Source: Methanolobus vulcani (GTDB lineage: Archaea; Halobacteriota; Methanosarcinia; Methanosarcinales; Methanosarcinaceae). From it: a stretch of 64,000 bases of DNA. Positions 1 to 64,000 of this stretch are shown in pieces. The position numbers and the translations under genes were made by a program. Numbering within the stretch: the stretch's first letter is position 1; each line of letters begins with the position of its first letter. The stretch covers positions 186,001 to 250,000 of the forward strand of contig NZ_FNCA01000004.1 in the NCBI RefSeq assembly GCF_900100715.1, in the 5' to 3' direction. The notes below the pieces were generated by a model. It saw only the letters and a program-made list of their open reading frames with translations, did no database searches and was not told the DNA's origin.

Positions 1-579
1 TCCAGAATTTCACTGGCACTTGTCCTTTTTCTTGTATTCGTAAAGATACTAATAGCAATAACCGGATTTGCAGGAAATTTCAATCTGAAACTCACATACA
101 TAGCCCTGATAGCCTCAATTCCGGTTCTTATATTCAGTGAAAGGAGAAAAGAAGTACTGAAAAAAATGGATTGGCATACATTGATATTCTTTGTATCCAT
201 GTTCATTCTCATGGAAAGTGTATGGGACAGCGGATTCTTCCAGAATATCATTTCTTCATCCGAAATTGACATCAGCACAGTGCCAATGATCCTTACAATA
301 AGTGTGACGCTCAGCCAGTTAATATCTAACGTTCCACTGGTGGCTCTTTATGTTCCCATACTTTTGCATGCCAATGTTAGCACAGGAGAATTTGTAGCGC
401 TTGCAGCAGGAAGTACCATATCTGGAAATCTTTCCATATTGGGCGCTGCGAGTAACGTTATTATCATACAGAACGCCGAACGCAGAAGTAATATCTCACT
501 TGGATTCATTGAATTTGCCAGAATTGGAATACCTCTGACCATAGTGCAGACATTTGTTTACTGGCTGTTCATAGGATAA
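1..579 (+). CDS. ArsB/NhaD-type anion or ion transporter, C-terminal part
   Basis: The reading frame is open from base 1 to the TAA at 577-579, so this is the last 192 residues of a longer membrane protein whose start lies outside the window. The visible part is hydrophobic, with about five membrane segments. It contains SNVPL in one helix and a GNLSILGAASN stretch, which fits the paired re-entrant 'SN.P' and 'G....GsaaN' motifs of the ArsB/NhaD (ion transporter) superfamily. The family moves arsenite, Na+/H+ or carboxylates across the membrane; the substrate here cannot be told. An internal Met at 166 is not the start because homologous sequence continues upstream of it. Confidence 0.8.
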   Translation, partial: SRISLALVLFLVFVKILIAITGFAGNFNLKLTYIALIASIPVLIFSERRKEVLKKMDWHTLIFFVSMFILMESVWDSGFFQNIISSSEIDISTVPMILTISVTLSQLISNVPLVALYVPILLHANVSTGEFVALAAGSTISGNLSILGAASNVIIIQNAERRSNISLGFIEFARIGIPLTIVQTFVYWLFIG

Positions 580-637
580 GAGCGATGAAAGTAATAAGCC
601 TATAGCAACTATAGAATCTAACTGCAAAAAAAAATAA

Positions 638-680
638 AGATATCCTGCAAATGGATATCTGTTTTATGTTGATTTTTTTT
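638..680. terminator. Hairpin terminator between convergent genes
   Basis: AGATATCC (638-645) and GGATATCT (653-660) form a perfect 8-bp stem with a 7-nt loop. A T-rich tract including eight T in a row follows on the plus strand. It lies between the convergent transporter gene and the TPR gene and could end transcription from the left. Confidence 0.6.
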
Positions 681-697
681 AACTATGAGCTTACATT

Positions 698-1855
698 TTA
701 AATTATCTTAGAGAGAATCAGCACAATAAGCATTGCCACAACACCTACTGCCCAGAACTTGAGAGTTTCATTCAATGGTATTCTTATATCCACAAGATCA
801 GCTCCTGAGATTGCAACTGGTTTTGAGCCCGCTATACTGCTAGAAGATGAGTTGTACCCCACTGCCTGTCTTTTTGGTGCTTCGGACATCGGAGGTACTG
901 AAGCAGCCACTGGTGTATTTGCCGGTGTGCTTACAGGTGCAGACCTTATTGTTTCAGGTTCGGTCCTTCTGATAATATTTTCATCATCTTTATATGAAGA
1001 AACAGGTTCCTGGGGTGCAGGTGCTGATGGAGATGAGAATGTGTCTTCCTTTTCTTCCATAGGTTCATGAGATGAGAACACAGATGGTTCATCTCTTTCA
1101 ACAACTGATGATGAACCAGAGATCACATCATGTTCTGTGGATTCTGATGATGAAACAGAACTTCTTCCGAAAACATTCTCTTCCGGCTCTCCCTGGGATT
1201 CATAGCCTGAATCCTGTTCTGTAGAAGTTTCTGACTCTGATGCAGGTTCAGATACAGACTCCGTTTCTAAATAGGAGTTAACTTCTGGTTCTGTATCGAT
1301 ATCTTCAATGAGCTCTTCCTGCTCTTCAACATAATCTTCATTTACATAAGAAGGGGAAACATTATCTGAATCATCATCTGAAATCACATTGCTGAATATT
1401 GATTCATCGCCAACCGGTGGCCTGTATGATGAAACACCTTCATCAGAAGGTTCAGAGGGGGTGACAATCTCAGGTTCTGAAAGAAGCTCTTCTTCCATAA
1501 TCTCTTCTTCGATTATAGGTGTAGGAGGAGTTTCAGCCTCATAGACATCTTTCTCCACTAAAGGAGCAGAGTTTACACTTGCTGATGATCCAGCTGTAGC
1601 ACCTATCAGACCCTGATAATCCGGATCCACTTCTATGGCAAGATCAAAGCTCTTTTTGGCTTCCTCGAAGTGTCCCATTTTTTCAAGAGCTTTGCCTTTC
1701 TTGAACCATGCTTCAGCACTATAAGGATCGATATCCAGTGATTTTGTATAATATTCAACCTGTTTTTCAAGCGTTTTGGCCGAATCACCCATTTTTATCC
1801 AGTTCTCAGCAGCTTTCTGCTTCTTCTTTGATTTTACGTCATCTAACATTCCCAT
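698..1855 (-). CDS. TPR protein with long acidic linker and C-terminal membrane anchor
   Basis: 385 residues. Residues about 15-80 hold two tetratricopeptide repeats (for example AEAWFKKGKALEKMGHFEEA). Residues about 95-340 are a low-complexity linker rich in Glu, Ser, Pro and Asp. The last about 20 residues are a single hydrophobic helix (FWAVGVVAMLIVLILSKII), so the protein is probably tail-anchored with the TPR part in the cytoplasm. The start at 1855 is preceded by AAGGTG five bases upstream; a second ATG at 1849 is possible. TPRs bind partner proteins; the partner is unknown. It stands alone, convergent with the transporter. Confidence 0.75.
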   Translation of the reverse strand: MGMLDDVKSKKKQKAAENWIKMGDSAKTLEKQVEYYTKSLDIDPYSAEAWFKKGKALEKMGHFEEAKKSFDLAIEVDPDYQGLIGATAGSSASVNSAPLVEKDVYEAETPPTPIIEEEIMEEELLSEPEIVTPSEPSDEGVSSYRPPVGDESIFSNVISDDDSDNVSPSYVNEDYVEEQEELIEDIDTEPEVNSYLETESVSEPASESETSTEQDSGYESQGEPEENVFGRSSVSSSESTEHDVISGSSSVVERDEPSVFSSHEPMEEKEDTFSSPSAPAPQEPVSSYKDDENIIRRTEPETIRSAPVSTPANTPVAASVPPMSEAPKRQAVGYNSSSSSIAGSKPVAISGADLVDIRIPLNETLKFWAVGVVAMLIVLILSKII

Positions 1856-2024
1856 GTAAACACCTTTTTCAAACCGGAAAGTTTTCCGGAATTATTCAAA
1901 TAATCAGTACCTTGAACCCAGTCATTAAATTGTTTATCTATTTAATAACTGTATTTGCATTTTTAATGCATGTATGACGTATATAAAAAGATATGCATTT
2001 AATAGAGGCGTCAAATTGCGATGA

Positions 2025-2558
2025 TCAATCCTTCACTTCCTCATATTCAAAAGCCCACATGGGAAGTCCTTCTATTTCTATATGTTCCAGATGTTCCATC
2101 TCATGTGCAGCATAGAATGCGGAAGGACCGGAGAATGATACCTTTTTATCTGTTGATTCTTTTACGAATATCTTCTTTTTTGCTGTGCTAATCGAAGCAA
2201 CAATTATTCTTTCAGCTTTTAGCGTAACTGAATACGGCCTTGTGACAAGAGAACGCTCGTCTTTCCCACCACATTTTTCCAGCCTGTGAACAATACCTTC
2301 CTTTGATACCCACTTAGGATTCAGCAACAACCAGACCTCTTCAATTGTATGACCCGTTTTGCTTTCCTTATCATAGTCTGTGAAAACTTTCATCACAGAG
2401 ATGCTTTTCAGGTCATCTGTCGAATAGCTCCATGCACCTCCAACTTTGAGTGAAAGGATCATGGGATAGAATGCATCTCTGGGAATGTCGAATCTTCCGA
2501 ATATCGCTTCTTCCCTTGAACTGAACTTGAGGATGGCTTTTAGTTCGTTAATCTTCAT
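2025..2558 (-). CDS. Unknown protein with a peptide-deformylase-like metal-binding pattern
   Basis: 177 residues. I do not recognise the exact family. In order it shows NPKWVSKEG, then EKCGG, then VTRPYSVTLKA, then AAHEMEHLEHIEIEG. This order resembles peptide deformylase: the NP strand, the EGCLS motif with its metal-binding Cys, the RP..V.V.a strand and the HExxH helix. The first deformylase motif (GxGLAAxQ) is not visible, so it is at best a divergent relative. Archaea do not start proteins with formyl-methionine, so a role on another substrate would be expected. HExxH could also belong to an unrelated metalloprotein. It stands between two divergent small genes with no clear operon partner. 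Confidence 0.5.
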   Translation of the reverse strand: MKINELKAILKFSSREEAIFGRFDIPRDAFYPMILSLKVGGAWSYSTDDLKSISVMKVFTDYDKESKTGHTIEEVWLLLNPKWVSKEGIVHRLEKCGGKDERSLVTRPYSVTLKAERIIVASISTAKKKIFVKESTDKKVSFSGPSAFYAAHEMEHLEHIEIEGLPMWAFEYEEVKD

Positions 2559-2611
2559 GTTTCAAAATATGATTGATCATTGATGATAAATATGTTACCA
2601 ATTTGGAAAAA

Positions 2612-2636
2612 TTAGTTTGAAAACTAAGTTTATATC
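2612..2636 (+). promoter_or_regulatory. Palindrome and TATA box before the DUF1059 gene
   Basis: TTAGTTT (2612-2618) and AAACTAA (2621-2627) form a perfect 7-bp inverted repeat separated by GA. A TTTATAT box follows at about 2630. The repeat sits where the BRE of an archaeal promoter would be, so it may be an operator for the gene at 2683. Confidence 0.45.
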
Positions 2637-2682
2637 CTACCACCTGCATTAATCACATTCCAAACTATCCGGAGCAGACTTT

Positions 2683-2904
2683 ATGAAAATAAGAATGGTA
2701 AAATGCAGTGATATAGGAATCGATGGCTGTAACTATATGGCTATAGGAAATAACCTTGATGAAGTTGAGCAGAATATGTTTGAACATATTGACACTGAAC
2801 ACAAGGATATTCTTGACAGTATGACCGAACATCAGGTTCACCATCTTAAACACAGGGTTTCTACGTTCCTTGGAAGAAGTTGCGGCTGTGGCCACCACCA
2901 TTAA
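2683..2904 (+). CDS. DUF1059 family small protein
   Basis: 73 residues. It begins MKIRMVKCSDIGIDGCNY, followed by a region with spaced His and Glu (NMFEHIDTEHKDI), and ends in a Cys/His tail (CGCGHHH). This matches the short DUF1059 family, whose conserved Cys-x(6)-C and HxxxxH pattern suggests metal binding. Function is unknown. It has its own TATA box at about 2630 and appears monocistronic. Confidence 0.75.
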   Translation: MKIRMVKCSDIGIDGCNYMAIGNNLDEVEQNMFEHIDTEHKDILDSMTEHQVHHLKHRVSTFLGRSCGCGHHH

Positions 2905-3162
2905 TGACTTTTAGAGTTATTGTTAAATCAGGTAGGATCACAGAGTTTGCGGATAGCTTCTGTGATACTCTTCTCCTTTTAATGATTACTGATTTATTAT
3001 CAGTGTTACATTTTGTTTCTATTTTGGATTCTCATTCCATTTATTTGATATATTTTGAAGTCCCATTTATTTATGTCAGTACAATGTGATGAGACCTAGT
3101 AGTTAAATCTAAACATTGTATGATAGATAATCTATGAAAATTGATTAGTGGGAGTTATAAAT

Positions 3163-3504
3163 ATGGATAAAATGAAAAAAGTCGGTCTTTTAGGGGCAGC
3201 AGCACTTATCGGTGCAGGACTTGCAGCACTTTCAGAAGAGAGAATCAGAGAATTCGTAAAGGAAAAAGTTGATACTGGTAAACTTAGCAAGGAAGAAGGA
3301 AAGATCCTTGTTGAGGACCTTGTCAGTGAGACTAAGAAACAAAAACTCAGTCTGGAGAAGAATATTCTTGAAAAACTCCATGATTCTGTAAAGATGGCAG
3401 ACAGAGAACTGGATGAGCTTACTGACAAGATCGATGAGCTGAAGATCCAGGAACTTGAGGCTGAACTTGAAAGAATGAAGAGTCTGAGAAAGGGGCAACA
3501 GTAG
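3163..3504 (+). CDS. Phasin-like coiled-coil protein
   Basis: 113 residues from the ATG at 3163, chosen because GGAG lies eight bases upstream (3151-3154); an in-frame GTG at 3148 lies before that ribosome binding site. The N-terminus is a short Gly/Ala-rich hydrophobic stretch (residues about 5-25). The rest is charged helix with the phrase TGKLSKEEGKILVEDL and a long coiled coil (about 60-110). This fits the small 'polyhydroxyalkanoate synthesis regulator phasin' group. The real role in a methanogen is unknown; it may coat a hydrophobic or membrane surface. Confidence 0.65.
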   Translation: MDKMKKVGLLGAAALIGAGLAALSEERIREFVKEKVDTGKLSKEEGKILVEDLVSETKKQKLSLEKNILEKLHDSVKMADRELDELTDKIDELKIQELEAELERMKSLRKGQQ

Positions 3505-3592
3505 ATTGCTTCTTTTCCCTTCAAGTGACTATCAAATTATATGATATTGAGATTTAAACTCTGATATTTTAAACTGGAAGATGATATAAAAT

Positions 3593-4366
3593 ATGGAAGA
3601 GAATGGAACTCATGATAAACTTGCTGTACTGATAGATGCTGATAACGCACAGCCATCCATTATAGAAGGCTTGATGGACGAGATCGCAATCTATGGCGTT
3701 GCCAGTGTGAAAAGGATATATGGAGACTGGACGTCCCCTAACCTGGTTTCATGGAAAGAATCATTGCTGGACCATTCGATCCAACCCATTCAGCAATTTG
3801 CATATACCACAGGAAAGAATGCAACTGACAGTTCACTTATCATTGATGCTATGGACCTTCTTTATACAGAAAAACTGGATGGTTTTTGCATTGTTTCAAG
3901 TGACAGTGATTTTACCCGCCTGTCACAGAGAATAAGGGAAGCAGGTCTTAAGGTATATGGTTTCGGGGAAAAGAAAACACCTGTGGCTTTCATCTCTGCA
4001 TGTGACAAATTCATCTATACTGAAAACCTGAGAAAGGAAGAAACTTCAATATCTGAAATATCAACATCCTCTAAATCAGAAAAATGGAGTACTAATGAGC
4101 TCAAAGGGGACTCAAAACTTGTGAATCACCTGAGAAATGCTGTTGAAGATTCAGCTGATGAAGACGGATGGGCTTTTCTTGCAGAGGTTGGCGGAAATCT
4201 TATCAAACGCAGTCCTGATTTTGATCCAAGGAACTATGGCTATAAGAAACTTGGAGAACTGGTTGAAGCAACAAACCTTTTCGATATCGACAAAAGAACG
4301 CATAGCGGTTCAGGAAAAAGTATGTTGATATATGTGAGAGATAAGAGAAATAGGGGGAAGAAGTGA
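3593..4366 (+). CDS. NYN (PIN-like) nuclease domain protein with LOTUS/OST-HTH domain
   Basis: 257 residues. Residues about 8-140 form a NYN domain of the LabA/DUF88 type, with acidic metal-binding positions in LIDADN, the TDSSLIIDAMDLLY segment and SSDSDF. Residues about 165-250 (LRNAVEDSADEDGWAFLAEVGGNL...YGYKKLGELV) match an OST-HTH/LOTUS RNA-binding domain. This NYN-LOTUS architecture is widespread in bacteria and archaea and is thought to cut or bind RNA. It runs convergent to the AAA_14 ATPase, 12 bases apart. Confidence 0.85.
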   Translation: MEENGTHDKLAVLIDADNAQPSIIEGLMDEIAIYGVASVKRIYGDWTSPNLVSWKESLLDHSIQPIQQFAYTTGKNATDSSLIIDAMDLLYTEKLDGFCIVSSDSDFTRLSQRIREAGLKVYGFGEKKTPVAFISACDKFIYTENLRKEETSISEISTSSKSEKWSTNELKGDSKLVNHLRNAVEDSADEDGWAFLAEVGGNLIKRSPDFDPRNYGYKKLGELVEATNLFDIDKRTHSGSGKSMLIYVRDKRNRGKK

Positions 4367-4378
4367 AACTTAAAGTTT

Positions 4379-5698
4379 TCAGGTTTTCTCTTTCAAAATC
4401 CAATACCACAACGGCATATACCTCACCTTCTTCCCCTCAATCTCTTCCTCACCAAACTCATCGGAAGTGATTATTAATCCTTCATTCATCCTGAAGTTCT
4501 TCATGCCGGCGAGCAGACCGTTTATCTCCCGTTCTTTTGTTTCCGGATCCGAAAGATTATAGCAGACCTGTACCAACTGGGTTGGTTCAAGACCTTTCTT
4601 TGTAACAAAATCAACTTCATGGCCTTTCTGGTTCTGCCAATAATAAACCTCCTGACCGGAACGCAAGAGCTGAATGAAAGCCATATTTTCATATAGTCTG
4701 CCGGTGTCCGAGGAAAGTTTGAAAGAAACTGCATTGATCATTCCATTATCGATACAATACAATTTTCTGGGTTTGCTCATCTGCTGCTTTAAAGACTCAT
4801 CATAATGGGAAACACTGAAAAGCAGGAAAGCATCCTCAAGATAGTTGATGTAATTTATCAGGGAATCAGTGCTTATGGATGAATAATTGGCAAAGAGTCT
4901 CCTGAGTGAATTGTAAGTATGTGGTTTTGCGATATTTGAGATACAGAACAAAGCAAGGTCTTTGAACACCTGTGGATTCCTGATTCCATATCTTGAGATT
5001 ATATCACGATATATAATATCGTCAAAATAAGACTGCAACAGTTCATGATGCTGAATAGAAGGGAAAACTATCGTCTCCGGGAAGCCACCATTCACCAGAT
5101 ATTCGTTAAACATTCGCTTAATGACGACCTTGTCCTCCGAATATGGAAGTGTCTTCATGTTGTAATTTATTGAGTGATATTCAAGGAACTCAGCAAAACT
5201 AAAAGGGAACATCCTTGTGCTCAGGTGCCTGCCTGTTAGTAATGTGGATATGTCCTGTGAAAGCAGGGAAGCATTAGAGCCACTAATGACTATTTTCACG
5301 TTTTGTTTTCTGTCATAGACACCCTTTACCCATCGCTCCCATGATGGATAACTCTGAACTTCATCCAGGAAAAGATACAAACGATCATCATCACTGTTCT
5401 GAACGTCCTGAAGTTCCCTGAATGTTTCTATCAAAAGCTGAAGCTCATTTCCATTTATCGGCTGAAGCCGGTCATCATCAAGATTTAGGTACAGTATTCT
5501 ACTCTTTAAAACTCCCTGACCAATCAGCTCCTGTATCAACTGATAAATGTAAAAGGTCTTGCCACATCTTCTGACACCCACAATATCATTCACATGCGGT
5601 GTGTTGAGATCGAGCTTGTAACCTCGCCTCTGCAACGATGGTAATTCCCTTTCATGCCAATCGATAATTGCATTCTTTAGCTTTTCTTTGATATCCAC
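4379..5698 (-). CDS. AAA_14/DUF4143 family ATPase
   Basis: 439 residues. The P-loop GVRRCGKT is at residues 41-48 and Walker B LYLFLDEVQ at about 107-115. The DUF4143 domain occupies roughly 200-360, and the end carries an EVDFVTKKG stretch typical of the family's nuclease-like C-terminus. The family is common and patchy in archaea; its function is not established, and many members vary between strains as if mobile. Upstream lies a TATA box (5722-5730) and a group of palindromes at 5731-5813, described separately, which suggests tight regulation. Confidence 0.85.
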   Translation of the reverse strand: MDIKEKLKNAIIDWHERELPSLQRRGYKLDLNTPHVNDIVGVRRCGKTFYIYQLIQELIGQGVLKSRILYLNLDDDRLQPINGNELQLLIETFRELQDVQNSDDDRLYLFLDEVQSYPSWERWVKGVYDRKQNVKIVISGSNASLLSQDISTLLTGRHLSTRMFPFSFAEFLEYHSINYNMKTLPYSEDKVVIKRMFNEYLVNGGFPETIVFPSIQHHELLQSYFDDIIYRDIISRYGIRNPQVFKDLALFCISNIAKPHTYNSLRRLFANYSSISTDSLINYINYLEDAFLLFSVSHYDESLKQQMSKPRKLYCIDNGMINAVSFKLSSDTGRLYENMAFIQLLRSGQEVYYWQNQKGHEVDFVTKKGLEPTQLVQVCYNLSDPETKEREINGLLAGMKNFRMNEGLIITSDEFGEEEIEGKKVRYMPLWYWILKEKT

Positions 5699-5730
5699 AA
5701 TAACAATTTAACATCTTTATTTATATACAC

Positions 5731-5813
5731 ATCGACTATAATCGATAAAAAATGCTAAATTTGTCGAGTATACTCGACAAAAACTCCAATATATGTATAG
5801 TATAGTCGACGAG
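5731..5813. promoter_or_regulatory. Cluster of CGACTATA-type palindromes upstream of the AAA_14 gene
   Basis: Three related sites lie in 83 bp. ATCGACTATAATCGAT (5731-5746) is an imperfect palindrome. TTGTCGAGTATACTCGACAA (5761-5780) is a perfect 20-bp palindrome. TATAGTCGACGAG ends at 5813. The first two are centred 32 bp apart, about three helical turns. The first touches the TATA box of the minus-strand ATPase gene. A further half-site, TATACTCGAC, occurs at 6641-6650. These look like operators for one regulator. Confidence 0.6.
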
Positions 5814-5949
5814 AAAATAACTTCATCATAAAATATCACATACTATAATGTTAATGCTGATTAAATCCAAATAAACGACACCACTCATATAAGAAAATTA
5901 ATAATAGATTGAAACATCACCAGAATTATCGATTTTTGGAGAAGTTATA

Positions 5950-6564
5950 GTGGATTATGAAGGATTAATGAAAGAATCATGGATGCTTACCAAAAAAGAC
6001 TTGGGGACGTGGATTGCAGCAACTCTCGTACTTATATTTGGATCAATATTTATAATAACGTTTGCTCCTCTTTCATATGGTTATAACTTAATGGCTGTAA
6101 AAAGCCTAAAATCAGAAGAGATCAGGTTAAAAGATATACTTGAAGGATTTAGACTCAAAAACTTCTTTAGAAGTTGGATAGTCGTCATAGCTATGATGAT
6201 ACCATTTGTACTCCTTTATGTTATCAACTCAGTAATAGCAAACATTGTAGTTTTTTTCTTGTTTTACTCCATAACACTTCTTATCCTCAGAGGGTATGGA
6301 GGCATTGCAGCTTGTAAGGAAAGTTCCAGAATTGCAATAAACAATCCAGTGGAAACAATAATTATATTTGTTCTTTACGGAGTTATTGTGAATATAGGAT
6401 TCTTGGCCCTGTTGATAGGAACACTTGTGATGCTCCCATTTGGTGAAATACTGTTAACAGGAGTAACATTTGATCTTGCAGGAGAAAAAAGGATAAATAA
6501 AATATTAATAGACGATAATTCCCTTCAAAATGAAAATAATCCATATGAAAATTTAAGTGAGTAA
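5950..6564 (+). CDS. Polytopic membrane protein, DUF4013-like
   Basis: 204 residues from a GTG at 5950 with GGAG about nine bases upstream. There are about five membrane helices, an amphipathic N-terminus (LMKESWMLTKKDLGTWI) and a helix rich in small residues near the end. The plan resembles the loosely defined DUF4013 / glycerophosphodiester-phosphodiesterase membrane-domain proteins of methanogens, which have no known function. It sits between two CGAC half-site groups and may share regulation with the neighbouring AAA_14 gene. Confidence 0.55.
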   Translation: MDYEGLMKESWMLTKKDLGTWIAATLVLIFGSIFIITFAPLSYGYNLMAVKSLKSEEIRLKDILEGFRLKNFFRSWIVVIAMMIPFVLLYVINSVIANIVVFFLFYSITLLILRGYGGIAACKESSRIAINNPVETIIIFVLYGVIVNIGFLALLIGTLVMLPFGEILLTGVTFDLAGEKRINKILIDDNSLQNENNPYENLSE

Positions 6565-6669
6565 AACCACATAACTGTTAGATATCACTACTTAATCCAA
6601 AAATTACCAATGAAGTAGAGTAATTCTTTTTGGCCATAAATATACTCGACTAATAAATACTTTTTTCAC

Positions 6670-7299
6670 TTACTTCTCCAGCGACTCCATAAGTGCATAG
6701 AAATACTGTGCCTCATGAGTAGTATAAAGATTATACCACGCTTCCAGCGTCCCTGCTGAAAAAACATCAAGTTCTCTTAAAACCTCACGTGCAAACTCAA
6801 GTGGAGCAACACCAGAAGCAGTAATAACATTATCACCGATAACAACAGGTTCATTGCAATAAAGCGTTTCACCGGCATAATTCGGGCAAATGGATTTCAG
6901 AAATCCAAGGTCATTGCTTGTATGTGTCCGGTTGTCAAGCAAACCTGCCTTTGCCAGTCCCATTGTTGCACCGCAAATAGCAGCCACCAGAACACCGGCA
7001 TCCAGAAAGTCTCTTACTTTACTGATAAAAGGATCATGAATTGATTGCAACCAGGTATCCCCACCTGGAATAATTAACACTCCTGCATTATCAGTTGATA
7101 ACTCATCGATACTTAGATCGGGTACAATGCGCATTCCACCCATTGTCACAATAGATTCTTTTGTAATACCAACCGTTTTTACGGTGTACTTTTCTGCATC
7201 TATTCTAAAAAATCGACCCATATTCAGTTCAGTGATCAAAAAACTCGGCTCCCAGTCAGTCATTGTGTCAAGTACATACAGATAAGCAATTTTAGTCAT
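6670..7299 (-). CDS. DJ-1/PfpI family protein
   Basis: 209 residues with the DJ-1/PfpI class I glutamine amidotransferase-like fold. IIPGG is at about 76-80 and the nucleophile elbow AICGAT carries Cys109. Glu17 is a candidate partner. THTSND follows, as in YdeA/YraA-like members. The superfamily includes deglycase/chaperone and protease activities; the substrate here is not known. AGGA lies upstream of the ATG. No operon partner. Confidence 0.85.
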   Translation of the reverse strand: MTKIAYLYVLDTMTDWEPSFLITELNMGRFFRIDAEKYTVKTVGITKESIVTMGGMRIVPDLSIDELSTDNAGVLIIPGGDTWLQSIHDPFISKVRDFLDAGVLVAAICGATMGLAKAGLLDNRTHTSNDLGFLKSICPNYAGETLYCNEPVVIGDNVITASGVAPLEFAREVLRELDVFSAGTLEAWYNLYTTHEAQYFYALMESLEK

Positions 7300-7447
7300 A
7301 GAAAAACCATTCCTGAATAATGAAAATCTAAGTAGACATTGATTTAAAAGATTAAAAGCTACCTCTAGAAATGTGAGGGAAAGGTTGCTTCCTTAAATTA
7401 TAGATGTGGAAAGAGTTAGTATGTATTTATGTTGTACTTTTCCTTAC

Positions 7448-7744
7448 TTAACCATGAAAAACTGCTACTGTGTTACTCAATGTTGCAAGCAGACCGATGC
7501 AGGCAACAGAATATCTTGTTATGTTCCAGTAATACCTGTCAGCATTTTTGTAGACATGATACATTAAAAATAAAAATGCGATCTTCAAAGGGATAAGTGA
7601 AGTAAAGCCATACGTGTGGAAGATATTGGATAATAAAGGATTCCCTTCATAGAAATTTCCTGTATGCAACGCATACAGAGTAGTTATGGTGTCACCCAGA
7701 ACATAAAGAAGCAACACTGGCTTAATGTCTTTCAGAAAAGACAT
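7448..7744 (-). CDS. Small membrane protein, DUF5658-like
   Basis: 98 residues with three predicted helices. The first has LGDTITTLYALHTG followed by EGNPLL, a pattern (D..TT......G..E.NP) seen in the DUF5658 group of archaeal and bacterial membrane proteins. Function unknown. The ribosome binding site is weak. Confidence 0.6.
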   Translation of the reverse strand: MSFLKDIKPVLLLYVLGDTITTLYALHTGNFYEGNPLLSNIFHTYGFTSLIPLKIAFLFLMYHVYKNADRYYWNITRYSVACIGLLATLSNTVAVFHG

Positions 7745-7980
7745 AACAAACCAACCATTGGATCAATAAAGAAACTGGCATCCTTCAAACTGGATTTACA
7801 AAAGCAAAGCTCATTGGTACAATTTTCTATGTATTCCATGTATACCCCATAGACCGTGATTAGTTATTTCAAGACTATATTCTCTAAAGTAAGGTATAAA
7901 TCTTCCGATATAATTTTATAATGTTTTAATAATAGAACACATAGTATTTTTCAAATATAATATCAGGAGATGCATAACTA

Positions 7981-8100
7981 GTGACAAATAAAATAAACTG
8001 TCATAACCAAAAAGAGCCTGACCGTTTAAATACAGGACATAGCGATGGAGAGAAGAAAACATCTAATCGAATATTTGAAAACACTTTGGTGTATTTTTAA
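7981..8100 (+). CDS. Possible 39-residue small protein
   Basis: A GTG at 7981 opens a 39-codon frame ending in TAA at 8100. AGGAG lies 11 bases upstream, which is longer than ideal. The product (starting MTNKINCHNQKEPDR) is hydrophilic and has no recognisable domain. It could equally be chance. Confidence 0.22.
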   Translation: MTNKINCHNQKEPDRLNTGHSDGEKKTSNRIFENTLVYF

Positions 8101-8136
8101 GTCACTTTTTTATGATTTTGTGTTTTGTTCGTAAAC

Positions 8137-8176
8137 TATAAAACATACTAATGCAATATGTAGTGTATAGACTACA
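8137..8176 (+). promoter_or_regulatory. TATA box and inverted repeat before the Gly/Tyr-rich secreted protein
   Basis: A TATAAAAC box lies at 8137-8144. TGTAGT (8159-8164) and ACTACA (8171-8176) form an inverted repeat at the expected transcription start, 25-30 bases further on. The arrangement fits a repressor site at the start of the small-protein cluster. Confidence 0.4.
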
Positions 8177-8226
8177 CATGTAAGATGAATACCACGTGTG
8201 ATTCTATGATGAAGAAGGCGAAAAAC

Positions 8227-8709
8227 ATGAAAAGAACAACAATGCTACTCGCTATCGGGGCAGCTTTTCTGCTTCTCGGTGGAATAGGAGCTGTAAACGC
8301 AAACACAAATGAAAATACCAATACCTGGTACGGGCCAATGTACAACTGGATGACTGACCATATGGGAGGATATGGATATGGACTAGGAACCTGCTGGGGA
8401 AGTTATGGAGACAGCTATGGATATGCAGATACAACACAAGAATATGCTGTTTCAACTGTAAAAGAAGCCTATGACATTGCAAAGACAGAGATAAGTGCCG
8501 ATGCCTCAATGGATAACATCTACCACATGGGCAGATGGTGGATCGTTTATTACACAGATGATGCTGGCACAATAAAACAAGGACGTATTGATGCATTTAC
8601 AGGAGATGTGATAACAGATACTAGCACCTATTCTGGTACCTACCAATCCGGAACTTACGGACGTGGTTACAGAGGTGGAATGGGTCCAGGCATGATGTAT
8701 GGCTATTAA
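8227..8709 (+). CDS. Secreted Gly/Tyr-rich protein with PepSY-like domain
   Basis: 160 residues from the ATG at 8227, chosen because GAAGG lies eight bases upstream and a normal signal peptide (KRTTMLLAIGAAFLLLGGIGAVNA) begins there; in-frame ATGs at 8185 and 8209 would add a charged leader. The mature protein has a Gly/Tyr/Trp-rich part (about 30-75), a PepSY-like domain (TVKEAYDIAKTEI...GRWWIVYYTDDAG...IDAFTGDV, about 80-130) and a Gly/Tyr/Met-rich tail. PepSY domains bind or inhibit partners outside the cell. The next two or three small genes are probably cotranscribed. Confidence 0.65.
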   Translation: MKRTTMLLAIGAAFLLLGGIGAVNANTNENTNTWYGPMYNWMTDHMGGYGYGLGTCWGSYGDSYGYADTTQEYAVSTVKEAYDIAKTEISADASMDNIYHMGRWWIVYYTDDAGTIKQGRIDAFTGDVITDTSTYSGTYQSGTYGRGYRGGMGPGMMYGY

Positions 8710-8748
8710 GCCGTACAATAGACTCATTTAGAAAAATAAGGTGATATA

Positions 8749-8997
8749 ATGATGTACGGAGGCATGTACGGAGGCTACGGCAGTTATGGACTGTTCGGAG
8801 GATTTGGTATGATATTCAGTATACTTATTATCATAGCAATAATATGGGCTGTTTCTTCAGGCTTTGGAAGAAACAGATGTGGCAGTGACAGACATGAAAA
8901 TGACAGATATGATTATGATCAAAGGATCTCAAAGATCGAAAGGTCCCAGGAAGAGAATAGAGAGAAATTAGATGAAATACTTCAAAAACTTAACTAA
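8749..8997 (+). CDS. Small membrane protein with Gly/Tyr-rich head and coiled-coil tail
   Basis: 82 residues. It begins with MYGG repeats like the end of the preceding protein, then has one membrane helix (about 18-38) and a charged coiled coil (about 55-82, RISKIERSQEENREKLDEIL). AAGGTGAT lies just upstream of the ATG at 8749. The shared Gly/Tyr composition with its upstream neighbour suggests joint action at the cell surface. Function unknown; the plan resembles bacterial DUF4083/SHOCT-adjacent small proteins only in general form. Confidence 0.6.
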   Translation: MMYGGMYGGYGSYGLFGGFGMIFSILIIIAIIWAVSSGFGRNRCGSDRHENDRYDYDQRISKIERSQEENREKLDEILQKLN

Positions 8998-9008
8998 ATG
9001 ACTACATA

Positions 9009-9269
9009 ATGTATGAAAAGTTAGATCAATTGCAAGGGATGAATAAAATGACAGAAACAAAAATAGTACCTGTTTTGAACACAACGTCCAACAAGAATGA
9101 AAAAGAATATCCTGCATGTAGCACATGTGCAAAAGGCGGCTGTTGTGGTGGATTCGGGATTAAAGCAGGATCTGAAAAAGAGGTAGTATACAGGAACATA
9201 TTCCTGTACCTGGGCATGGGAGCAATTGTATTTGGAGTAAGCTACCTCATCATGCAGATACTGGTATGA
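9009..9269 (+). CDS. Small membrane protein with Cys cluster
   Basis: 86 residues with a C-terminal membrane helix (about 62-84) and a Cys-rich segment CSTCAKGGCCGG at about 37-48, which could bind a metal or a cluster. In-frame ATGs further in (the MNKMTET region) may be the true start. It overlaps the next possible gene by ATGA. Function unknown. Confidence 0.5.
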   Translation: MYEKLDQLQGMNKMTETKIVPVLNTTSNKNEKEYPACSTCAKGGCCGGFGIKAGSEKEVVYRNIFLYLGMGAIVFGVSYLIMQILV

Positions 9270-9436
9270 ATAGCATAGTTCCAATCTGCCAGAACCTGCT
9301 TATAATTAGTTTCATTTTTCTTATTCTTTTGAACATACCACTTATCATACCGATGATTCGGCTATCGATGATCAGTCCATATTGTTTCACTAATAAGACA
9401 CTATCAGGAACGTATTATGGAATAGATCCCTGTTAA
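9266..9436 (+). CDS. Possible 56-residue membrane protein
   Basis: An ATG at 9266 overlaps the previous stop codon (ATGA) and opens 56 codons to the TAA at 9434-9436. The first half is a hydrophobic helix (LLIISFIFLILLNIPLIIPM). The 3' end overlaps the end of the opposite-strand AarF gene by 33 bases. Translational coupling by ATGA is the main support. Confidence 0.35.
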   Translation: MNSIVPICQNLLIISFIFLILLNIPLIIPMIRLSMISPYCFTNKTLSGTYYGIDPC

Positions 9437-11053
9437 AGTCCCAACAATAAAACCACTTATTCCTATTGTAAAGATAATTCCTTCTCCTTTTATCATCAAG
9501 TATGCAGAAAGAATTAATAATGCCAGCAGGAACAACGTTTTAGAGAGGTCTTTTATTGGCCCATATTTTCGGACAATGTTGCTCTTACCTTCCAGATTCT
9601 CTATCCTGTAACCCCTTATTGTTTTCAGCACATCTGCAAAGCCTTTGGGTATCTCTTTTAGAATGGTCAGATATTCATCTGCCTCGAATTGAACCCCTTC
9701 CAAGGCTTTACCGGGAGAATATCGATCCCTGAGTACTTTGCTGATAAGCTCCTCAGCCTCAGACATTATATTGTAATTCGGATCTAACTGTAGACTGACA
9801 CCTTCTATGAGCAATACTGCACGCTCAAGAGTTGAGAATTCTGCAGGCAGTGACAGGTCATATTTCAGGGCAAGTATGGCATAGCTGTCACTTTTTCTGC
9901 CACCTGCTCCATAATGCTGGTCAGCTATCAGATCATCCATGTCCTTTTTCAGGCCACGGATGTCAACATCCTCTTCATCAGTATCTGCGATCTTCAGAAG
10001 CATTTCAGTTGCCATATCCGTATTTTGTTTGTATATGGCATAAAAGAAATTCATCATATTGCGTTTCAGATCGCCATCAATGCTCCCCACAGCACCAAGG
10101 TCTATGAATGCAACAGTTCCATCCTTTACTATTATGTTGCCACCGTGAGGATCAGCATGGTAGAAACCATCAAGATAGACCTGTTTCAAATAGCTGGAAG
10201 AAATTATTCTTGCATATTCTGCTCTTGTACTCTGGTCAACCCCTGTTAGATCCTTTACAGAAGTGCCTTCAATATAATCCATTACAAGAATATTCTCACG
10301 GCAGTAATCCATGTACGCATCGGGAATTATCACATTGCCTACATCTTCGAAGTTCCTGCGGAGCCGTTTCATATTTACGGCCTCATACCTGTAATCAAGT
10401 TCCCGATGTAACATTTCTCTGAATTCTTTAAGGAAAGCATCTATGTTGAAATTTGGGCCCAATCTAAGGATTTTCATAAGAATGGGTTTCATATCATCCA
10501 GGATAGAAAGGTCCAGATCGATAATATCAGCAAGATTGGGACGTGCAATCTTTACAGCAACATCCTTACCGTTCAAAACACCATGGTATACCTGTCCGAT
10601 CGATGCACTTGCAATAGGTTTTGTGTCAAATTCATCGAAGATATCCAATATATCATTACAATGATAGCAAGCAGAGTTATGCTCATGCTGGCATTCTGAC
10701 ATTTCACAAATACATTCTGTACTAAAAGAAGCACGCATTTCATCAAAATCAAGAGCTTGAACTTTGTCCTGTAATTTTTCCAGTTCAATTACATAAGTAG
10801 GTGGGAGCAGATCAGAACGCTTGCTGAGTGTCTGTCCCAGCTTTACAAAACAAGGACCAAGCTCTTCCAGAGCAAGCCGTAGTTTAACAGCATTGCCACT
10901 ACCTTTCTGGTCATAGGAGCAGGTACATTTTTTAAGTGATATGTAATCCCTATGTATATCCTTGTAGATCAGAGAGAATAAATTGTATTTTGTGAAGACT
11001 TTGATGACTGTAAGATACCGCTCTAATTTTCTAAACATCCAATTTATATTCAA
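9404..11053 (-). CDS. AarF/UbiB (ABC1) family atypical kinase with Cys-rich insertion
   Basis: 549 residues. The KxGQ motif (FVKLGQTLSKRSDLLPP, about 70-85), the Ala-rich loop (IASASIGQVYHG, about 147-158) followed by VAVKIARP, the catalytic YHADPHGGN and the metal-binding FIDLGAVG are all present. The C-terminus has two membrane helices. The family binds ATP and supports membrane isoprenoid-quinone or lipid metabolism; methanophenazine metabolism is a possible but unproven target here. Residues 114-132 contain five Cys and two His where most members have a plain linker, and C43/C45 add two more. The gene faces away from the integrated element and its TATA-like promoter is near 11066-11076. 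Confidence 0.88.
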   Translation of the reverse strand: MNINWMFRKLERYLTVIKVFTKYNLFSLIYKDIHRDYISLKKCTCSYDQKGSGNAVKLRLALEELGPCFVKLGQTLSKRSDLLPPTYVIELEKLQDKVQALDFDEMRASFSTECICEMSECQHEHNSACYHCNDILDIFDEFDTKPIASASIGQVYHGVLNGKDVAVKIARPNLADIIDLDLSILDDMKPILMKILRLGPNFNIDAFLKEFREMLHRELDYRYEAVNMKRLRRNFEDVGNVIIPDAYMDYCRENILVMDYIEGTSVKDLTGVDQSTRAEYARIISSSYLKQVYLDGFYHADPHGGNIIVKDGTVAFIDLGAVGSIDGDLKRNMMNFFYAIYKQNTDMATEMLLKIADTDEEDVDIRGLKKDMDDLIADQHYGAGGRKSDSYAILALKYDLSLPAEFSTLERAVLLIEGVSLQLDPNYNIMSEAEELISKVLRDRYSPGKALEGVQFEADEYLTILKEIPKGFADVLKTIRGYRIENLEGKSNIVRKYGPIKDLSKTLFLLALLILSAYLMIKGEGIIFTIGISGFIVGTLTGIYSIIRS

Positions 11054-11195
11054 ATTTATAACTTAATATATATTGGCATTGTAAGAGCCCCCAATCAAAG
11101 CGTGCTCTACCTGTATGAAATCTGCTATAATCCCAGTAACATCTTTCTTGATTGGTAAATATAGAGAATTGACTGCTTACTAGCAAAAATAGCAA

Positions 11196-11218
11196 AAGCC
11201 TCGGGTGGGATTTGAACC
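11196..11218. repeat. Left attachment site: displaced 3' fragment of tRNA-Thr
   Basis: These 23 bases are identical to 19685-19707. Read on the minus strand, the sequence leaving the fragment outwards (towards 11160) is T-rich, as expected for the original terminator region of the tRNA gene. Identity stops at 11219 (A instead of C), marking the inner limit of the core. Confidence 0.85.
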
Positions 11219-11221
11219 AAA

Positions 11222-11235
11222 GGGTTAAGAGCCCC
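11222..11235 (+). repeat. Left inner arm repeat of the element
   Basis: GGGTTAAGAGCCCC lies three bases inside the left core. The minus strand at 19662-19675 reads GGGTTAAAAGCCCC, a single mismatch, next to the right core. The pair forms an inverted repeat at the two inner ends and may be recombinase arm-binding sites. Confidence 0.55.
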
Positions 11236-11252
11236 TAAAACTATTACTTTGT

Positions 11253-12425
11253 ATGTCTCTCTATACTGCCAAGCTTGAAACAAGAATATCAGGACTTAAA
11301 GGAAAGATATCTGAAACTAACATTCAGCTTATTAAGGATTTCATCAGGCAATGCGATATTGAGGGGTTAACCGAATTTAGAAAAATGAAATATGTCAGTA
11401 CTTTGAAGCAAATTGCCCTCATGATGAATGACAAACCATTGAATGAAGCAGTTAAGACTGACATAGAAGATGTGCTCATAGCTGTCAGGAAAAAAACAGA
11501 GAGCGAAGAAACAAGACATGACTATGCAGTCACACTTAAGAAATACTACAGGTGGCTGAATGGTGGGAAAGAATCCGAATTAACAGACTTCTTCCAATCA
11601 ACAAAGAAAAGTAAAGGGCGCAAATTACCTGAAGAACTTCTCACAGAGGATGAAGTCAACAAGATGATAGAAGCCACGCGCAATACAAGAGATCAAGCTC
11701 TAATAGCTATTTTATGGGATTCAGGTTGTCGAATCGGAGAAATTGGAAATCTGAAAATCAAACACATCATGCATTCTGATGAAGGCATGAAAATAAGAGT
11801 TGATGGCAAAACAGGACATCGTACTGTAATGCTCTTTTATTCAGTTCGCCGCCTTATGGCATGGCTCGAACAGCACCCCGAAAGAGATAATCCTAATGCA
11901 CCTTTATGGTGGAACTTCGATACAAACAAAAACAATACTGCTAAAATGATTAGCTACCCAGCTATACTTAAGCAATTGAAGAAGATAGCCAAAAAAGCAG
12001 GTATCAAGAAAAGAATACACGCTCATCTATTCAGACATAGCCGAGCCACATATATGGCTAATCACTTAACAGAAGCACAAATGAACTCATATTTTGGATG
12101 GGTGCAAGGTTCTGATGTTCCATCGATATATGTTCACTTATCCGGGCGTGATGTTGATACAGCCGTATTGAAAGCAAACGGTGTTGAACTCGAAGAAGAG
12201 GAAAACAAACCGAAGGTTCATAAGTGCCCCAGATGTAAAACCTTGAATACTCCAAATAATATGTTCTGTTTCAAGTGTGGTTCAGTATTAACCTTAGAAA
12301 AAGCACTTGAAATCGAAGAAAAATCACAGCCATTGGAAGATTCTCTATCTAAATTAATGGAATCTAGGCTTAATGAATTAGTTGAAGCCAGGGTAAATGA
12401 GATATTGCAGAATATAAAGATTTGA
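11253..12425 (+). CDS. Tyrosine recombinase (integrase) with C-terminal zinc ribbon
   Basis: 390 residues. A SAM-like N-terminal core-binding domain covers about 20-105 and the catalytic domain about 125-305. It carries the first Arg in DSGCRIGEI, the HLFRHSRAT box, and the Tyr nucleophile in PSIYVHLSG. After that comes a zinc ribbon (CPRCKT...CFKCGS) and a charged coiled tail. The architecture is that of archaeal XerA/integrase proteins found on mobile elements. The gene is intact, so it is not split by integration as in SSV-type elements. It should catalyse integration at and excision from the tRNA-Thr site. Confidence 0.92.
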   Translation: MSLYTAKLETRISGLKGKISETNIQLIKDFIRQCDIEGLTEFRKMKYVSTLKQIALMMNDKPLNEAVKTDIEDVLIAVRKKTESEETRHDYAVTLKKYYRWLNGGKESELTDFFQSTKKSKGRKLPEELLTEDEVNKMIEATRNTRDQALIAILWDSGCRIGEIGNLKIKHIMHSDEGMKIRVDGKTGHRTVMLFYSVRRLMAWLEQHPERDNPNAPLWWNFDTNKNNTAKMISYPAILKQLKKIAKKAGIKKRIHAHLFRHSRATYMANHLTEAQMNSYFGWVQGSDVPSIYVHLSGRDVDTAVLKANGVELEEEENKPKVHKCPRCKTLNTPNNMFCFKCGSVLTLEKALEIEEKSQPLEDSLSKLMESRLNELVEARVNEILQNIKI

Positions 12426-12825
12426 GATACAAAAACATGACTGTTTTTATTGATTTTCAAAAACTATAAATAATAAATTTTTCTAAAGGTACCTTGCAAA
12501 AAAGGTTTTCTTCAAAAGGATAAGAAAAATAAGAAAAAGGCAATAAAGAAAAATAACAAAATAATAACAAAATACAATAAAGGGCATAATACAACAAAAT
12601 ATAATAAAAGGGCAAATAACAACAAAAATACAATAAAGGGCATAATACAACAAAAATAAAAGAAGGCAAAAGAAGCCAATATAAACCACAAAAATAATAA
12701 GCCCATAATAATACCATCAAAATAATAAGCCCATAACAATACTACAAAAATAATAAGCCCATAACAATACCACAAACAAAATCCAAAAATAAAAGAAGCC
12801 TACATATAATAAAATAAAAATCCAG
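12426..12825 (+). repeat. A-rich, T-poor iteron-like repeat region
   Basis: About 400 bp with almost no T on the plus strand from 12520 on. Three tandem 28-bp units, each starting AATAATAAGCCCATAA, begin at 12693, 12721 and 12749. Upstream, a longer unit containing ATACAATAAAGGGCATAA occurs twice (about 12571 and 12628). Both unit types share a GGGC/GCCC-ATAA-(C)AATAC core. Tandem repeats with strong strand bias before a possible replication gene suggest an origin, although a role as repeat-rich 3' untranslated RNA is also possible. Long minus-strand reading frames here are composition artefacts. Confidence 0.65.
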
Positions 12826-12853
12826 AAGGTGCACAATCTGTGCATCCTTTTTT
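12826..12853 (+). terminator. Terminator after the repeat region
   Basis: TGCACA (12830-12835) pairs with TGTGCA (12839-12844) around a 3-nt loop, extended by AAGG/TCC on the outside, and is followed by six T (12848-12853). It may end integrase or repeat-region transcripts. Confidence 0.5.
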
Positions 12854-12879
12854 GCTAAACTGAACTGGAGATGTTTAGC
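12854..12879 (+). promoter_or_regulatory. Inverted repeat enclosing the ribosome binding site of the 74-residue gene
   Basis: GCTAAAC (12854-12860) and GTTTAGC (12873-12879) are a perfect 7-bp inverted repeat. GGAG and the ATG at 12871 lie in or at the edge of the 12-nt loop. It may be an operator or an RNA hairpin that limits translation. Confidence 0.4.
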
Positions 12880-13095
12880 ATAAAAACTCAATTGCATTCT
12901 GTAAGTCAATCTATAAATGATGACTATTGTTTAGGTACATTAGATGATGAATTTTTGAACCACTTATCACCATCAAAAAAACTGATGCTTAAAATTGATA
13001 AGCTGGCAAATGAAAAACTCAATTTACTTCTTGAACCTGTAAGACGTGGAGAGATTACGCTGGATGAGCTAAAAAGGTCAAGGGGTTTGATCTGA
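12871..13095 (+). CDS. Hypothetical protein of 74 residues
   Basis: No recognisable family. The protein is hydrophilic and mostly helical in appearance, ending in RRGEITLDELKRSRGLI. The stop codon overlaps the ATG of the next gene by one base (TGATG), so the two are translationally coupled. Coupling to an AbrB-like gene is a layout known from toxin-antitoxin and small regulator pairs, but no toxin motif is visible. Confidence 0.5.
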   Translation: MFSIKTQLHSVSQSINDDYCLGTLDDEFLNHLSPSKKLMLKIDKLANEKLNLLLEPVRRGEITLDELKRSRGLI

Positions 13096-13289
13096 TGGCT
13101 AAAACAGCATATCGCATCAGAGAAAATGGTGGCCGTCTGAATATAACATTACCTCAAAAAGTTGCTTTTGCTCTAGGTATTGTTGATCCAGATGGAAATC
13201 TGGTGACTGAGTGTGTCAAATATGAATTAGACATGGATGACAGCGGAGCATATGCAATACTTCGACCTTATGAACCTAACAACGGATAA
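13095..13289 (+). CDS. AbrB/SpoVT-like swapped-hairpin regulator
   Basis: 64 residues. The stretch YRIRENGGRLNITLPQKVAFALGI resembles the AbrB/MazE swapped-hairpin DNA-binding fold (a beta strand, 'I.lPk.v...LGI', then a strand). It probably regulates element genes, including its own coupled pair. AGGGG lies upstream inside the previous gene. Confidence 0.55.
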   Translation: MAKTAYRIRENGGRLNITLPQKVAFALGIVDPDGNLVTECVKYELDMDDSGAYAILRPYEPNNG

Positions 13290-13341
13290 CTTAGTTGTAA
13301 ACGTGAAGTAGTGATCTTTAAAAGATAAGCTCTACAAGCAT

Positions 13342-14790
13342 ATGGTTCATAAATTCCCTGAACCGGTCACTCATGAGTTCGGCTGTTATTTCCATATAAC
13401 AGACTTGGACTTTTATTATGCTGTGGTCAGTTATTACTCTAACAATGTGACTGATGGCTATAATCACCACATCAACATAGGTGACCGTTCCTTTAAATTC
13501 TGGTCAAAACAGGGTGGCCTTTACAATCCAAAAACAAAGAAACTGGCCTTTGAATATATGCTACAATGGACAGATAAAGAAGGAGCTTCAAAATGCACAT
13601 ACACCATAAAACCTCTTTTTGGTGCAGGAACAAAAACAAAAACAGGCAAAATACTAAACCTTCCTTCAGTAGGAACACAGATCCATATACAATCCTCCTA
13701 TATCGACCTTGACGAACACTTTGACATCATCTTTGAGCTCATGGACTTCTTAGGAGCTCATCGCTTCCAGCAAAAGATAGACCGTTCACGTTCTACCATC
13801 TATCAGATGGCCAGACACATACGATACAATGAACACTTTGAGCATGATATAGTAACAATGCTTCAGGCAATAGAACATGAATCCTCCATGCGTGGAGATT
13901 CAAAACTCGTCAAAACCCTGAAATCTGGAAAATATGATATGTATAAACTGGATAATCCGGATTTTTCAACCTGCAAAATAAGAACACTTTATCAGCATAG
14001 TGTCAAATCATACCGCATAACAAACTTCCTTGACCGTGTCCCTGAAGATCCACTCAGACACCCCAAGCTTGAAGTATTCCTTAAATCCGATTCAAAACAG
14101 AATCCCTCTATCAATGAATTCCTATCCCTGAAAGGAGATCTTGATAAACTCCTGTTCTCCCTGCTTAACTTTGTTGCACCCCTTGAGTACGTTTCTGATA
14201 ATTACTTCGATTCTGAAAAGATATTTGACTACCGCTACGAACTCCCAGAATGGAACTACAAACAGGACAAAGACAAAACTGAAAACATAGACCTTGGCGA
14301 GAACATCAAAGCCATAAAAGCCCTGGCATTTATAGCCCTTCAATCTGAAGGCTGTGCAGACTTCCGAGACATACAGGAACAAACAGAGATTCCTGAACGT
14401 TCCCTCTGGCGTTATATCAATCACTGGAAATCAGAAGGAATACTCGACACAGCCCGCGAGAGCTGCACAAAAGTATTCTTCAAAACCAAACGCCTATGGG
14501 AAAAAGCAAAAGATCCACTCATCAATTTCTGCACCACCTTTAACATAGGCTTCAAAAAGATATTTGGTCACGTCTTTGTAGACTCCGGAGTCATCAGACC
14601 ATACAAAGAACGTAAAAAGAACCTAAAACCTGTTAAACCTCGCCATAAATCCACTCTTGAACCTGTTGTTGTCGATACATACAGGCAGGCAAAGCAATTA
14701 TCAAAAGAATTCAAAGAACTTGGTATTTCTCGGGGTATTGCAGTTAGATCTAATCACAATACAATGAGGTATAGTAGAGTTTTTGGATGA
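13342..14790 (+). CDS. DUF7845-like mobile element protein with C-terminal winged helix
   Basis: 482 residues. The N-terminal half (THEFGCYFHITDLDFYY, then an FEYMLQW strand, CTYTIKPLF, and VGTQIHIQSSYIDLDEHF) follows the pattern I recall for the haloarchaeal DUF7845 family, which is found on integrated elements. Residues about 325-390 read as a winged helix (AIKALAFIALQSEGCADFRDIQEQTEIPERSLWRYI is the HTH region). The C-terminus is basic. It is the largest protein of the element and could be a replication or maintenance factor acting at the repeats upstream; no polymerase, helicase or HUH motif is visible. The ribosome binding site is weak. Confidence 0.5.
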   Translation: MVHKFPEPVTHEFGCYFHITDLDFYYAVVSYYSNNVTDGYNHHINIGDRSFKFWSKQGGLYNPKTKKLAFEYMLQWTDKEGASKCTYTIKPLFGAGTKTKTGKILNLPSVGTQIHIQSSYIDLDEHFDIIFELMDFLGAHRFQQKIDRSRSTIYQMARHIRYNEHFEHDIVTMLQAIEHESSMRGDSKLVKTLKSGKYDMYKLDNPDFSTCKIRTLYQHSVKSYRITNFLDRVPEDPLRHPKLEVFLKSDSKQNPSINEFLSLKGDLDKLLFSLLNFVAPLEYVSDNYFDSEKIFDYRYELPEWNYKQDKDKTENIDLGENIKAIKALAFIALQSEGCADFRDIQEQTEIPERSLWRYINHWKSEGILDTARESCTKVFFKTKRLWEKAKDPLINFCTTFNIGFKKIFGHVFVDSGVIRPYKERKKNLKPVKPRHKSTLEPVVVDTYRQAKQLSKEFKELGISRGIAVRSNHNTMRYSRVFG

Positions 14791-14934
14791 AAATAGAATA
14801 GCCAAAGACATGAATAAATCTAAACGAAAATGAGCTTAGGTGTTTCATTTCAAATCCAATAGACTTAAAAATAGATAAAGCATTATAGGAAAAAATTCAT
14901 AATTATGATTAAACAATGATTGTTGTGGGGAATA

Positions 14935-15630
14935 ATGGGTATACTTGATAATGCTAAAGAGGAAATTTTTTGGATTGCTATTAGCGTTGTTATTACATTC
15001 ATAGTTACAGCAATTGGGACATACTTGTATCAAAAACATGTCATAATTTTTTTAAGAAGCCTTAAAATTAAGCATTTTTACCGTAGTTTTCGTTACTCGC
15101 TACTTTTAAAAGCTTATTATCCTCAAAAAACAGGAGATTTGGATTCTAATATATATAATTTGATAAAAGAAAAATGTAAGCAATTTAACATTACAAAAGT
15201 AACTGTTAGACCTGAATCAATGTGTATAAATCCTGAGAATTTTGGAACTAAAGTGAATATTTTCATTGATTCTATTGACGAACTTCTGGGTGAAGAAGAA
15301 ATTACAGAATCGGAAGAATATTGCCTTACAATACAGCTAGATAGCGATTTGAGGTTGACATATAAAGAATTAGAAATTATTGATGATTATTTGGTTCTAA
15401 TGGAAGAAACAAAAAATATTGTTCATGAGCATTGTTTTGGTAATTCTGAAGAAAAGAATTCCTTTTTAGTATGCGAAATTATTCGTGATATAAAGAAAAT
15501 AACTGATGAAGATACGATTAATATTGAGAAGGAAGAAACAAAGGTTTCTTTTAAGGAAAATAATGTCAAAATAACCTTGAAGAAACCTCAATATTTAACT
15601 AGAAATATTCGCAAATATATTGGTTACTAA
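14935..15630 (+). CDS. Hypothetical protein with N-terminal membrane helix
   Basis: 231 residues from the ATG at 14935 (GTGGGGA just upstream); a TTG at 14920 is possible. Residues about 10-33 form one membrane helix, and the rest is a charged soluble domain of mixed alpha/beta appearance with a C-terminal Lys-rich strand. I recognise no family. Its last four bases overlap the end of the convergent gene at 15627. Confidence 0.5.
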   Translation: MGILDNAKEEIFWIAISVVITFIVTAIGTYLYQKHVIIFLRSLKIKHFYRSFRYSLLLKAYYPQKTGDLDSNIYNLIKEKCKQFNITKVTVRPESMCINPENFGTKVNIFIDSIDELLGEEEITESEEYCLTIQLDSDLRLTYKELEIIDDYLVLMEETKNIVHEHCFGNSEEKNSFLVCEIIRDIKKITDEDTINIEKEETKVSFKENNVKITLKKPQYLTRNIRKYIGY

Positions 15631-16373
15631 TTTGTATCTTCCGTTATAAAATAGGTATGTAATTCGTTCAAAACAAACTTCACGTATGAGTCTCTATCGT
15701 CATCTAAATTTGTATAAACTACAATTGTTCCATCTTTTGTAACCTTAAATTTAGAGGTTCCACCAAAATATTGAGTAAAGCTACCTACTTGATTCTTTGT
15801 ACAATTTGCAAATTCACTTCCAACACAGTCGTCGGATCTTAAATCATCCCCATATAGTGTTCCTTTTTGCCAATTTCCATCTCTATCGACTATTCCACCC
15901 AGCCAATTATTTGTGTAATCTTCAGCAATTCGTCTAATGCTAATACTGGATGAATAAACTGGACAACCCAATGCCTGGCTTACTACTTGTGATATAAAAG
16001 GTCTGTCGTTTTTAATTCGAGTAAGTAACATTCCGTTATTCAAAATCCAAAATTGGCCCCATCTAACATCCACATGCGGTCTTCGTTCAATTTCATATGC
16101 TGGCAGACCATCATTATCAGTACCATTACGATTTACAAAAGTAGATGTCTTGATATACTGATCGTAAACAGTTCCTGAAATCATATGAATACCATTGCCT
16201 AGGTTACCCATAGTTCCATCTAAACGTATAACAGAGTTTAACTGTTGTTCATCCTCATTTCTTGTATGACCAAAATTATTAGTTTTATTTTTAATTTCTT
16301 CAATATTTTCTAAACCATTTGCCACTTCAAAGTAACCAAAGCTTCCGGTAGTCATAACCATATAAACCAACAC
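15627..16373 (-). CDS. Hypothetical protein of about 248 residues
   Basis: No signal peptide or membrane helix. It contains many aromatic, Asn and Gly residues and four Cys in the last third (GCPVY, DDCVGSEFANCTK). The start could be the GTG at 16373 or an ATG at 16361. No family recognised. It is convergent with the membrane protein gene on the left and sits inside the integrated element. Confidence 0.45.
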   Translation of the reverse strand: MLVYMVMTTGSFGYFEVANGLENIEEIKNKTNNFGHTRNEDEQQLNSVIRLDGTMGNLGNGIHMISGTVYDQYIKTSTFVNRNGTDNDGLPAYEIERRPHVDVRWGQFWILNNGMLLTRIKNDRPFISQVVSQALGCPVYSSSISIRRIAEDYTNNWLGGIVDRDGNWQKGTLYGDDLRSDDCVGSEFANCTKNQVGSFTQYFGGTSKFKVTKDGTIVVYTNLDDDRDSYVKFVLNELHTYFITEDTN

Positions 16374-16759
16374 TCCATCGATGTTTATTGTTGAATTTAT
16401 TTTTATTCGTAGAAGGTAAAAAGACTTTCATTCTTTTTAAATGTGTTTATTTTGCCTTTATCTTGATAATCCTGTAGTATTTCCACTGGAATCCATCTAT
16501 ACACTGGTACTTAAAAATCACTACTATTTTTCCTTTCAAAAATCTCTCGATATCGTTTTTACAAAATCCTCTATACATCTAAAATATCCTACCTACCCAG
16601 CATTTGCGCCGCTTCGCGGCGCCTCTGGCTTTTTTCACCTGTTCCCTTAGGTACACGATTAAGGCGTGTGTGCCACAGTTGGCCTACAATGCGATTTTTA
16701 GTTGAATTTCAGTATTTAAAATCTCTACCTGAAATGTAGGTTAAGCTTGGAAAATAGAC
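16374..16759. other. Non-coding stretch within the element, with one GC-rich hairpin
   Basis: No convincing gene. GCGCCGC (16606-16612) and GCGGCGC (16616-16622) form a perfect 7-bp stem with a TTC loop, followed by a T tract at 16630. It is far more GC-rich than its surroundings and could act as a terminator on the plus strand. Confidence 0.55.
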
Positions 16760-16852
16760 TTAGATATTGCTAAGTCCGGCAATTGCAACAACAGAAAACA
16801 ACATTAAAAGATACAAAAATACGACTATTATTATTTTAACACTTGAAGACAT
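16760..16852 (-). CDS. Possible 30-residue single-helix membrane peptide
   Basis: An ATG at 16852 with GGTGGT just upstream opens 30 codons ending at 16760. The product starts MSSSVK and then is one hydrophobic helix (IIIVVFLYLLMLFSVVAIAG). Small membrane peptides of this kind are easily missed; only the ribosome binding site and the helix support it. Confidence 0.3.
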   Translation of the reverse strand: MSSSVKIIIVVFLYLLMLFSVVAIAGLSNI

Positions 16853-16982
16853 TATACCACCAACGTGTAAAAATAGAAAGGTTGCATATAAATCTTTTTA
16901 TTCTGTTTTGTTGTTAAAATAATATGTTTACTTTCACCCCACTTGGTACACCAGCATATATGCAAAAAACATATCACTTTTC

Positions 16983-17243
16983 ATGAATGAAAAACCGATT
17001 ACAACTGAAAAAGAGCTATACGACAGAATTAATGAATATCGAAAACTACGCAGAACTTCAGCATTAACATCTTACGATGTACAAGACTTCATTGATACAC
17101 AGTCAAGTGATCTGCACCCTGACATAGTACTAAGGATGATTATTCTAGGAAATGCATGTGCCTGGGGAACATATGACACAGCATGTCTGCATTTTGAGAA
17201 TCATATGCAAGCATTCAGGCAATTCCAGGTATTCAATATATAG
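16983..17243 (+). CDS. Hypothetical protein of 86 residues
   Basis: A small, mostly helical soluble protein with no recognised family. The ribosome binding site is weak, so it may be leaderless or use a downstream start. It is isolated within the element. Confidence 0.45.
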   Translation: MNEKPITTEKELYDRINEYRKLRRTSALTSYDVQDFIDTQSSDLHPDIVLRMIILGNACAWGTYDTACLHFENHMQAFRQFQVFNI

Positions 17244-17337
17244 ATTAACTTATCCATAAATCATTATTATATGCAAAAATAATATATATTGTGATTGTAT
17301 CTTATCTTCTGCTTTAATTTATTCTTAAAGATAGGAT

Positions 17338-17877
17338 GTGGTTAACATTTTTAAAAATGATTCAAAAATCAAATTATTGACATTTGGTCTACTAATTATA
17401 CTAATTTCTACGCTAGGCTGTGCAGAAGATGTAGAAACTGTTAGTAAAGTAAGCTCTACTATTGCAAATCAGGGAGTTATTGATGAATATAATGTGTACT
17501 CTTCTCAGTATAAAATACGAGTCGATGCTTTCAATGATGCAGTAAACAATTGGAACGTCAAATTAACTGCATATAATGATTACATAAAGTTGACAAATGA
17601 TATGTCATATTTTAAGAGAACATCTTCTACAACTCAAAATGAAATTAGCTTAAAAGCAAGTGAAGTTAGAAGTGCAGGAAGAGATGTGCAAGTTCAATGT
17701 TCAGTATTTGAAACTCACATTAATGACATGCTTGCTTTTATGGAAGAAAACAAAGATTCACTAATGAACTATGATTCACAAATGTATATGCAACAGAAAT
17801 CATTCTTAGTAGAACAAAAAACAAGATGTGAAAGTATTGATCGAACAGTTGATAATGTAATTAACGAGCTTGAATAA
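17338..17877 (+). CDS. Predicted lipoprotein
   Basis: 179 residues from a GTG at 17338. A positively charged start is followed by a hydrophobic helix (LLTFGLLIILISTLGC) ending in a lipobox Cys at about residue 28. The mature part is helical and hydrophilic with two Cys. It should be anchored on the outer face of the cytoplasmic membrane. No family recognised. Confidence 0.55.
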   Translation: MVNIFKNDSKIKLLTFGLLIILISTLGCAEDVETVSKVSSTIANQGVIDEYNVYSSQYKIRVDAFNDAVNNWNVKLTAYNDYIKLTNDMSYFKRTSSTTQNEISLKASEVRSAGRDVQVQCSVFETHINDMLAFMEENKDSLMNYDSQMYMQQKSFLVEQKTRCESIDRTVDNVINELE

Positions 17878-17893
17878 TATTGATATATTTATA

Positions 17894-17968
17894 GCAAATG
17901 TGGCATGACAGGTTGGTTAGTCAAATTTTGGTGACTTTCGACCAATTATTAGACATGCCACACTTTGC
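17894..17968. other. Long imperfect hairpin
   Basis: GCAAATGTGGCATG (17894-17907) pairs with CATGCCACACTTTGC (17954-17968) with a single bulge. An inner stem forms between TTGGTTAGTCA and TGACTTTCGACCAA. It lies between convergent genes (the lipoprotein and the NERD gene) and lacks a T run, so it may be a structured RNA or DNA site rather than a simple terminator. Confidence 0.5.
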
Positions 17969-18041
17969 ATTAAGTTAAGTTTTACATATAAATTATTTGA
18001 TTTTGTTCTCGTTAGTATTTATTCAAAAAATTTGTTGGCAA

Positions 18042-18728
18042 TTAATTATTTTGGCTGACACTTTCTTCTTTTGGAACTAATTTCTGTATGCACTCCACAA
18101 CATCATCACAGAATTTTTGATCTAATGTGTCTCTTTGCTCCATGAAATAAGCAGCCAATTCTTTTAGATACAACACTTTTGTTTTTGGAGAATAGACCTT
18201 CAAAGTAACTTCGTCACCTGGGAAAACAACAACAGTATTGACCCACGATTTCAGATTGTTTTCTTCGAGATATTTGCTGAGTTCTAAAGAGTGCTTGTTT
18301 CCTTGTTTGACAGGATTGTAAAAGTCATATTCAGAACCATTTGGAAAAACCTGCATCCAATACTGGTCATTTGCATTTCCATAAATTGTTCCTCTATAAT
18401 TCTTAGTCTCAATAGTATAAACACCCTTAGGACAAACCACAATATGATCAATCTGTGATGAACCTACTACCATATCATTAATGATATACCAATTATCAGG
18501 CATATGTTCAAGGAGACCGGTGACTAAATCCTCTCCCTCTGATCCTTTCCAAAAAGCACTACCTTGTTTTACGATTATAAGTCCGATAATAAGAATGCCA
18601 ACGCCAATTAAGCCTTGTTGAGTGAAATACAATATAAGAATACCTAAAATAATTGCCCCAATTCCACCTAATATTCTTTTACCGCCTGCCTCAGAAAGAC
18701 TAGTTTCTTCTTTCAATATTTGAGCCAT
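18042..18728 (-). CDS. NERD domain membrane protein
   Basis: 228 residues. Two adjacent hydrophobic helices (about 20-58) precede a NERD (nuclease-related) domain (about 65-190). Its core SSQIDHIVVCPKGVYTIETKNYRG carries the D...ExK pattern of the restriction-endonuclease fold. NERD proteins are suspected nucleases of unknown role and are common on mobile elements; a role in DNA handling or in defence is possible. GTGG lies before the ATG. Confidence 0.8.
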   Translation of the reverse strand: MAQILKEETSLSEAGGKRILGGIGAIILGILILYFTQQGLIGVGILIIGLIIVKQGSAFWKGSEGEDLVTGLLEHMPDNWYIINDMVVGSSQIDHIVVCPKGVYTIETKNYRGTIYGNANDQYWMQVFPNGSEYDFYNPVKQGNKHSLELSKYLEENNLKSWVNTVVVFPGDEVTLKVYSPKTKVLYLKELAAYFMEQRDTLDQKFCDDVVECIQKLVPKEESVSQNN

Positions 18729-18779
18729 TTTTAACCACTTGCCAAATAGGGTAAGATATACATTATTAATATATTTGAT

Positions 18780-19140
18780 GCACCTCTGCGAGCAGTTAAA
18801 GTGGGGTTTCTCCGAAACCCCACTGTGTGCGCAGCATATTCCTAATAGCTCATCACCTAAATCCTGTAACTAAAGCAAGACTGAAACGAAAGGGAGCCGA
18901 CAAATTCTGCTCCCTGAGAGTGGAAGTCTGCGCAGGACTGCAAGTCCTGCAAACTGTCAGTATATGTTGCAAGTAATCAAATGCTATGCGTGAATGCAAC
19001 CAAAGGGCGCATTGACGCACCAACCTTTTTTAAAGGGCAGATTTACAAAGTAATTCTGTCCGTCAAATACCAAACTCCCCTCTAAAAATGATGTGACGAA
19101 CACTGCGGGGAGCTAGTGAGGAACATCATTTCCTTACTAA
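18780..19140 (+). ncRNA. Candidate structured non-coding RNA or DNA region
   Basis: Five perfect or wobble stems occur in order in 360 bp with no gene: AGTGGGGTTTC/GAAACCCCACT (18800-18824, loop TCC) inside an outer CTGCG/CGCAG pair (18786 and 18830); GGGAGC/GCTCCC (18892-18914); GCAGGACT/AGTCCTGC (18932-18950); GGGCAGA/TCTGTCC (19035-19061, one G-U pair); AAATGATGT/ACATCATTT with inner CACT/AGTG (19086-19131). The G-U pair favours the plus strand as the RNA. It could instead be a replication origin or packaging-type site of the element. No known RNA family recognised. Confidence 0.45.
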
Positions 19141-19277
19141 AAATAGGTCAAATTCTGTTCTAAATTTATCTCTGCACAAAAACAGTACTGTTTACATTTT
19201 ACTAATACGCCCTCTTTTTAGCGAAATTATCAAGGTTCTTGTATTGATATTTCAATTTTCAATTGAGGTATTAATGA

Positions 19278-19514
19278 ATGTCAGATGAATATAATGAATA
19301 TGGAATTAGGCAGATAGGTGAAAAGATACATCTAGCAAACACAGCAGTAACAATCTCAGAAAAGAAGAAAGATGACGGTTCAACTGTTAAATGGCTCCAG
19401 TTATCTAAGTTCAACAAGAAAATGAACAAATGGGAGAATTTCACCCTCTTTGGTTCTGATTTGGAAGTATTGAGTGCTAAATTACCATCAATACTTGAGT
19501 CCATTAAATCTTAA
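19278..19514 (+). CDS. Hypothetical 78-residue protein, possibly PC4-like
   Basis: GAGGT lies eight bases before the ATG at 19278. The core VKWLQLSKFNKKMNKWENFTLFG followed by LEVLSAKLPSILESI is reminiscent of the PC4 coactivator single-strand DNA-binding fold (beta strands and a closing helix), but the match is weak. It is the last gene of the element before the terminator and the tRNA. Confidence 0.5.
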   Translation: MSDEYNEYGIRQIGEKIHLANTAVTISEKKKDDGSTVKWLQLSKFNKKMNKWENFTLFGSDLEVLSAKLPSILESIKS

Positions 19515-19534
19515 AATAATTGTGAATTAAATTT

Positions 19535-19566
19535 TGCTGCATTACTTCAGTAATGCAGCATTTTTA
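19535..19566 (+). terminator. Strong intrinsic terminator
   Basis: TGCTGCATTAC (19535-19545) and GTAATGCAGCA (19550-19560) form a perfect 11-bp stem with a TTCA loop, followed by TTTTT. It ends the 78-residue gene at the right side of the element. Confidence 0.8.
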
Positions 19567-19661
19567 TTTGGAAGTAAAGAAAAACATCTTTTTTGATAAA
19601 ATTGTATTTTTTTGCCTAGCATGAGCTATTGAAGTTAGCAGTTATAAAAAATAAGAATATT

Positions 19662-19675
19662 GGGGCTTTTAACCC
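19662..19675 (-). repeat. Right inner arm repeat of the element
   Basis: On the minus strand this reads GGGTTAAAAGCCCC, matching 11222-11235 with one difference. It lies nine bases inside the right core and in inverted orientation relative to the left copy. Confidence 0.55.
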
Positions 19676-19685
19676 CGAGATTTCA

Positions 19686-19757
19686 AGCCTCGGGTGGGAT
19701 TTGAACCCACGGCCTCGTCCTTACCAAGGACGCGCTATACCCCTAAGCCACCGAGGC
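19686..19757 (-). tRNA. tRNA-Thr (anticodon GGT)
   Basis: The 72-nt minus-strand sequence folds as a cloverleaf: acceptor GCCTCGG/CCGAGGC with discriminator T, a D arm containing TTAGGGGTATAG, an anticodon stem CGTCC/GGACG with loop TTGGTAA (anticodon GGT, reading ACC), and a T arm GTGGG/CCCAC around TTCAAAT. CCA is not encoded. Its 3' part is the attachment site of the element on its left and is intact, having been restored by the element's own copy. Confidence 0.93.
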
Positions 19758-19832
19758 ACGAACAGAATATGGGGGTGCTCTCCCCTAATATACAGAATCA
19801 ATTAATAAGCTTTCGGTTGGAAGAGCAGTTAT

Positions 19833-20339
19833 TTATAAACACCAGCGTGTGTCGACAGGGAATTTCTCATTGATCCACATCAATACGCCGCTGTGGTGGA
19901 CAATACGATAGGAACGTGATAGTAGTTTTTGAGATCCGAACAGAGGCTCATCTTCAACAACCTCAATATTTTCAAAGTCCCTGCGAGTTTCAATATCGTG
20001 GTCGCGCAAAATCCTGCCGATTGGAATATCAGCTTTCATCATATCAGCACGTACCCCTTCGGGCATCTTTTCAATAGCCGACAGGGAACGGGCAAAAACA
20101 TATGGCACATCGCCGGCAGTAAGGGTCACCACACGCTCATTGATATCCGAACCCACACTCACATCGAACAGTTCAGCCATTTGCTCATCTGCAGGAATAA
20201 TGTGCTGATATTCAGTAACCACAGCAGTAGGATGCTTGGTCATTATTTCAAGCAGAAAAGTAACCGAACCGTCAGTTCCTGCACAAATTCTCAGACAGGT
20301 TGGAATATCAAAGCTCTTCAGTTTTTCAAGAAAGTCCAT
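19833..20339 (-). CDS. Chorismate pyruvate-lyase family protein (DUF98)
   Basis: 168 residues. It matches the archaeal DUF98/UbiC-like chorismate lyase group: RICAGTDGSVTFLLEI near the start, AVVTEYQ, VPYVFARSLSAIEKMP in the middle and an HSGVLMWINEKFP end. This enzyme makes 4-hydroxybenzoate from chorismate, which feeds tetrahydromethanopterin biosynthesis in methanogens. GGAG precedes the ATG by eight bases. It may be cotranscribed with the DUF5611 gene upstream. Confidence 0.8.
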   Translation of the reverse strand: MDFLEKLKSFDIPTCLRICAGTDGSVTFLLEIMTKHPTAVVTEYQHIIPADEQMAELFDVSVGSDINERVVTLTAGDVPYVFARSLSAIEKMPEGVRADMMKADIPIGRILRDHDIETRRDFENIEVVEDEPLFGSQKLLSRSYRIVHHSGVLMWINEKFPVDTRWCL

Positions 20340-20376
20340 GATAACGACTCCGTGAGCTTAAAGAAAAAGAAGAAAA

Positions 20377-20688
20377 TTACTTGGAAACTTCCTTCTTTGC
20401 CTGCTTCAGGCGCTCCTTAGCCGTATAGCCCGTAGCTGCGTAAAGGAAATCCCTGAAACGCTTGTTAGAATCAAGAATAAGTTCATCATCAGTCACAGAA
20501 GTATCAGACTCAGTATCGACAGCAAGTTTCTTACCTTCTATCCATACCTTAATTTTGGAAAGAACACCATAAGAAGTTACATACTTTCCATCTTCTTCCT
20601 TTATCTCACTTGGAAAACTCTCAGTAAGGCACTCGTAAATCCTATCCATCTCAGGTTTATAACCACGCTTTAACTTGTATTCCTGCAT
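20377..20688 (-). CDS. DUF5611 family protein
   Basis: 103 residues from the ATG at 20688, preferred over an in-frame ATG at 20766 because the extra 26 residues look non-coding and GGTTGA lies just upstream of 20688. The compact sequence MQEYKLKRGYKPEMDRIYECL...DKRF-like C-terminus (SNKRFRDFLYAATGYTAKER) matches a small conserved methanogen family. Function unknown. Confidence 0.65.
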   Translation of the reverse strand: MQEYKLKRGYKPEMDRIYECLTESFPSEIKEEDGKYVTSYGVLSKIKVWIEGKKLAVDTESDTSVTDDELILDSNKRFRDFLYAATGYTAKERLKQAKKEVSK

Positions 20689-20832
20689 TTCAATCAACCC
20701 TATATAACATTCTCTAAACGAATAAATGTACCGGTTTGCATTTATAAAAAGCAACCTGAGACACATATTAAATTATATAAAAATAAATTTCAAAGGATTC
20801 CGAAAAATCCTCTTAACTCTTCAATTCTACTA

Positions 20833-21528
20833 CTATTTGGTCAGCACCAGTTTTCCCCTCTCCCCTACAAGTCTCACCTGAGGAACCTTCTCAAGAACCA
20901 TATCTCCAAGTTCTTTTAACTCGTCCCATGAAGGTGTTGGCGTCTCATGACCCATGAATGGCAGATCAAACTCAGGATTACTCATGAACTGGTAGAGCAT
21001 CACTTCAGAAGCACCCTCAAGATCTGGTAATATGCGAGGCATGTTTTCAGCATTCACATATTCAGGAATTACACGTATCCACAGCCGGAGCCATTTTTGC
21101 TTTGCAATGGCCATGGATTCATTAAGGAGTTTCAGATATTTCTGTGTCCTCTCTTCAGACATCCCTGTAACTTCCATCACTGCTTTGACATCATCTCCAG
21201 GTGCTTTGATCTCAAGTACAAAACCATAAACAAACGGAAGAGCTTTTTCAAGTACATCAGGCTTCATGCCATTAGATTTCAGGATGACCTGTTTTCCCAT
21301 CTCATGCAAGCCCTCTATTAAAGGTAGAAGGTCTTTTTGCAGGGTTGGTTCTGCACCTCCGAGATATACGTTCTCGGTTGTAGACTTTCTGGCATAATCA
21401 AGTATCTCGTCCACAGTCCATTCTTTAACAGGCTGATGTATGTGAACGCAATAGGGACACTTCATATTACATCCACCAAACTCAACCCTTATCTGCCCTT
21501 TTGCATCGGATAAATCAATTAATCTCAT
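20833..21528 (-). CDS. Radical SAM protein, activating-enzyme type
   Basis: 231 residues. FGGCNMKCPYC near residue 18 holds the [4Fe-4S]-binding Cys residues in a C-x3-C-x2-C arrangement. YLGGAEPTLQKDL corresponds to the GGEP motif, here with Ala for Glu in the third position. The short length fits the archaeal activase-like branch. The substrate is unknown. GGAG precedes the ATG. It stands alone. Confidence 0.82.
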   Translation of the reverse strand: MRLIDLSDAKGQIRVEFGGCNMKCPYCVHIHQPVKEWTVDEILDYARKSTTENVYLGGAEPTLQKDLLPLIEGLHEMGKQVILKSNGMKPDVLEKALPFVYGFVLEIKAPGDDVKAVMEVTGMSEERTQKYLKLLNESMAIAKQKWLRLWIRVIPEYVNAENMPRILPDLEGASEVMLYQFMSNPEFDLPFMGHETPTPSWDELKELGDMVLEKVPQVRLVGERGKLVLTK

Positions 21529-21698
21529 TCTTAAACTCCTTCACTCAATATCAATATTAAAACGATAATCACTATCTACATTTTTATAACTAACAGTATT
21601 AATAGTTAAACCTCATAAATTAGGATTTATTCTGAGAAGAATATAGCGATTACTATTTATGTGTATTAGACCATCAAAGCAGAAAGACGGTGATCACA

Positions 21699-21995
21699 TT
21701 GACAAGGAAACTTACTCTTGAAGATCTTGAAAGATCAAAAACTAAGAAGGAAAACAGACCGGCAGAACAGGATCTTGAAGACCTCTATGACCTTATCATA
21801 CCACCTGGAACTCCTTCATATATCATCTATGACCTCGTGGAAGAGTTCGACCTCGAACCTGTCGAAAGGAAGATCAATGTACACATTGTGGATACTGATG
21901 AGAGAGAACTAATCGCTCTGAGAGGTACACTGGAAGTAGTACAGGCTGCCGAGAAGTTCCTGCATGAAGAACTTAAGGCATGGATAGAGAGTTAA
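21699..21995 (+). CDS. Conserved methanogen protein of unknown function
   Basis: 98 residues if translation starts at the TTG at 21699, five bases after the GGTGA of GGTGATC; a GTG at 21690 overlaps that ribosome binding site and is less likely. The second half (KINVHIVDTDERELIALRGTLEVVQAAEKFL) looks like a small alpha/beta domain. I do not recognise a named family. Confidence 0.65.
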   Translation: MTRKLTLEDLERSKTKKENRPAEQDLEDLYDLIIPPGTPSYIIYDLVEEFDLEPVERKINVHIVDTDERELIALRGTLEVVQAAEKFLHEELKAWIES

Positions 21996-22094
21996 ATTAA
22001 TAGATAACTCTCGTTTACGTACAATTCGTATTTTTAGAAGAATTAAGTTTTTCAAAAATAAGATTCAGGAAAAAGGCAGCTTTTTGCTGTCTGT

Positions 22095-23066
22095 TTATAT
22101 TCCTGTAATTCCACTTTCTTTAAAATCAAAAACAACAGCTTTACCGCTGTCACTATAAATATCGATTACCTGGCTATCGTTAATCTCACCGATCACTGCA
22201 GCCTTTATACCTGCATTTTCAAAAACTTCAACACACTCAGCAGCGTGCTTAGCCTTTGCAGTAACAACATAACCGGTTGCAGGATATATCTTAAGCCACT
22301 GCTCAAGATCAAGACCTTCAGGACATGGGATCTTGCTAAGGTCAACTGAAGCACCTACCCTGCTGACCTCGCAGAGCATACCAAGTGTGCCTATTGTTCC
22401 GGGATTGCTTATATCTTTTCCAGCAGTTACCAGCTTCTTTTCTCCGATCTCCTGCATAACCATGAAACGCTCACGCACAACATCAGCATTCTTAAAAGAC
22501 GTGGTATCCCAGCTATATGGCGAGTTCTTGCCGACAAGACCATCCATATCGTAGGCAACTATTACAACATCTCCAGGATTTGCGCTGTCACTTCTGATAA
22601 CGCAGTCCTTCTTTGCAATTCCGATTATGGCAACTGCAAGGGAATTGTATGGAGTATCAGGGTGCATATGACCACCCACCATTGGAACTCCGAACTTCTT
22701 TATCCCATCACGAATTCCTTTCATAATCTCTTCTGTGGATTCCAGATCACTGGAAGACATTACATTGACCATTGCAAGAGGACGCCCACCCATTGCAGAA
22801 ATATCATTCACATTGACAACAACAGAAGTATAACCAGTCCACCAGGGACTCTTATTGACGATCCTGCCCCATATGGCATCGGCTGCAAACAGTATTACAT
22901 CATCGGTACCAATATCGATGATAGCTGCATCATCACCAAAATCATCTATGACCTCACCATACTCAGACCTTACAGTTTCAAATATGCTTACGATATCTGC
23001 TATCGGTTTTTTTCTGGTGACGCCTTCAAAGTTCCTTAAATTTGCCGCAAGCTCTTCGATATTCAA
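22095..23066 (-). CDS. Methanogenesis marker protein 2 (AIR synthase-like)
   Basis: 323 residues from a TTG at 23066, six bases after AGGTG; the frame could begin at 23081 but that lies over the ribosome binding site. DFGDDAAIIDIG, ADAIWGRIV, NVNDISAMGGRPLAMVNV and VGGHMHPDTPYNSLAVAIIG are the PurM/SelD/HypE/ThiL-type ATP-binding motifs. The set fits the methanogenesis marker 2 group found in methanogens. The reaction is unknown; relatives activate a substrate with ATP. It lies just downstream of nifB on the same strand. Confidence 0.85.
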   Translation of the reverse strand: MNIEELAANLRNFEGVTRKKPIADIVSIFETVRSEYGEVIDDFGDDAAIIDIGTDDVILFAADAIWGRIVNKSPWWTGYTSVVVNVNDISAMGGRPLAMVNVMSSSDLESTEEIMKGIRDGIKKFGVPMVGGHMHPDTPYNSLAVAIIGIAKKDCVIRSDSANPGDVVIVAYDMDGLVGKNSPYSWDTTSFKNADVVRERFMVMQEIGEKKLVTAGKDISNPGTIGTLGMLCEVSRVGASVDLSKIPCPEGLDLEQWLKIYPATGYVVTAKAKHAAECVEVFENAGIKAAVIGEINDSQVIDIYSDSGKAVVFDFKESGITGI

Positions 23067-23141
23067 AAAAAACACCTGCAATTAGTAGAATTAATAGAAT
23101 AAAATGACGAAATAATATGAAAAGGTTTCAGTGAAAAGGAC

Positions 23142-24077
23142 TTACTCCTTTCCACATGAGCCCTTCTTTTTCATATCAACCTTAATAATGTTCCTGCGTT
23201 CTTCACTCATCTGTGACATGTCCTGGCCGATAAGTCCATATGCATCAGACCTACACTGGCGACAATGCCTCATCTGCTGGACATAAGGTGCACACTTGTC
23301 CTGAATGGCCTTACATTCAGCTGGTGTTGGTGCTGTCCTGTCAGCAAACTTTGCCTGACAGATAAGTGGCATCACATTCATTATGAAGACACCAAGTTCA
23401 TTGATCTTCTGTGCAAGCTCAACAATATGCTCATCATTAATACCCGGGACAAGAACAGTGTTGATCTTTACTACAAGACCAGCTTCTACAGCCATCCTGA
23501 TACCTTCAAGCTGGTTCTTAACCATTATCTCAGCAGCCTCTAGACCTCTGTAGATCTTACCCTTATAGGATATATGGCCTATGAGCTGTGCTTCGATCTC
23601 AGGATCGATAGCATTCATGGTCACTGTAAGCGTGGTTACTCCGACCCTTAGAAGATCAGGCATCTTTTCAGGAAGTGCTAGGCCATTTGTACTGAGACAG
23701 AGTGTTACATCAGGGAATTCTTTCTTGATAAGCTCCAATGTCTCAAATGTCTCATCGTTAGCCAATGGATCTCCAGGTCCTGCAATACCGACGACCTTGA
23801 TGAATGGATAAGCTTCCAGTACCTGCTTTGTCTTCTCAAGTGCAGCCTGTGGACTCAGAACTTCACTGGTAACACCTGGTCTGCTCTCATTGACGCAGTC
23901 AAACTTACGATCACAATAATTGCACTGAATATTGCATTTCGGAGCTACTGCAAGGTGGATTCTTCCGAACTTGTGTTGGGCTTCTTTGGAATAACAGGGA
24001 TGTTGTGCTATCACTCTCTTGACATCGTCATCCTTGTTTATTTCTATTTCACAAACGTCTGCTTTTTCATTTTCCAT
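23142..24077 (-). CDS. nifB: NifB radical SAM enzyme
   Basis: 311 residues. HPCYSKEAQHKFGRIHLAVA followed by CNIQCNYCDRKFDCVNESRPG is the NifB signature, with the radical SAM C-x3-C-x2-C. The C-terminal CRQCRSDAYG motif is also present. NifB fuses two [4Fe-4S] clusters with a carbide and sulfide to form NifB-co. This is the short archaeal form without a NifX domain. No nif structural genes are in the window; its neighbour is methanogenesis marker 2. Confidence 0.92.
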   Translation of the reverse strand: MENEKADVCEIEINKDDDVKRVIAQHPCYSKEAQHKFGRIHLAVAPKCNIQCNYCDRKFDCVNESRPGVTSEVLSPQAALEKTKQVLEAYPFIKVVGIAGPGDPLANDETFETLELIKKEFPDVTLCLSTNGLALPEKMPDLLRVGVTTLTVTMNAIDPEIEAQLIGHISYKGKIYRGLEAAEIMVKNQLEGIRMAVEAGLVVKINTVLVPGINDEHIVELAQKINELGVFIMNVMPLICQAKFADRTAPTPAECKAIQDKCAPYVQQMRHCRQCRSDAYGLIGQDMSQMSEERRNIIKVDMKKKGSCGKE

Positions 24078-24232
24078 TATATAGCTCCTATAGCTCTATG
24101 CAGCTCCAATAAACACGGCTCAATTTAAGGGAAACTAGTAGATATACTTTTGTGTAAACTTATGACAAATTTATATTAACAAAAGTACTCCTCATATTCC
24201 TACAGATCCCTAATATTATTCTATTCAATTAT

Positions 24233-24577
24233 TCAAAATGCACTTACTTCACACCACTTGCCATTACCTTCCCACATCTTGACAGAAAGAGGGAAATCAA
24301 GTCTGGAAGAAAGATTTGCATGTACATGCTCGCAAAGATTCTCAACACTTGGGAATTCCAGTATGTCATTGAGAAGCACGTGGTCGTACTCCTTGAGAAC
24401 TTCCTTTATGACCTTCTTGATCTCATAGAAATCCATGACCATACCAGTCTCTTTCTTTTCGCCTTCAATTACAATCTCTGTTTTGTAAGTGTGTCCGTGA
24501 ACTATGCCACATGTCTCATGCCCTGGTAAATAGTGGGCACTATCAATATAATCAACAATTCCAAGTCTCATTTTCAT
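24233..24577 (-). CDS. queD: 6-carboxytetrahydropterin synthase QueD
   Basis: 114 residues from the ATG at 24577, which overlaps the stop of queE (TAATG). The zinc-binding His residues are in DSAHYLPG and VHGHTYK, and the catalytic Cys is in HETCGIVHGH. Glu in KMWEGNGKW completes the PTPS/QueD pattern. It makes 6-carboxytetrahydropterin on the way to preQ0, the precursor of archaeosine in tRNA. It is the last gene of queC-DUF366-queE-queD. Confidence 0.9.
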   Translation of the reverse strand: MKMRLGIVDYIDSAHYLPGHETCGIVHGHTYKTEIVIEGEKKETGMVMDFYEIKKVIKEVLKEYDHVLLNDILEFPSVENLCEHVHANLSSRLDFPLSVKMWEGNGKWCEVSAF

Positions 24578-25296
24578 TATAAACAACCCCACATCTTATG
24601 TGTCTGAGGTATTATTCGCGTATCAATTTCATTAAGGAAAGATTCCTGCAATTTCAGCAGAAATCCAGGTTCTGGCTGCATAGCTTTCTGTGTCACCGGT
24701 TGTAATATCAAACAGGAAATATACCCGGAGATAGCTCCCACAACACCTTCAATGTCATCTTCAGATGTGTCTTTTGTTACAACTATCTTGCAGAAACAAT
24801 CCCTGTCTTTAGTAACCTTAAGTGTCCTGAAGCACTCAATGGTACTTTCAAGATGAAGTTCAGGGTCCTCAAGCAATGAATGAGGCAACAGTTTCACATC
24901 ACCTGAAACATAGGATACTTTGTCCTTCACTTTCTTAGCCATGCGTGGAAGTGTCATATTTGACTCCAGATACAGTGGAACTTTAGTTTTGAGCAAATTA
25001 ATAAAATCTGCATTCATTAGTGGTTCCCCACCCGTTAAAGATACGGAGTGCAAACCGGAATAAGAATTGATCATCTCACTGACCTTTTCAGGACTCAATG
25101 GATTTTCAATCTCATGAAACTTATTTGAACCCGGAACAGCTTCGAACTTACAAACTTTTGTAGCTTCAACAGGGGTGTCACAATAATTGCATTTCAGGTT
25201 GCATCCTGTAAATCGAACAAAGGCCTGCCTGCATCCTACATATGGACCTTCACCCTGCACAGAGCAAAACACTTCACTAAGAGTTGTCCGCATCAT
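24577..25296 (-). CDS. queE: 7-carboxy-7-deazaguanine synthase QueE
   Basis: 239 residues. SVQGEGPYVGCRQAFVRFTGCNLKCNYCDTP carries the QueE start and the radical SAM C-x3-C-x2-C cysteines, and VSLTGGEPLM the GGEP motif. QueE rearranges carboxytetrahydropterin to 7-carboxy-7-deazaguanine. Start at 25296 or the next ATG at 25293, both overlapping the DUF366 stop. Coupled by overlap to queD. Confidence 0.92.
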   Translation of the reverse strand: MMRTTLSEVFCSVQGEGPYVGCRQAFVRFTGCNLKCNYCDTPVEATKVCKFEAVPGSNKFHEIENPLSPEKVSEMINSYSGLHSVSLTGGEPLMNADFINLLKTKVPLYLESNMTLPRMAKKVKDKVSYVSGDVKLLPHSLLEDPELHLESTIECFRTLKVTKDRDCFCKIVVTKDTSEDDIEGVVGAISGYISCLILQPVTQKAMQPEPGFLLKLQESFLNEIDTRIIPQTHKMWGCL

Positions 25297-25850
25297 ATCA
25301 CATCCAGTGGTCTGGATTTCCTGAGGTCCTTCTCAATATCGGTGAATTCATTGTAATATCGTTTTGCGATCTTTTCCATCACACCTGCAACATCGTTGTT
25401 TCCAAGTCCGAGGTCTTCAAAACTACCATAGAAATCATGGATAACATTAATTCCAAAATGGATCTTTTGAGAAACTGCTGATGTACTTGCGATAGATACA
25501 GTCAGCTTTTTGTCATCCACGAAAAGATCATCACCTTGCCTGATTATGTCATTGCGATATTCAGAAAGAATCTCTTTGACTATTGCAGTGAACAGGCGCT
25601 GTCTTGCATATACGAGTTTCAGGTCTGTTGAATCAAAATGTTCGATGATAAAATGAACCATATCTGTTGAGAAGATCATATCTCCCTGCTTCTTATCCTC
25701 AAGGTCGATCATGTGCTCGATCTTAACATCACATCCACCTCTGAAAGCTATGATGGAATCTTCCTGGATGTCTGCAAGATTATAAGCCCAGAGAGATGAG
25801 ATCTGGCTACCGTCATAATTCATTTTTTTATCAATAATTAAACATTCCAT
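25293..25850 (-). CDS. DUF366 family protein
   Basis: 185 residues from the ATG at 25850, six bases after GGTG; an in-frame ATG at 25862 covers that site. Features include FRGGCDVKIEHMIDLED, YARQRLFTAIV and IATSAVSQKIHFGIN-type wording (IASTSAVSQKIHFGINV). DUF366 is conserved in methanogens next to preQ0 genes; its role is unknown, but the position between queC and queE points to the archaeosine pathway. Confidence 0.8.
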   Translation of the reverse strand: MECLIIDKKMNYDGSQISSLWAYNLADIQEDSIIAFRGGCDVKIEHMIDLEDKKQGDMIFSTDMVHFIIEHFDSTDLKLVYARQRLFTAIVKEILSEYRNDIIRQGDDLFVDDKKLTVSIASTSAVSQKIHFGINVIHDFYGSFEDLGLGNNDVAGVMEKIAKRYYNEFTDIEKDLRKSRPLDVI

Positions 25851-25873
25851 AAATAACACCATGGAATTACAAT

Positions 25874-26572
25874 CTATTCCTTACCAAGCCTTACAAGCAG
25901 AGGATCTTTGGCACCTGCAGCTTCAAAAGCTCTTCTTCTTCTGGTGCAACTTTCACATTCCCCGCAAGGAACATCAGCACCATGATAGCAGCTCCAGCTA
26001 TATTCAAGAGGAGCTTTCAGCTCAATGGCCCTGGCAACTATCTCTTTCTTATCCATGCCAATAAGCGGTGCAAGCACTTTTACGCCATTCTGTGTTGAAT
26101 ATGAAAGTGAATCATCAATTGCAGTGATAAATTCCGGGGAATTATCAGGGAATGTAACAGCTTCCTCTTTGTTGAAACCTACAATAACATAGTCACAATC
26201 CATGCTTTCAGCATATGCTGCTGCTATGTTTATGAGTATACCGTTTCTGTTTGGGACCCAGACAGCCTTTGCAGATTCAACTGTTATGGAAGGGTCTGCA
26301 TCTTCGGATATTTCTTCCAAACTGAGTTTTGGAACATCGGTATCTGTGTTCACCAGTGATGTATTGGTGATCTCCTGCATCCAGGTAATATCAAGAACAC
26401 GATACTCCAATCCGAAGTGTTCACATACTTTTATGGAATTCTGTATCTCACGCTTAACAGCACGCTGTCCGTAACTGAATATAAGGGCCATTTTTATGTC
26501 AGTCTTTTCGAGGACTGCCGCAACGGAAGTCACTGAATCAAGGCCACTACTTAACAAAGCAATTGCAGTAAT
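25874..26572 (-). CDS. queC: 7-cyano-7-deazaguanine synthase QueC, probable ATT start
   Basis: 232 residues. The PP-loop [11 protein letters not shown] sits at the very start, and the zinc-binding Cys set [18 protein letters not shown] near the end. QueC converts carboxydeazaguanine to preQ0 using ATP and ammonia. No ATG or GTG exists between the upstream in-frame TAA and the PP-loop. The only TTG (26557) leaves no first strand and is 22 bases from the ribosome binding site. An ATT at 26570-26572 lies seven bases after AGGAGG and gives the usual five-residue lead before LLSSG, so I place the start there. First gene of the operon. Confidence 0.85.
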
Positions 26573-26604
26573 AGGGATTCCTCCTAAGAGAGTATTTGAT
26601 GATA

Positions 26605-26658
26605 AGTATTACTCAGATAATACTGAGAGATTGCTTAAAGAATACCAATGTATAAAAA
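26605..26658 (-). promoter_or_regulatory. Promoter and leader hairpin of the preQ0 operon
   Basis: On the minus strand a TTTTTATA box lies at about 26650-26658. The leader holds AGTATTA/TAATACT (26605-26624) around a 6-nt loop, between the expected start of transcription and the AGGAGG at 26580-26585. It could be an operator or RNA hairpin. No known riboswitch is recognised. Confidence 0.4.
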
Positions 26659-26817
26659 ATCATCGCTGTAAAGAAAAAAGAGCATTAATATCAAGAAAAT
26701 GAAAACTGGAAATAGCTGCTTCAAGAAACTTGTAATCGAGATACTCCCAAAGAGGAATGAAACGTATAGTATTGTAAAACAATGGTAAAACAAAAAATAA
26801 GGACAAATAAAAAGTAG

Positions 26818-26843
26818 TTAAAACCGTAGTCCTACGGTTTTAA
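26818..26843 (-). terminator. Terminator of the PEF-CTERM gene
   Basis: TTAAAACCGTAG (26818-26829) and CTACGGTTTTAA (26832-26843) form a 12-bp stem with a 2-nt loop. On the minus strand the stem itself ends in TTTTAA and a T-rich stretch follows. It lies 14 bases past the stop codon. Confidence 0.75.
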
Positions 26844-26856
26844 TCAGATGTTAGTT

Positions 26857-27552
26857 TTACTGTCTTCTGCTGAAGATGAAAGCCATACCAATAATTGCTG
26901 CCATTGGGATTGCAATCGTTGGGAATTCCGGAACTTCCTGAGTTACAGGAGTTTTCTCTTCAGAGCCACCTTCTTCGATGCCGCCTTCTTCTGATCCTTC
27001 TTCGGTTTTCTTTGAAGTTAGATCAATATCCATTTCAGTTGAAGCATTGTTCAATACATCTTCGCCATACGCAGTCAGAGTAACTGTGTAGAGACCAGCA
27101 TTTTCATACTCATGCTCCGGACTCTGCTCTGTTGAATTAGTATTGTCTCCAAAATCCCAGAACCAAGAAGAAGCATTCTGTGAATTATCAGTGAAGGTCA
27201 CATTAAGGCCATCAATCTCGTAATCGAAATCTGCCACTACAATATCAACTACAGAAGTTAGACTTGTGCTAGAAGGCGTTGGTGCACTGACTCCTCCACC
27301 ACCGCCAAAGAACATAGTGGCTGATGGCTCAGGAGCTTCTTCTTTTGAGGTATTGGTATTTACCTGTTCAGGTTCCTGAACATCTGCTTTAGGGCTTTCC
27401 TGCTCAATTGTCTCCTTATCACCAATTACCGGGGCAGAACCACCGGAATTTGGTGTTTCCTGGGCAGAACCTGCCTGGAAATTTATCAGTCCTCCAAGCA
27501 AAAGAACTGATAAGAACATAATTATAACTGGTAAAAAAAATCGTCTGTCCAT
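26857..27552 (-). CDS. PKD-domain surface protein with PEF-CTERM sorting signal
   Basis: 231 residues from the ATG at 27552 (GGTGG upstream). It has a signal peptide (about 1-28), a Glu/Pro/Ser-rich spacer, then a PKD domain (about 105-185: VADFDYEIDGLNVTFTDNS, FWDFGDNTNSTEQSPEHEY), a second acidic spacer, and the C-terminal signal PEFPTIAIPMAAIIG followed by FIFSRR. PEF-CTERM proteins are cut and attached at the cell surface by an archaeosortase. It is expected in the cell envelope. Confidence 0.88.
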   Translation of the reverse strand: MDRRFFLPVIIMFLSVLLLGGLINFQAGSAQETPNSGGSAPVIGDKETIEQESPKADVQEPEQVNTNTSKEEAPEPSATMFFGGGGGVSAPTPSSTSLTSVVDIVVADFDYEIDGLNVTFTDNSQNASSWFWDFGDNTNSTEQSPEHEYENAGLYTVTLTAYGEDVLNNASTEMDIDLTSKKTEEGSEEGGIEEGGSEEKTPVTQEVPEFPTIAIPMAAIIGMAFIFSRRQ

Positions 27553-27804
27553 AATCGTACCACCTTTTTTCTTAATCCAAATAAATCGTACTAAGTAAAT
27601 CATTAAGAGAGAGTTCTATATAAATATTTGTGTACAGCCAAAAGTCATACTCATAATCATATGTGACATTTAGAAAGTTGAAATACAAAGCATGAGCAAA
27701 TGATCAGTCAAACGAATCATAATATAAATGATTATTATACAGGGTCAGTTCTAACCCTATGGATACATATACATTATGCACAAATAACTACTGGGAGTAA
27801 TAGA

Positions 27805-29928
27805 GTGAATAATAACAACAGGTATCAGGATTGTAAATACAACAGACTGAAAGATGAAAAAAGCCCTTATCTGTTACAACATTCAAAAAATCCGGTTGAC
27901 TGGTATCCATGGGGAGATGAAGCTTTTAAAAAAGCAAAAGAAGAAGATAAACCCATATTCCTGTCAGTAGGCTATTCTACATGCCACTGGTGTCATGTAA
28001 TGGAAAGAGAATCTTTTGAAAACGATTCTGTTGCAGAACTTTTGAACGGATCGTTCATTTCCATAAAGGTTGATCGTGAGGAAAGACCTGATATAGATAA
28101 TATATACATGGCAGTCTGTCAGGCGATAACCGGCAGGGGAGGCTGGCCACTTACAATCCTTATGACACCTGACCGGAAGCCATTCTATGCTGCCACCTAC
28201 ATTCCCAGGGAGAGCAGATACGGTGTGCCAGGAATGCTTGAGATGCTCCCTGCCATATCACGACTCTGGAAAAGTAAAAGACATGAGCTTCTTGATAGTG
28301 CAGAAGCCATAATAGATGCAGTTTCAGAGGACAACAGAGAAAAGAACAAAGATATCAGAACTGTCAATAAAGAATTCCTCAGAAAAACATTCGACCAGCT
28401 TTACAGCATTTTTGACGAAGAATATGCAGGTTTTGGCAGGGCTCCTAAGTTTCCAACGGTACATAATCTTACATTTCTCCTGAGATACTGGAGAAGAACC
28501 GGTAACGCGCTCGCCCTGGAAATGGTTGAAAGGACACTGGAAGCGATGCGTATGGGTGGAATCTATGACCATATAGGCTATGGTGTCCATAGATATTCCA
28601 CAGACAGGCAATGGTTATTACCTCATTTTGAAAAAATGTTATACGACCAGGCCATGATGGTCATTACACTTAGTGAAGCATATCAGGCAACTGCAAATCC
28701 TGAATATAAAAACACCGCAATGGAAATACTTAGCTATCTTGAAAGGGATATGACATCCCCAGAAGGAGGATTTTACTCCGCAGAGGATGCTGATAGTGAA
28801 GGTGTGGAAGGAAAATTCTATTTATGGACAGCAGCAGAGATAGAAGAAATACTGGGAAAAGAGCATGCTGAAATATTTTCAAAAATATTTAATGTCAGAA
28901 ATGAAGGGAACTTTGCAGAAGAACACAGTAATAATCTGACAGGAAATAATATCCTCTACACTACTGAAAGTATACAAAATATCCGTATATGGAACGGAGA
29001 ACATGGGGACTATATCCTCAGATCTATTGAAAAATCAAGGAAAAAGTTGTTCAATGAACGTGAAAAAAGGGTACATCCATCTAAAGATGACAAGATCCTC
29101 ACTGACTGGAACGGACTGACCATTGCTGCATTCAGTAAAGCTGCACAGGCATTTGATAATGAAGAGTATACCATAGCAGCCACTAAAGCTGTAAACTTCT
29201 TCATGGAAAATTTGACAGACACTGATGGAAAGATGAAGCACAGGTATCGCGATGGTGAAGTTGCCATTGATGCCTTCCTTGAAGATTATGCTTTCTTCAC
29301 ATGGGGACTTATCGAACTTTACCAGACTACTTTTCATATCAATTATCTAGAGCATGCACTGAAACTGACCAATTACCTGATTGCCCATTTCCATGATAAA
29401 GAAAATGGTGGATTCTTCCATACATCTGATGAAGCCGAAGAAATGATATTCAGAAGCAAGGAAGTTTATGATGGTGCAATTCCATCCGGAAACTCGGTAA
29501 CTGCAATGAACCTGCTGAGACTTGCAAAGATCACCGGCAATCCCGAACTCGAGGAACTGGCAGGCAGAACTCTTAGGGTTTTTGCAGAGAAGGTCAAATC
29601 TGCGCCTGCAGGATATACTCAGTTCATGTCCGCCATAGACCTTGCACTTAACGGCTCTGTAGAAATTGTGATTGACGGAGAAAAGGATGATAACGATGCT
29701 ATGGAAATTATAAGTTTCATCAATGAGAGATTTATTCCGGAAAAAGTAGTGGTATTGAAAGATAAGAATGATGCTGATAAAATTGCTGGAATTGCACCCT
29801 ATACAAAGGACATGGTGATGACAGATAATAGAACAACTGTACATATATGCCAGGATCACAACTGCAAACTTCCATACAATGATATCGAAAAGATAAAAGA
29901 ACAGATAGAGGCACTGTCACATATCTAA
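27805..29928 (+). CDS. YyaL/SSP411-type thioredoxin-fold protein (DUF255)
   Basis: 707 residues from a GTG at 27805, seven bases after GGGAG; the frame is open further up to 27700 but that part is not conserved in type. [23 protein letters not shown] and the CHWCHVME active-site-like motif define the N-terminal thioredoxin-like domain. The remainder is an alpha/alpha six-barrel like N-acylglucosamine epimerases ([29 protein letters not shown]). Conserved from bacteria to humans; the substrate is unknown. It is 12 bases upstream of the F390 synthetase-like gene and likely cotranscribed. Confidence 0.88.
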
Positions 29929-29940
29929 GGAGTACTGCAC

Positions 29941-31296
29941 ATGACAACAGGAAAGTTCTACAATCCTGAAATTGAAACCATGGAACGGTCTGAACTTGAT
30001 TCCCTTATCGATGAAAGGATTAGATATACTGTAAATTACGCTGCTGAAAATTCATTATTCTATAAAAAATGGTTCCGGGATCATAAAATAAAACCATCTG
30101 ACATCAGGTCTCATGAAGACCTGCTGGAACTTCCTATAATCTCAGGAAAAACCATTCGTGAAAATCAGCCACCTGTAACCGATGATTTTGGATTCAAAAC
30201 TGTAGACTGGAAAGATATATTCACGATACATGAGACAAGTGGTACAAGCGGTACACCGAAATCTTTCTTTCTAACATGGGATGACTGGGAAAGATACGCA
30301 GAAAAATATGCCAGATGCTTTGTATCTCAGGGATTCAGAGAGCATGATCGCGTCATTGTTTGCGCATCATATGGAATGAATGTGGGTGCAAATACAATGA
30401 CACTGGCAGCCAGAAACCTTGGAATGACAATGATCCCTGAAGGAAAATGCACATTCCCTGTCAGAGTCTTGGAATCGTACAAACCGACTTCCATTGTTGC
30501 CAGTACATTCAAACTTTTGCGTCTTGCAAAAAGAATGAAAGAAAACGGAATGAAACCTGATGAATCCAGCATTGAAAGACTTATCATAGGTGGGGAAAGC
30601 TTTGCAGAGGAAACCAGAAAATATGTTGCTGAGATCTGGAACTGTGATGTTTACAATAACTATGGAAGCACAGAGGGAACGATGTGTGGAGAATGCACTG
30701 ATGTCAGTGGCCTGCATGTACCTGAAGACCTTGTGCATCTGGATGTTTACGACCCCAACATGGACAAATTCGTAAAAGATGGAGAATGCGGCAGACTTGT
30801 TCTTACAACATTGCTGCCTGTTGGAGCAAAGAGTGGAAACATACTTCTCAATTATGATACAGAGGATACAACCGTTGTTCTTGACAGGGGAGAATGTGCA
30901 TGTGGGAGAACTCACATGAAAATAATGACTCCTGAAAGGGAAGCTGAAACATTCTGGACTTCAGGAACACCTTTTAACCGGGTAGATATTGAAAAAGGAG
31001 TTTTCCAGAGAGAAAACATGGAATACCTCACAGGAGAGTTTGAAGCATTCCTTTATGGGGGAGATGACGAAGGTGAGACGACCCTCAGAGTAAGTATGGA
31101 GTGTAATGATCCGCAGAGATGCAATAAGGAACTTGTCAAGGAGAATTTCCTCAGGTCATTCTTTGCTTACAAAAAGAACCTTGAGAATGCCTATATCGAT
31201 GGCAGCCTGAATATTCTGTTCAACTATGTAAAACCCGGGGAACTGGAATTCTATCGTATCAAGGGCAGACCAAAACGTATTGTTGACAGAAGATGA
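29941..31296 (+). CDS. Coenzyme F390 synthetase / phenylacetate-CoA ligase family protein
   Basis: 451 residues of the adenylate-forming superfamily. The P-loop-like HETSGTSGTPKSF is at about 97-109, YGSTEG at about 240, and the CACGR motif near 320 is typical of the PaaK/F390 synthetase branch. In methanogens such proteins adenylylate coenzyme F420 to F390 as a redox signal; the exact substrate cannot be proven from sequence. AGGAG lies just upstream. Confidence 0.82.
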   Translation: MTTGKFYNPEIETMERSELDSLIDERIRYTVNYAAENSLFYKKWFRDHKIKPSDIRSHEDLLELPIISGKTIRENQPPVTDDFGFKTVDWKDIFTIHETSGTSGTPKSFFLTWDDWERYAEKYARCFVSQGFREHDRVIVCASYGMNVGANTMTLAARNLGMTMIPEGKCTFPVRVLESYKPTSIVASTFKLLRLAKRMKENGMKPDESSIERLIIGGESFAEETRKYVAEIWNCDVYNNYGSTEGTMCGECTDVSGLHVPEDLVHLDVYDPNMDKFVKDGECGRLVLTTLLPVGAKSGNILLNYDTEDTTVVLDRGECACGRTHMKIMTPEREAETFWTSGTPFNRVDIEKGVFQRENMEYLTGEFEAFLYGGDDEGETTLRVSMECNDPQRCNKELVKENFLRSFFAYKKNLENAYIDGSLNILFNYVKPGELEFYRIKGRPKRIVDRR

Positions 31297-31329
31297 ATCT
31301 TCACCATCATGTACAAAAACATATGTGGA

Positions 31330-31749
31330 TCATAAAATAATGATTCCCTCCCACAATATCAAGTAGAGAATTGATCCACCCAGCAAGGTCAGCACCCAGA
31401 GTACAAGGGTTGGCTTCATCATTTTCAAAGGGGGAACTGGTGAAGGAATCTTTCCACTGAATGCAAGTTTGATGTATACTGAAAATAGGATAACAATTAA
31501 ACCCAAAGTATGATGAAGATACATCAGGAACGTAAAGGAACCTGACATTATTATCCCTAAAAGGGAATACATTGAAGGCGCCATGAATATGAGTACAGAC
31601 AAAATTTGTACTGCAATGGCAATGGTTATGAATTTACAGTGTTTATTATAGGGATCCCTGTACGCTTTTTTCACCGCGAAAATGAGCAATATAAGTACTA
31701 TAAACTCCAAAAGCAAGTCCAGATAAACCATATTTAAACCTGTGAACAT
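31330..31749 (-). CDS. Four-helix membrane protein, DUF420-like
   Basis: 139 residues with four membrane helices, a basic loop AYRDPYNKH and an HHTLG motif in the third helix. The His pair in a membrane helix recalls DUF420 and other small heme- or copper-associated membrane proteins, but this is uncertain. The start may be the ATG at 31731, which has AGG at better spacing. It is convergent with the F390 synthetase-like gene. Confidence 0.5.
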   Translation of the reverse strand: MFTGLNMVYLDLLLEFIVLILLIFAVKKAYRDPYNKHCKFITIAIAVQILSVLIFMAPSMYSLLGIIMSGSFTFLMYLHHTLGLIVILFSVYIKLAFSGKIPSPVPPLKMMKPTLVLWVLTLLGGSILYLILWEGIIIL

Positions 31750-31860
31750 ATCCCATTACCCCTATTTTAGTCAGGATATGTTTTTCCTAAAAATATAAAT
31801 ATTTAGCTCAAAGCCCGGATATTGAGATTATGATGAAGTTTTAAGGACAGAAAGATTACA

Positions 31861-32559
31861 TTAAAAATTGCCTTTATATACTTTCAGTCCATTTTCAGAT
31901 ACCGCAAGGATCCAGGGTTCCATACTATGTGCGGTGGCACGCATTTTTCTCACTCTCATATACCTGTTTGCAACATTGCCTTTCAGATGCAGACCAAGTT
32001 CAATGATACCGTCTGCAAGATAGCCTTCCATTCCGGTGGAAGGATCAGACATGTCAGATCTGTTTTCTTCTTCCAGTATCAGAAAAGTTGTAAGATTCTC
32101 ACGCCTCAGTGTCTCAAGGAATTTGTACATCTTTTTTCTCAGGTCACGGGAATCATCATCAAGCAGAGAATAAAGAGCTCCCAGGGAATCTACAGCTATA
32201 CATGTGCATTTCTCGCCAATGTGTTCCTTGAACTGAACAATATTCTCTTCAAGAATGTTTATTAGATCTTCTGAAAATTCATCATACATTACACGATAGT
32301 CACTGAAATCAGATATATGAAGCTTATTTGATAGGTCAATTCCCATACTTTCCATGTTAAGAAGATGGTTTTCCTTGCTTTGTTCAAATGTTATGTACAG
32401 ACCATACTCATCCTGTTCTTCCAGATAGTTGGATAATAACTGGAAAGTAAAACCGGATTTCAGTGTACCTGCTGCACCGGTGACCAGCACTACACTGCTT
32501 TTGGGTATATCTGTCTCAAAGACATCATTCAAACCATCTATGGTATCCACAAATCTCAT
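31861..32559 (-). CDS. RAD55/KaiC-like RecA superfamily ATPase
   Basis: 232 residues from the ATG at 32559; upstream in-frame starts up to 32586 are possible. It has a Walker A-like VTGAAGTLKSGFTFQ, a Walker B CIAVDSLGALYSLL, and the order of a single RecA/KaiC domain. In methanogens and haloarchaea, such single-domain proteins are often encoded near sensor or DUF835 genes and are thought to act in signalling. The response regulator with DUF835 lies about 200 bases upstream on the same strand. Confidence 0.82.
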   Translation of the reverse strand: MRFVDTIDGLNDVFETDIPKSSVVLVTGAAGTLKSGFTFQLLSNYLEEQDEYGLYITFEQSKENHLLNMESMGIDLSNKLHISDFSDYRVMYDEFSEDLINILEENIVQFKEHIGEKCTCIAVDSLGALYSLLDDDSRDLRKKMYKFLETLRRENLTTFLILEEENRSDMSDPSTGMEGYLADGIIELGLHLKGNVANRYMRVRKMRATAHSMEPWILAVSENGLKVYKGNF

Positions 32560-32760
32560 AATACCACTCATTCCTTCTATTTTCAAAAAGAAGTAAAGGA
32601 TAATAGTGTAAAATAATATATATCTTTAATGATAGTGATAAAAATAGGAGTATGAAATCTAAATACTATCTGTTTTTGAACCTGTTTTTTCTCAATCCTA
32701 GTGCAACTTAGTATAGATATTTGACACTTTAATGGAATTATAACACTAGTATATATTTTT

Positions 32761-34428
32761 CTATAAATTCTTGTCCTGAGGAGGAGTGTCTCCGGTTACT
32801 GGCCGCATCCACCTTTTTAGAAGATGGAATTCCTTCTTCTCAAGAACATCGGGATCAAGCTGAAGCATCATTCGGGAACTTGATGCCATAATAGTATCAT
32901 TGGTCTGTTCCAGCAGTTTGACAACCGAAAGGAAATCATTGTCAAGTATCAGGTACTCCAGACCATCCATAAGAACAACACCGTCTTCAACCTTATTTAC
33001 AAAATCGGCTATTGTAGGATGTATCCTAAAAAGTTCTGTGGAATCGATTGACTGCTGACCTGACATTTTATTTTTGGTTAACCAGACAATAGGTGTTTTT
33101 GCAATACCGTACATGTTCCTTATCTTATCAGGATTCATTCTGGTAATACAAAGTCCGGGTTTTCCACTTTTGACAAGTTCGGAAAATGCATGGTAGCTCT
33201 GCCCGGGGTCTTCTGAACCTGAAAGGTAAATATATCCACTTTCAAGTTCGATGTCTGCCTGATCTGAATTTACTTCAATGTCTTCTGTGAGTGGGGTGAT
33301 AAAAAGGCCCCTGAGCCTGGAACGATCCTGAAGAGTAATCACAAGACCTTCTGTTCCCCCGTCATCAGGAAGAAGAGAAGTTGAAACGTTCATGCGAACC
33401 TTTTCATCATGTTTTGTGTAGAATACCATTTCAAAGTCTTTCTTATCAGTGAACTCCAGCAAGTCTACATCATCTGCAAATTCCCTGATAGGTCTTGCAA
33501 TTATCTCACTGACCTCATAACCCAGTAGATCCGCTGCATTCCTGTTAGCAGTAACAACCCTTTTCTTGCTGTCAAGGGCTAATATGGCAATTGGAGATGC
33601 CTTCAAAAGATTATCGAGATATTCATTAGCCCTTTTGATCTTGGATTCTGCATCTATCCTTTCTGTGATATCTTCACCGGAAACAAGCAGACCGTTTATG
33701 TTCCCTTCAGAGTCGTGAAGTACAATATTGGTCCAGCTCATTATCCTTTTCTGCTTGTTACTGTTAAGGAAAGGAATCTCAAAGTAACCTGTAGATACTG
33801 CCTGGGTCGAAAGCAGTTTCTCAAATCCTTTTCTGGCGTTTTCCCTGAAAAGTTCAGGAACATAACTCTCAAACCAGTCATTTCCAAGAATCTCATTCTC
33901 CCGATAACCCAGTATTTCGCACCCTTTCTTGTTAATGACTTTAACAATACCATTTTCATCAAGAACAAAGAGCATTACTCCTGCAAGATCCAGATAGTTC
34001 TGTGCCTGGTCCCTCTCGGATATAAGTTCATCATGCAACTTTTTTATCCTGAGAAGAGAGCCAACTCTGGTCTTGATCTCTAAGCGGTCCAGAGGTTTTG
34101 TAAGAAAATCATCTGCACCGGCATCAATACCTTTTATACGGTCTTCAAGGCTAGATAGTGCTGTAACCATGATAATAGGAATAAAGCGGGTCTTTTCAGA
34201 ACCTTTCAGAATTTTACAGACCTCATAACCAGTAATATCCGGCATCATCAAGTCAAGAAGGATAATATCAGGGTTATGAGCTTCCACCTTTTCAAGTGCC
34301 TCTACACCACCATATGCTGATATTATGTCATATTCATGCATGAGATAAGCATCCAATAGCTTGACATTCATCGATTCATCGTCAACTATCAGTACTTTTC
34401 CCTTTTTATGCTCGTCCATCCCGGTCAC
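32761..34428 (-). CDS. Response regulator with two PAS domains and DUF835
   Basis: 555 residues. A receiver domain covers about 8-125 (VLIVDDESMN, DIILLDLMMPDITG with the phospho-Asp, and DFLTKP). Two PAS domains cover about 145-260 and 270-375. A DUF835 domain (SGYIYLSGSEDPGQSYHAF..., VVLMDGLEYLI) fills about 400-540. DUF835 is related to a degenerate RecA-like fold used in archaeal signalling. There is no kinase domain, so it should receive phosphate from a separate kinase. The start is GTG at 34428 or ATG at 34419. Confidence 0.88.
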   Translation of the reverse strand: MTGMDEHKKGKVLIVDDESMNVKLLDAYLMHEYDIISAYGGVEALEKVEAHNPDIILLDLMMPDITGYEVCKILKGSEKTRFIPIIMVTALSSLEDRIKGIDAGADDFLTKPLDRLEIKTRVGSLLRIKKLHDELISERDQAQNYLDLAGVMLFVLDENGIVKVINKKGCEILGYRENEILGNDWFESYVPELFRENARKGFEKLLSTQAVSTGYFEIPFLNSNKQKRIMSWTNIVLHDSEGNINGLLVSGEDITERIDAESKIKRANEYLDNLLKASPIAILALDSKKRVVTANRNAADLLGYEVSEIIARPIREFADDVDLLEFTDKKDFEMVFYTKHDEKVRMNVSTSLLPDDGGTEGLVITLQDRSRLRGLFITPLTEDIEVNSDQADIELESGYIYLSGSEDPGQSYHAFSELVKSGKPGLCITRMNPDKIRNMYGIAKTPIVWLTKNKMSGQQSIDSTELFRIHPTIADFVNKVEDGVVLMDGLEYLILDNDFLSVVKLLEQTNDTIMASSSRMMLQLDPDVLEKKEFHLLKRWMRPVTGDTPPQDKNL

Positions 34429-34583
34429 TCACAAAGCCAATTGCCAATTATATTTAGAGTAAGAGAAATATATCCCAAAGTCACAACACTGTATAATATT
34501 TAAAGTATTTAAATAAAACCCGAATAACAATTAGACGTTAACTAGTTTAAAGAAAAAATGAATGTTATAATGACTGATACCTG

Positions 34584-35285
34584 ATGACAGAGAACAGACA
34601 TATAATAAAGAACCCTAAAAACAGGATCAAGTTAAGAACAAAAGCTGCAGAAGATATTCGTTACTTACTCGAAAGAGGTTATAGCAGGGATAGTGCCATT
34701 CGTTTTACGAGTGACCATTACAGACTGGACAAAAATGAAAGATATATAATGGCACGTACTGTATTTTCCTGTTCAACAGCCAGTTCACGCAAGAAAAAGA
34801 AACTTGATACTCATGGCCTGAAAAGCAGAAAACTGCTCGTAGACGGGTACAACGTACTTATCACACTGGAAAGTCTTCTTGGTGATGAAGAAGTCTGGAT
34901 TGGAGATGATTCTTTCCTTCGTGATATAAGAGGCGTGTTCAGGAATCATTCAAATGGAGATACTACATTCCAGGCTGTTGAGAAAATGCTGGATTTCATT
35001 AAGAGATCAGATGTTGCAAGTGTTGAAATATTACTGGACACGCAAATGAAAAACAGTGGTGAACTTGCAGCTATCATAAGGAAACGCATGGAAGAACTAT
35101 CGATCTCTGGTGATGCAAGGACATCGAAACATGTGGACTTTGACCTGAAGAACTGTTCATCAGATTATATTGTGGCTACTGCTGATGGTGTAATCATCGA
35201 TGCCGTGAAATATGTAGTAGATATTCCAGGATGTATTGCAGCGGATCCACAGAAACTTGCAGGCAACAGTTCTAATAATCCATAG
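34584..35285 (+). CDS. DUF434 domain protein
   Basis: 233 residues. The N-terminus (TKAAEDIRYLLERGYSRDSAIRFTSDHYRL) is the DUF434 helix bundle, and KLLVDGYNVLITLESLLG begins a PIN/NYN-like alpha/beta part (DUF5616) with an Asp in VDGYNV and another in DYIVATADGVII. A nuclease-like role is possible. First gene of an operon with mptN, pth2, a lipoprotein gene and truD. Confidence 0.78.
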   Translation: MTENRHIIKNPKNRIKLRTKAAEDIRYLLERGYSRDSAIRFTSDHYRLDKNERYIMARTVFSCSTASSRKKKKLDTHGLKSRKLLVDGYNVLITLESLLGDEEVWIGDDSFLRDIRGVFRNHSNGDTTFQAVEKMLDFIKRSDVASVEILLDTQMKNSGELAAIIRKRMEELSISGDARTSKHVDFDLKNCSSDYIVATADGVIIDAVKYVVDIPGCIAADPQKLAGNSSNNP

Positions 35286-35309
35286 TCACTTAGGAAGCAA
35301 GGAAAGAAT

Positions 35310-36233
35310 ATGAAAAAACTGGGAATCGTTGTAACTGATCCGCATGATTGGACTGCTCAGGCACTCATGCAGGAAGCGGAGAGAAAAGGCTTCAAAACAT
35401 ATTATCCTGACCTTGGACAAATTGAAACATCCATTGGCAGTAGTGTTAGCCACAAAGCAGGAGAGATATGTCTTTCAGAACTTGATGCCATCATTATCAG
35501 GGATATGGGACCGGGAAAAAATGACGCACATGTATTCCGATTTGATGTCCTGAGAGAACTCGAACAGAGAGGCATACTTGTAGTGAATCCGCCGGCTGCT
35601 ATACAGAATGCCGCCAACAAGTTCTATGCAAGTTGTCTGATGGCAGGCTCGGGTATTCCTACACCCAGAACTTTTGTAAGTCAGGAACTGGAAAAAACTA
35701 TTAAGATAATTGATGAACTTGATGATGTTGTAATAAAACCTGTTTTCGGATACAAGGGAATAGGTATTAACCGTATAAAAGAAGGAATTGTCCTTGCACC
35801 TGATGGATCAAAAGAGAAAACAAATCCAGAAGACCTCTTCAATAAAATCATTGATGAAAAAGGAATGCTTTATATACAGGAATTCATAGAAAACTCTGGA
35901 CAGGACATTCGTGCATTTGTTGTTGACGGCAAAGTCATAGGTGCTATTTACAGAAAAGCACCACAGGGCTGGTGGCTGAATAATCTTAGTCAGGGAGGAA
36001 CGCCTCTTGCCTGTGAATTAACAGCAAATCAGGAAAGAATGTGTATAGACGCTGCAGAAACAATTGGAGCCATGTACGCAGGCGTTGACATTATCGAAAG
36101 TGACAAAGGATCTTTTATACTGGAAGTAAATGCCACACCTTCAGGAGCAGGTATCTATAAATCCCTGAATATCAATGTTGCAGAGCATATTATAACTGCA
36201 ATATATAGCAGGCTGGAAAAAACGGGGCTTTAA
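35310..36233 (+). CDS. mptN: Tetrahydromethanopterin:glutamate ligase, RimK-type ATP-grasp
   Basis: 307 residues of the RimK/CofF/MptN ATP-grasp family: [33 protein letters not shown] (ATP-binding Lys and glycine loop), [16 protein letters not shown] and [13 protein letters not shown] (metal-binding Glu and Asn). In methanosarcinas MptN adds alpha-linked glutamate to tetrahydromethanopterin to give tetrahydrosarcinapterin. CofF (coenzyme F420) is the alternative close relative, so the symbol is probable, not certain. It ends one base before pth2. Confidence 0.75.
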
Positions 36234-36234
36234 A

Positions 36235-36582
36235 ATGACTGAGTACAAACAATGCATTGTAATCCGGGACGATCTGAAACTATCAAAAGGCAAACTTGCT
36301 GTACAGGTTGCACATGCAGCAGTCTCTGCATCGGAGTGGGCTGACCGCTCAACTCTTGACAAATGGAAGGAAGGAGGACAGAAAAAAGTGGTCCTCAGGG
36401 TTCCAACATTAAAAGACCTCTTTGAGCTCAAAGAAGTTGCAAGAAGGCAGGGACTTCCAACTGCACTTATACAGGATGCAGGGCTGACCGAGATTGCTCC
36501 GGGAACTGTTACCGTACTGGGCATCGGACCTGCAAAGACTGATGATATTGATAAAGTAACAGGTAATCTGAAACTTGTCTGA
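36235..36582 (+). CDS. pth2: Peptidyl-tRNA hydrolase, archaeal type (Pth2)
   Basis: 115 residues. [26 protein letters not shown] and the end [26 protein letters not shown] are the Pth2 signatures, with the catalytic Lys/His/Asp set in [13 protein letters not shown] and DAG. It frees tRNA from peptidyl-tRNA that has dropped off the ribosome. Tight spacing with mptN and the next gene supports an operon. Confidence 0.95.
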
Positions 36583-36607
36583 GTTCTGTATTATTGGGGG
36601 GTTTAGC

Positions 36608-37786
36608 ATGAAAAATGAGAAAAAAATGCAGATGCTCAAAATGACCTTTACGGTCTTCTTACTTTCAGGGGTCATACTGAGTTCCGGATGTATATCGGAA
36701 TCTGTGAAAAAAGTAGAGGCTATCTTTGACCCCTCATCAGTAACCCTTTTTCAGAGTGAAGATTACTATATACTGGATGCCAGTGAGCTGACAATTCCCG
36801 TAGTTCCTTCTCATGACCTGAACATATATGATGAAAGTCCTGACAAATACACAGAGAAACTACCTGGTTTTGAATTATCCACCTCATATTATTACACCGA
36901 GTTCTTTGAAGGCACAGAAGCTGCAATTAGTGTATATGCACATAACATGGGAGATTCACCTGTTTACATTTATCAGTTCGGTTTTAAGCTGAAAGGGCAA
37001 GATGAAATTGTTTTCCACCAAGCAGGTGTTAACGTGGAACCTGGAGAAGAAGAACGTGTTGGAATCATATCCATAGATGTTCCTGAGAATGTCACACAAA
37101 TGCAACTTGAACCTTTTATTTCACTCTTTGTCCAGACAGATTCCGCGAAATGGCACGATTACGAAGATCAGGAATTTGAGAAAATAAACATTGATGTATC
37201 CTATAAAAAGGATGCTCAGAGTCCAAAATACTCTACGAACCCGGAACAACTATTCATTCTTGTTAACGAGAAAATAGACCCCTATGATGTCCAGGTACGT
37301 ACCATGGCAGCGGCTTCTGCAAAGAAATATCCTGGCCAGTACAACATATACCAGTTATGTCGCCTTTTCGATGACACGAAAGAGAAGATACAATACATAA
37401 GTGACCCGAGGGGAAAGGACCTGTGGTCAACTCCCGGAGATACAATTACAGTCGGGGCTGGTGATTGTGATGACTATGCTATCCTGCTGGCATCACTTAT
37501 AGAAGCTATCGGAGGAACTTCAAGAGTCTATCTCACGGATACTCATGCTTTCGCAGCAGCATACATTGGAAACGATACAGAAAACATTGCAGATGCCATC
37601 GGAGAATATTACGGACCGGTACCTATCTATTATACTACGGATGAGTATGGCTGCTGGCTCATGATGGACCCAACATCGAGCATCTATGCCGGCGGACTTC
37701 CCGGAGGAACAGCACCAACTGAAAATGGATGGACTTTCCTCAATACCAGCACAGTAACTGTGATCGACATAGCTCCTCAGGTTTAG
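36608..37786 (+). CDS. Lipoprotein with transglutaminase-like domain
   Basis: 392 residues from the ATG at 36608, with GGGG before it. A signal peptide ends in the lipobox LSSGC (Cys about residue 25). The middle is beta-rich. The C-terminal part (about 235-390) has a transglutaminase-like Cys protease core: AGDCDDYAILLASLIEAIG (Cys), TDTHAFAAAYIG (His) and MMDPTSS (Asp). Archaeal members may act on surface proteins. It would be anchored outside the membrane. Confidence 0.8.
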   Translation: MKNEKKMQMLKMTFTVFLLSGVILSSGCISESVKKVEAIFDPSSVTLFQSEDYYILDASELTIPVVPSHDLNIYDESPDKYTEKLPGFELSTSYYYTEFFEGTEAAISVYAHNMGDSPVYIYQFGFKLKGQDEIVFHQAGVNVEPGEEERVGIISIDVPENVTQMQLEPFISLFVQTDSAKWHDYEDQEFEKINIDVSYKKDAQSPKYSTNPEQLFILVNEKIDPYDVQVRTMAAASAKKYPGQYNIYQLCRLFDDTKEKIQYISDPRGKDLWSTPGDTITVGAGDCDDYAILLASLIEAIGGTSRVYLTDTHAFAAAYIGNDTENIADAIGEYYGPVPIYYTTDEYGCWLMMDPTSSIYAGGLPGGTAPTENGWTFLNTSTVTVIDIAPQV

Positions 37787-37807
37787 GAAAAGAATGGATG
37801 ATAATAG

Positions 37808-39121
37808 ATGATACCGGAAATTGAAAAGAAGATGGGAATCGAACTTTATAGCACACATACCGAAGGCATAGGTGGTGTGCTCAGGCAGGAGCCTGAAGAT
37901 TTTATTGTCAAAGAGATAACAAACCGTGAAGAAGGTGACAGTGGTAAGCACCTCATACTTGAACTTACAAAAACAAACTGGGACATGCACCATCTTGTAA
38001 GGGATATGTCACGTAAGCTTGGTATCAGCCAGAAAAGGATCGGTTTTGCAGGCACAAAAGATAAAAGAGCTAAGACCACCCAGAAGATCAGCATTTACGA
38101 TGTTTCTGAAGAGGATATTGAAAATTTCTACCTCAAGGATGTAAATCTGAAGGTTATCGGAAGATCAAATAGATCCATCGGACTTGGTGACCTTTATGGA
38201 AACGAATTTATCATTACTGCCAGGGACATTGACATCAAATCTGATGAGCTTAACAAAACTCTTGAAGCTACCACAAAAGAAATCGATGAATATGGAGGTG
38301 TTCCTAACTTTTTCGGTGTTCAGAGGTTTGGAGCTGTAAGACCCGTTACCCATCTTGTAGGTGAACAATTGCTTCGTGGAGATGCAGAAAAAGCTGCCCT
38401 GATATATATCGCAAAATCATTCCCTGATGAGATTGATGATGTAAAACAAGTCAGGAATTTTGTGTGGGAAACAAAGGACTTTGCTGAAGGACTGAAAACA
38501 TATCCGCTTCGTCTCAGGTATGAGAGAGCAATGATGCACTACCTTGTAGAGAATCCCGGAGATTACGCAGGTTCTTTCAGTGTGCTTTCCCCTAACATAA
38601 GGAAGATGTTCATACATGCCTACCAGTCATATGTGTTCAACCGCATTATCTGTGAAAGAATAGAAAAAGGACTTCCACTGAATGTTGCTTCTTCTGGAGA
38701 TATTATATGTTTCAGGAACAAAGAAGGACTTCCGGACACAACTAAGATGCAGGCAGCAACAGATGAGAATGTTGATGGCATGAACAATCTCCTTAAAAGA
38801 GACAGGGCATTTATAACTGCACCACTTGTCGGATACGAAAGTGAGTTCGCTGCAGGAACTCCTGGTGAGCTTGAAAAGAATGTATTCCATGAGACAGAAA
38901 TGTCACAGGAATCTTTCAGGATGAAAACTATTCCTGACCTTGCATCAAAGGGGCTTCGCAGGGAAATACTGCTTCACTGCAAACCTGAATTTGTTACAGC
39001 AGAAGACGAACTCAATCCAGGAAAAAGCAAAGTCACACTTACTTTTTCCCTACCAAAGGGAAGTTACGCAACAACAGTCCTCAGGGAATACATGAAGACT
39101 GATCCATTAAAAATGAGTTAG
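37808..39121 (+). CDS. truD: tRNA pseudouridine(13) synthase TruD
   Basis: 437 residues. RIGFAGTKDKRAKTTQKISI contains the TruD catalytic Asp region, NFFGVQRFG and the VFNRI segments follow, and the TRUD insertion domain lies in the middle. It makes pseudouridine at tRNA position 13. Last gene of the operon, ended by the hairpin at 39122. Confidence 0.95.
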   Translation: MIPEIEKKMGIELYSTHTEGIGGVLRQEPEDFIVKEITNREEGDSGKHLILELTKTNWDMHHLVRDMSRKLGISQKRIGFAGTKDKRAKTTQKISIYDVSEEDIENFYLKDVNLKVIGRSNRSIGLGDLYGNEFIITARDIDIKSDELNKTLEATTKEIDEYGGVPNFFGVQRFGAVRPVTHLVGEQLLRGDAEKAALIYIAKSFPDEIDDVKQVRNFVWETKDFAEGLKTYPLRLRYERAMMHYLVENPGDYAGSFSVLSPNIRKMFIHAYQSYVFNRIICERIEKGLPLNVASSGDIICFRNKEGLPDTTKMQAATDENVDGMNNLLKRDRAFITAPLVGYESEFAAGTPGELEKNVFHETEMSQESFRMKTIPDLASKGLRREILLHCKPEFVTAEDELNPGKSKVTLTFSLPKGSYATTVLREYMKTDPLKMS

Positions 39122-39143
39122 GCCCACAAATGTGGGCTTTTTT
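39122..39143 (+). terminator. Terminator after truD
   Basis: GCCCACA (39122-39128) and TGTGGGC (39131-39137) form a 7-bp stem with an AA loop, followed by TTTTTT. It starts at the last base of the truD stop codon and lies between the convergent truD and pyrG genes. Confidence 0.85.
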
Positions 39144-39197
39144 GGTTTATATTAGTTTTCAGAAAAAACCTTTTCTGACCTTATTTTTGTGATAGCA

Positions 39198-40778
39198 TCA
39201 GAGCATAGACTCAATGAAAGCCTTGAATGGCGGTGAAGGTCTTCCAGGTCTTGATTTGAATTCAGGATGGAACTGTGATGCGAAGAAGAACTTCTTGCCA
39301 GGGATTTCAGCGATTTCCATTCTGTTGCGGTTCTTGCCGGAAAATACCATTCCGCTTGCTTCGATCTTCTCAACATAGTTTGGATTGACTTCATATCTAT
39401 GCCTGTGGCGTTCCACTATTTTGGACTGACCGTATATCTTCTCTGCCAGTGAACCAGATCTAAGGTCTGCATCATAATCTCCAAGACGCATTGTTGCACC
39501 CATGTCAACCACATTTTCCTGTTCAGGAAGAATATCAATTACCGGATAAGGAGTATCCTCATCGAATTCTGTGCTGTTGGCATCTTCAAGGCCTGCAACA
39601 TTCCTTGCAAACTCGATAACAGATAACTGCATTCCAAGACAGAGACCAAGATATGGGATATCGTTCTCCCTTGCAAACTGGATTGCCTTTATCTTACCTT
39701 CTGTTCCTCTTTCACCAAAACCACCTGGTACAAGAATACCATCATACTCTGAAAGTGAGGTAACTGTTTCAGGATGTTCTTCAAAGGTCTCAGCATTTAT
39801 CCAGCAGACATCATAGTTGACACCACATTCTATTGCAGCGTGCTTGATGGATGCACTGATACTGAGATATGAATCCTCAAGGTGAGTATACTTTCCTACA
39901 ATACCAATCTTCACTTCACCTTTAAGATTGTTCATCCTCTCTACCATTTTAGCCCATGAATCATCTTCTGCTCCTGTAGAACTGAGCTCAAGATGTTTCA
40001 TCAGGTAGTCTGTCAGTCCATATTTCTCAAGCATCAGAGGGACTTCATAAATATCCTTTGCATCATGGGCACTTATTACGGCCTCTTCCGGAACATCACA
40101 GAAGAGTGATATCTTGGAAACTGTAGCCTCAAGAAGTGGTTCAGGACATCTGGTCACTATAATATTGGGTTTAAGACCAAGTTCTCTCAATTCTTTTACA
40201 GAATGCTGTGTTGGTTTTGTCTTCTGGTCACCCTGAGGGTCCATTGGCACAAGTGTCACATGCACAAAAGCAAGGTTCTCTTTTGGCTCTTCTCTTGACA
40301 TCTGCCTTACAGCCTCAAGGAAAGGCATGCTCTCAATGTCACCAACAGTACCACCTACCTCGATCAGACATACATCAGCACCGCTCTTTGCAGCAACCCT
40401 GCGAATGCGGTCCTTTATCTCATTTGTGATATGAGGGATTATCTGCACGGTCTTACCAAGGTACTCGCCTCTGCGCTCCTTGGAGATCACAGACTCATAG
40501 ACCTTACCTGTTGTCAGGTTATGTTCTCTTGTAAGTTCGGTATCAAGGAAGCGTTCATAGTTTCCAAGATCAAGGTCCACTTCTCCTCCGTCTTTAAGGA
40601 CAAAGACCTCTCCATGCTGGAACGGGCTCATAGTACCTGCATCAATATTGATATAGGGGTCGATCTTTATGGCTGTGACCTTGTAGCCCTTGTTCTTCAG
40701 GTTCCGCCCTATTGAAGCAGTGGTTATTCCTTTTCCAAGACCACTCATTACACCGCCGGTAACTATGATATATTTCAT
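39198..40778 (-). CDS. pyrG: CTP synthase
   Basis: 526 residues from the ATG at 40778, six bases after AAGGTG; the GTG at 40787 is part of that ribosome binding site. [17 protein letters not shown] begins the synthetase domain, and [17 protein letters not shown] holds the glutaminase Cys of the C-terminal amidotransferase domain, with FHPEF near the end. It aminates UTP to CTP with glutamine. The DUF7524-like gene lies 14 bases upstream on the same strand. Confidence 0.96.
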
Positions 40779-40792
40779 ATTATTCACCTTGA

Positions 40793-41521
40793 TTATCTTT
40801 TAGATTTAGGAAGTCTCATTAATAGATAAGCCATCAAAAATGTCAGTATGATCGAATAGAGAACAGAATTATAGAAACTAAAGAACTGTTCAAGATCAAG
40901 TGATAGTATAAATGAAACGAATAAAGCAACTAATAACAGTAAAATAACAAATTTGAGGATTCCACCTGAATATGGGGAAATTGCCTTGAAAGCAGAATTG
41001 AACATTTCAGCAGAAATGGATGGAAGCTGAGCACTCCAGTGATCCTCTGCGAACATGGAAGAAGACTTTGATGATCGGGATGATTTAGAAGTTTTTGATG
41101 CTTTTGAAGGTTGTTTTGGTTTCTGGGAAGACGCAGGTTTGTAAAGTGATTCATCAACATCAACACTAAAATTGGCCTCGTTTGGTCCCGGATGACCAAG
41201 ATTCAGGTTAAACCCTTGTCTTTTTGAACCATAACCTACAGTAATATATACCTGGCCTTTTGTGTAGAGCCTGCCATCATATGGAATTCGTGCTATCAAA
41301 GGTATATATTCCTCATGTTTAACATAAGGATTGTCTTCAAGAACTGTGATATTTTCTCTCAAAGCATCGCTTACAGAAAGATTGACATGCGTGGGAGCGC
41401 CGTAATTTATAAGCACAACCTCAAAACTGCGTTCCTCGCCGGGAGATAATGGTAACTCAACAGTATCCGTGTCGAATTCAATAGAATTTACTCCAAGTCT
41501 GTTGATATGAACCTGCTGCAA
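40793..41521 (-). CDS. DUF7524-like membrane protein
   Basis: 242 residues. The first about 105 form a beta-sandwich with [33 protein letters not shown] and [16 protein letters not shown], a pattern I recall from the haloarchaeal DUF7524 family. A Ser/Lys-rich linker follows and then two C-terminal membrane helices (about 185-205 and 215-235). The sandwich is probably cytoplasmic. Function unknown. It is probably cotranscribed with pyrG. Confidence 0.6.
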
Positions 41522-41540
41522 TTAAAAATCCTCACCGGTT

Positions 41541-41735
41541 TCATTCCCTGAGATCAGGTGGAAGCATATTTGGAATACCTTCCTCTATGGGATAGTACTC
41601 GTTACAAACAGAACAATACAGTGTGCCTGAAATTACCTCGTTAGCATCTTCCTTTTCGATGTTCAGGACAAGGTCTCCTTTGCAAATCGGGCAGGCAAGA
41701 ATATTCATAAGGTCTTTCTTCAGCTTAATCACCAC
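41541..41735 (-). CDS. Trm112-like zinc ribbon protein
   Basis: 64 residues. LMNILACPICKGDL and GTLYCSVCNEYYPIEEGIPNMLP are the two zinc-ribbon knuckles and the tail of Trm112/YcaR proteins. In archaea Trm112 binds and activates several methyltransferases acting on tRNA, rRNA and release factors. It is just upstream of the DUF7524-like gene on the same strand. Confidence 0.85.
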   Translation of the reverse strand: MVIKLKKDLMNILACPICKGDLVLNIEKEDANEVISGTLYCSVCNEYYPIEEGIPNMLPPDLRE

Positions 41736-41864
41736 CTTTCAATACGTTACAATAAATATAAGGTTTTTCTATCACCTAAACTATAAAAATGAAACAGGTT
41801 AACCAGAAATAACAGCATGAATGAAGAGATAGTTTAATTTACAACCTGAAATGTACAATATTTC

Positions 41865-42803
41865 ATGTTCTCGATCTTTCTGAAAGTACTGGACTTTGCC
41901 ATTCCTATTCTTATTATGATCTTTGTAGGATTGTTCGGTACCGGAATTCTTATCGAGCTCGGTTTTATGCAGAAGTTCTCCGGTCTTGTCAGGCCTCTTT
42001 TTAAGTATACGAATCTCCCTGACACATGTGCATCCTCATTTCTTGTTGCAATGGGGTCAACTGTTGCTGCTAATAGTATGGTTGTCAACTTCAAGGAAAA
42101 TGGATGTATCAACGAAAAAGAGACAATGTTATGTGCTGTGCTAAACAGTACTCCTGCATACATAAGGGAAATTATCACATACCAGATTCCTATTGTCCTA
42201 CCTGCACTGGGACCCATAGTTGGCGGCTTCTACGTAATGGTATTCATAATCACAGCAATTGTGAAAATTAGTGCAGTGATCATACTAAGCAAGATATTCC
42301 TTGAAAAGAACAATTGTATGTACGATGAAAAAGTTGCTGATAAAAAGGTCACTTTGACTGAGGCTATCAAAAAATCCCTTAAACGTAATAAAAAGTTGTT
42401 CAAGAAAATAGCTATTATCTACTTATCAATGACAACACTTGTATTCTATCTCAAAGAGAACGGTGCATTTGAGATCTTCAGCGTGCTACCCCTGGCAGAC
42501 ATATTCGGTATTCCTTCGGAAAGTATAGTGCCACTTACAAGCTATGTTGCAAGTCCTATTCTAGGAATATCCCTTCTTGGACCAATGATCAGTAACAACG
42601 GTATTTCTTATGTCCAGGCAATGATAGTACTAATGCTTGGAAGTATGTTCATGCTTCCGTTATTCAGTATAAGGACATTGTTACCAAGATACGTATCTAT
42701 TTTCGGTCCGAAAACAGGTGTAAAGATCGTGGCATTTTCAACCGGGATCAGTGTAATTGTCAGGTTCTGTTTCCTTATTATTTTACTGACAATCGCGAAT
42801 TAA
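41865..42803 (+). CDS. Nucleoside recognition (Gate) domain membrane protein
   Basis: 312 residues with about eight membrane helices. The two related halves have GLFGTGILIELGFMQKFSGLVRP with MGSTVAANSMVVNF, and SIVPLTSYVASPILGISLLGP. This is the nucleoside recognition/Gate domain plan seen in SpmA/SpmB, FeoB and nucleoside carriers. The transported substrate is unknown. The ribosome binding site is weak. Confidence 0.75.
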   Translation: MFSIFLKVLDFAIPILIMIFVGLFGTGILIELGFMQKFSGLVRPLFKYTNLPDTCASSFLVAMGSTVAANSMVVNFKENGCINEKETMLCAVLNSTPAYIREIITYQIPIVLPALGPIVGGFYVMVFIITAIVKISAVIILSKIFLEKNNCMYDEKVADKKVTLTEAIKKSLKRNKKLFKKIAIIYLSMTTLVFYLKENGAFEIFSVLPLADIFGIPSESIVPLTSYVASPILGISLLGPMISNNGISYVQAMIVLMLGSMFMLPLFSIRTLLPRYVSIFGPKTGVKIVAFSTGISVIVRFCFLIILLTIAN

Positions 42804-43125
42804 TTAAGGGATTTTAAATACTGTTTTTTGTAGGAATATTATAGTCCGACCCATATTTAGAGATTAATATATAACGAGAAATATTATATACTAGTCACAA
42901 TATAGTTTAATTGCATAATTTGCACAGACCATATTTTTTAGCCCGCATAGATATGGAATTATAATTGTGATTTGTCTATATAAATATGGGAATTCAAAAC
43001 AACAATAAATTAATATATTATATTACACACTATATAATAACGTAGAAATACAATCCATATTCTACTCAAATATCGTGCAAATTTTGCACATGTTATGCAA
43101 TACCAAACATGGGAGATATGAACAA
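42804..43125 (+). promoter_or_regulatory. Promoter region of the chemotaxis operon
   Basis: 322 bp of AT-rich sequence without a gene. TATA-like boxes lie at about 42975 (CTATATAAAT) and 43031 (TATATAATAA). GTGCAAA (43075-43081) and TTTGCAC (43083-43089) form a perfect inverted repeat around one T, 37 bases before cheY. Related sequence TTGCATAATTTGCAC occurs near 42912, and TTATGCAA near 43093. These may be operator sites. Confidence 0.45.
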
Positions 43126-43482
43126 ATGGTAAAAGTAATGATTGTGGATGATGCTGCCTTCATGCGCATGGTCATCAAAGACATATTAACAAAAAATGGT
43201 CATGAAGTAGTTGCCGAATGTGTTGACGGGCTTGATGCTGTAAACAAATATCCGGAGGTAAAGCCTGAGCTCGTATTCATGGATATTGTCATGCCAAATA
43301 TGGAAGGAATCGATGCTCTCAAAAAGATAATGGAAATGGATCCGGCTGCTAAAGTAGTCATGTGTTCATCCATTGGACAACAGTCGGTTGTCACCGATGC
43401 ACTCAAAACAGGTGCACTGGACTTTATAGTCAAACCATTTGATGCAGCAAAAGTTCTCGAAGTAATTGGAAAAGTAATCTAA
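43126..43482 (+). CDS. cheY: CheY response regulator
   Basis: 118 residues from the ATG at 43126 (GGGAG ten bases upstream). It is a single receiver domain: KVMIVDDAAFMRMV (acidic pair), ELVFMDIVMPNMEG (phospho-Asp), VVMCSSIGQQ (Ser of the switch) and FIVKPF (Lys). It takes phosphate from CheA. It is the first gene of the cluster and stops two bases before cheB. Confidence 0.95.
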   Translation: MVKVMIVDDAAFMRMVIKDILTKNGHEVVAECVDGLDAVNKYPEVKPELVFMDIVMPNMEGIDALKKIMEMDPAAKVVMCSSIGQQSVVTDALKTGALDFIVKPFDAAKVLEVIGKVI

Positions 43483-43483
43483 C

Positions 43484-44587
43484 ATGACTATCAATGCACT
43501 TGTGGTCGATGACTCCGCACTCATGCGAAAGGTCGTCTCGGATATCCTGAAAGAAGACCCTGAAATAAACGTAATAGCTACGGCCAGGAACGGTCTTGAA
43601 GCTGTTGAGAAGGTCGAACAACTCAGGCCGGATGTGGTGACCTTGGATATTGAGATGCCTGTACTTGACGGATTGCACGCTCTTGGATACATCATGAGCG
43701 AATGCCCAACTCCGGTAGTCATGTTAACGGCGGTCGACTCCAGGTCTGCGGAAAGTACACTAAATGCATTCGAATACGGAGCAGTAGATTTCATTCAAAA
43801 ACCTTCGGGAAGTATAAGCGTTAACATTGCGGATATTGCTGATGAGATCCGCAAAAAAGTAAAGATGGCTTCAAAAGTGGATCTGAAGAAACTCGGATTC
43901 ATGGAAGAACACGTGAAAATATCCCGGGAAAACAAAGGTAAGCCTTTGCCAGCTAAACCAAAGAAAACTATTTCAAAAAGCATACACCACGCAAGCGGAA
44001 AGATCATTGCCATCGCATCCTCTACAGGTGGCCCTCGTGCTCTTGAACAGGTAGTCCCTAAATTACCAGGTAATCTGAAAGTACCCGTAGTAATTGTCCA
44101 GCATATGCCTGCAGGATTTACAGCATCCCTGGCACAAAGATTGGACGGGCAGTCTGCCCTGACAGTCACCGAAGCCAAGGAAGGAGATGTACTCAATCCA
44201 GGACATGTCTATCTTGCACCGGGAAATTACCACATGGAAATTACATCTGTTGAAAAAGGTGGAGTTCACCATGAAGTTGTGACACTCAACCAGAAACCCC
44301 GTGAACAAGGAGTAAGACCTTGTGCCAATATTCTCTTCAAATCACTTGTGCCTATCTATGGATCTAACATAATATCAGCAGTTCTGACTGGAATGGGAGC
44401 CGATGGTGCCGATGGAGTTGAAGAAATTAAAAAAGCAGGTGGAAAAGCAATTGCTGAAGATGAAAGGTCATGTGTGGTATATGGTATGCCTAAAGCAGTT
44501 GTACAGAGAGGACTTGCTGACAGTATCGTGCCTCTTGAAAAGGTTTCTTCCGAAATAGTACGAATGCTGAATTCATCCGGTGATTGA
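43484..44587 (+). CDS. cheB: CheB receptor methylesterase
   Basis: 367 residues. The receiver domain (about 1-125: NALVVDDSALMRKVV, DVVTLDIEMPVLDG) is followed by a linker and the methylesterase domain (about 175-365). Its catalytic Ser is in SSTGGPRAL, the His in VQHMPAGFT and the Asp in LTGMGADGADG. It removes methyl groups from, or deamidates, chemoreceptors. Its presence implies receptors encoded elsewhere, since none are in this cluster. Confidence 0.96.
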   Translation: MTINALVVDDSALMRKVVSDILKEDPEINVIATARNGLEAVEKVEQLRPDVVTLDIEMPVLDGLHALGYIMSECPTPVVMLTAVDSRSAESTLNAFEYGAVDFIQKPSGSISVNIADIADEIRKKVKMASKVDLKKLGFMEEHVKISRENKGKPLPAKPKKTISKSIHHASGKIIAIASSTGGPRALEQVVPKLPGNLKVPVVIVQHMPAGFTASLAQRLDGQSALTVTEAKEGDVLNPGHVYLAPGNYHMEITSVEKGGVHHEVVTLNQKPREQGVRPCANILFKSLVPIYGSNIISAVLTGMGADGADGVEEIKKAGGKAIAEDERSCVVYGMPKAVVQRGLADSIVPLEKVSSEIVRMLNSSGD

Positions 44588-44638
44588 AATGTGTTTGGAG
44601 AATAAGAAGATCATTATGATCTCAGGGTTGGTGTGACC

Positions 44639-46702
44639 ATGGATATGTCAGAATACAAAGAAATATTTAAAGCAGAATCAGAAGAACATCTGCAACAACT
44701 TAACGATTCACTACTGGGGCTTGAACAAAACCCCAATGATCTGGAATATATCAATACCATGTTCCGTTCAGCGCATACCCTGAAGGGAATGTCGGCTACA
44801 ATGGGTTTTAGCACAATTGCAGAGCTTACTCATGAAATGGAAAACCTGATGGACATGGTTAGGAAATCACAGGTTGAAGTGAGCAATGGATTAATAGACA
44901 TTCTTTTTGAATGCCTGGATACGCTGGAAGCCCTCGTTGAAGCTGTTGACAGTGGAGAGGAAGTAGACATTGCACATCTTCAGGCAACTCTTGCACAGGC
45001 TATGGAAGGAACCATGCCGGTACAGGAGATCAAGGGATCTGTAACTGCAAGTATCGATACCATTCAAAATGAGATTGGTAAGGAAATTCCCGAAAATACA
45101 GCAGATGCAGAAACAAAGACAGACGTTGCTCCTGTTATCGACAATGTTGAATTGTCAGATAATGAAAAGCAAGCGATACAGGATGCCATAGATGAAGGTA
45201 ACCGTGTAGTATCACTGAAAGTTATTCTTGATGAGTCATGCGTTCTGAAATCTGCCAGATCAACACTGGTACTTATCAATGTATCCAAGATGGGAGAAAT
45301 AATAAAATGTGTCCCAACTGAAGCTGAACTTGAAGATGAGAAATTTGATCTGGAATTTTCGGTAATCTTCGCAACAAAGTCAGCAGATGAGGATATAGTG
45401 GGTACTATTAAAAAGATCTCAGAGATTAAGGATGTAATTCCTACAACAGTTGCTGAAACTTCAGGAGTTGAAGAAAAGCAGCAGGAAAAGAAATCAGAAG
45501 AAACTGAAGAAAAGAAAAATACTTCTGCTGTTAAGAGATCAGATGCTGTCAAGAGCATACAGAGTGTAAGAGTTAATATAGAACGCCTTGACAACCTGAT
45601 GAACCTTGTAGGAGAACTTATTATCAACAAGATCAGGCTGAATCAGCTTGCATCTGACCTTAATGCAAAGGATCTGGATGAATCCCTTGCAAACCTTGAC
45701 AGGCTTACAAATGAGATCCAGACCGAGGTAATGGAATCAAGAATGGTCCCAATTGACCAGATATTCAGCAGATTCCCGAGAATGGTACGAGACCTTGCAA
45801 AGTCTGAAGGAAAACAGATCAATCTTATTATTGAAGGTAAAGAGATCGAACTGGACAGGACCGTACTGGATGAGATCGGCGATCCACTGGTTCACCTTCT
45901 AAGAAATGCTGTAGACCACGGAATCGAATCCGAACAAGAGCGTAAGCAACTGGGAAAACCTGTAGCAGGTCTTGTAAGACTGGCAGCTTCACGTCAGAGG
46001 AACAGTGTTCTCATCGAGGTAGAGGATGACGGTAAAGGAATGGAACCTGGACATCTGCGGGACATAGCTGTCAAAAAGGGCCTTTTGACCAGAGAAGAAG
46101 TTGATAAGTTATCAGACAACGATGCACTGAATCTTATATTCATGCCTGGTTTTAGCGGAGCAAAGGTAGTCACCGATATCTCTGGAAGAGGTGTCGGGAT
46201 GGATGCAGTCAAAACAAAGATCGAAGCTCTGGGAGGAAGTGTAAAGATAAGTTCCGTACCGGGCCAGGGTAGCATAATGAAACTACAATTACCGTTGACA
46301 GTTGCGATCATTCAGTCACTCATGGTTACCGTAGCCGGTGAAACTTATGCCATTCCTCTTGGAAATGTAATCCGTGATGTAGGAATTAAAGCCAGCGACA
46401 TAAAGACCATAGAAGGAAAAGAAGTCATCATGCTCAGGGGAGAAGTGCTTCCATTACTAAGATTGCATGATGTACTTGAATGCCCCACCGAAGAGGAAGA
46501 AAAACAGAATCTCATCGTTGTGGTTGTAGAAAAGATGGGAAGTAACATCGGACTGGTAGTTGATGACCTTCTTGGACAGCAGGAAGTTATCATCAAGACA
46601 CTTGATAATAAGCTTTTGAAAAATATGAAAGGATTCGCAGGTGCAACCATCCTGGGAGATGGAAGTGTTGCTCTTATCCTTGATATTGCTACATTGATCT
46701 AA
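44639..46702 (+). CDS. cheA: CheA histidine kinase
   Basis: 687 residues from the ATG at 44639 (GGTG five bases before); GTG at 44633 overlaps that site. Domains: HPt (about 1-110, phospho-His in RSAHTLKGM), a P2-like regulator-binding domain (about 170-265), an acidic linker, dimerisation (about 300-370), HATPase (about 375-545: HLLRNAVDHGIE, VEDDGKGM, GRGVGMDAV) and a CheW-like C-terminal domain (about 550-687). It phosphorylates CheY and CheB. Confidence 0.96.
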   Translation: MDMSEYKEIFKAESEEHLQQLNDSLLGLEQNPNDLEYINTMFRSAHTLKGMSATMGFSTIAELTHEMENLMDMVRKSQVEVSNGLIDILFECLDTLEALVEAVDSGEEVDIAHLQATLAQAMEGTMPVQEIKGSVTASIDTIQNEIGKEIPENTADAETKTDVAPVIDNVELSDNEKQAIQDAIDEGNRVVSLKVILDESCVLKSARSTLVLINVSKMGEIIKCVPTEAELEDEKFDLEFSVIFATKSADEDIVGTIKKISEIKDVIPTTVAETSGVEEKQQEKKSEETEEKKNTSAVKRSDAVKSIQSVRVNIERLDNLMNLVGELIINKIRLNQLASDLNAKDLDESLANLDRLTNEIQTEVMESRMVPIDQIFSRFPRMVRDLAKSEGKQINLIIEGKEIELDRTVLDEIGDPLVHLLRNAVDHGIESEQERKQLGKPVAGLVRLAASRQRNSVLIEVEDDGKGMEPGHLRDIAVKKGLLTREEVDKLSDNDALNLIFMPGFSGAKVVTDISGRGVGMDAVKTKIEALGGSVKISSVPGQGSIMKLQLPLTVAIIQSLMVTVAGETYAIPLGNVIRDVGIKASDIKTIEGKEVIMLRGEVLPLLRLHDVLECPTEEEEKQNLIVVVVEKMGSNIGLVVDDLLGQQEVIIKTLDNKLLKNMKGFAGATILGDGSVALILDIATLI

Positions 46703-46717
46703 AGATGAGGGAATAAT

Positions 46718-47335
46718 ATGACAGAATTGGACGAAATGGCAAGAGGAGCATTTCAAGAGGCCGGAAATATTGGAATGGGACATCTGGCCACTTCACTTTC
46801 AAAAATGGTGAACAGGGATGTGAAAATCGATATCCCTGTAGTAGAAATGCTCAGTCTGGATGAGATAATCGCAAAAAGCAATGAAGAAGGCAAGAACAAG
46901 AGTGTGGTTGGAATTCATCTTCACATTACAGGTGACGTGTCAGGAGGAACCCTCATACTACTCCCTAAGTTCTCAGCACTATCATTTTCAGATCTGCTGA
47001 TGAAAAAATCAATTGGATCCACAAATAAGATAGAAGAGCCGCAGATCAAAAAGCTCCGCGAAATGGGAGTAAATCTTTGCAGCGCTTATATGCGTGTTGT
47101 AAATGAATTCCTTGGAATAAATCTCAACATTGGAAATCCCAGCATGGAAGTTAACATGGAGGGAGTAGGAGATTTCATCAAACAGGAAATTGGAGAACTT
47201 GCGGACCAGTTCATAGTAGTTAAAGGTGAATGTCTGATACCTTCTACAAACTCAAAGAACGAATTCAACATGCTTTTTGAACCCGGTGCCACGGATGTAA
47301 TTATGGCAGCTATCATGAAGAAAATGATGGGATAA
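46718..47335 (+). CDS. CheC-like phosphatase paralogue 1
   Basis: 205 residues. The first CheC active-site motif is intact (FQEAGNIGMGHLATSLSKM, Glu and Asn three apart). The second is degenerate (REMGVNLCSAYMRVVNEF: Glu kept, Asn replaced by Val). CheC/CheX proteins remove phosphate from CheY-P, and CheC also binds CheD. With one site lost this protein may be a weaker phosphatase or a regulatory subunit. GAGGG precedes the ATG by seven bases. Confidence 0.88.
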   Translation: MTELDEMARGAFQEAGNIGMGHLATSLSKMVNRDVKIDIPVVEMLSLDEIIAKSNEEGKNKSVVGIHLHITGDVSGGTLILLPKFSALSFSDLLMKKSIGSTNKIEEPQIKKLREMGVNLCSAYMRVVNEFLGINLNIGNPSMEVNMEGVGDFIKQEIGELADQFIVVKGECLIPSTNSKNEFNMLFEPGATDVIMAAIMKKMMG

Positions 47336-47336
47336 G

Positions 47337-49457
47337 ATGAACAGTGCCCATTTTGCCCTGGATATAGGAACAAGAACTGTTGTGGGACTTGTTACAGAAG
47401 ATGGGAACCTCAACATAAAAGCTGCGTGTGTCCATGAACACAACGAGCGCAGCATGCAGGATGGGCAAATTCATGATGTAGAAAAAGTTGCAATGGTTGT
47501 TGATGAGGTCAGAAAGAACCTGGAAAAACAAACCGGATGTAAATTATCAAAAGTTGCTGTGGCCGTTGCAGGAAGAGCACTTAAAACATCAAAAGTAAAA
47601 GTTTCAGTAGAGATGCCTTACAGAGAAATTAGTCGTGAGGACATCTCTGAACTGGAATTTGAAGCAGTTGCACGTGCAGGCAACGAACTTGGAAATGATA
47701 AAGGATTTAATTGTGTTGGGTACTCGGTTGTTCGCTACGAACTTGACGGAGAATGCATTTCCAATATAATAGGACAAAAGGGAAGTGCGGTCACACTAGA
47801 AGTACTTGCTACTTTTTTACCGGAAGCTGTAATAAGTAGCATGTTTGCTGTACTTGACAGATGCGGACTTGAAGCCTCAAGCGTAACCCTTGAACCCATA
47901 GCAGCACTTAATGTTGCAATACCTGCTGACATGCGCAAACTCAATATTGCGCTTGTGGATATCGGAGCAGGAACATCCGATATTGCAATTACGGATAACG
48001 GAACCGTTATTGGTTATGGAATGGTCCCTGAAGCAGGGGATGAAATTACTGATTTTATATGTGATTATTATCTGGTTGATTTTAAGAAGGGAGAAAATAT
48101 CAAAAGGTCCCTTACAAGCAAAGATAAAATTGAACTTGAAGACATCTTTGGTGTTACCACTGAAGTCCCGGTAAGTCAGGTAATAGCTGACATAGAGCAT
48201 GAAGTGGATAAGCTTGCAATGCATATCGCCGAAGAGATATTGTCGATCAATGAGAAAGTTCCACGTGCAGTGGCTCTTGTAGGCGGAGGTTCGCAGACTG
48301 TCGGACTAAGAGAACATCTTTCAAAACACCTAGACATACCTGTGCAGAGAATTGGTTCACGTCTTCCCAAACAGATAGAAGGCCTGTCAGATAACACTGG
48401 AATTGTCACCGGTGCGGATATGATAACACCACTTGGCATAGCCCGTATGGCAATTCTTGATGAAGGCATAGAATTCATTGATCTGACAGTGAATGATCTG
48501 GAAATCCACCTGATGGATATCAATGGACTCTCTGTTATGGATGCACTTGTTGCAGCGAAAGTCAAACGTCTTTATCCACGCCCCGGAATGGCACTTAGCC
48601 TAACAATTAATTCCGAATTCAGGACCATTGAGGGAGATATGGGTGAACATGCTACTATATTCCACAATGGCAAAAAAGCAAGTCTAGGTGACCCTGTACA
48701 CAAAGGTTCTGTTATTGAGTTCACAGCACCAGTGGATGGAAAAAATGCTCATCTGAAAGTTAAAGACCTGATAAAGATGCAGGAACTGAAGACCGAACTT
48801 AACATTAATGTCAACTACAAGGAAATAGAGATGGCGCCTCTTGTAACCATAAATGGAAAAAAAGCATCTTTTGACGATATAATACCTGACAGGTCTGATA
48901 TTAAGATACGAACTCCCAATCTGGAGGACGTTCTTAATGCGGAATTTGGAAATGATGAACTTGAAAAGATATCAGTTGTGATCAATAATAATATCCAGTA
49001 TTTTGACAGGATAAATTATTCAGTCAGGCTTAATGGTAACTCTGTTGACAGAGAAGAACTTTCACAACAACCAATCAGGGATAACGATATAATATTTATT
49101 GAAAAGTCAGAGTTTAATTACAGGATCGAGAACATCCTGGGCAAACCTGAAGAAGGCAAAAAGATCAGCGTCGTACTCAATGGCAATGAGATCGTATTTG
49201 ATGGATCAATGCCACAAATTGGCCTTAATGGAAAAAGGGCATCTCTTTCTGATAGAATTGATGATGGGGACAACATCACGTTGAAAATGGGGGAAGATGC
49301 AGATCCGATACTTTCGGACCTGTTCGAATTTATGGATATTAAAAAGGAAGAACTTGTGGGCAAGAGAATGAGACTTCTTGTGAACAATGTTCCTGCCAGA
49401 TTTACAACCCCTTTGAGGGATGGAAACAATGTGACAATAGAATTTGCAGAGGTATAA
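47337..49457 (+). CDS. FtsA/PilM-like actin-family ATPase with beta-grasp-like repeats
   Basis: 706 residues. The first half (about 1-385) is an actin/Hsp70-fold ATPase of the FtsA/PilM type: ALDIGTRTVVGLV (phosphate 1), a PYREISRED-containing 1C-like insertion, LVDIGAGTSDIAI (phosphate 2) and VALVGGGSQTVGL (adenosine). The second half has repeated units of the form NGKKAS...DGD.I (near residues 441, 502 and 625, and TPLRDGNNVTIEF at the end), which look like MoaD/ThiS-type beta-grasp modules. Long FtsA-like proteins with such tails are known to me from Clostridia. Archaea lack classical FtsA, and placement inside a che operon is unusual. It starts two bases after the CheC-like gene and ends four before cheR. 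Confidence 0.85.
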   Translation: MNSAHFALDIGTRTVVGLVTEDGNLNIKAACVHEHNERSMQDGQIHDVEKVAMVVDEVRKNLEKQTGCKLSKVAVAVAGRALKTSKVKVSVEMPYREISREDISELEFEAVARAGNELGNDKGFNCVGYSVVRYELDGECISNIIGQKGSAVTLEVLATFLPEAVISSMFAVLDRCGLEASSVTLEPIAALNVAIPADMRKLNIALVDIGAGTSDIAITDNGTVIGYGMVPEAGDEITDFICDYYLVDFKKGENIKRSLTSKDKIELEDIFGVTTEVPVSQVIADIEHEVDKLAMHIAEEILSINEKVPRAVALVGGGSQTVGLREHLSKHLDIPVQRIGSRLPKQIEGLSDNTGIVTGADMITPLGIARMAILDEGIEFIDLTVNDLEIHLMDINGLSVMDALVAAKVKRLYPRPGMALSLTINSEFRTIEGDMGEHATIFHNGKKASLGDPVHKGSVIEFTAPVDGKNAHLKVKDLIKMQELKTELNINVNYKEIEMAPLVTINGKKASFDDIIPDRSDIKIRTPNLEDVLNAEFGNDELEKISVVINNNIQYFDRINYSVRLNGNSVDREELSQQPIRDNDIIFIEKSEFNYRIENILGKPEEGKKISVVLNGNEIVFDGSMPQIGLNGKRASLSDRIDDGDNITLKMGEDADPILSDLFEFMDIKKEELVGKRMRLLVNNVPARFTTPLRDGNNVTIEFAEV

Positions 49458-49460
49458 AAA

Positions 49461-50285
49461 ATGCTTAAAGCCGTTGGGAAAAATGAAGAGGAGTATTACG
49501 AAATACTGAAGAACCTTATCCAGAAAAACCTTGGATTTAATTCAAACCAGTATAAGGACTCTCACTTCAAAAGAAGGATCGATGTCAGATTGCGTGCAAC
49601 AAATGTCAAGAATTACAAAGAGTATGTAGAATTGCTGCAAAATGACAAGAATGAGTATCCAGAACTTATGGAAACACTGACAGTCAATGTTACGAATTTT
49701 TTCAGGAATCCTGAAGTGTATGATATTGTGGAAAAAGAAGTACTGCCAGCAATAATCAAATCAAAGAACATCGGCCTGCGTTCAATTAGAATTTGGAGTG
49801 CAGGATGTTCCATCGGTGTAGAAGCGTATTCTATAGCAATGTTATTGAATCATCTCCTAGGACATGATTTCAATAAATATAACATCAAGATCACCGGCAC
49901 CGATATCGATAAGGAGAGTCTCCTAAAAGCCCAGAGCGGTGTGTATTCCGATGCAGAGATGAAAGATGTCAGACCTGCTTTTCTTAAGAAATACTTTACC
50001 AAGGAAGATGGAAAATACATCGTTTCAGATGAACTGAAAAAGATCACACAGTTCAAGAAACAGGATCTGATATCAGGCCCAAAAATGAGTGGGTTTGATG
50101 CAGTTTTCTGTAGAAATGTTACTATTTATTTCCAGAAAGAACTGCAAGAACAGTTATATATGGACTTTTACGATGCACTTGGAAAAGATGGTTTCTTTGT
50201 GATGGGAAAGACAGAGACATTAATAGGACCATCCAAGGACAAATTCAAACCTTACAATTCCAAGGAGAGAATCTACCAGAAATGA
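49461..50285 (+). CDS. cheR: CheR receptor methyltransferase
   Basis: 274 residues. The N-terminal helical domain (HFKRRIDVRLRAT) is followed by the SAM-binding domain: ETLTVNVTNFFRNPEVY, WSAGCSIGVEAYSIAMLL, TGTDIDKESL and DAVFCRNVTIYF. It methylates receptor glutamates with SAM. GAGGT lies upstream of the ATG, inside the end of the FtsA-like gene. Confidence 0.96.
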   Translation: MLKAVGKNEEEYYEILKNLIQKNLGFNSNQYKDSHFKRRIDVRLRATNVKNYKEYVELLQNDKNEYPELMETLTVNVTNFFRNPEVYDIVEKEVLPAIIKSKNIGLRSIRIWSAGCSIGVEAYSIAMLLNHLLGHDFNKYNIKITGTDIDKESLLKAQSGVYSDAEMKDVRPAFLKKYFTKEDGKYIVSDELKKITQFKKQDLISGPKMSGFDAVFCRNVTIYFQKELQEQLYMDFYDALGKDGFFVMGKTETLIGPSKDKFKPYNSKERIYQK

Positions 50286-50356
50286 CATTACCAGAAATGA
50301 CATGAAAATAATATCAGGAAATGGCATCCTTAAAACGTAAATCATGGAGTTTGGAA

Positions 50357-50971
50357 ATGAAACATAAGATATCAAACCTGAGCGAGTTGCAGTTAAGTGC
50401 CCTGAGGGAAATTGTGAACATCGGCGTTGGAAACGCTGTGACATCGCTTTCCAAAATGATAGAAACAGGAGTAAAAATAGAAGTTCCTGACTTTAAAGTT
50501 GAGCTTATAGAAGATGTTCCGGAAGTACTTGGAGGAGCTGCTAACGTTGTATCAGGGGTTATCATGCATGTTAATGGTGATATTGAAGGATACATCATTA
50601 TGATGCTGCCTGAAGAAGCCGCTCAGACAATCTGTGAGATAATTACTCACGAAGAGAATACGGATATTCTGACACCTCTTAACCAATCACTCATTGAAGA
50701 GGTAGGCCATATTCTTGCAGGATCTTATGTAAGTTCATTATCTGATTTCCTGGGTCTGAACATAAAGATTTCCACACCAATGCAGACCTTTGACATGCTG
50801 GGTGCCATAATTGACCAGATACTTATAGAGATGAGTCAGAAAGTAGAGCATGCGCTTCTTTTTGACACTCTGTTCATAATTCAGGATAACAGGACAGATG
50901 GATTCTTCCTCACAATGTTTGATCCTGATTCCATGGACACTATTATTGAACGTATTGAAAAGATGATCTGA
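50357..50971 (+). CDS. CheC-like phosphatase paralogue 2
   Basis: 204 residues from the ATG at 50357, seven bases after GGAG; the frame is open to 50321. Motif one is intact (REIVNIGVGNAVTSLSKM). Motif two has His where Asn is expected (EEVGHILAGSYVSSLSDFL). The wider fold, with GDIEGYIIMMLP, is typical CheC. Confidence 0.9.
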   Translation: MKHKISNLSELQLSALREIVNIGVGNAVTSLSKMIETGVKIEVPDFKVELIEDVPEVLGGAANVVSGVIMHVNGDIEGYIIMMLPEEAAQTICEIITHEENTDILTPLNQSLIEEVGHILAGSYVSSLSDFLGLNIKISTPMQTFDMLGAIIDQILIEMSQKVEHALLFDTLFIIQDNRTDGFFLTMFDPDSMDTIIERIEKMI

Positions 50972-50985
50972 CAGGAGAGAAATGA

Positions 50986-51594
50986 ATGAACATAGTACTT
51001 GATAAGTTCTATTACGATGCATTAAATGAAGTGGGAAATATTGGAATGGGAAATGCTACAACTGCACTCTCACAACTTGTGGGCAAGTCAATACAGGTCA
51101 GCGGTTCCTCCCTTACATTGCTTAAAGCCCAGGATATTTCAGAGAATATTAATTCAGAAAAAGTTGGTGCTATAGTCAGAGTAATGGGAGATATGAACGG
51201 CGGATTCATACTGGTTCTTGGTAAAAACCATTCCGATGTCCTGGCTGATATGCTACTAAAGGACGGCGCTGAAGACAATTACATGAAAATATCCGCATTC
51301 ATTGAGGTTGCAAATATCCTTGCTGGTAGTTATTATAACGCACTTTCCAAATTCCTGAACCTTTCAATCATACCTTCAATTCCTGTCATATCTGAAGGTA
51401 CTACTGATGAAATATTTGAGAAGGCAAAAAAACACATGAGCGGGAAGATCGAACACATCTTTGGCCTGACAACCTTGTTTGAGATCAAAGGAGAAGATGA
51501 GTACCATAGTCTGAGCGGTGATATGTACATGCTTCTGGATACAGCTTCTTTGCAATCAGTCATCGACAGGATAGAAGAAATGCGTACGAGATAA
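50986..51594 (+). CDS. cheC: CheC-like phosphatase paralogue 3, both active sites intact
   Basis: 202 residues with AGGAG eight bases before the ATG. Both motifs keep Glu and Asn (NEVGNIGMGNATTALSQL and IEVANILAGSYYNALSKFL), so this is the most likely working CheY-P phosphatase of the set and the probable CheD partner, being directly before cheD. Confidence 0.92.
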   Translation: MNIVLDKFYYDALNEVGNIGMGNATTALSQLVGKSIQVSGSSLTLLKAQDISENINSEKVGAIVRVMGDMNGGFILVLGKNHSDVLADMLLKDGAEDNYMKISAFIEVANILAGSYYNALSKFLNLSIIPSIPVISEGTTDEIFEKAKKHMSGKIEHIFGLTTLFEIKGEDEYHSLSGDMYMLLDTASLQSVIDRIEEMRTR

Positions 51595-51596
51595 AC

Positions 51597-52070
51597 ATGA
51601 TAATAGTGGGAATGGCTGACAGCGCTGTTGCAAAGAAACCTGCAAAACTCACCACTCTTGGACTGGGATCTTGTGTGGGAATCTCAATGTATGACAAAAG
51701 CACAGGTGTTGGCGGTATGGTGCATATTATGCTTCCAAGCATAGAGAATGCAAGAGCAAAAGACAATATCGCTAAATTTGCAGATACAGGAATACCTGCA
51801 CTTCTGGATGAAATGGTAGAAACAGGTGCATATAAGCACCGGACCATTGCAAAAATTGCAGGCGGTGCAAGCATGTTCTCATTTAATTCAAAAACCCAGC
51901 TCAACATAGGGGAAAGGAACGTAGCAGCTACAAAGGATGCTTTGAAACAACTTAAGATACCCATTGTTGCTGAGGATACTGGACAGAACTATGGACGTAC
52001 CATTGTGCTTGACACTGAAAACGGAGAACTTACTGTCAAAAGCGCACTGAAAGGTATAAAAGTATATTAA
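51597..52070 (+). CDS. cheD: CheD receptor deamidase
   Basis: 157 residues. TLGLGSCVGISMYD carries the catalytic Cys and GGMVHIMLP the His. CheD deamidates receptor glutamines and is held by CheC. The start IIVGMADSAVAKKP fits the family. Two bases after the cheC stop. Confidence 0.95.
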   Translation: MIIVGMADSAVAKKPAKLTTLGLGSCVGISMYDKSTGVGGMVHIMLPSIENARAKDNIAKFADTGIPALLDEMVETGAYKHRTIAKIAGGASMFSFNSKTQLNIGERNVAATKDALKQLKIPIVAEDTGQNYGRTIVLDTENGELTVKSALKGIKVY

Positions 52071-52121
52071 TATATACAACGTAATAATATATCACATGGA
52101 TGAATAATAGGTGACAGCAGG

Positions 52122-53153
52122 ATGTTAACTCCGGAAATTACTATAACACACATAATTTTTATATCCATATCATTAGCGTGTGGATTGGCAGCAATATACT
52201 TCTGGGTAAAGGTCTATTTTGAAACTAAAAAAGGATCCATTGCCTGGTTACTTCTTGCACTTACAGCTATATTCCTTGTCACATCCTCAATATTCCCATC
52301 AATTGCTATTGGTTCTCAGGATCAGGATATCACAGAACTGATTTTCCTGTTCCTTGGTTTCTGGAGTGCTGTCTATACCAGTATATTTGCCGCTGCCGGA
52401 TTTTTGATGCTTCAGGCATTTAGGACGATTCCAAGGGAAAAACTTGGAGATTTCCTTATTGAGGGAATGGTATTCACAAAACCTATTGAATCCGAAGATG
52501 ACATGGAAGAACTGCCGGAAGTAGAGCAGATGTCAAAACTTCTCAGCAGGTCAACACTTATTGAATACACACCCAAGACCCGATATGAGGATTCTGTCAT
52601 AGAGATCTGTCTTCGCCTTTATGGAGAAATGGTGAACACTGTTCTGGTATCAACACAACCACGTACTGAAATGTACAAAGAGAAAATAGGAGATCTGATG
52701 GATATAGGCGCAATGAAGTTCATCGAGATATCATCCACAAGCAAACATGTAAGCAATGAAGATGGAATTGTAAAATTGCCTGCAGATGAGATAGAGAAGT
52801 TCTTTGAACTTACAAGTAAGCTTCCCGAGGGTTGTGCTGTTATCTTTGAACCTATTAGCCAGTTGATCCTGACAGACGGTGAACAGAGAACCTATGAATT
52901 TATGTCTGAAATGGTAGAGCGTTTCTCTGCAAGTCAGTTAGTTCTTGTAGGTCTTATCAATAAGGACGCACATAACTCACAGACCATTTCCAAATTCGAA
53001 GGCCTATTCCTGAACCTTGCGGAAGAGAGGGATGCAAAGATCCGTGTTGTAAAGGGTGGAAAAGAGGAATACATCAGATTCTATGTAGGAGAGAAATTTT
53101 TCATGGAACAGGATGTAGAGGTTATACTTGAGGAAAAAAAGGTTGAGTTCTGA
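52122..53153 (+). CDS. Membrane protein with degenerate RecA-like (DUF835/DUF7504-type) domain
   Basis: 343 residues. Three membrane helices (about 8-28, 38-62 and 70-102) precede a cytoplasmic domain (about 150-330). That domain has the order of a RecA/KaiC-like fold without a Walker A motif: YEDSVIEICLRLYGE, NTVLVSTQPRTEMYKEKI, CAVIFEPISQLIL (Walker B position, acid replaced) and SQLVLVGLINKDAH. It resembles DUF835-type archaeal signalling domains. Its stop overlaps the next cheC-like gene (TGATG), so it is translated with the chemotaxis set. Confidence 0.65.
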   Translation: MLTPEITITHIIFISISLACGLAAIYFWVKVYFETKKGSIAWLLLALTAIFLVTSSIFPSIAIGSQDQDITELIFLFLGFWSAVYTSIFAAAGFLMLQAFRTIPREKLGDFLIEGMVFTKPIESEDDMEELPEVEQMSKLLSRSTLIEYTPKTRYEDSVIEICLRLYGEMVNTVLVSTQPRTEMYKEKIGDLMDIGAMKFIEISSTSKHVSNEDGIVKLPADEIEKFFELTSKLPEGCAVIFEPISQLILTDGEQRTYEFMSEMVERFSASQLVLVGLINKDAHNSQTISKFEGLFLNLAEERDAKIRVVKGGKEEYIRFYVGEKFFMEQDVEVILEEKKVEF

Positions 53154-53779
53154 TGAGCAGGCAACTTGACAATTTTCTAATTGATGCATTCAAGGAGATA
53201 GGCAGTATAGGCATGGGAAATGCTACTACTTCCCTGTCCAAACTTATTGAGAAAAGAGTCCAGCTAAACCTTTCAGATGCACGTTTGTTCGAGCCGTCCG
53301 CTATTGTCGATATGATACCGGATTCTATCACAATGACCAGCATTATGATGCCGGTTCACGGGGATCTTAATGGTCTTGCAATGATGCTTTTCGAATTTGG
53401 TAATGCAGTTTATCTTAGCAATTTGCTATTGCAGAGTATTGAGCATGATGATGATCCAAGTATCTATGAATCTGCACTGCTTGAAACCGGGAACATTATT
53501 GCAGGCTCATACCTGAATTCTCTTGCATCTTTCCTTGATCTTAAGATCATGCACTCTGTACCCGACATCAGCATCGGCACTATTGATGATATTTTGAAAA
53601 AAGGACTTGGAAAAATGCAGAAAGAACCAGAGGGAATTCTTAACATTGAAACTATGTTCATGGTCTATTCATCTGAAAAAGATGTTGGAGCCGGTACAAT
53701 ATATGGTGACATGTTTCTGCTGCTGGATAGTGAATCTTTAGACAGGATGCAGAATTCCATCCATGAAATGCTTAAATAA
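53153..53779 (+). CDS. CheC-like phosphatase paralogue 4
   Basis: 208 residues. Motif one has Ser in place of Asn (KEIGSIGMGNATTSLSKL), while motif two is intact (LETGNIIAGSYLNSLASFL). It overlaps the membrane protein gene by one base. Together with paralogues 1-3 it makes four CheC-like proteins in one operon. Confidence 0.9.
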   Translation: MSRQLDNFLIDAFKEIGSIGMGNATTSLSKLIEKRVQLNLSDARLFEPSAIVDMIPDSITMTSIMMPVHGDLNGLAMMLFEFGNAVYLSNLLLQSIEHDDDPSIYESALLETGNIIAGSYLNSLASFLDLKIMHSVPDISIGTIDDILKKGLGKMQKEPEGILNIETMFMVYSSEKDVGAGTIYGDMFLLLDSESLDRMQNSIHEMLK

Positions 53780-53816
53780 TTTTTTAATAACGAATCAGGT
53801 TTTACGGTTGAACTAT

Positions 53817-54260
53817 ATGAAGAATATCTGGACACAGCATCTGGAACGGTCAAATAATGATGACCGCAACAGGGAAAACACGTTTTCACAGATGTTACAC
53901 TCTCTTGTAAAAAACGAGAATGAGGACTATCTACAGGCAGCCAGCACAGAAACTCCAGACAGTGGAAATAGAACTTATAAACCTGCTCTTAACAAGACAG
54001 AAACTGAGATAAAAACCTGGGTGGCTGAGAGCCATAAAGGATACGAACTTGGAATGGATTCCCTGAAGAAAGATAGTGTTAGGCTTATCTTGTCAGAGGA
54101 TGGGAGACTTATTCTCAGATACGACGTTGCCGGTGAAACACCTTTTGAAATGGCTGTGAAATCTGAAGAAGAAGCTCAGAATATTATTGATGAGGATAAT
54201 GAAACCACTGAACAGCTTTACCCGGATAAACCGGAGCTTAAATGGATTAAAATAATATAA
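53817..54260 (+). CDS. Hypothetical protein at the end of the chemotaxis cluster
   Basis: 147 residues from the ATG at 53817; an upstream in-frame ATG at 53763 overlaps the previous gene. It is soluble and acidic with a disordered N-terminal half and a C-terminal alpha/beta segment (VRLILSEDGRLILRYDVAGETPFEMAVKSEEEAQNII). No family recognised. Confidence 0.55.
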   Translation: MKNIWTQHLERSNNDDRNRENTFSQMLHSLVKNENEDYLQAASTETPDSGNRTYKPALNKTETEIKTWVAESHKGYELGMDSLKKDSVRLILSEDGRLILRYDVAGETPFEMAVKSEEEAQNIIDEDNETTEQLYPDKPELKWIKII

Positions 54261-54374
54261 CTTTAATATATATAGATAAATTCAATGGCAAAGAATAAAA
54301 ACCATTAAAACAATTAATATATAAATATTGTATAATAACTAATCGGACCCGAGAGATAAAGGAGACCTATAATT

Positions 54375-55001
54375 ATGATGGACATTGCAATTTACTCGCT
54401 TGTTGATGACATGGTCAGCAAAGCAGGAACAGAAGGTGTCGTAGAATACTGGCTTCGTGTAGGTGAGAGCTATGCAGAAAGAATGGGAAAGGAAGCATAC
54501 GTAGGATGGCCTGCCTTTAATGTGGCAATGAAGGATGGAAGGACATCTCTCACTGTAGAAGGTGATGTTAATGTCCAGACTGACCTCGCAATCACAGATA
54601 AGGATGGAGATGTCATCGGTTATGTCTATGCTTTAAAGACATGTCCAATAGCACCTACTATGGCCAGATTCATTTCAAGGATCGGCCCAATACCGGATTC
54701 AGATACAGATGTGGCTGACAGCTATAATAACCGTGTCAGGGACTCAGCAGTTTCTAATTACTGCATTACCCACCAGAAGTTCAGGGAAGTTGCAGCTAAC
54801 AATATAACTGTTGCAAAGCAGGCCCTTGAATGCCTGCATCTTGCAAACAAGGGAATGACCGGTGAAGTAAAAATGGTACAGGAAAACCTTTCCAGGATCA
54901 ATGTTGACGAGAGACACATAAAGAGTATCCTTCGCAGCGCATCCTGCGTGTTCGCTCTTATTGTAAAAGGTAAGAGTGCAGGTGAGGAAATAATAGACTA
55001 A
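54375..55001 (+). CDS. Unknown protein, first of a paralogous Cys/His-conserved pair
   Basis: 208 residues; AGGAG lies before the ATG. No named family recognised. It shares with the next gene a K.CP motif (KTCPIAP, about 97), RIG, a Tyr-Asn pair and a C..HQ motif (CITHQKFRE, about 139). The conserved Cys, Cys and His could bind a metal, cluster or heme. A separate promoter with TATA-like sequence near 54318-54336 suggests its own transcript after the che operon. It overlaps the following gene. Confidence 0.6.
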   Translation: MMDIAIYSLVDDMVSKAGTEGVVEYWLRVGESYAERMGKEAYVGWPAFNVAMKDGRTSLTVEGDVNVQTDLAITDKDGDVIGYVYALKTCPIAPTMARFISRIGPIPDSDTDVADSYNNRVRDSAVSNYCITHQKFREVAANNITVAKQALECLHLANKGMTGEVKMVQENLSRINVDERHIKSILRSASCVFALIVKGKSAGEEIID

Positions 55002-55012
55002 TGGTGATCATA

Positions 55013-55618
55013 ATGGCTGAAAATATAGAATCCAACCCTTTTGTTGATGTTTCAGTATTCCTGTTCTTTGAGGATATTTCCGATAAACAGGGTGTTGAAG
55101 GTTTTACCAATTACATGGTCGGCCAGGCAGAATCACTGGCAAAATCTGTTCCTGAGGAAGAATACCGTACATGGGATGACTTTGCAAATGCTGTTATTAA
55201 CGGGGAATCCGTTCTTTCATCATTTGAGCATATCGGCCAGATAAGCAAATTTGGTTTTGTCACAAAGGTATGTCCATTCTCTAAAGCTATCAGAGAATAC
55301 ATTAAGAGAATCGGGAACTTCAACCCGGTTCACATGGAAGCAACCGATCACTACAACCACACTATCCAGCCTTCCGCTGCGCACAGTGCATGTATGATGC
55401 ACCAGACTTACCGCAAGGAAGTTGCAAAGAGAATTAAGATCGATGGCAAACCACTTCAGTATGCCCAGATAGCAGCAAAGGCATACACTGGAAAGATTGC
55501 ACTCCCACCTGAATCATGGAAGAAGGTCCTGCTCGAAAAAGCAGGAATCACTGAAACCCAGGGATTCATGGAGATGAGAGAGAACAGTTGCCTGTATCTT
55601 CTTTATGTTGAAGATTAA
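55013..55618 (+). CDS. Unknown protein, second of the paralogous Cys/His-conserved pair
   Basis: 201 residues from the ATG at 55013 (GGTGATC upstream); the ATG at 55001 lies before that site. It aligns along its whole length with its upstream neighbour: KVCPFS, RIG, DHYNHT, SACMMHQTYRKE. The pair probably form a heterodimer. Function unknown; a sensory or regulatory role is suggested only by the chemotaxis neighbours. Confidence 0.6.
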   Translation: MAENIESNPFVDVSVFLFFEDISDKQGVEGFTNYMVGQAESLAKSVPEEEYRTWDDFANAVINGESVLSSFEHIGQISKFGFVTKVCPFSKAIREYIKRIGNFNPVHMEATDHYNHTIQPSAAHSACMMHQTYRKEVAKRIKIDGKPLQYAQIAAKAYTGKIALPPESWKKVLLEKAGITETQGFMEMRENSCLYLLYVED

Positions 55619-55690
55619 GATTTTAGTCTGTAGAGTGGTATGCCTGATTCAGGGTAAGGCTTATACTGCTCTACAACAGATTTTCTGATA

Positions 55691-56971
55691 ATGGACCCCC
55701 TGATAGTTTTTGTCTTTTCCCTTGTACTGATACTTTATCTTACAGCATATCTTAGGATACATCCTTTTCTCGGGCTAATTTTAACATCCGTTGTCGTAGG
55801 TTTTCTTGCAGGGGAATCAGCAGGTACTATTGAAGCAATTGCCAGTGGAATGGGCAAAGTATTCTCAAAATTTGCTATAATAATTGCCGCGGGAAGTATA
55901 ATCGGACTCATTCTGCACCAGACAGGCGGGGCAAGGCTCATTGCGTCAGATGTTATGAGAATATCGAGAAAGCCACTTTTAGGACTGAACGTGCTTGGTT
56001 TTATCTTCGCAGTGCCCCTTATGTGCTGCATTCTTTCCTATGTGATATTCATCCCTGTAGCAAAGGAAATAAGAATCAAGGAAGGAGTTCCTAAAGTCCT
56101 TACAGCATCAGTACTTGTTTTTGGAACTCTGGCATCGTATAACCTTGTTTATCCATCACCGGTTGTTTATTCTGCAGTTTATGATTTGGGAATAAATGCC
56201 AGTGATATTCTTGTTCCGGGAATTATAATTGCATTTATTGTTTCTGTTATTGGATACTTCTATGCTATGAGATTCTGTAAAACAGGAGATGTTAGCGATT
56301 TCATAACTGACAATGAAACAGAAAATGAGAATGTAAAAGTCCCGGGAAGGATCGCTGCCTATTCACCAATAGCAGTTCCTGTAGGACTAATCCTTGCAGA
56401 TGTGTTCACGAACATTTCCCTGTTCGATATTCTGGGTGAACCTGACATGGCACTATTAATCGGAGTTGTCATGGCGATATTCTTTGCTTACAGGCAGTAT
56501 ACCTTCAATCCGATCAGGGAATGGGTTGAAAAAGCAATAAAAAGAAGCGGTGTTGTAATCCTTGACATGTGTGGAGGCGGCGCACTTGGTGCCACCCTTG
56601 CAATGACAGGTGTTGGACAGGAAATGGGAAATCTCCTTGCAGTACTACCTCTGCCTGCTATTCTTGTTCCTTTCCTCGTTGCAGTTGCCATACAAAGTGT
56701 GCAGGGTTCCCGTGTTGTTACCATGCTGGTTGCACCTTCGATAGTCATACCTCTTGTTCCGGTTCTTGGGTTGCCACCTGAGATCGTACTTTTTTCTATG
56801 GTATCAGGAACGTTTCTTATATCACACTTCAATGATCCGTTCTTCTGGATATATAAGGATCTGGCGGAACTGGAGACTTCCGAGGTTCTGAGGAGTTATA
56901 CGCTGGGTGGTGCTGTGATGGGAATAACAAGTCTGGCGTTCACGGGTGTAGTGTATCTGCTTTTTTACTGA
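55691..56971 (+). CDS. GntP-type permease
   Basis: 426 residues with about 12 membrane helices. MCGGGALGATLAMTGVG and the late ISHFNDPFFWIYKDL motif are typical of the GntP (gluconate:H+ symporter) family and its relatives. The substrate in a methanogen is unknown, possibly a small organic acid. The ribosome binding site is weak. It is convergent with the fpo operon. Confidence 0.82.
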   Translation: MDPLIVFVFSLVLILYLTAYLRIHPFLGLILTSVVVGFLAGESAGTIEAIASGMGKVFSKFAIIIAAGSIIGLILHQTGGARLIASDVMRISRKPLLGLNVLGFIFAVPLMCCILSYVIFIPVAKEIRIKEGVPKVLTASVLVFGTLASYNLVYPSPVVYSAVYDLGINASDILVPGIIIAFIVSVIGYFYAMRFCKTGDVSDFITDNETENENVKVPGRIAAYSPIAVPVGLILADVFTNISLFDILGEPDMALLIGVVMAIFFAYRQYTFNPIREWVEKAIKRSGVVILDMCGGGALGATLAMTGVGQEMGNLLAVLPLPAILVPFLVAVAIQSVQGSRVVTMLVAPSIVIPLVPVLGLPPEIVLFSMVSGTFLISHFNDPFFWIYKDLAELETSEVLRSYTLGGAVMGITSLAFTGVVYLLFY

Positions 56972-57362
56972 TTGAGTTACACAAAAACAATCTGTAAACT
57001 AAATACAAGGAGACCATCCGCCGCAGGCGGCACATTCCAATACCACTGCATAGAAATATTGCAAAAAATAATTGGATTTTTGCTTCCAAGTACTGGGAAA
57101 TGCGCATTAATTTTGTAAATAACACATTCAAAAGTACTACGCGTTTTGTTTTGTTTCATCTTCTGGGAAAGTGCCGGCTTCGCCGGACCCTACGGGATAG
57201 ATTTAGTAATCCATGATGAAAGTTGATGAATCCTAAATTACAGCAATTACAGAATTCTACAGATTTGAAATCAAATAAGTGCTATATCGAAAGCAACAAT
57301 AAAGACAAATAATCAAAAAAAGAAAAGAGTTGACCGGCAAAGCCGGTCTTCTATTTTAAAAT
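56972..57362. other. Intergenic region with three GC-rich hairpins
   Basis: 391 bp between convergent genes without a gene. It holds CCGCC/GGCGG around GCA (about 57018-57030), CCGGC/GCCGG around TTC (57174-57186), and GACCGGC/GCCGGTC around AAA (57332-57348). They stand out as GC-rich islands in AT-rich sequence. Confidence 0.6.
57332..57348 (-). terminator. Terminator of the fpo operon
   Basis: On the minus strand GACCGGC and GCCGGTC form a 7-bp stem with a TTT loop, followed by AACTC, then a T-rich run including TTTTTTT. It lies 15 bases past the fpoO stop. Confidence 0.75.
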
Positions 57363-57725
57363 TTAATGGTGTTCGTGTTCGTCTTCAGCCTTTTGCTTTT
57401 CCCATGCAGCATGTGCTTCATCGATTGAATCAAGACACTTCTTGCATAGTTGTACGGTATCATCTTCAGCACCCTTTGAGAATGAGGGTCTGCTGATCGT
57501 TACATCGTGCAACTGTGCGATTGCACCGCAGAAATCACATACACCTGCTGTTCCGCAACTAGGAGACTCTGCCAGTGCATCGTGGGCTTTTTTACCTGCA
57601 TTAAGGCATCCTTCACAAAGTCCCTGCCACATTCCATGTGGATAGGAGTGTTCGTACTTTGGTTTGAATACCCTTACAGGAACCACTGTTGGGATTGCTA
57701 CTCCACAAAGGTCACAATCTGCCAT
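57363..57725 (-). CDS. fpoO: F420H2 dehydrogenase subunit FpoO
   Basis: 120 residues with zinc/iron-binding Cys pairs: CDLCG, CEGC, CDFCG and CKKC, and a His-rich tail. FpoO is the Methanosarcinales-specific last gene of the fpo operon; its role in the complex is not settled. It begins two bases after fpoN ends. Confidence 0.9.
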   Translation of the reverse strand: MADCDLCGVAIPTVVPVRVFKPKYEHSYPHGMWQGLCEGCLNAGKKAHDALAESPSCGTAGVCDFCGAIAQLHDVTISRPSFSKGAEDDTVQLCKKCLDSIDEAHAAWEKQKAEDEHEHH

Positions 57726-57726
57726 A

Positions 57727-59178
57727 TTACATACCTCCGGTAATCAGTACTGATGCTGCTTCCATTGCCCAGTGGATAAATGGCTCTGACCAGAAACCAA
57801 GTACAAGTACACCGACTGCTGCAATTATCATTGCAAGAGTGTATGGGAATGGTTCTGAGACCTTTTCACTGTCTGTTGGCAGGAAGTACATGTACTTAAC
57901 AATCTTTGCATAGTAGCCCAGTGAAATTGCACTGTTAAGGATTGCAATTACTGCGAGCCATACAAAGCCTGACTGGATGGTTGATGAGAACAATACAAAC
58001 TTGCTCATGTAACCTGCTGTAAGCGGAATACCTGCAAGAGCAAATACGAATATTGTCATACAGAGAGCAGTTATTGGCATTCTCTTACCAAGACCTCTGA
58101 AGTTGTCAATGTGGTCTGGATCAGCTGAATCCTTGTTCTCTGAAAGCACCATGTATCCAACAGCTGCTGTTGCAATGAAAGCTCCTGCCTTCATGAAACC
58201 GTGTGACAGTGCATAGAATATACCACCGCCAAGTGCCATTGGTGTGAGTACCACAAATGCCATTGTTATGTAACCTGCCTGTGCAAGTGAGGAGTATGCA
58301 AGCATTCTCTTGACACTTGTCTGTTTTAGGGCTACAACGTTACCGTATGTCATTGTGATAACTGCAAGTATTGCAAAAGCGATCTGCCAGTCTGCTTTCA
58401 GAGCGATGAGTGCAACCACAAATACCTTGAGAGCTGCTACGATACCCATCTTCTTTGAGCCTGCTGCAAGCAGTGCTGATACAACTGATGGTGAACCCTG
58501 GTATGTATCAGGTGCCCACATGTGGAATGGTACAAGAGCGATTTTGAAACCGAATCCTGCCAGCAGAAGAACTACTGCAACAATTCCCATTGGACTTGAT
58601 ACAAGTACACCGGAGTTTGCTGCAATATCAGGAATGCTGGTTGTACCGGTTGCTCCGTAGACATATGAGATACCAAGAAGCATGAGTGCTGCTGAAAGTG
58701 AACCGATGATGAAATATTTCATGGCTGCTTCCAGTGACTTAGCGTTCTTCTTCTCAAACCCTGCAAGTGCATATGTTGCAAGACTTGCAAGTTCGAATGC
58801 TACAAAGAGCAACATAAGGTCGTTTGCTGATGCAACGAACATCATACCGATTGTAGCAAAGAGTCCAAGTGCATAGAATTCCTCAGTGTTGCTGTGGCCT
58901 TCTGTGTATTTGATCCCTGCTATTGCGAAGAGCAATGAAACCACAAGGAAGACTATCTTGAAGAACTGTGACAGAGCATCAATCGTTACAGTGTTGTTGA
59001 ACAATGTTGCTTCTGTTCCAAGACTTGAAACTGTCAATGCCAGGGCAACCAGGACACCAAGTGATGCCAGATAGCCAAGAACTTTTTTAGAGTCTGTCGG
59101 AAGGAACAGTCCGATAAGCAATACTGCCAGTCCTGTAACCACAATGGCAAGTTCAGGTGCTAATAACATAATATCCAT
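57727..59178 (-). CDS. fpoN: F420H2 dehydrogenase subunit FpoN
   Basis: 483 residues, about 14 membrane helices. It matches NuoN/ND2 antiporter-like subunits: FVAFELASLATYALAGFEKKN, PFHMWAPDTYQGSPSVVSALLAAGSKKMG and RMLAYSSLAQAGYI, with conserved Lys and Glu in the proton path. It pumps protons when F420H2 reduces methanophenazine. Confidence 0.95.
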   Translation of the reverse strand: MDIMLLAPELAIVVTGLAVLLIGLFLPTDSKKVLGYLASLGVLVALALTVSSLGTEATLFNNTVTIDALSQFFKIVFLVVSLLFAIAGIKYTEGHSNTEEFYALGLFATIGMMFVASANDLMLLFVAFELASLATYALAGFEKKNAKSLEAAMKYFIIGSLSAALMLLGISYVYGATGTTSIPDIAANSGVLVSSPMGIVAVVLLLAGFGFKIALVPFHMWAPDTYQGSPSVVSALLAAGSKKMGIVAALKVFVVALIALKADWQIAFAILAVITMTYGNVVALKQTSVKRMLAYSSLAQAGYITMAFVVLTPMALGGGIFYALSHGFMKAGAFIATAAVGYMVLSENKDSADPDHIDNFRGLGKRMPITALCMTIFVFALAGIPLTAGYMSKFVLFSSTIQSGFVWLAVIAILNSAISLGYYAKIVKYMYFLPTDSEKVSEPFPYTLAMIIAAVGVLVLGFWSEPFIHWAMEAASVLITGGM

Positions 59179-59181
59179 AAT

Positions 59182-60669
59182 TTACACCCCCATTGTAGCC
59201 ATAAGGCTGACTATGTGTTCCGAGTTCGTCATCATCATATCAAATACCGGGGTTGGATGAAGTCCGAAGTATAGTATAAGTATTGCAATGACTCCCATTG
59301 AGAATGTTTGGAAGACATTGATATCCGTTACTGTACCGAGTTTCGCATTATAGACACCAAACATTGCCCTCTGGAGAGCCCACAGATGATATGCTGCGGT
59401 TATCACAATTGCAAGCAGTGCAATTATAACGTACATTGGCAGGTTCACAAAGCTTCCTGCAAGTACGGATACTTCGGCAATGAAACCAGTGAGACCAGGA
59501 AGTCCGAGGGATGCCATAAAGGTAAGTACCATTATAACTGTCAGCTTTGGCATCTTCTGTGCAAGACCGCCAAGGTCATTGATAATCCTTGTACCTGTTG
59601 TGCTGTTGATAACACCGCATGACATGAACATAATGCTCATGATAAGTCCGTGTGAGAACTGCTGGAACATTGCTCCGGAAACGGAGAGTGATACCAGACC
59701 GGCTGCACCGAGAGTTACGTAGCCCATGTGACTTACACTGGAGTATGCAACCATCCTCTTGAGGTCCTTCTGTGAGAGTGCAAGGAATGCACCATAGAGA
59801 ACACTTACAGAACCAAGGACTGCCATGATGGTGATCATCAGGTTTGGTGATGCTGTGAATGGCAACATTGGAAGCATGACCTTAAAGAGACCATATCCAC
59901 CGATCTTGAGCATGACAAAGAGCACACTTCCGGCTGTTGGAGCCTCAGTATATGCATCTGGAAGCCATGAGTGGAATGGGAAACTTGGAATCTTAACGAT
60001 GAAACCGAAGAGCAGTGCAAGGAATATCATATCTTTCGTAAGTCCTGATCCAATGAACTGGAACTGGTTAATGAGATATGGTATATCCAGGCTCGGGGTT
60101 CCTGTCATGTCCCATGCTGCGAAGTAAAGTCCGAATATACCGAGTAGCATCACAAGGGAAGCCACATGAGTATAGATAAAGAACTTAATTGCTGCTTTAT
60201 GTTTGTTGGGTCCTCCCCATATGCTCACCATGAAGAAGAGCGGTATGAGTGTAAGTTCCCAGAATACGTAGAACAGGAAGAAGTCAAGTGCGGTAAATAC
60301 ACCGATTACTGCACCCTCTGTTGCGAGTATAAGTGCGTAGAACTTGTTTGGTGATTTCCTGTCATCGTTCCATGTGAAGAGAACGAGAAGTGGAAGTACA
60401 ATGGCATTGAGAAGTATCAATGGCATTGCTATTCCGTCAACACCGAGGTGGTAGGTAATTCCAAGGGATGGTACCCACTGTGCAAGTTCCTCGAATTGGT
60501 TATCTGCTATAGTGCTGTCGAAGTTAAAGTACATGTATACTGTAAGTAACAGTACGATAACAGTACCGGCAAGTGCTACTACTCTTGCCTGTTCTTTTGT
60601 TTTTGTGAATAATGCAAGTGCTGCGAATATCAGAGGTATCAGCACGATCATTGAAAGTATCGGCATCAT
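59182..60669 (-). CDS. fpoM: F420H2 dehydrogenase subunit FpoM
   Basis: 495 residues, NuoM/ND4-like. FYVFWELTLIPLFFMV, PFHSWLPDAYTEAPTAGSV and RMVAYSSVSHMGYVTLG hold the conserved Glu, Lys and His of the proton channel. It overlaps fpoL by four bases and stops three bases before fpoN. Confidence 0.96.
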   Translation of the reverse strand: MMPILSMIVLIPLIFAALALFTKTKEQARVVALAGTVIVLLLTVYMYFNFDSTIADNQFEELAQWVPSLGITYHLGVDGIAMPLILLNAIVLPLLVLFTWNDDRKSPNKFYALILATEGAVIGVFTALDFFLFYVFWELTLIPLFFMVSIWGGPNKHKAAIKFFIYTHVASLVMLLGIFGLYFAAWDMTGTPSLDIPYLINQFQFIGSGLTKDMIFLALLFGFIVKIPSFPFHSWLPDAYTEAPTAGSVLFVMLKIGGYGLFKVMLPMLPFTASPNLMITIMAVLGSVSVLYGAFLALSQKDLKRMVAYSSVSHMGYVTLGAAGLVSLSVSGAMFQQFSHGLIMSIMFMSCGVINSTTGTRIINDLGGLAQKMPKLTVIMVLTFMASLGLPGLTGFIAEVSVLAGSFVNLPMYVIIALLAIVITAAYHLWALQRAMFGVYNAKLGTVTDINVFQTFSMGVIAILILYFGLHPTPVFDMMMTNSEHIVSLMATMGV

Positions 60670-62690
60670 TGGAGTACCTCCATTACCACTTTAATGAGAA
60701 TGACCAGAAGACTTACTCCGGTAATTACTGCTGTGGCATAATTCTGTACTGCTCCTGTCTGGAACTGACGCAGAGATTCACCAGATTCGATTGCAAGGTC
60801 GCTGAACCATTTTACTGTCCAGTCAAATCCTCTGTCAACAGCACGTCCTGCAAAGGCAAAGCCTTCGTAGATTACCTTGACTGAGATAAAGTTGGTAAAT
60901 ATTGCATTCTGGTAGTACCTGTTGTACAGGAGTTTGTAAATTGGGTTGTTTCTTGAAACGAGACTGTCCATGTTGACAATCCTAAGTCCGTAGATAAGGA
61001 ATGTAATTACAAGACCTGCAAGTGCCATGATGAGTGGAAGCCAAAGTACAAGCATTGGTTCCTCACCCGCATGTTCAGCAAGGTGATAACCACCAAGTGT
61101 CGCAAGCTCGTGTATGTTCATATTTACGAAATTGTTCACAAATGTTTCACTCACAAATGTGTTGAAGATCTTGGATGTAAGTCCACCGAAGACCAGTGCT
61201 AACAGTGCGAGTATTGAAAGTGGGATTGTCATTGATGCAGGGGACTCGTGACCTCCGTAATCCGTACGTGGCTTTCCATAGAATGTCATGAAGACAAGCC
61301 TGAAGATATATATAGAAGTCAGCAGAGCTGCTGCAATTGCAAGTATGTATGGTATCCATGATCCCGTTGTTTCTCCCATCAGGTATGCACTCTCGATGAT
61401 AGCATCCTTACTGAAGAAACCACTTGTACCAATGGATGTGCCTGGTATACCTATTCCGGTAAGAGCCAGTGAAGCAACGATCATTGTTACTGCTGTAACT
61501 GGCATTACCTTTGCAACGCCTCCAAGTTGTCTCATATCATGTGTACCTACTGCGTGGATCACACTACCGGCACACAGGAAGAGAAGAGCCTTGAAGAATG
61601 CGTGGTTGATAAGGTGGAAAAGGGCAATACCGACTGCTTCAGATCCTACTGCTGCACCTACACCAAGTCCGAGCATCATGTAACCGAGCTGACTTATGGT
61701 TGAGTATGCAAGTACACGCTTAAGGTCGTTCATAACGATACCCATTGTTCCTGCGAACAATGCGGTGAAAGCACCGACATATGCTACAACCATGAGTGAA
61801 TCCGGAGCTGCGATGAACATTGGGAATGTCCTTGCAACCAGATAGACACCGGCTGTAACCATTGTTGCTGCGTGTATGAGAGCTGAAACTGTTGTTGGAC
61901 CTTCCATAGCATCAGGGAGCCACACATGGAGTGGGAACTGACCTGACTTACCTACAGCACCACCGAAGAACAGGAGTGTTATCAGGGTGATGTGGCTGAC
62001 CTCCATTCCAAGAATGTTTGCATTCATTGCTGCAAGGTCTGGAATGTGTGCAAATATCTCGTCGAACCTGAGTATATAGACACCATCAGGAACGTTGCCG
62101 TTGAATATCTTGAAAAGGTCTGAGAACAGGACAATAATACCTGTAAGGAACATTACGTCACCAATCCTGGTTGTCAGGAAAGCCTTCTTTGCTGCTGTTG
62201 CAGCAGATGGTTTCTCGAACCAGAATCCGATAAGCAGGTATGAACATACACCCACAAGCTCCCAGCAAACGAAGAGCTGAAGGATGTTGTCTGAAAGGAT
62301 CAGACCAAGCATTGAAGCTGTGAACAGTGCTGTCTCGGCAAAGTACCTGGAAGGTGCCTTGTCATGTGACATGTAACCTGTAGAATAGATGTGGATAAGC
62401 AGACTTACAAATGTAACCATTGTAAGCATAACTGCTGCCAGTGGATCAACAAGGATACCTATGTTGAGCATGGCAAACCAGCTGTATGACTGACTCACGA
62501 CTTCTTCAGGGTTTGCAAGCAGATTCAATGTTATTAATAATGAAATTACGAATGATGTAGCAATTGCTGCTATTGGAATTATTGCACCGCCTGTTGGCAG
62601 TTTCTTCCCGAAGAAGAAAGTCAGCACAAAGGCAAGTGCAGGCAGGACCGGAATTAAAAATGCTAAATCTCCTACTGCCATTTTTACCAC
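60666..62690 (-). CDS. fpoL: F420H2 dehydrogenase subunit FpoL
   Basis: 674 residues, NuoL/ND5-like, with about 16 helices and the long lateral helix near the C-terminus. [44 protein letters not shown] and [15 protein letters not shown] are family motifs. The outermost proton-pumping subunit of the complex. Overlaps fpoK by seven bases. Confidence 0.96.
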
Positions 62691-62986
62691 CTCAGTATGT
62701 TAATATGGTCAAGGCTGATAGTGTCCTTCAATCTGTAAAGGGCCATCAGTATAGCAAAGCCGATTGCTGCTTCACATGCTGCCAGTGCAATGGAGAACAG
62801 TGCAAATACCTGCCCTGTAAGATCATGGTGGTAACTTGAGAATGCTACAAGGTTAAGGTTTGCAGCATTAAGCATGAGTTCCACGCACATAAGAATGCGA
62901 ATACCACTGCGCTGTGTCATTAGTCCATAAAGACCTATGGAGAATATAATTGCTGAAACAGCAAGATAAAGTGCAATTGGTATCAT
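62684..62986 (-). CDS. fpoK: F420H2 dehydrogenase subunit FpoK
   Basis: 100 residues, NuoK/ND4L-like, three helices. [17 protein letters not shown] carries the conserved membrane Glu, and [14 protein letters not shown] the second Glu. Overlaps both neighbours by a few bases. Confidence 0.96.
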
Positions 62987-63291
62987 TTGTTATCATCTCC
63001 TTTTGCCATGTAGATGGCACCCATCAATGCGGACAACAATATGATTGATAGTATTTCGAACGGAACCACAAAATCAGTGAAGATCATCATTCCGATACCC
63101 TGAATATTACTCTGATCAGCAATATTCTGTGGAAGCTGATCCATTGTTGGCCAACTTGTAAATGCAACTGACACAACGATCACGAGCAAGAACAGAAGTG
63201 CAATGATCATTCCAAGTATTCGTGGTTTAAGGTAGTTATACACAGATGTGATAACATCCATTGCTGTAAATGAGATTTCTTTATTCAGCAT
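62983..63291 (-). CDS. fpoJ: F420H2 dehydrogenase subunit FpoJ, C-terminal half
   Basis: 102 residues if started at the ATG at 63291, which overlaps the first fpoJ gene; ATG at 63261 is an alternative. It has two membrane helices, and the [28 protein letters not shown] end matches the last part of NuoJ/ND6. A split fpoJ is normal in Methanosarcinales. Confidence 0.9.
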
Positions 63292-63559
63292 CTGCACCAA
63301 ACCCCTTCTTAGTAAGCATTACAGCGAACAGTATCAGTACACCGACTGCGCCAATGTATACAAGTACCTGGACCACTCCAAGGAACTGAGCATTGAGCAG
63401 TATATAGAAAGCTGCAACAATGAACATTGTTACCACCAGTGCAATGGCTGCTCTGACTACGTCTTTAGCCGTCACTACAAATATTGCGAATAATATCGAT
63501 ACAAGAGCAAGGATCGCAAAGACGATCAATTCAATTACTGTGCCTATTGTGGCGTCCAT
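63281..63559 (-). CDS. fpoJ: F420H2 dehydrogenase subunit FpoJ, N-terminal half
   Basis: 92 residues with three helices. AAFYILLNAQFLGVVQVLVYIGAVGVLILFAVML is the NuoJ/ND6 signature with the pi-bulge helix. It corresponds to the first half of bacterial NuoJ. Confidence 0.93.
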   Translation of the reverse strand: MDATIGTVIELIVFAILALVSILFAIFVVTAKDVVRAAIALVVTMFIVAAFYILLNAQFLGVVQVLVYIGAVGVLILFAVMLTKKGFGADAE

Positions 63560-63987
63560 CTGCTCACCTCTTCACCAGCTTCTTCTTCAGCATTAATGTC
63601 AACTTCCCTTGCCAACATGTCCGGTGTAAAGAGAAGATCCTCATGGTTCCAGCGGATCACACCTGTCAGGTATACCTTTGAACTTTCCAGTGCATCTTTT
63701 GGACACTGGCTGATACAAAGACCACAGAACAAACAGTGACCTATGTCGATCGATGGGAACCATCTCTGCTTATCACTATCTGGGCTTACACGTGCCCTGA
63801 CTATCTTAATACAATTATTGGGACATGTGTTGGCACATATTCCACAGCCTATACATTTTGATTTATCCAGTTTTTGTAAGCCTCTGAATCTGTCTGAAAG
63901 TTTTGTTGGTTCTTCCGGACACATTCTTGTAACAGGAGGACCGAAATAAATATTCTTTACTGCTGTTATGATATTTTTAATAACCAT
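63544..63987 (-). CDS. fpoI: F420H2 dehydrogenase subunit FpoI
   Basis: 147 residues, NuoI-like. Two [4Fe-4S] motifs, CIGCGICANTCPNNCIK and CLFCGLCISQCPKDAL, pass electrons from the F420H2-oxidising module towards the quinone-like carrier methanophenazine. fpoH and earlier genes would lie beyond the right edge; only 13 bases remain. Confidence 0.96.
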   Translation of the reverse strand: MVIKNIITAVKNIYFGPPVTRMCPEEPTKLSDRFRGLQKLDKSKCIGCGICANTCPNNCIKIVRARVSPDSDKQRWFPSIDIGHCLFCGLCISQCPKDALESSKVYLTGVIRWNHEDLLFTPDMLAREVDINAEEEAGEEVSRWTPQ

Positions 63988-64000
63988 TTTAGTATACCCC

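Follow-up and report, generated by a model that had tools for sequence, protein, structure and literature searches.

A gene for a long FtsA-like protein, of a family otherwise found in Bacillota, was located in the chemotaxis operon of Methanolobus vulcani, in the 64,000-nt stretch that was analysed (NZ_FNCA01000004.1, positions 186,001 to 250,000; hereafter the window). It is an innovation of the operon that is shared across the genus, and the bacterial family from which it derives is known but uncharacterised. Horizontal acquisition of the gene from Bacillota by an ancestor of Methanolobus, followed by integration into the operon, is well supported by the sequence comparisons. The explanation favoured here, though tentatively, is that the acquired and integrated gene now encodes an ATP-dependent scaffold of the chemosensory system, as predicted from its domains and its operon. 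The archaeal protein is suggested to be a structural or regulatory part of the sensing machinery, and the sequence data give moderate support to a functional link with chemotaxis.

Gene and operon

The operon comprised 14 genes in the order cheY-cheB-cheA-cheC1-[FtsA-like]-cheR-cheC2-cheC3-cheD-X1-cheC4-X2-X3-X4. The features are listed below by their position in the window and strand.

43075..43482, +, cheY (Pfam; probable true start at the ATG near 43127)
43484..44587, +, cheB (Pfam)
44633..46702, +, cheA (Hpt, P2, dimer, HATPase, and CheW domains; the genome has no other kinase with a CheW domain)
46718..47335, +, cheC1 (N-terminal ExxN...P phosphatase motif kept)
47337..49457, +, FtsA-like gene (ATG start, 706 aa, no frameshift; long FtsA-like or "PilM"-annotated family of Bacillota)
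47337..48446, +, part of the FtsA-like gene for the actin-type ATPase core, residues 1-370 (46-member alignment, AlphaFold model, Foldseek, dN/dS)
48447..49457, +, part of the FtsA-like gene for tandem ubiquitin-like (beta-grasp) repeats, residues 371-706 (Pfam on fragments, model, Foldseek, repeat segments)
49461..50285, +, cheR (Pfam; 3 nt downstream of the FtsA-like gene)
50321..50971, +, cheC2 (profile match)
50986..51594, +, cheC3 (absent wherever Methanolobus lost or shortened the FtsA-like gene)
51597..52070, +, cheD (Pfam)
52122..53153, +, X1 (membrane segments, weak DUF7504 match)
53153..53779, +, cheC4 (profile match)
53763..54260, +, X2 (small, fast-evolving protein without a family)
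54375..55001, +, X3 (91-100% identical across the genus; no family match)
55001..55618, +, X4 (distant X3 paralogue, similarly conserved)

The sequence-only reading had described a gene tightly packed between cheC-like and cheR genes, and this was borne out: cheC1 (end 47335) was separated from the FtsA-like gene by 1 nt and the latter from cheR (start 49461) by 3 nt, with both neighbours assigned to che families by Pfam. In Methanolobus, the cheR ribosome-binding site (GCAGAGGTATAA) sits within the final codons of the FtsA-like gene, an arrangement that implies translational coupling; the gene is probably co-transcribed and translationally coupled with the che operon. Sigma-70 and terminator scans gave results at chance level, and such bacterial-type signals are not meaningful for an archaeon.

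The genome (2.95 Mb) contained four CheW domains, one in the operon CheA and three in stand-alone CheW ORFs elsewhere, together with eleven strong matches to the MCP signalling domain and archaellins at several loci. The operon is thus the core CheA pathway, apparently the only one, of a methanogen with archaellin genes.

Actin-type ATPase core

Residues 7-353 matched the NCBIfam ftsA model TIGR01174 (E 4e-34), at 118.3 bits and thus below the curated cut-off of 175.85, and the pilM model TIGR01175 scored 55.9 bits against a cut-off of 133. The Pfam matches exceeded their cut-offs (PilM_2, E 1e-10; FtsA, E 2e-9; MreB, E 3e-8), that of PilM_2 being looser than the TIGR01175 one. The invariant motifs of the core were phosphate 1 (D9-x-G-T-R), E186-P187, phosphate 2 (D208-x-G-A-G-T-x-D), and adenosine (G316-G-G). 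D9, G11, T12, D208, G210, G212, T213, D215, and G316-318 were among the residues invariant in the 46 aligned members.

The AlphaFold model (pLDDT 87) had FtsA 7q6f as its top Foldseek match (E 5e-29, TM 0.73 by target). FtsA structures were followed by PilM (E 1e-20), EutJ, DnaK, and MreB. The FtsA/PilM-like actin fold that had been proposed from the sequence is thus confirmed by agreement between profile matches and structure searches. A beta-alpha-beta-beta block (residues 83-162 of the model) lies where FtsA and PilM carry subdomain 1C, and the Pfam scan at E<=1 returned no separate 1C-domain family there. The model and the Foldseek matches support an actin fold with a predicted 1C-type subdomain. 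The dN/dS of the core was 0.03-0.07; in these calculations, the CheC2 values of three out of four comparisons and the X2 values were alignment artefacts and were left out.

Ubiquitin-like C-terminal arm

The remaining 336 residues form an arm of about five NG...GDxI units, evolving faster than the core (dN/dS 0.10-0.13). When 33 C-terminal fragments were searched with Pfam, ThiS matched 32 at E<=0.1 (best 1e-14), Ub-Mut7C matched 31, and TGS matched 24. A separate model of the C-terminal part (pLDDT 89) retrieved multi-ubiquitin proteins first in Foldseek, then ISG15, SAMP1, and ThiS. Fragment searches and model therefore agree with the beta-grasp repeats noted earlier. No C-terminal membrane helix was present in the model; the last ubiquitin-like unit contributes the beta strand with which the chain ends, leaving no room for the membrane helix known from FtsA.

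Distribution and losses in archaea

Of the 186 genomes searched within the order, those with a full-length gene were 24 of the 27 Methanolobus genomes and a single genome from another genus (G077; 54% identical, also at the che position). No further long match came from 295 genomes sampled across the phylum. The earlier statement that Archaea normally lack FtsA fits these data, as the FtsA-like gene was not found in other archaea searched; for the same reason, a general che component of archaea is ruled out. The slot in the che operon was identical in all Methanolobus copies that were fetched as well as in G077, and no copy away from the che operon occurred among the archaea searched. The whole-gene dN/dS was about 0.07-0.10, which strongly supports purifying selection. 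Since the gene is full length in most of the genus, occupies a constant slot where fetched, and has a low dN/dS, its presence in the operon by chance is excluded.

In the genera g9, g11, and g12, the orthologous operon has no FtsA-like gene, and cheC1 directly precedes cheR with 40-93 nt between them. Genomes G123 and G126 nest inside Methanolobus, in different subclades, in a tree of six concatenated operon proteins. The gene is gone in G123, and the sequence before cheR (GAGTTCACAGAGGTATA) corresponds to the 3' end that the gene has in relatives (GAGTTCCCGGAGGTATA); this stretch, which the sister genera lack, is probably a scar of the deletion. The nesting and the probable 3' scar rule out that G123 belongs to a lineage that never had the gene. 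G126 (L093:6768-7418) keeps a 216-aa in-frame remnant, in which approximately the first 104 and the last 108 residues are fused and most of the ATPase core is missing.

These genomes also differ in their chemotaxis genes. In G123, the che operon is apparently intact and there are four MCP hits, no MCP domain was detected in G126, and a further genome, G129, had no FtsA-like gene and no CheA or MCP matches. The cheC3 gene was present in all 23 genomes with an intact FtsA-like gene and a complete region and was missing in G123 and G126, which are separate losses. In G077, the FtsA-like gene is present and cheC3 absent. As G077 groups outside Methanolobus and g11 in the concatenated tree, the gene is either older and was lost in g11, or was exchanged between genera.

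Bacillota relatives and origin

Strong full-length hits were obtained in three Bacillota classes (64 of 113, 80 of 200, and 45 of 196 genomes). Homology spans about 700 aa at about 31-44% identity; the match to Bacilli, for example, covers residues 5-700 (G597: 488 bits, 41%). In the tree of the FtsA-like family, canonical FtsA splits off with a support of 100 and the archaeal copies group together beside two Bacillota clades; the root and the order of the deep branches among these clades are not settled by this tree. Considering the spread across Bacillota against two genera of archaea, transfer from Bacillota to archaea is the simplest reading. A foreign base composition was looked for and rejected, as the GC3 of the gene (0.34) lies at the low end of the neighbours' range of 0.34-0.44. 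Composition therefore does not date the transfer; it has ameliorated.

The bacterial copies were mostly solitary, near aroA-ccpA in Bacilli, near polA-coaE in Lachnospiraceae, and at other loci, and several Bacillota genomes also hold a canonical 400-aa FtsA. Only 2 of 143 bacterial loci, many of which had only about 1.5 kb of flank, had cheR close to the gene, and a che-linked family in bacteria is thereby ruled out. Homologues lying mostly outside che loci had been named in advance as evidence against a link to chemotaxis; this describes the family as a whole, but not its archaeal branch. As the Bacillota homologues are overwhelmingly outside che loci, this is not a chemotaxis family by descent, and the ancestral function lies elsewhere. 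Tight, genus-wide linkage to the che operon is thus supported for the archaeal branch, and a chemotaxis or pilus family as such is not.

The two exceptions (L044:3015-5478 and L048:2431-5987) are from Bacillota MAGs with cheR just upstream, adjoining the gene in L044 and separated from it by a single gene in L048. L044 also has a near-basal position in one of the Bacillota clades. The proximity may be due to chance or hint at an older link.

The Bacillota loci (L041-L073, L166-L275) make up a large family that combines an actin core with ubiquitin-like repeats and is listed in databases, probably wrongly, as FtsA or PilM. The only full-length annotated relative found by name was that of Anoxybacillus amylolyticus (NZ_CP015439.1) in PLSDB, recorded as "pilM: pilus assembly protein PilM".

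Possible role in chemosensing

FtsA and PilM are adaptors with an actin fold; their docking of partner peptides is influenced by nucleotide, and FtsA polymerises. We infer that the archaeal protein was probably co-opted into the chemosensory system, where it would serve in assembly or as a scaffold, dependent on ATP. A Bacillota-type gene was inserted into the sole core chemotaxis operon, between its cheC1 and cheR genes. The actin core would bind ATP and oligomerise, and the FtsA/PilM-type 1C subdomain could provide a contact for peptide binding or for polymer formation. The ubiquitin-like arm may act as a partner-binding rod for che proteins, with CheC3 or CheR as the first candidates. As an ATP-dependent scaffold, core and arm together would serve to assemble, place, or tune either the machinery of receptor, CheA, and CheW or the adaptation enzymes. 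The mode would resemble that of FtsA or PilM as nucleotide-gated adaptors, rather than being that of a cell-division or pilus protein.

The losses bear on this reading in two ways. The absence of CheA, MCPs, and the gene together in G129, and the remnant without a detected MCP in G126, hint at a functional link, as does the lack of cheC3 in G123 as well as in G126. Genes of one operon are not lost independently of each other, and counts of co-loss are therefore inflated. The bacterial relatives without che linkage, the presence of the gene without cheC3 in G077, the faster evolution of the C-terminal arm, and the missing membrane helix also speak against the scaffold reading. Moreover, G123 and the sister genera keep the che operon without the gene, and the FtsA-like protein is thus not essential for the pathway.

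The last point also suits the first alternative, in which the protein kept a housekeeping or envelope role from Bacillota and the che-operon site only gave good expression, with no physical link to chemotaxis. The solitary bacterial copies without che linkage, the apparently intact operon of G123 after the loss, and sister genera that manage without the gene are all consistent with such a passenger. It is nevertheless rather unlikely: one slot is kept across Methanolobus and in G077, the archaeal gene was never seen outside the che operon in the archaea searched, the gene is gone or shortened in genomes without CheA and MCPs (G129) or without detected MCPs (G126), and cheC3 is twice missing along with it.

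The scaffold reading favoured here has a narrower form, in which a borrowed Bacillota actin-type filament or oligomer with its ubiquitin-like arm would be a structural part of the archaeal array and position or assemble it; this form is unlikely. Coupling of the ATPase to the CheA pathway, as proposed in the sequence-only reading, survives as a testable hypothesis, and the link to a pilus machine proposed with it does not. No pilus genes were found beside the FtsA-like gene.

A role as an ATP-gated adaptor on the methylation/phosphatase branch (CheR, CheC, CheD), and not as an array scaffold, is distinctly unlikely. The site between cheC1 and cheR, the coupled translation of cheR, the co-loss with cheC3, and the four CheC copies of the operon, each with an ExxN..P site in its N- or C-terminal half, would all fit it. 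However, position by itself is weak evidence, and G077 keeps the gene without cheC3.

A true PilM, acting in assembly of a type IV pilus or archaellum, is very improbable. The PilM_2 match, the Foldseek match to PilM, the Anoxybacillus annotation, and the several archaellin genes of the genome point towards it, but the TIGR01175 score is less than half its cut-off, no pilN/O/P/Q or archaellum genes adjoin the gene, and the bacterial copies are mostly solitary. An archaeal cell-division FtsA partnering FtsZ is scarcely credible: FtsA is the nearest solved fold, but the match lies under the equivalog cut-off, dcw context and C-terminal membrane helix are missing, several Bacillota also own a canonical FtsA, and some Methanolobus have lost the gene. 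With curated cut-offs, gene context, and the missing helix taken together, true FtsA and true PilM were ruled out, and neither a PilM nor a cell-division role is supported.

Comparison with known systems

The long FtsA-like family of Bacillota shares the architecture of actin core and ubiquitin-like repeats and differs in its mostly solitary copies outside che operons. Canonical FtsA (TIGR01174; 7q6f, 1e4f) shares the actin core and the predicted 1C-type subdomain, but has a membrane-targeting helix where the archaeal protein has its 336-aa ubiquitin-like tail; the ftsZ/dcw context is absent here and replaced by a che context. PilM (TIGR01175; 2ych, 5eou) and EutJ (3h1q) belong to an actin subfamily shared by fold (TM by target 0.64-0.77), but differ in that a pilMNOPQ or eut context is lacking here, an extra tail is present, and the curated NCBIfam cut-offs are not reached. 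No pilMNOPQ or other type IV pilus neighbours were seen at the Methanolobus or bacterial loci looked at.

The positioning of archaeal chemosensory arrays has been described (PMC6509185), and in haloarchaea the placement of the array depends on the MinD-type ATPases MinD2/MinD4 (PMC11588486). These are likewise ATPases and are proposed as a functional analogue, but they belong to the ParA/MinD P-loop family and do not have an actin fold; an actin-fold factor would therefore be a different solution. If true, an array-positioning actin-type protein would be an actin-fold counterpart to the positioning systems of the ParA/MinD type. The placement and building of archaeal arrays have been worked out mainly in haloarchaea, and here a bacterial actin-fold protein is encoded in the one che operon of a genus of methanogens with archaellin genes. 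No earlier description of an FtsA-like gene in an archaeal che operon was found in the literature searched. Some genomes of this one genus have the gene and others do not, which offers a natural comparison for testing its role. The analysis also points to a large uncharacterised family of Bacillota in which an actin core is joined to a ubiquitin-like array.

Other genes of the chemotaxis set

Several MCP signalling domains were located in open frames of 1200-1550 codons (genome G000, contigs C8, C11, and C12). In the four CheC paralogues (46718-53779), the ExxN..P motif is in the N-terminal half of CheC1 and CheC2 and in the C-terminal half of CheC3 and CheC4. Searches of X1-X4 with Pfam/NCBIfam and of X3 against PDB sequences returned nothing useful. 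X3 and X4 rank with the best-conserved proteins encoded in the operon (about 90-100% identity within Methanolobus, 80-92% in sister genera) and bear the conserved-looking Cys/His motifs KTCPIAP and YCITHQKFRE; in Methanosarcinaceae, the two may form a che-linked pair that senses a signal or binds a cofactor.
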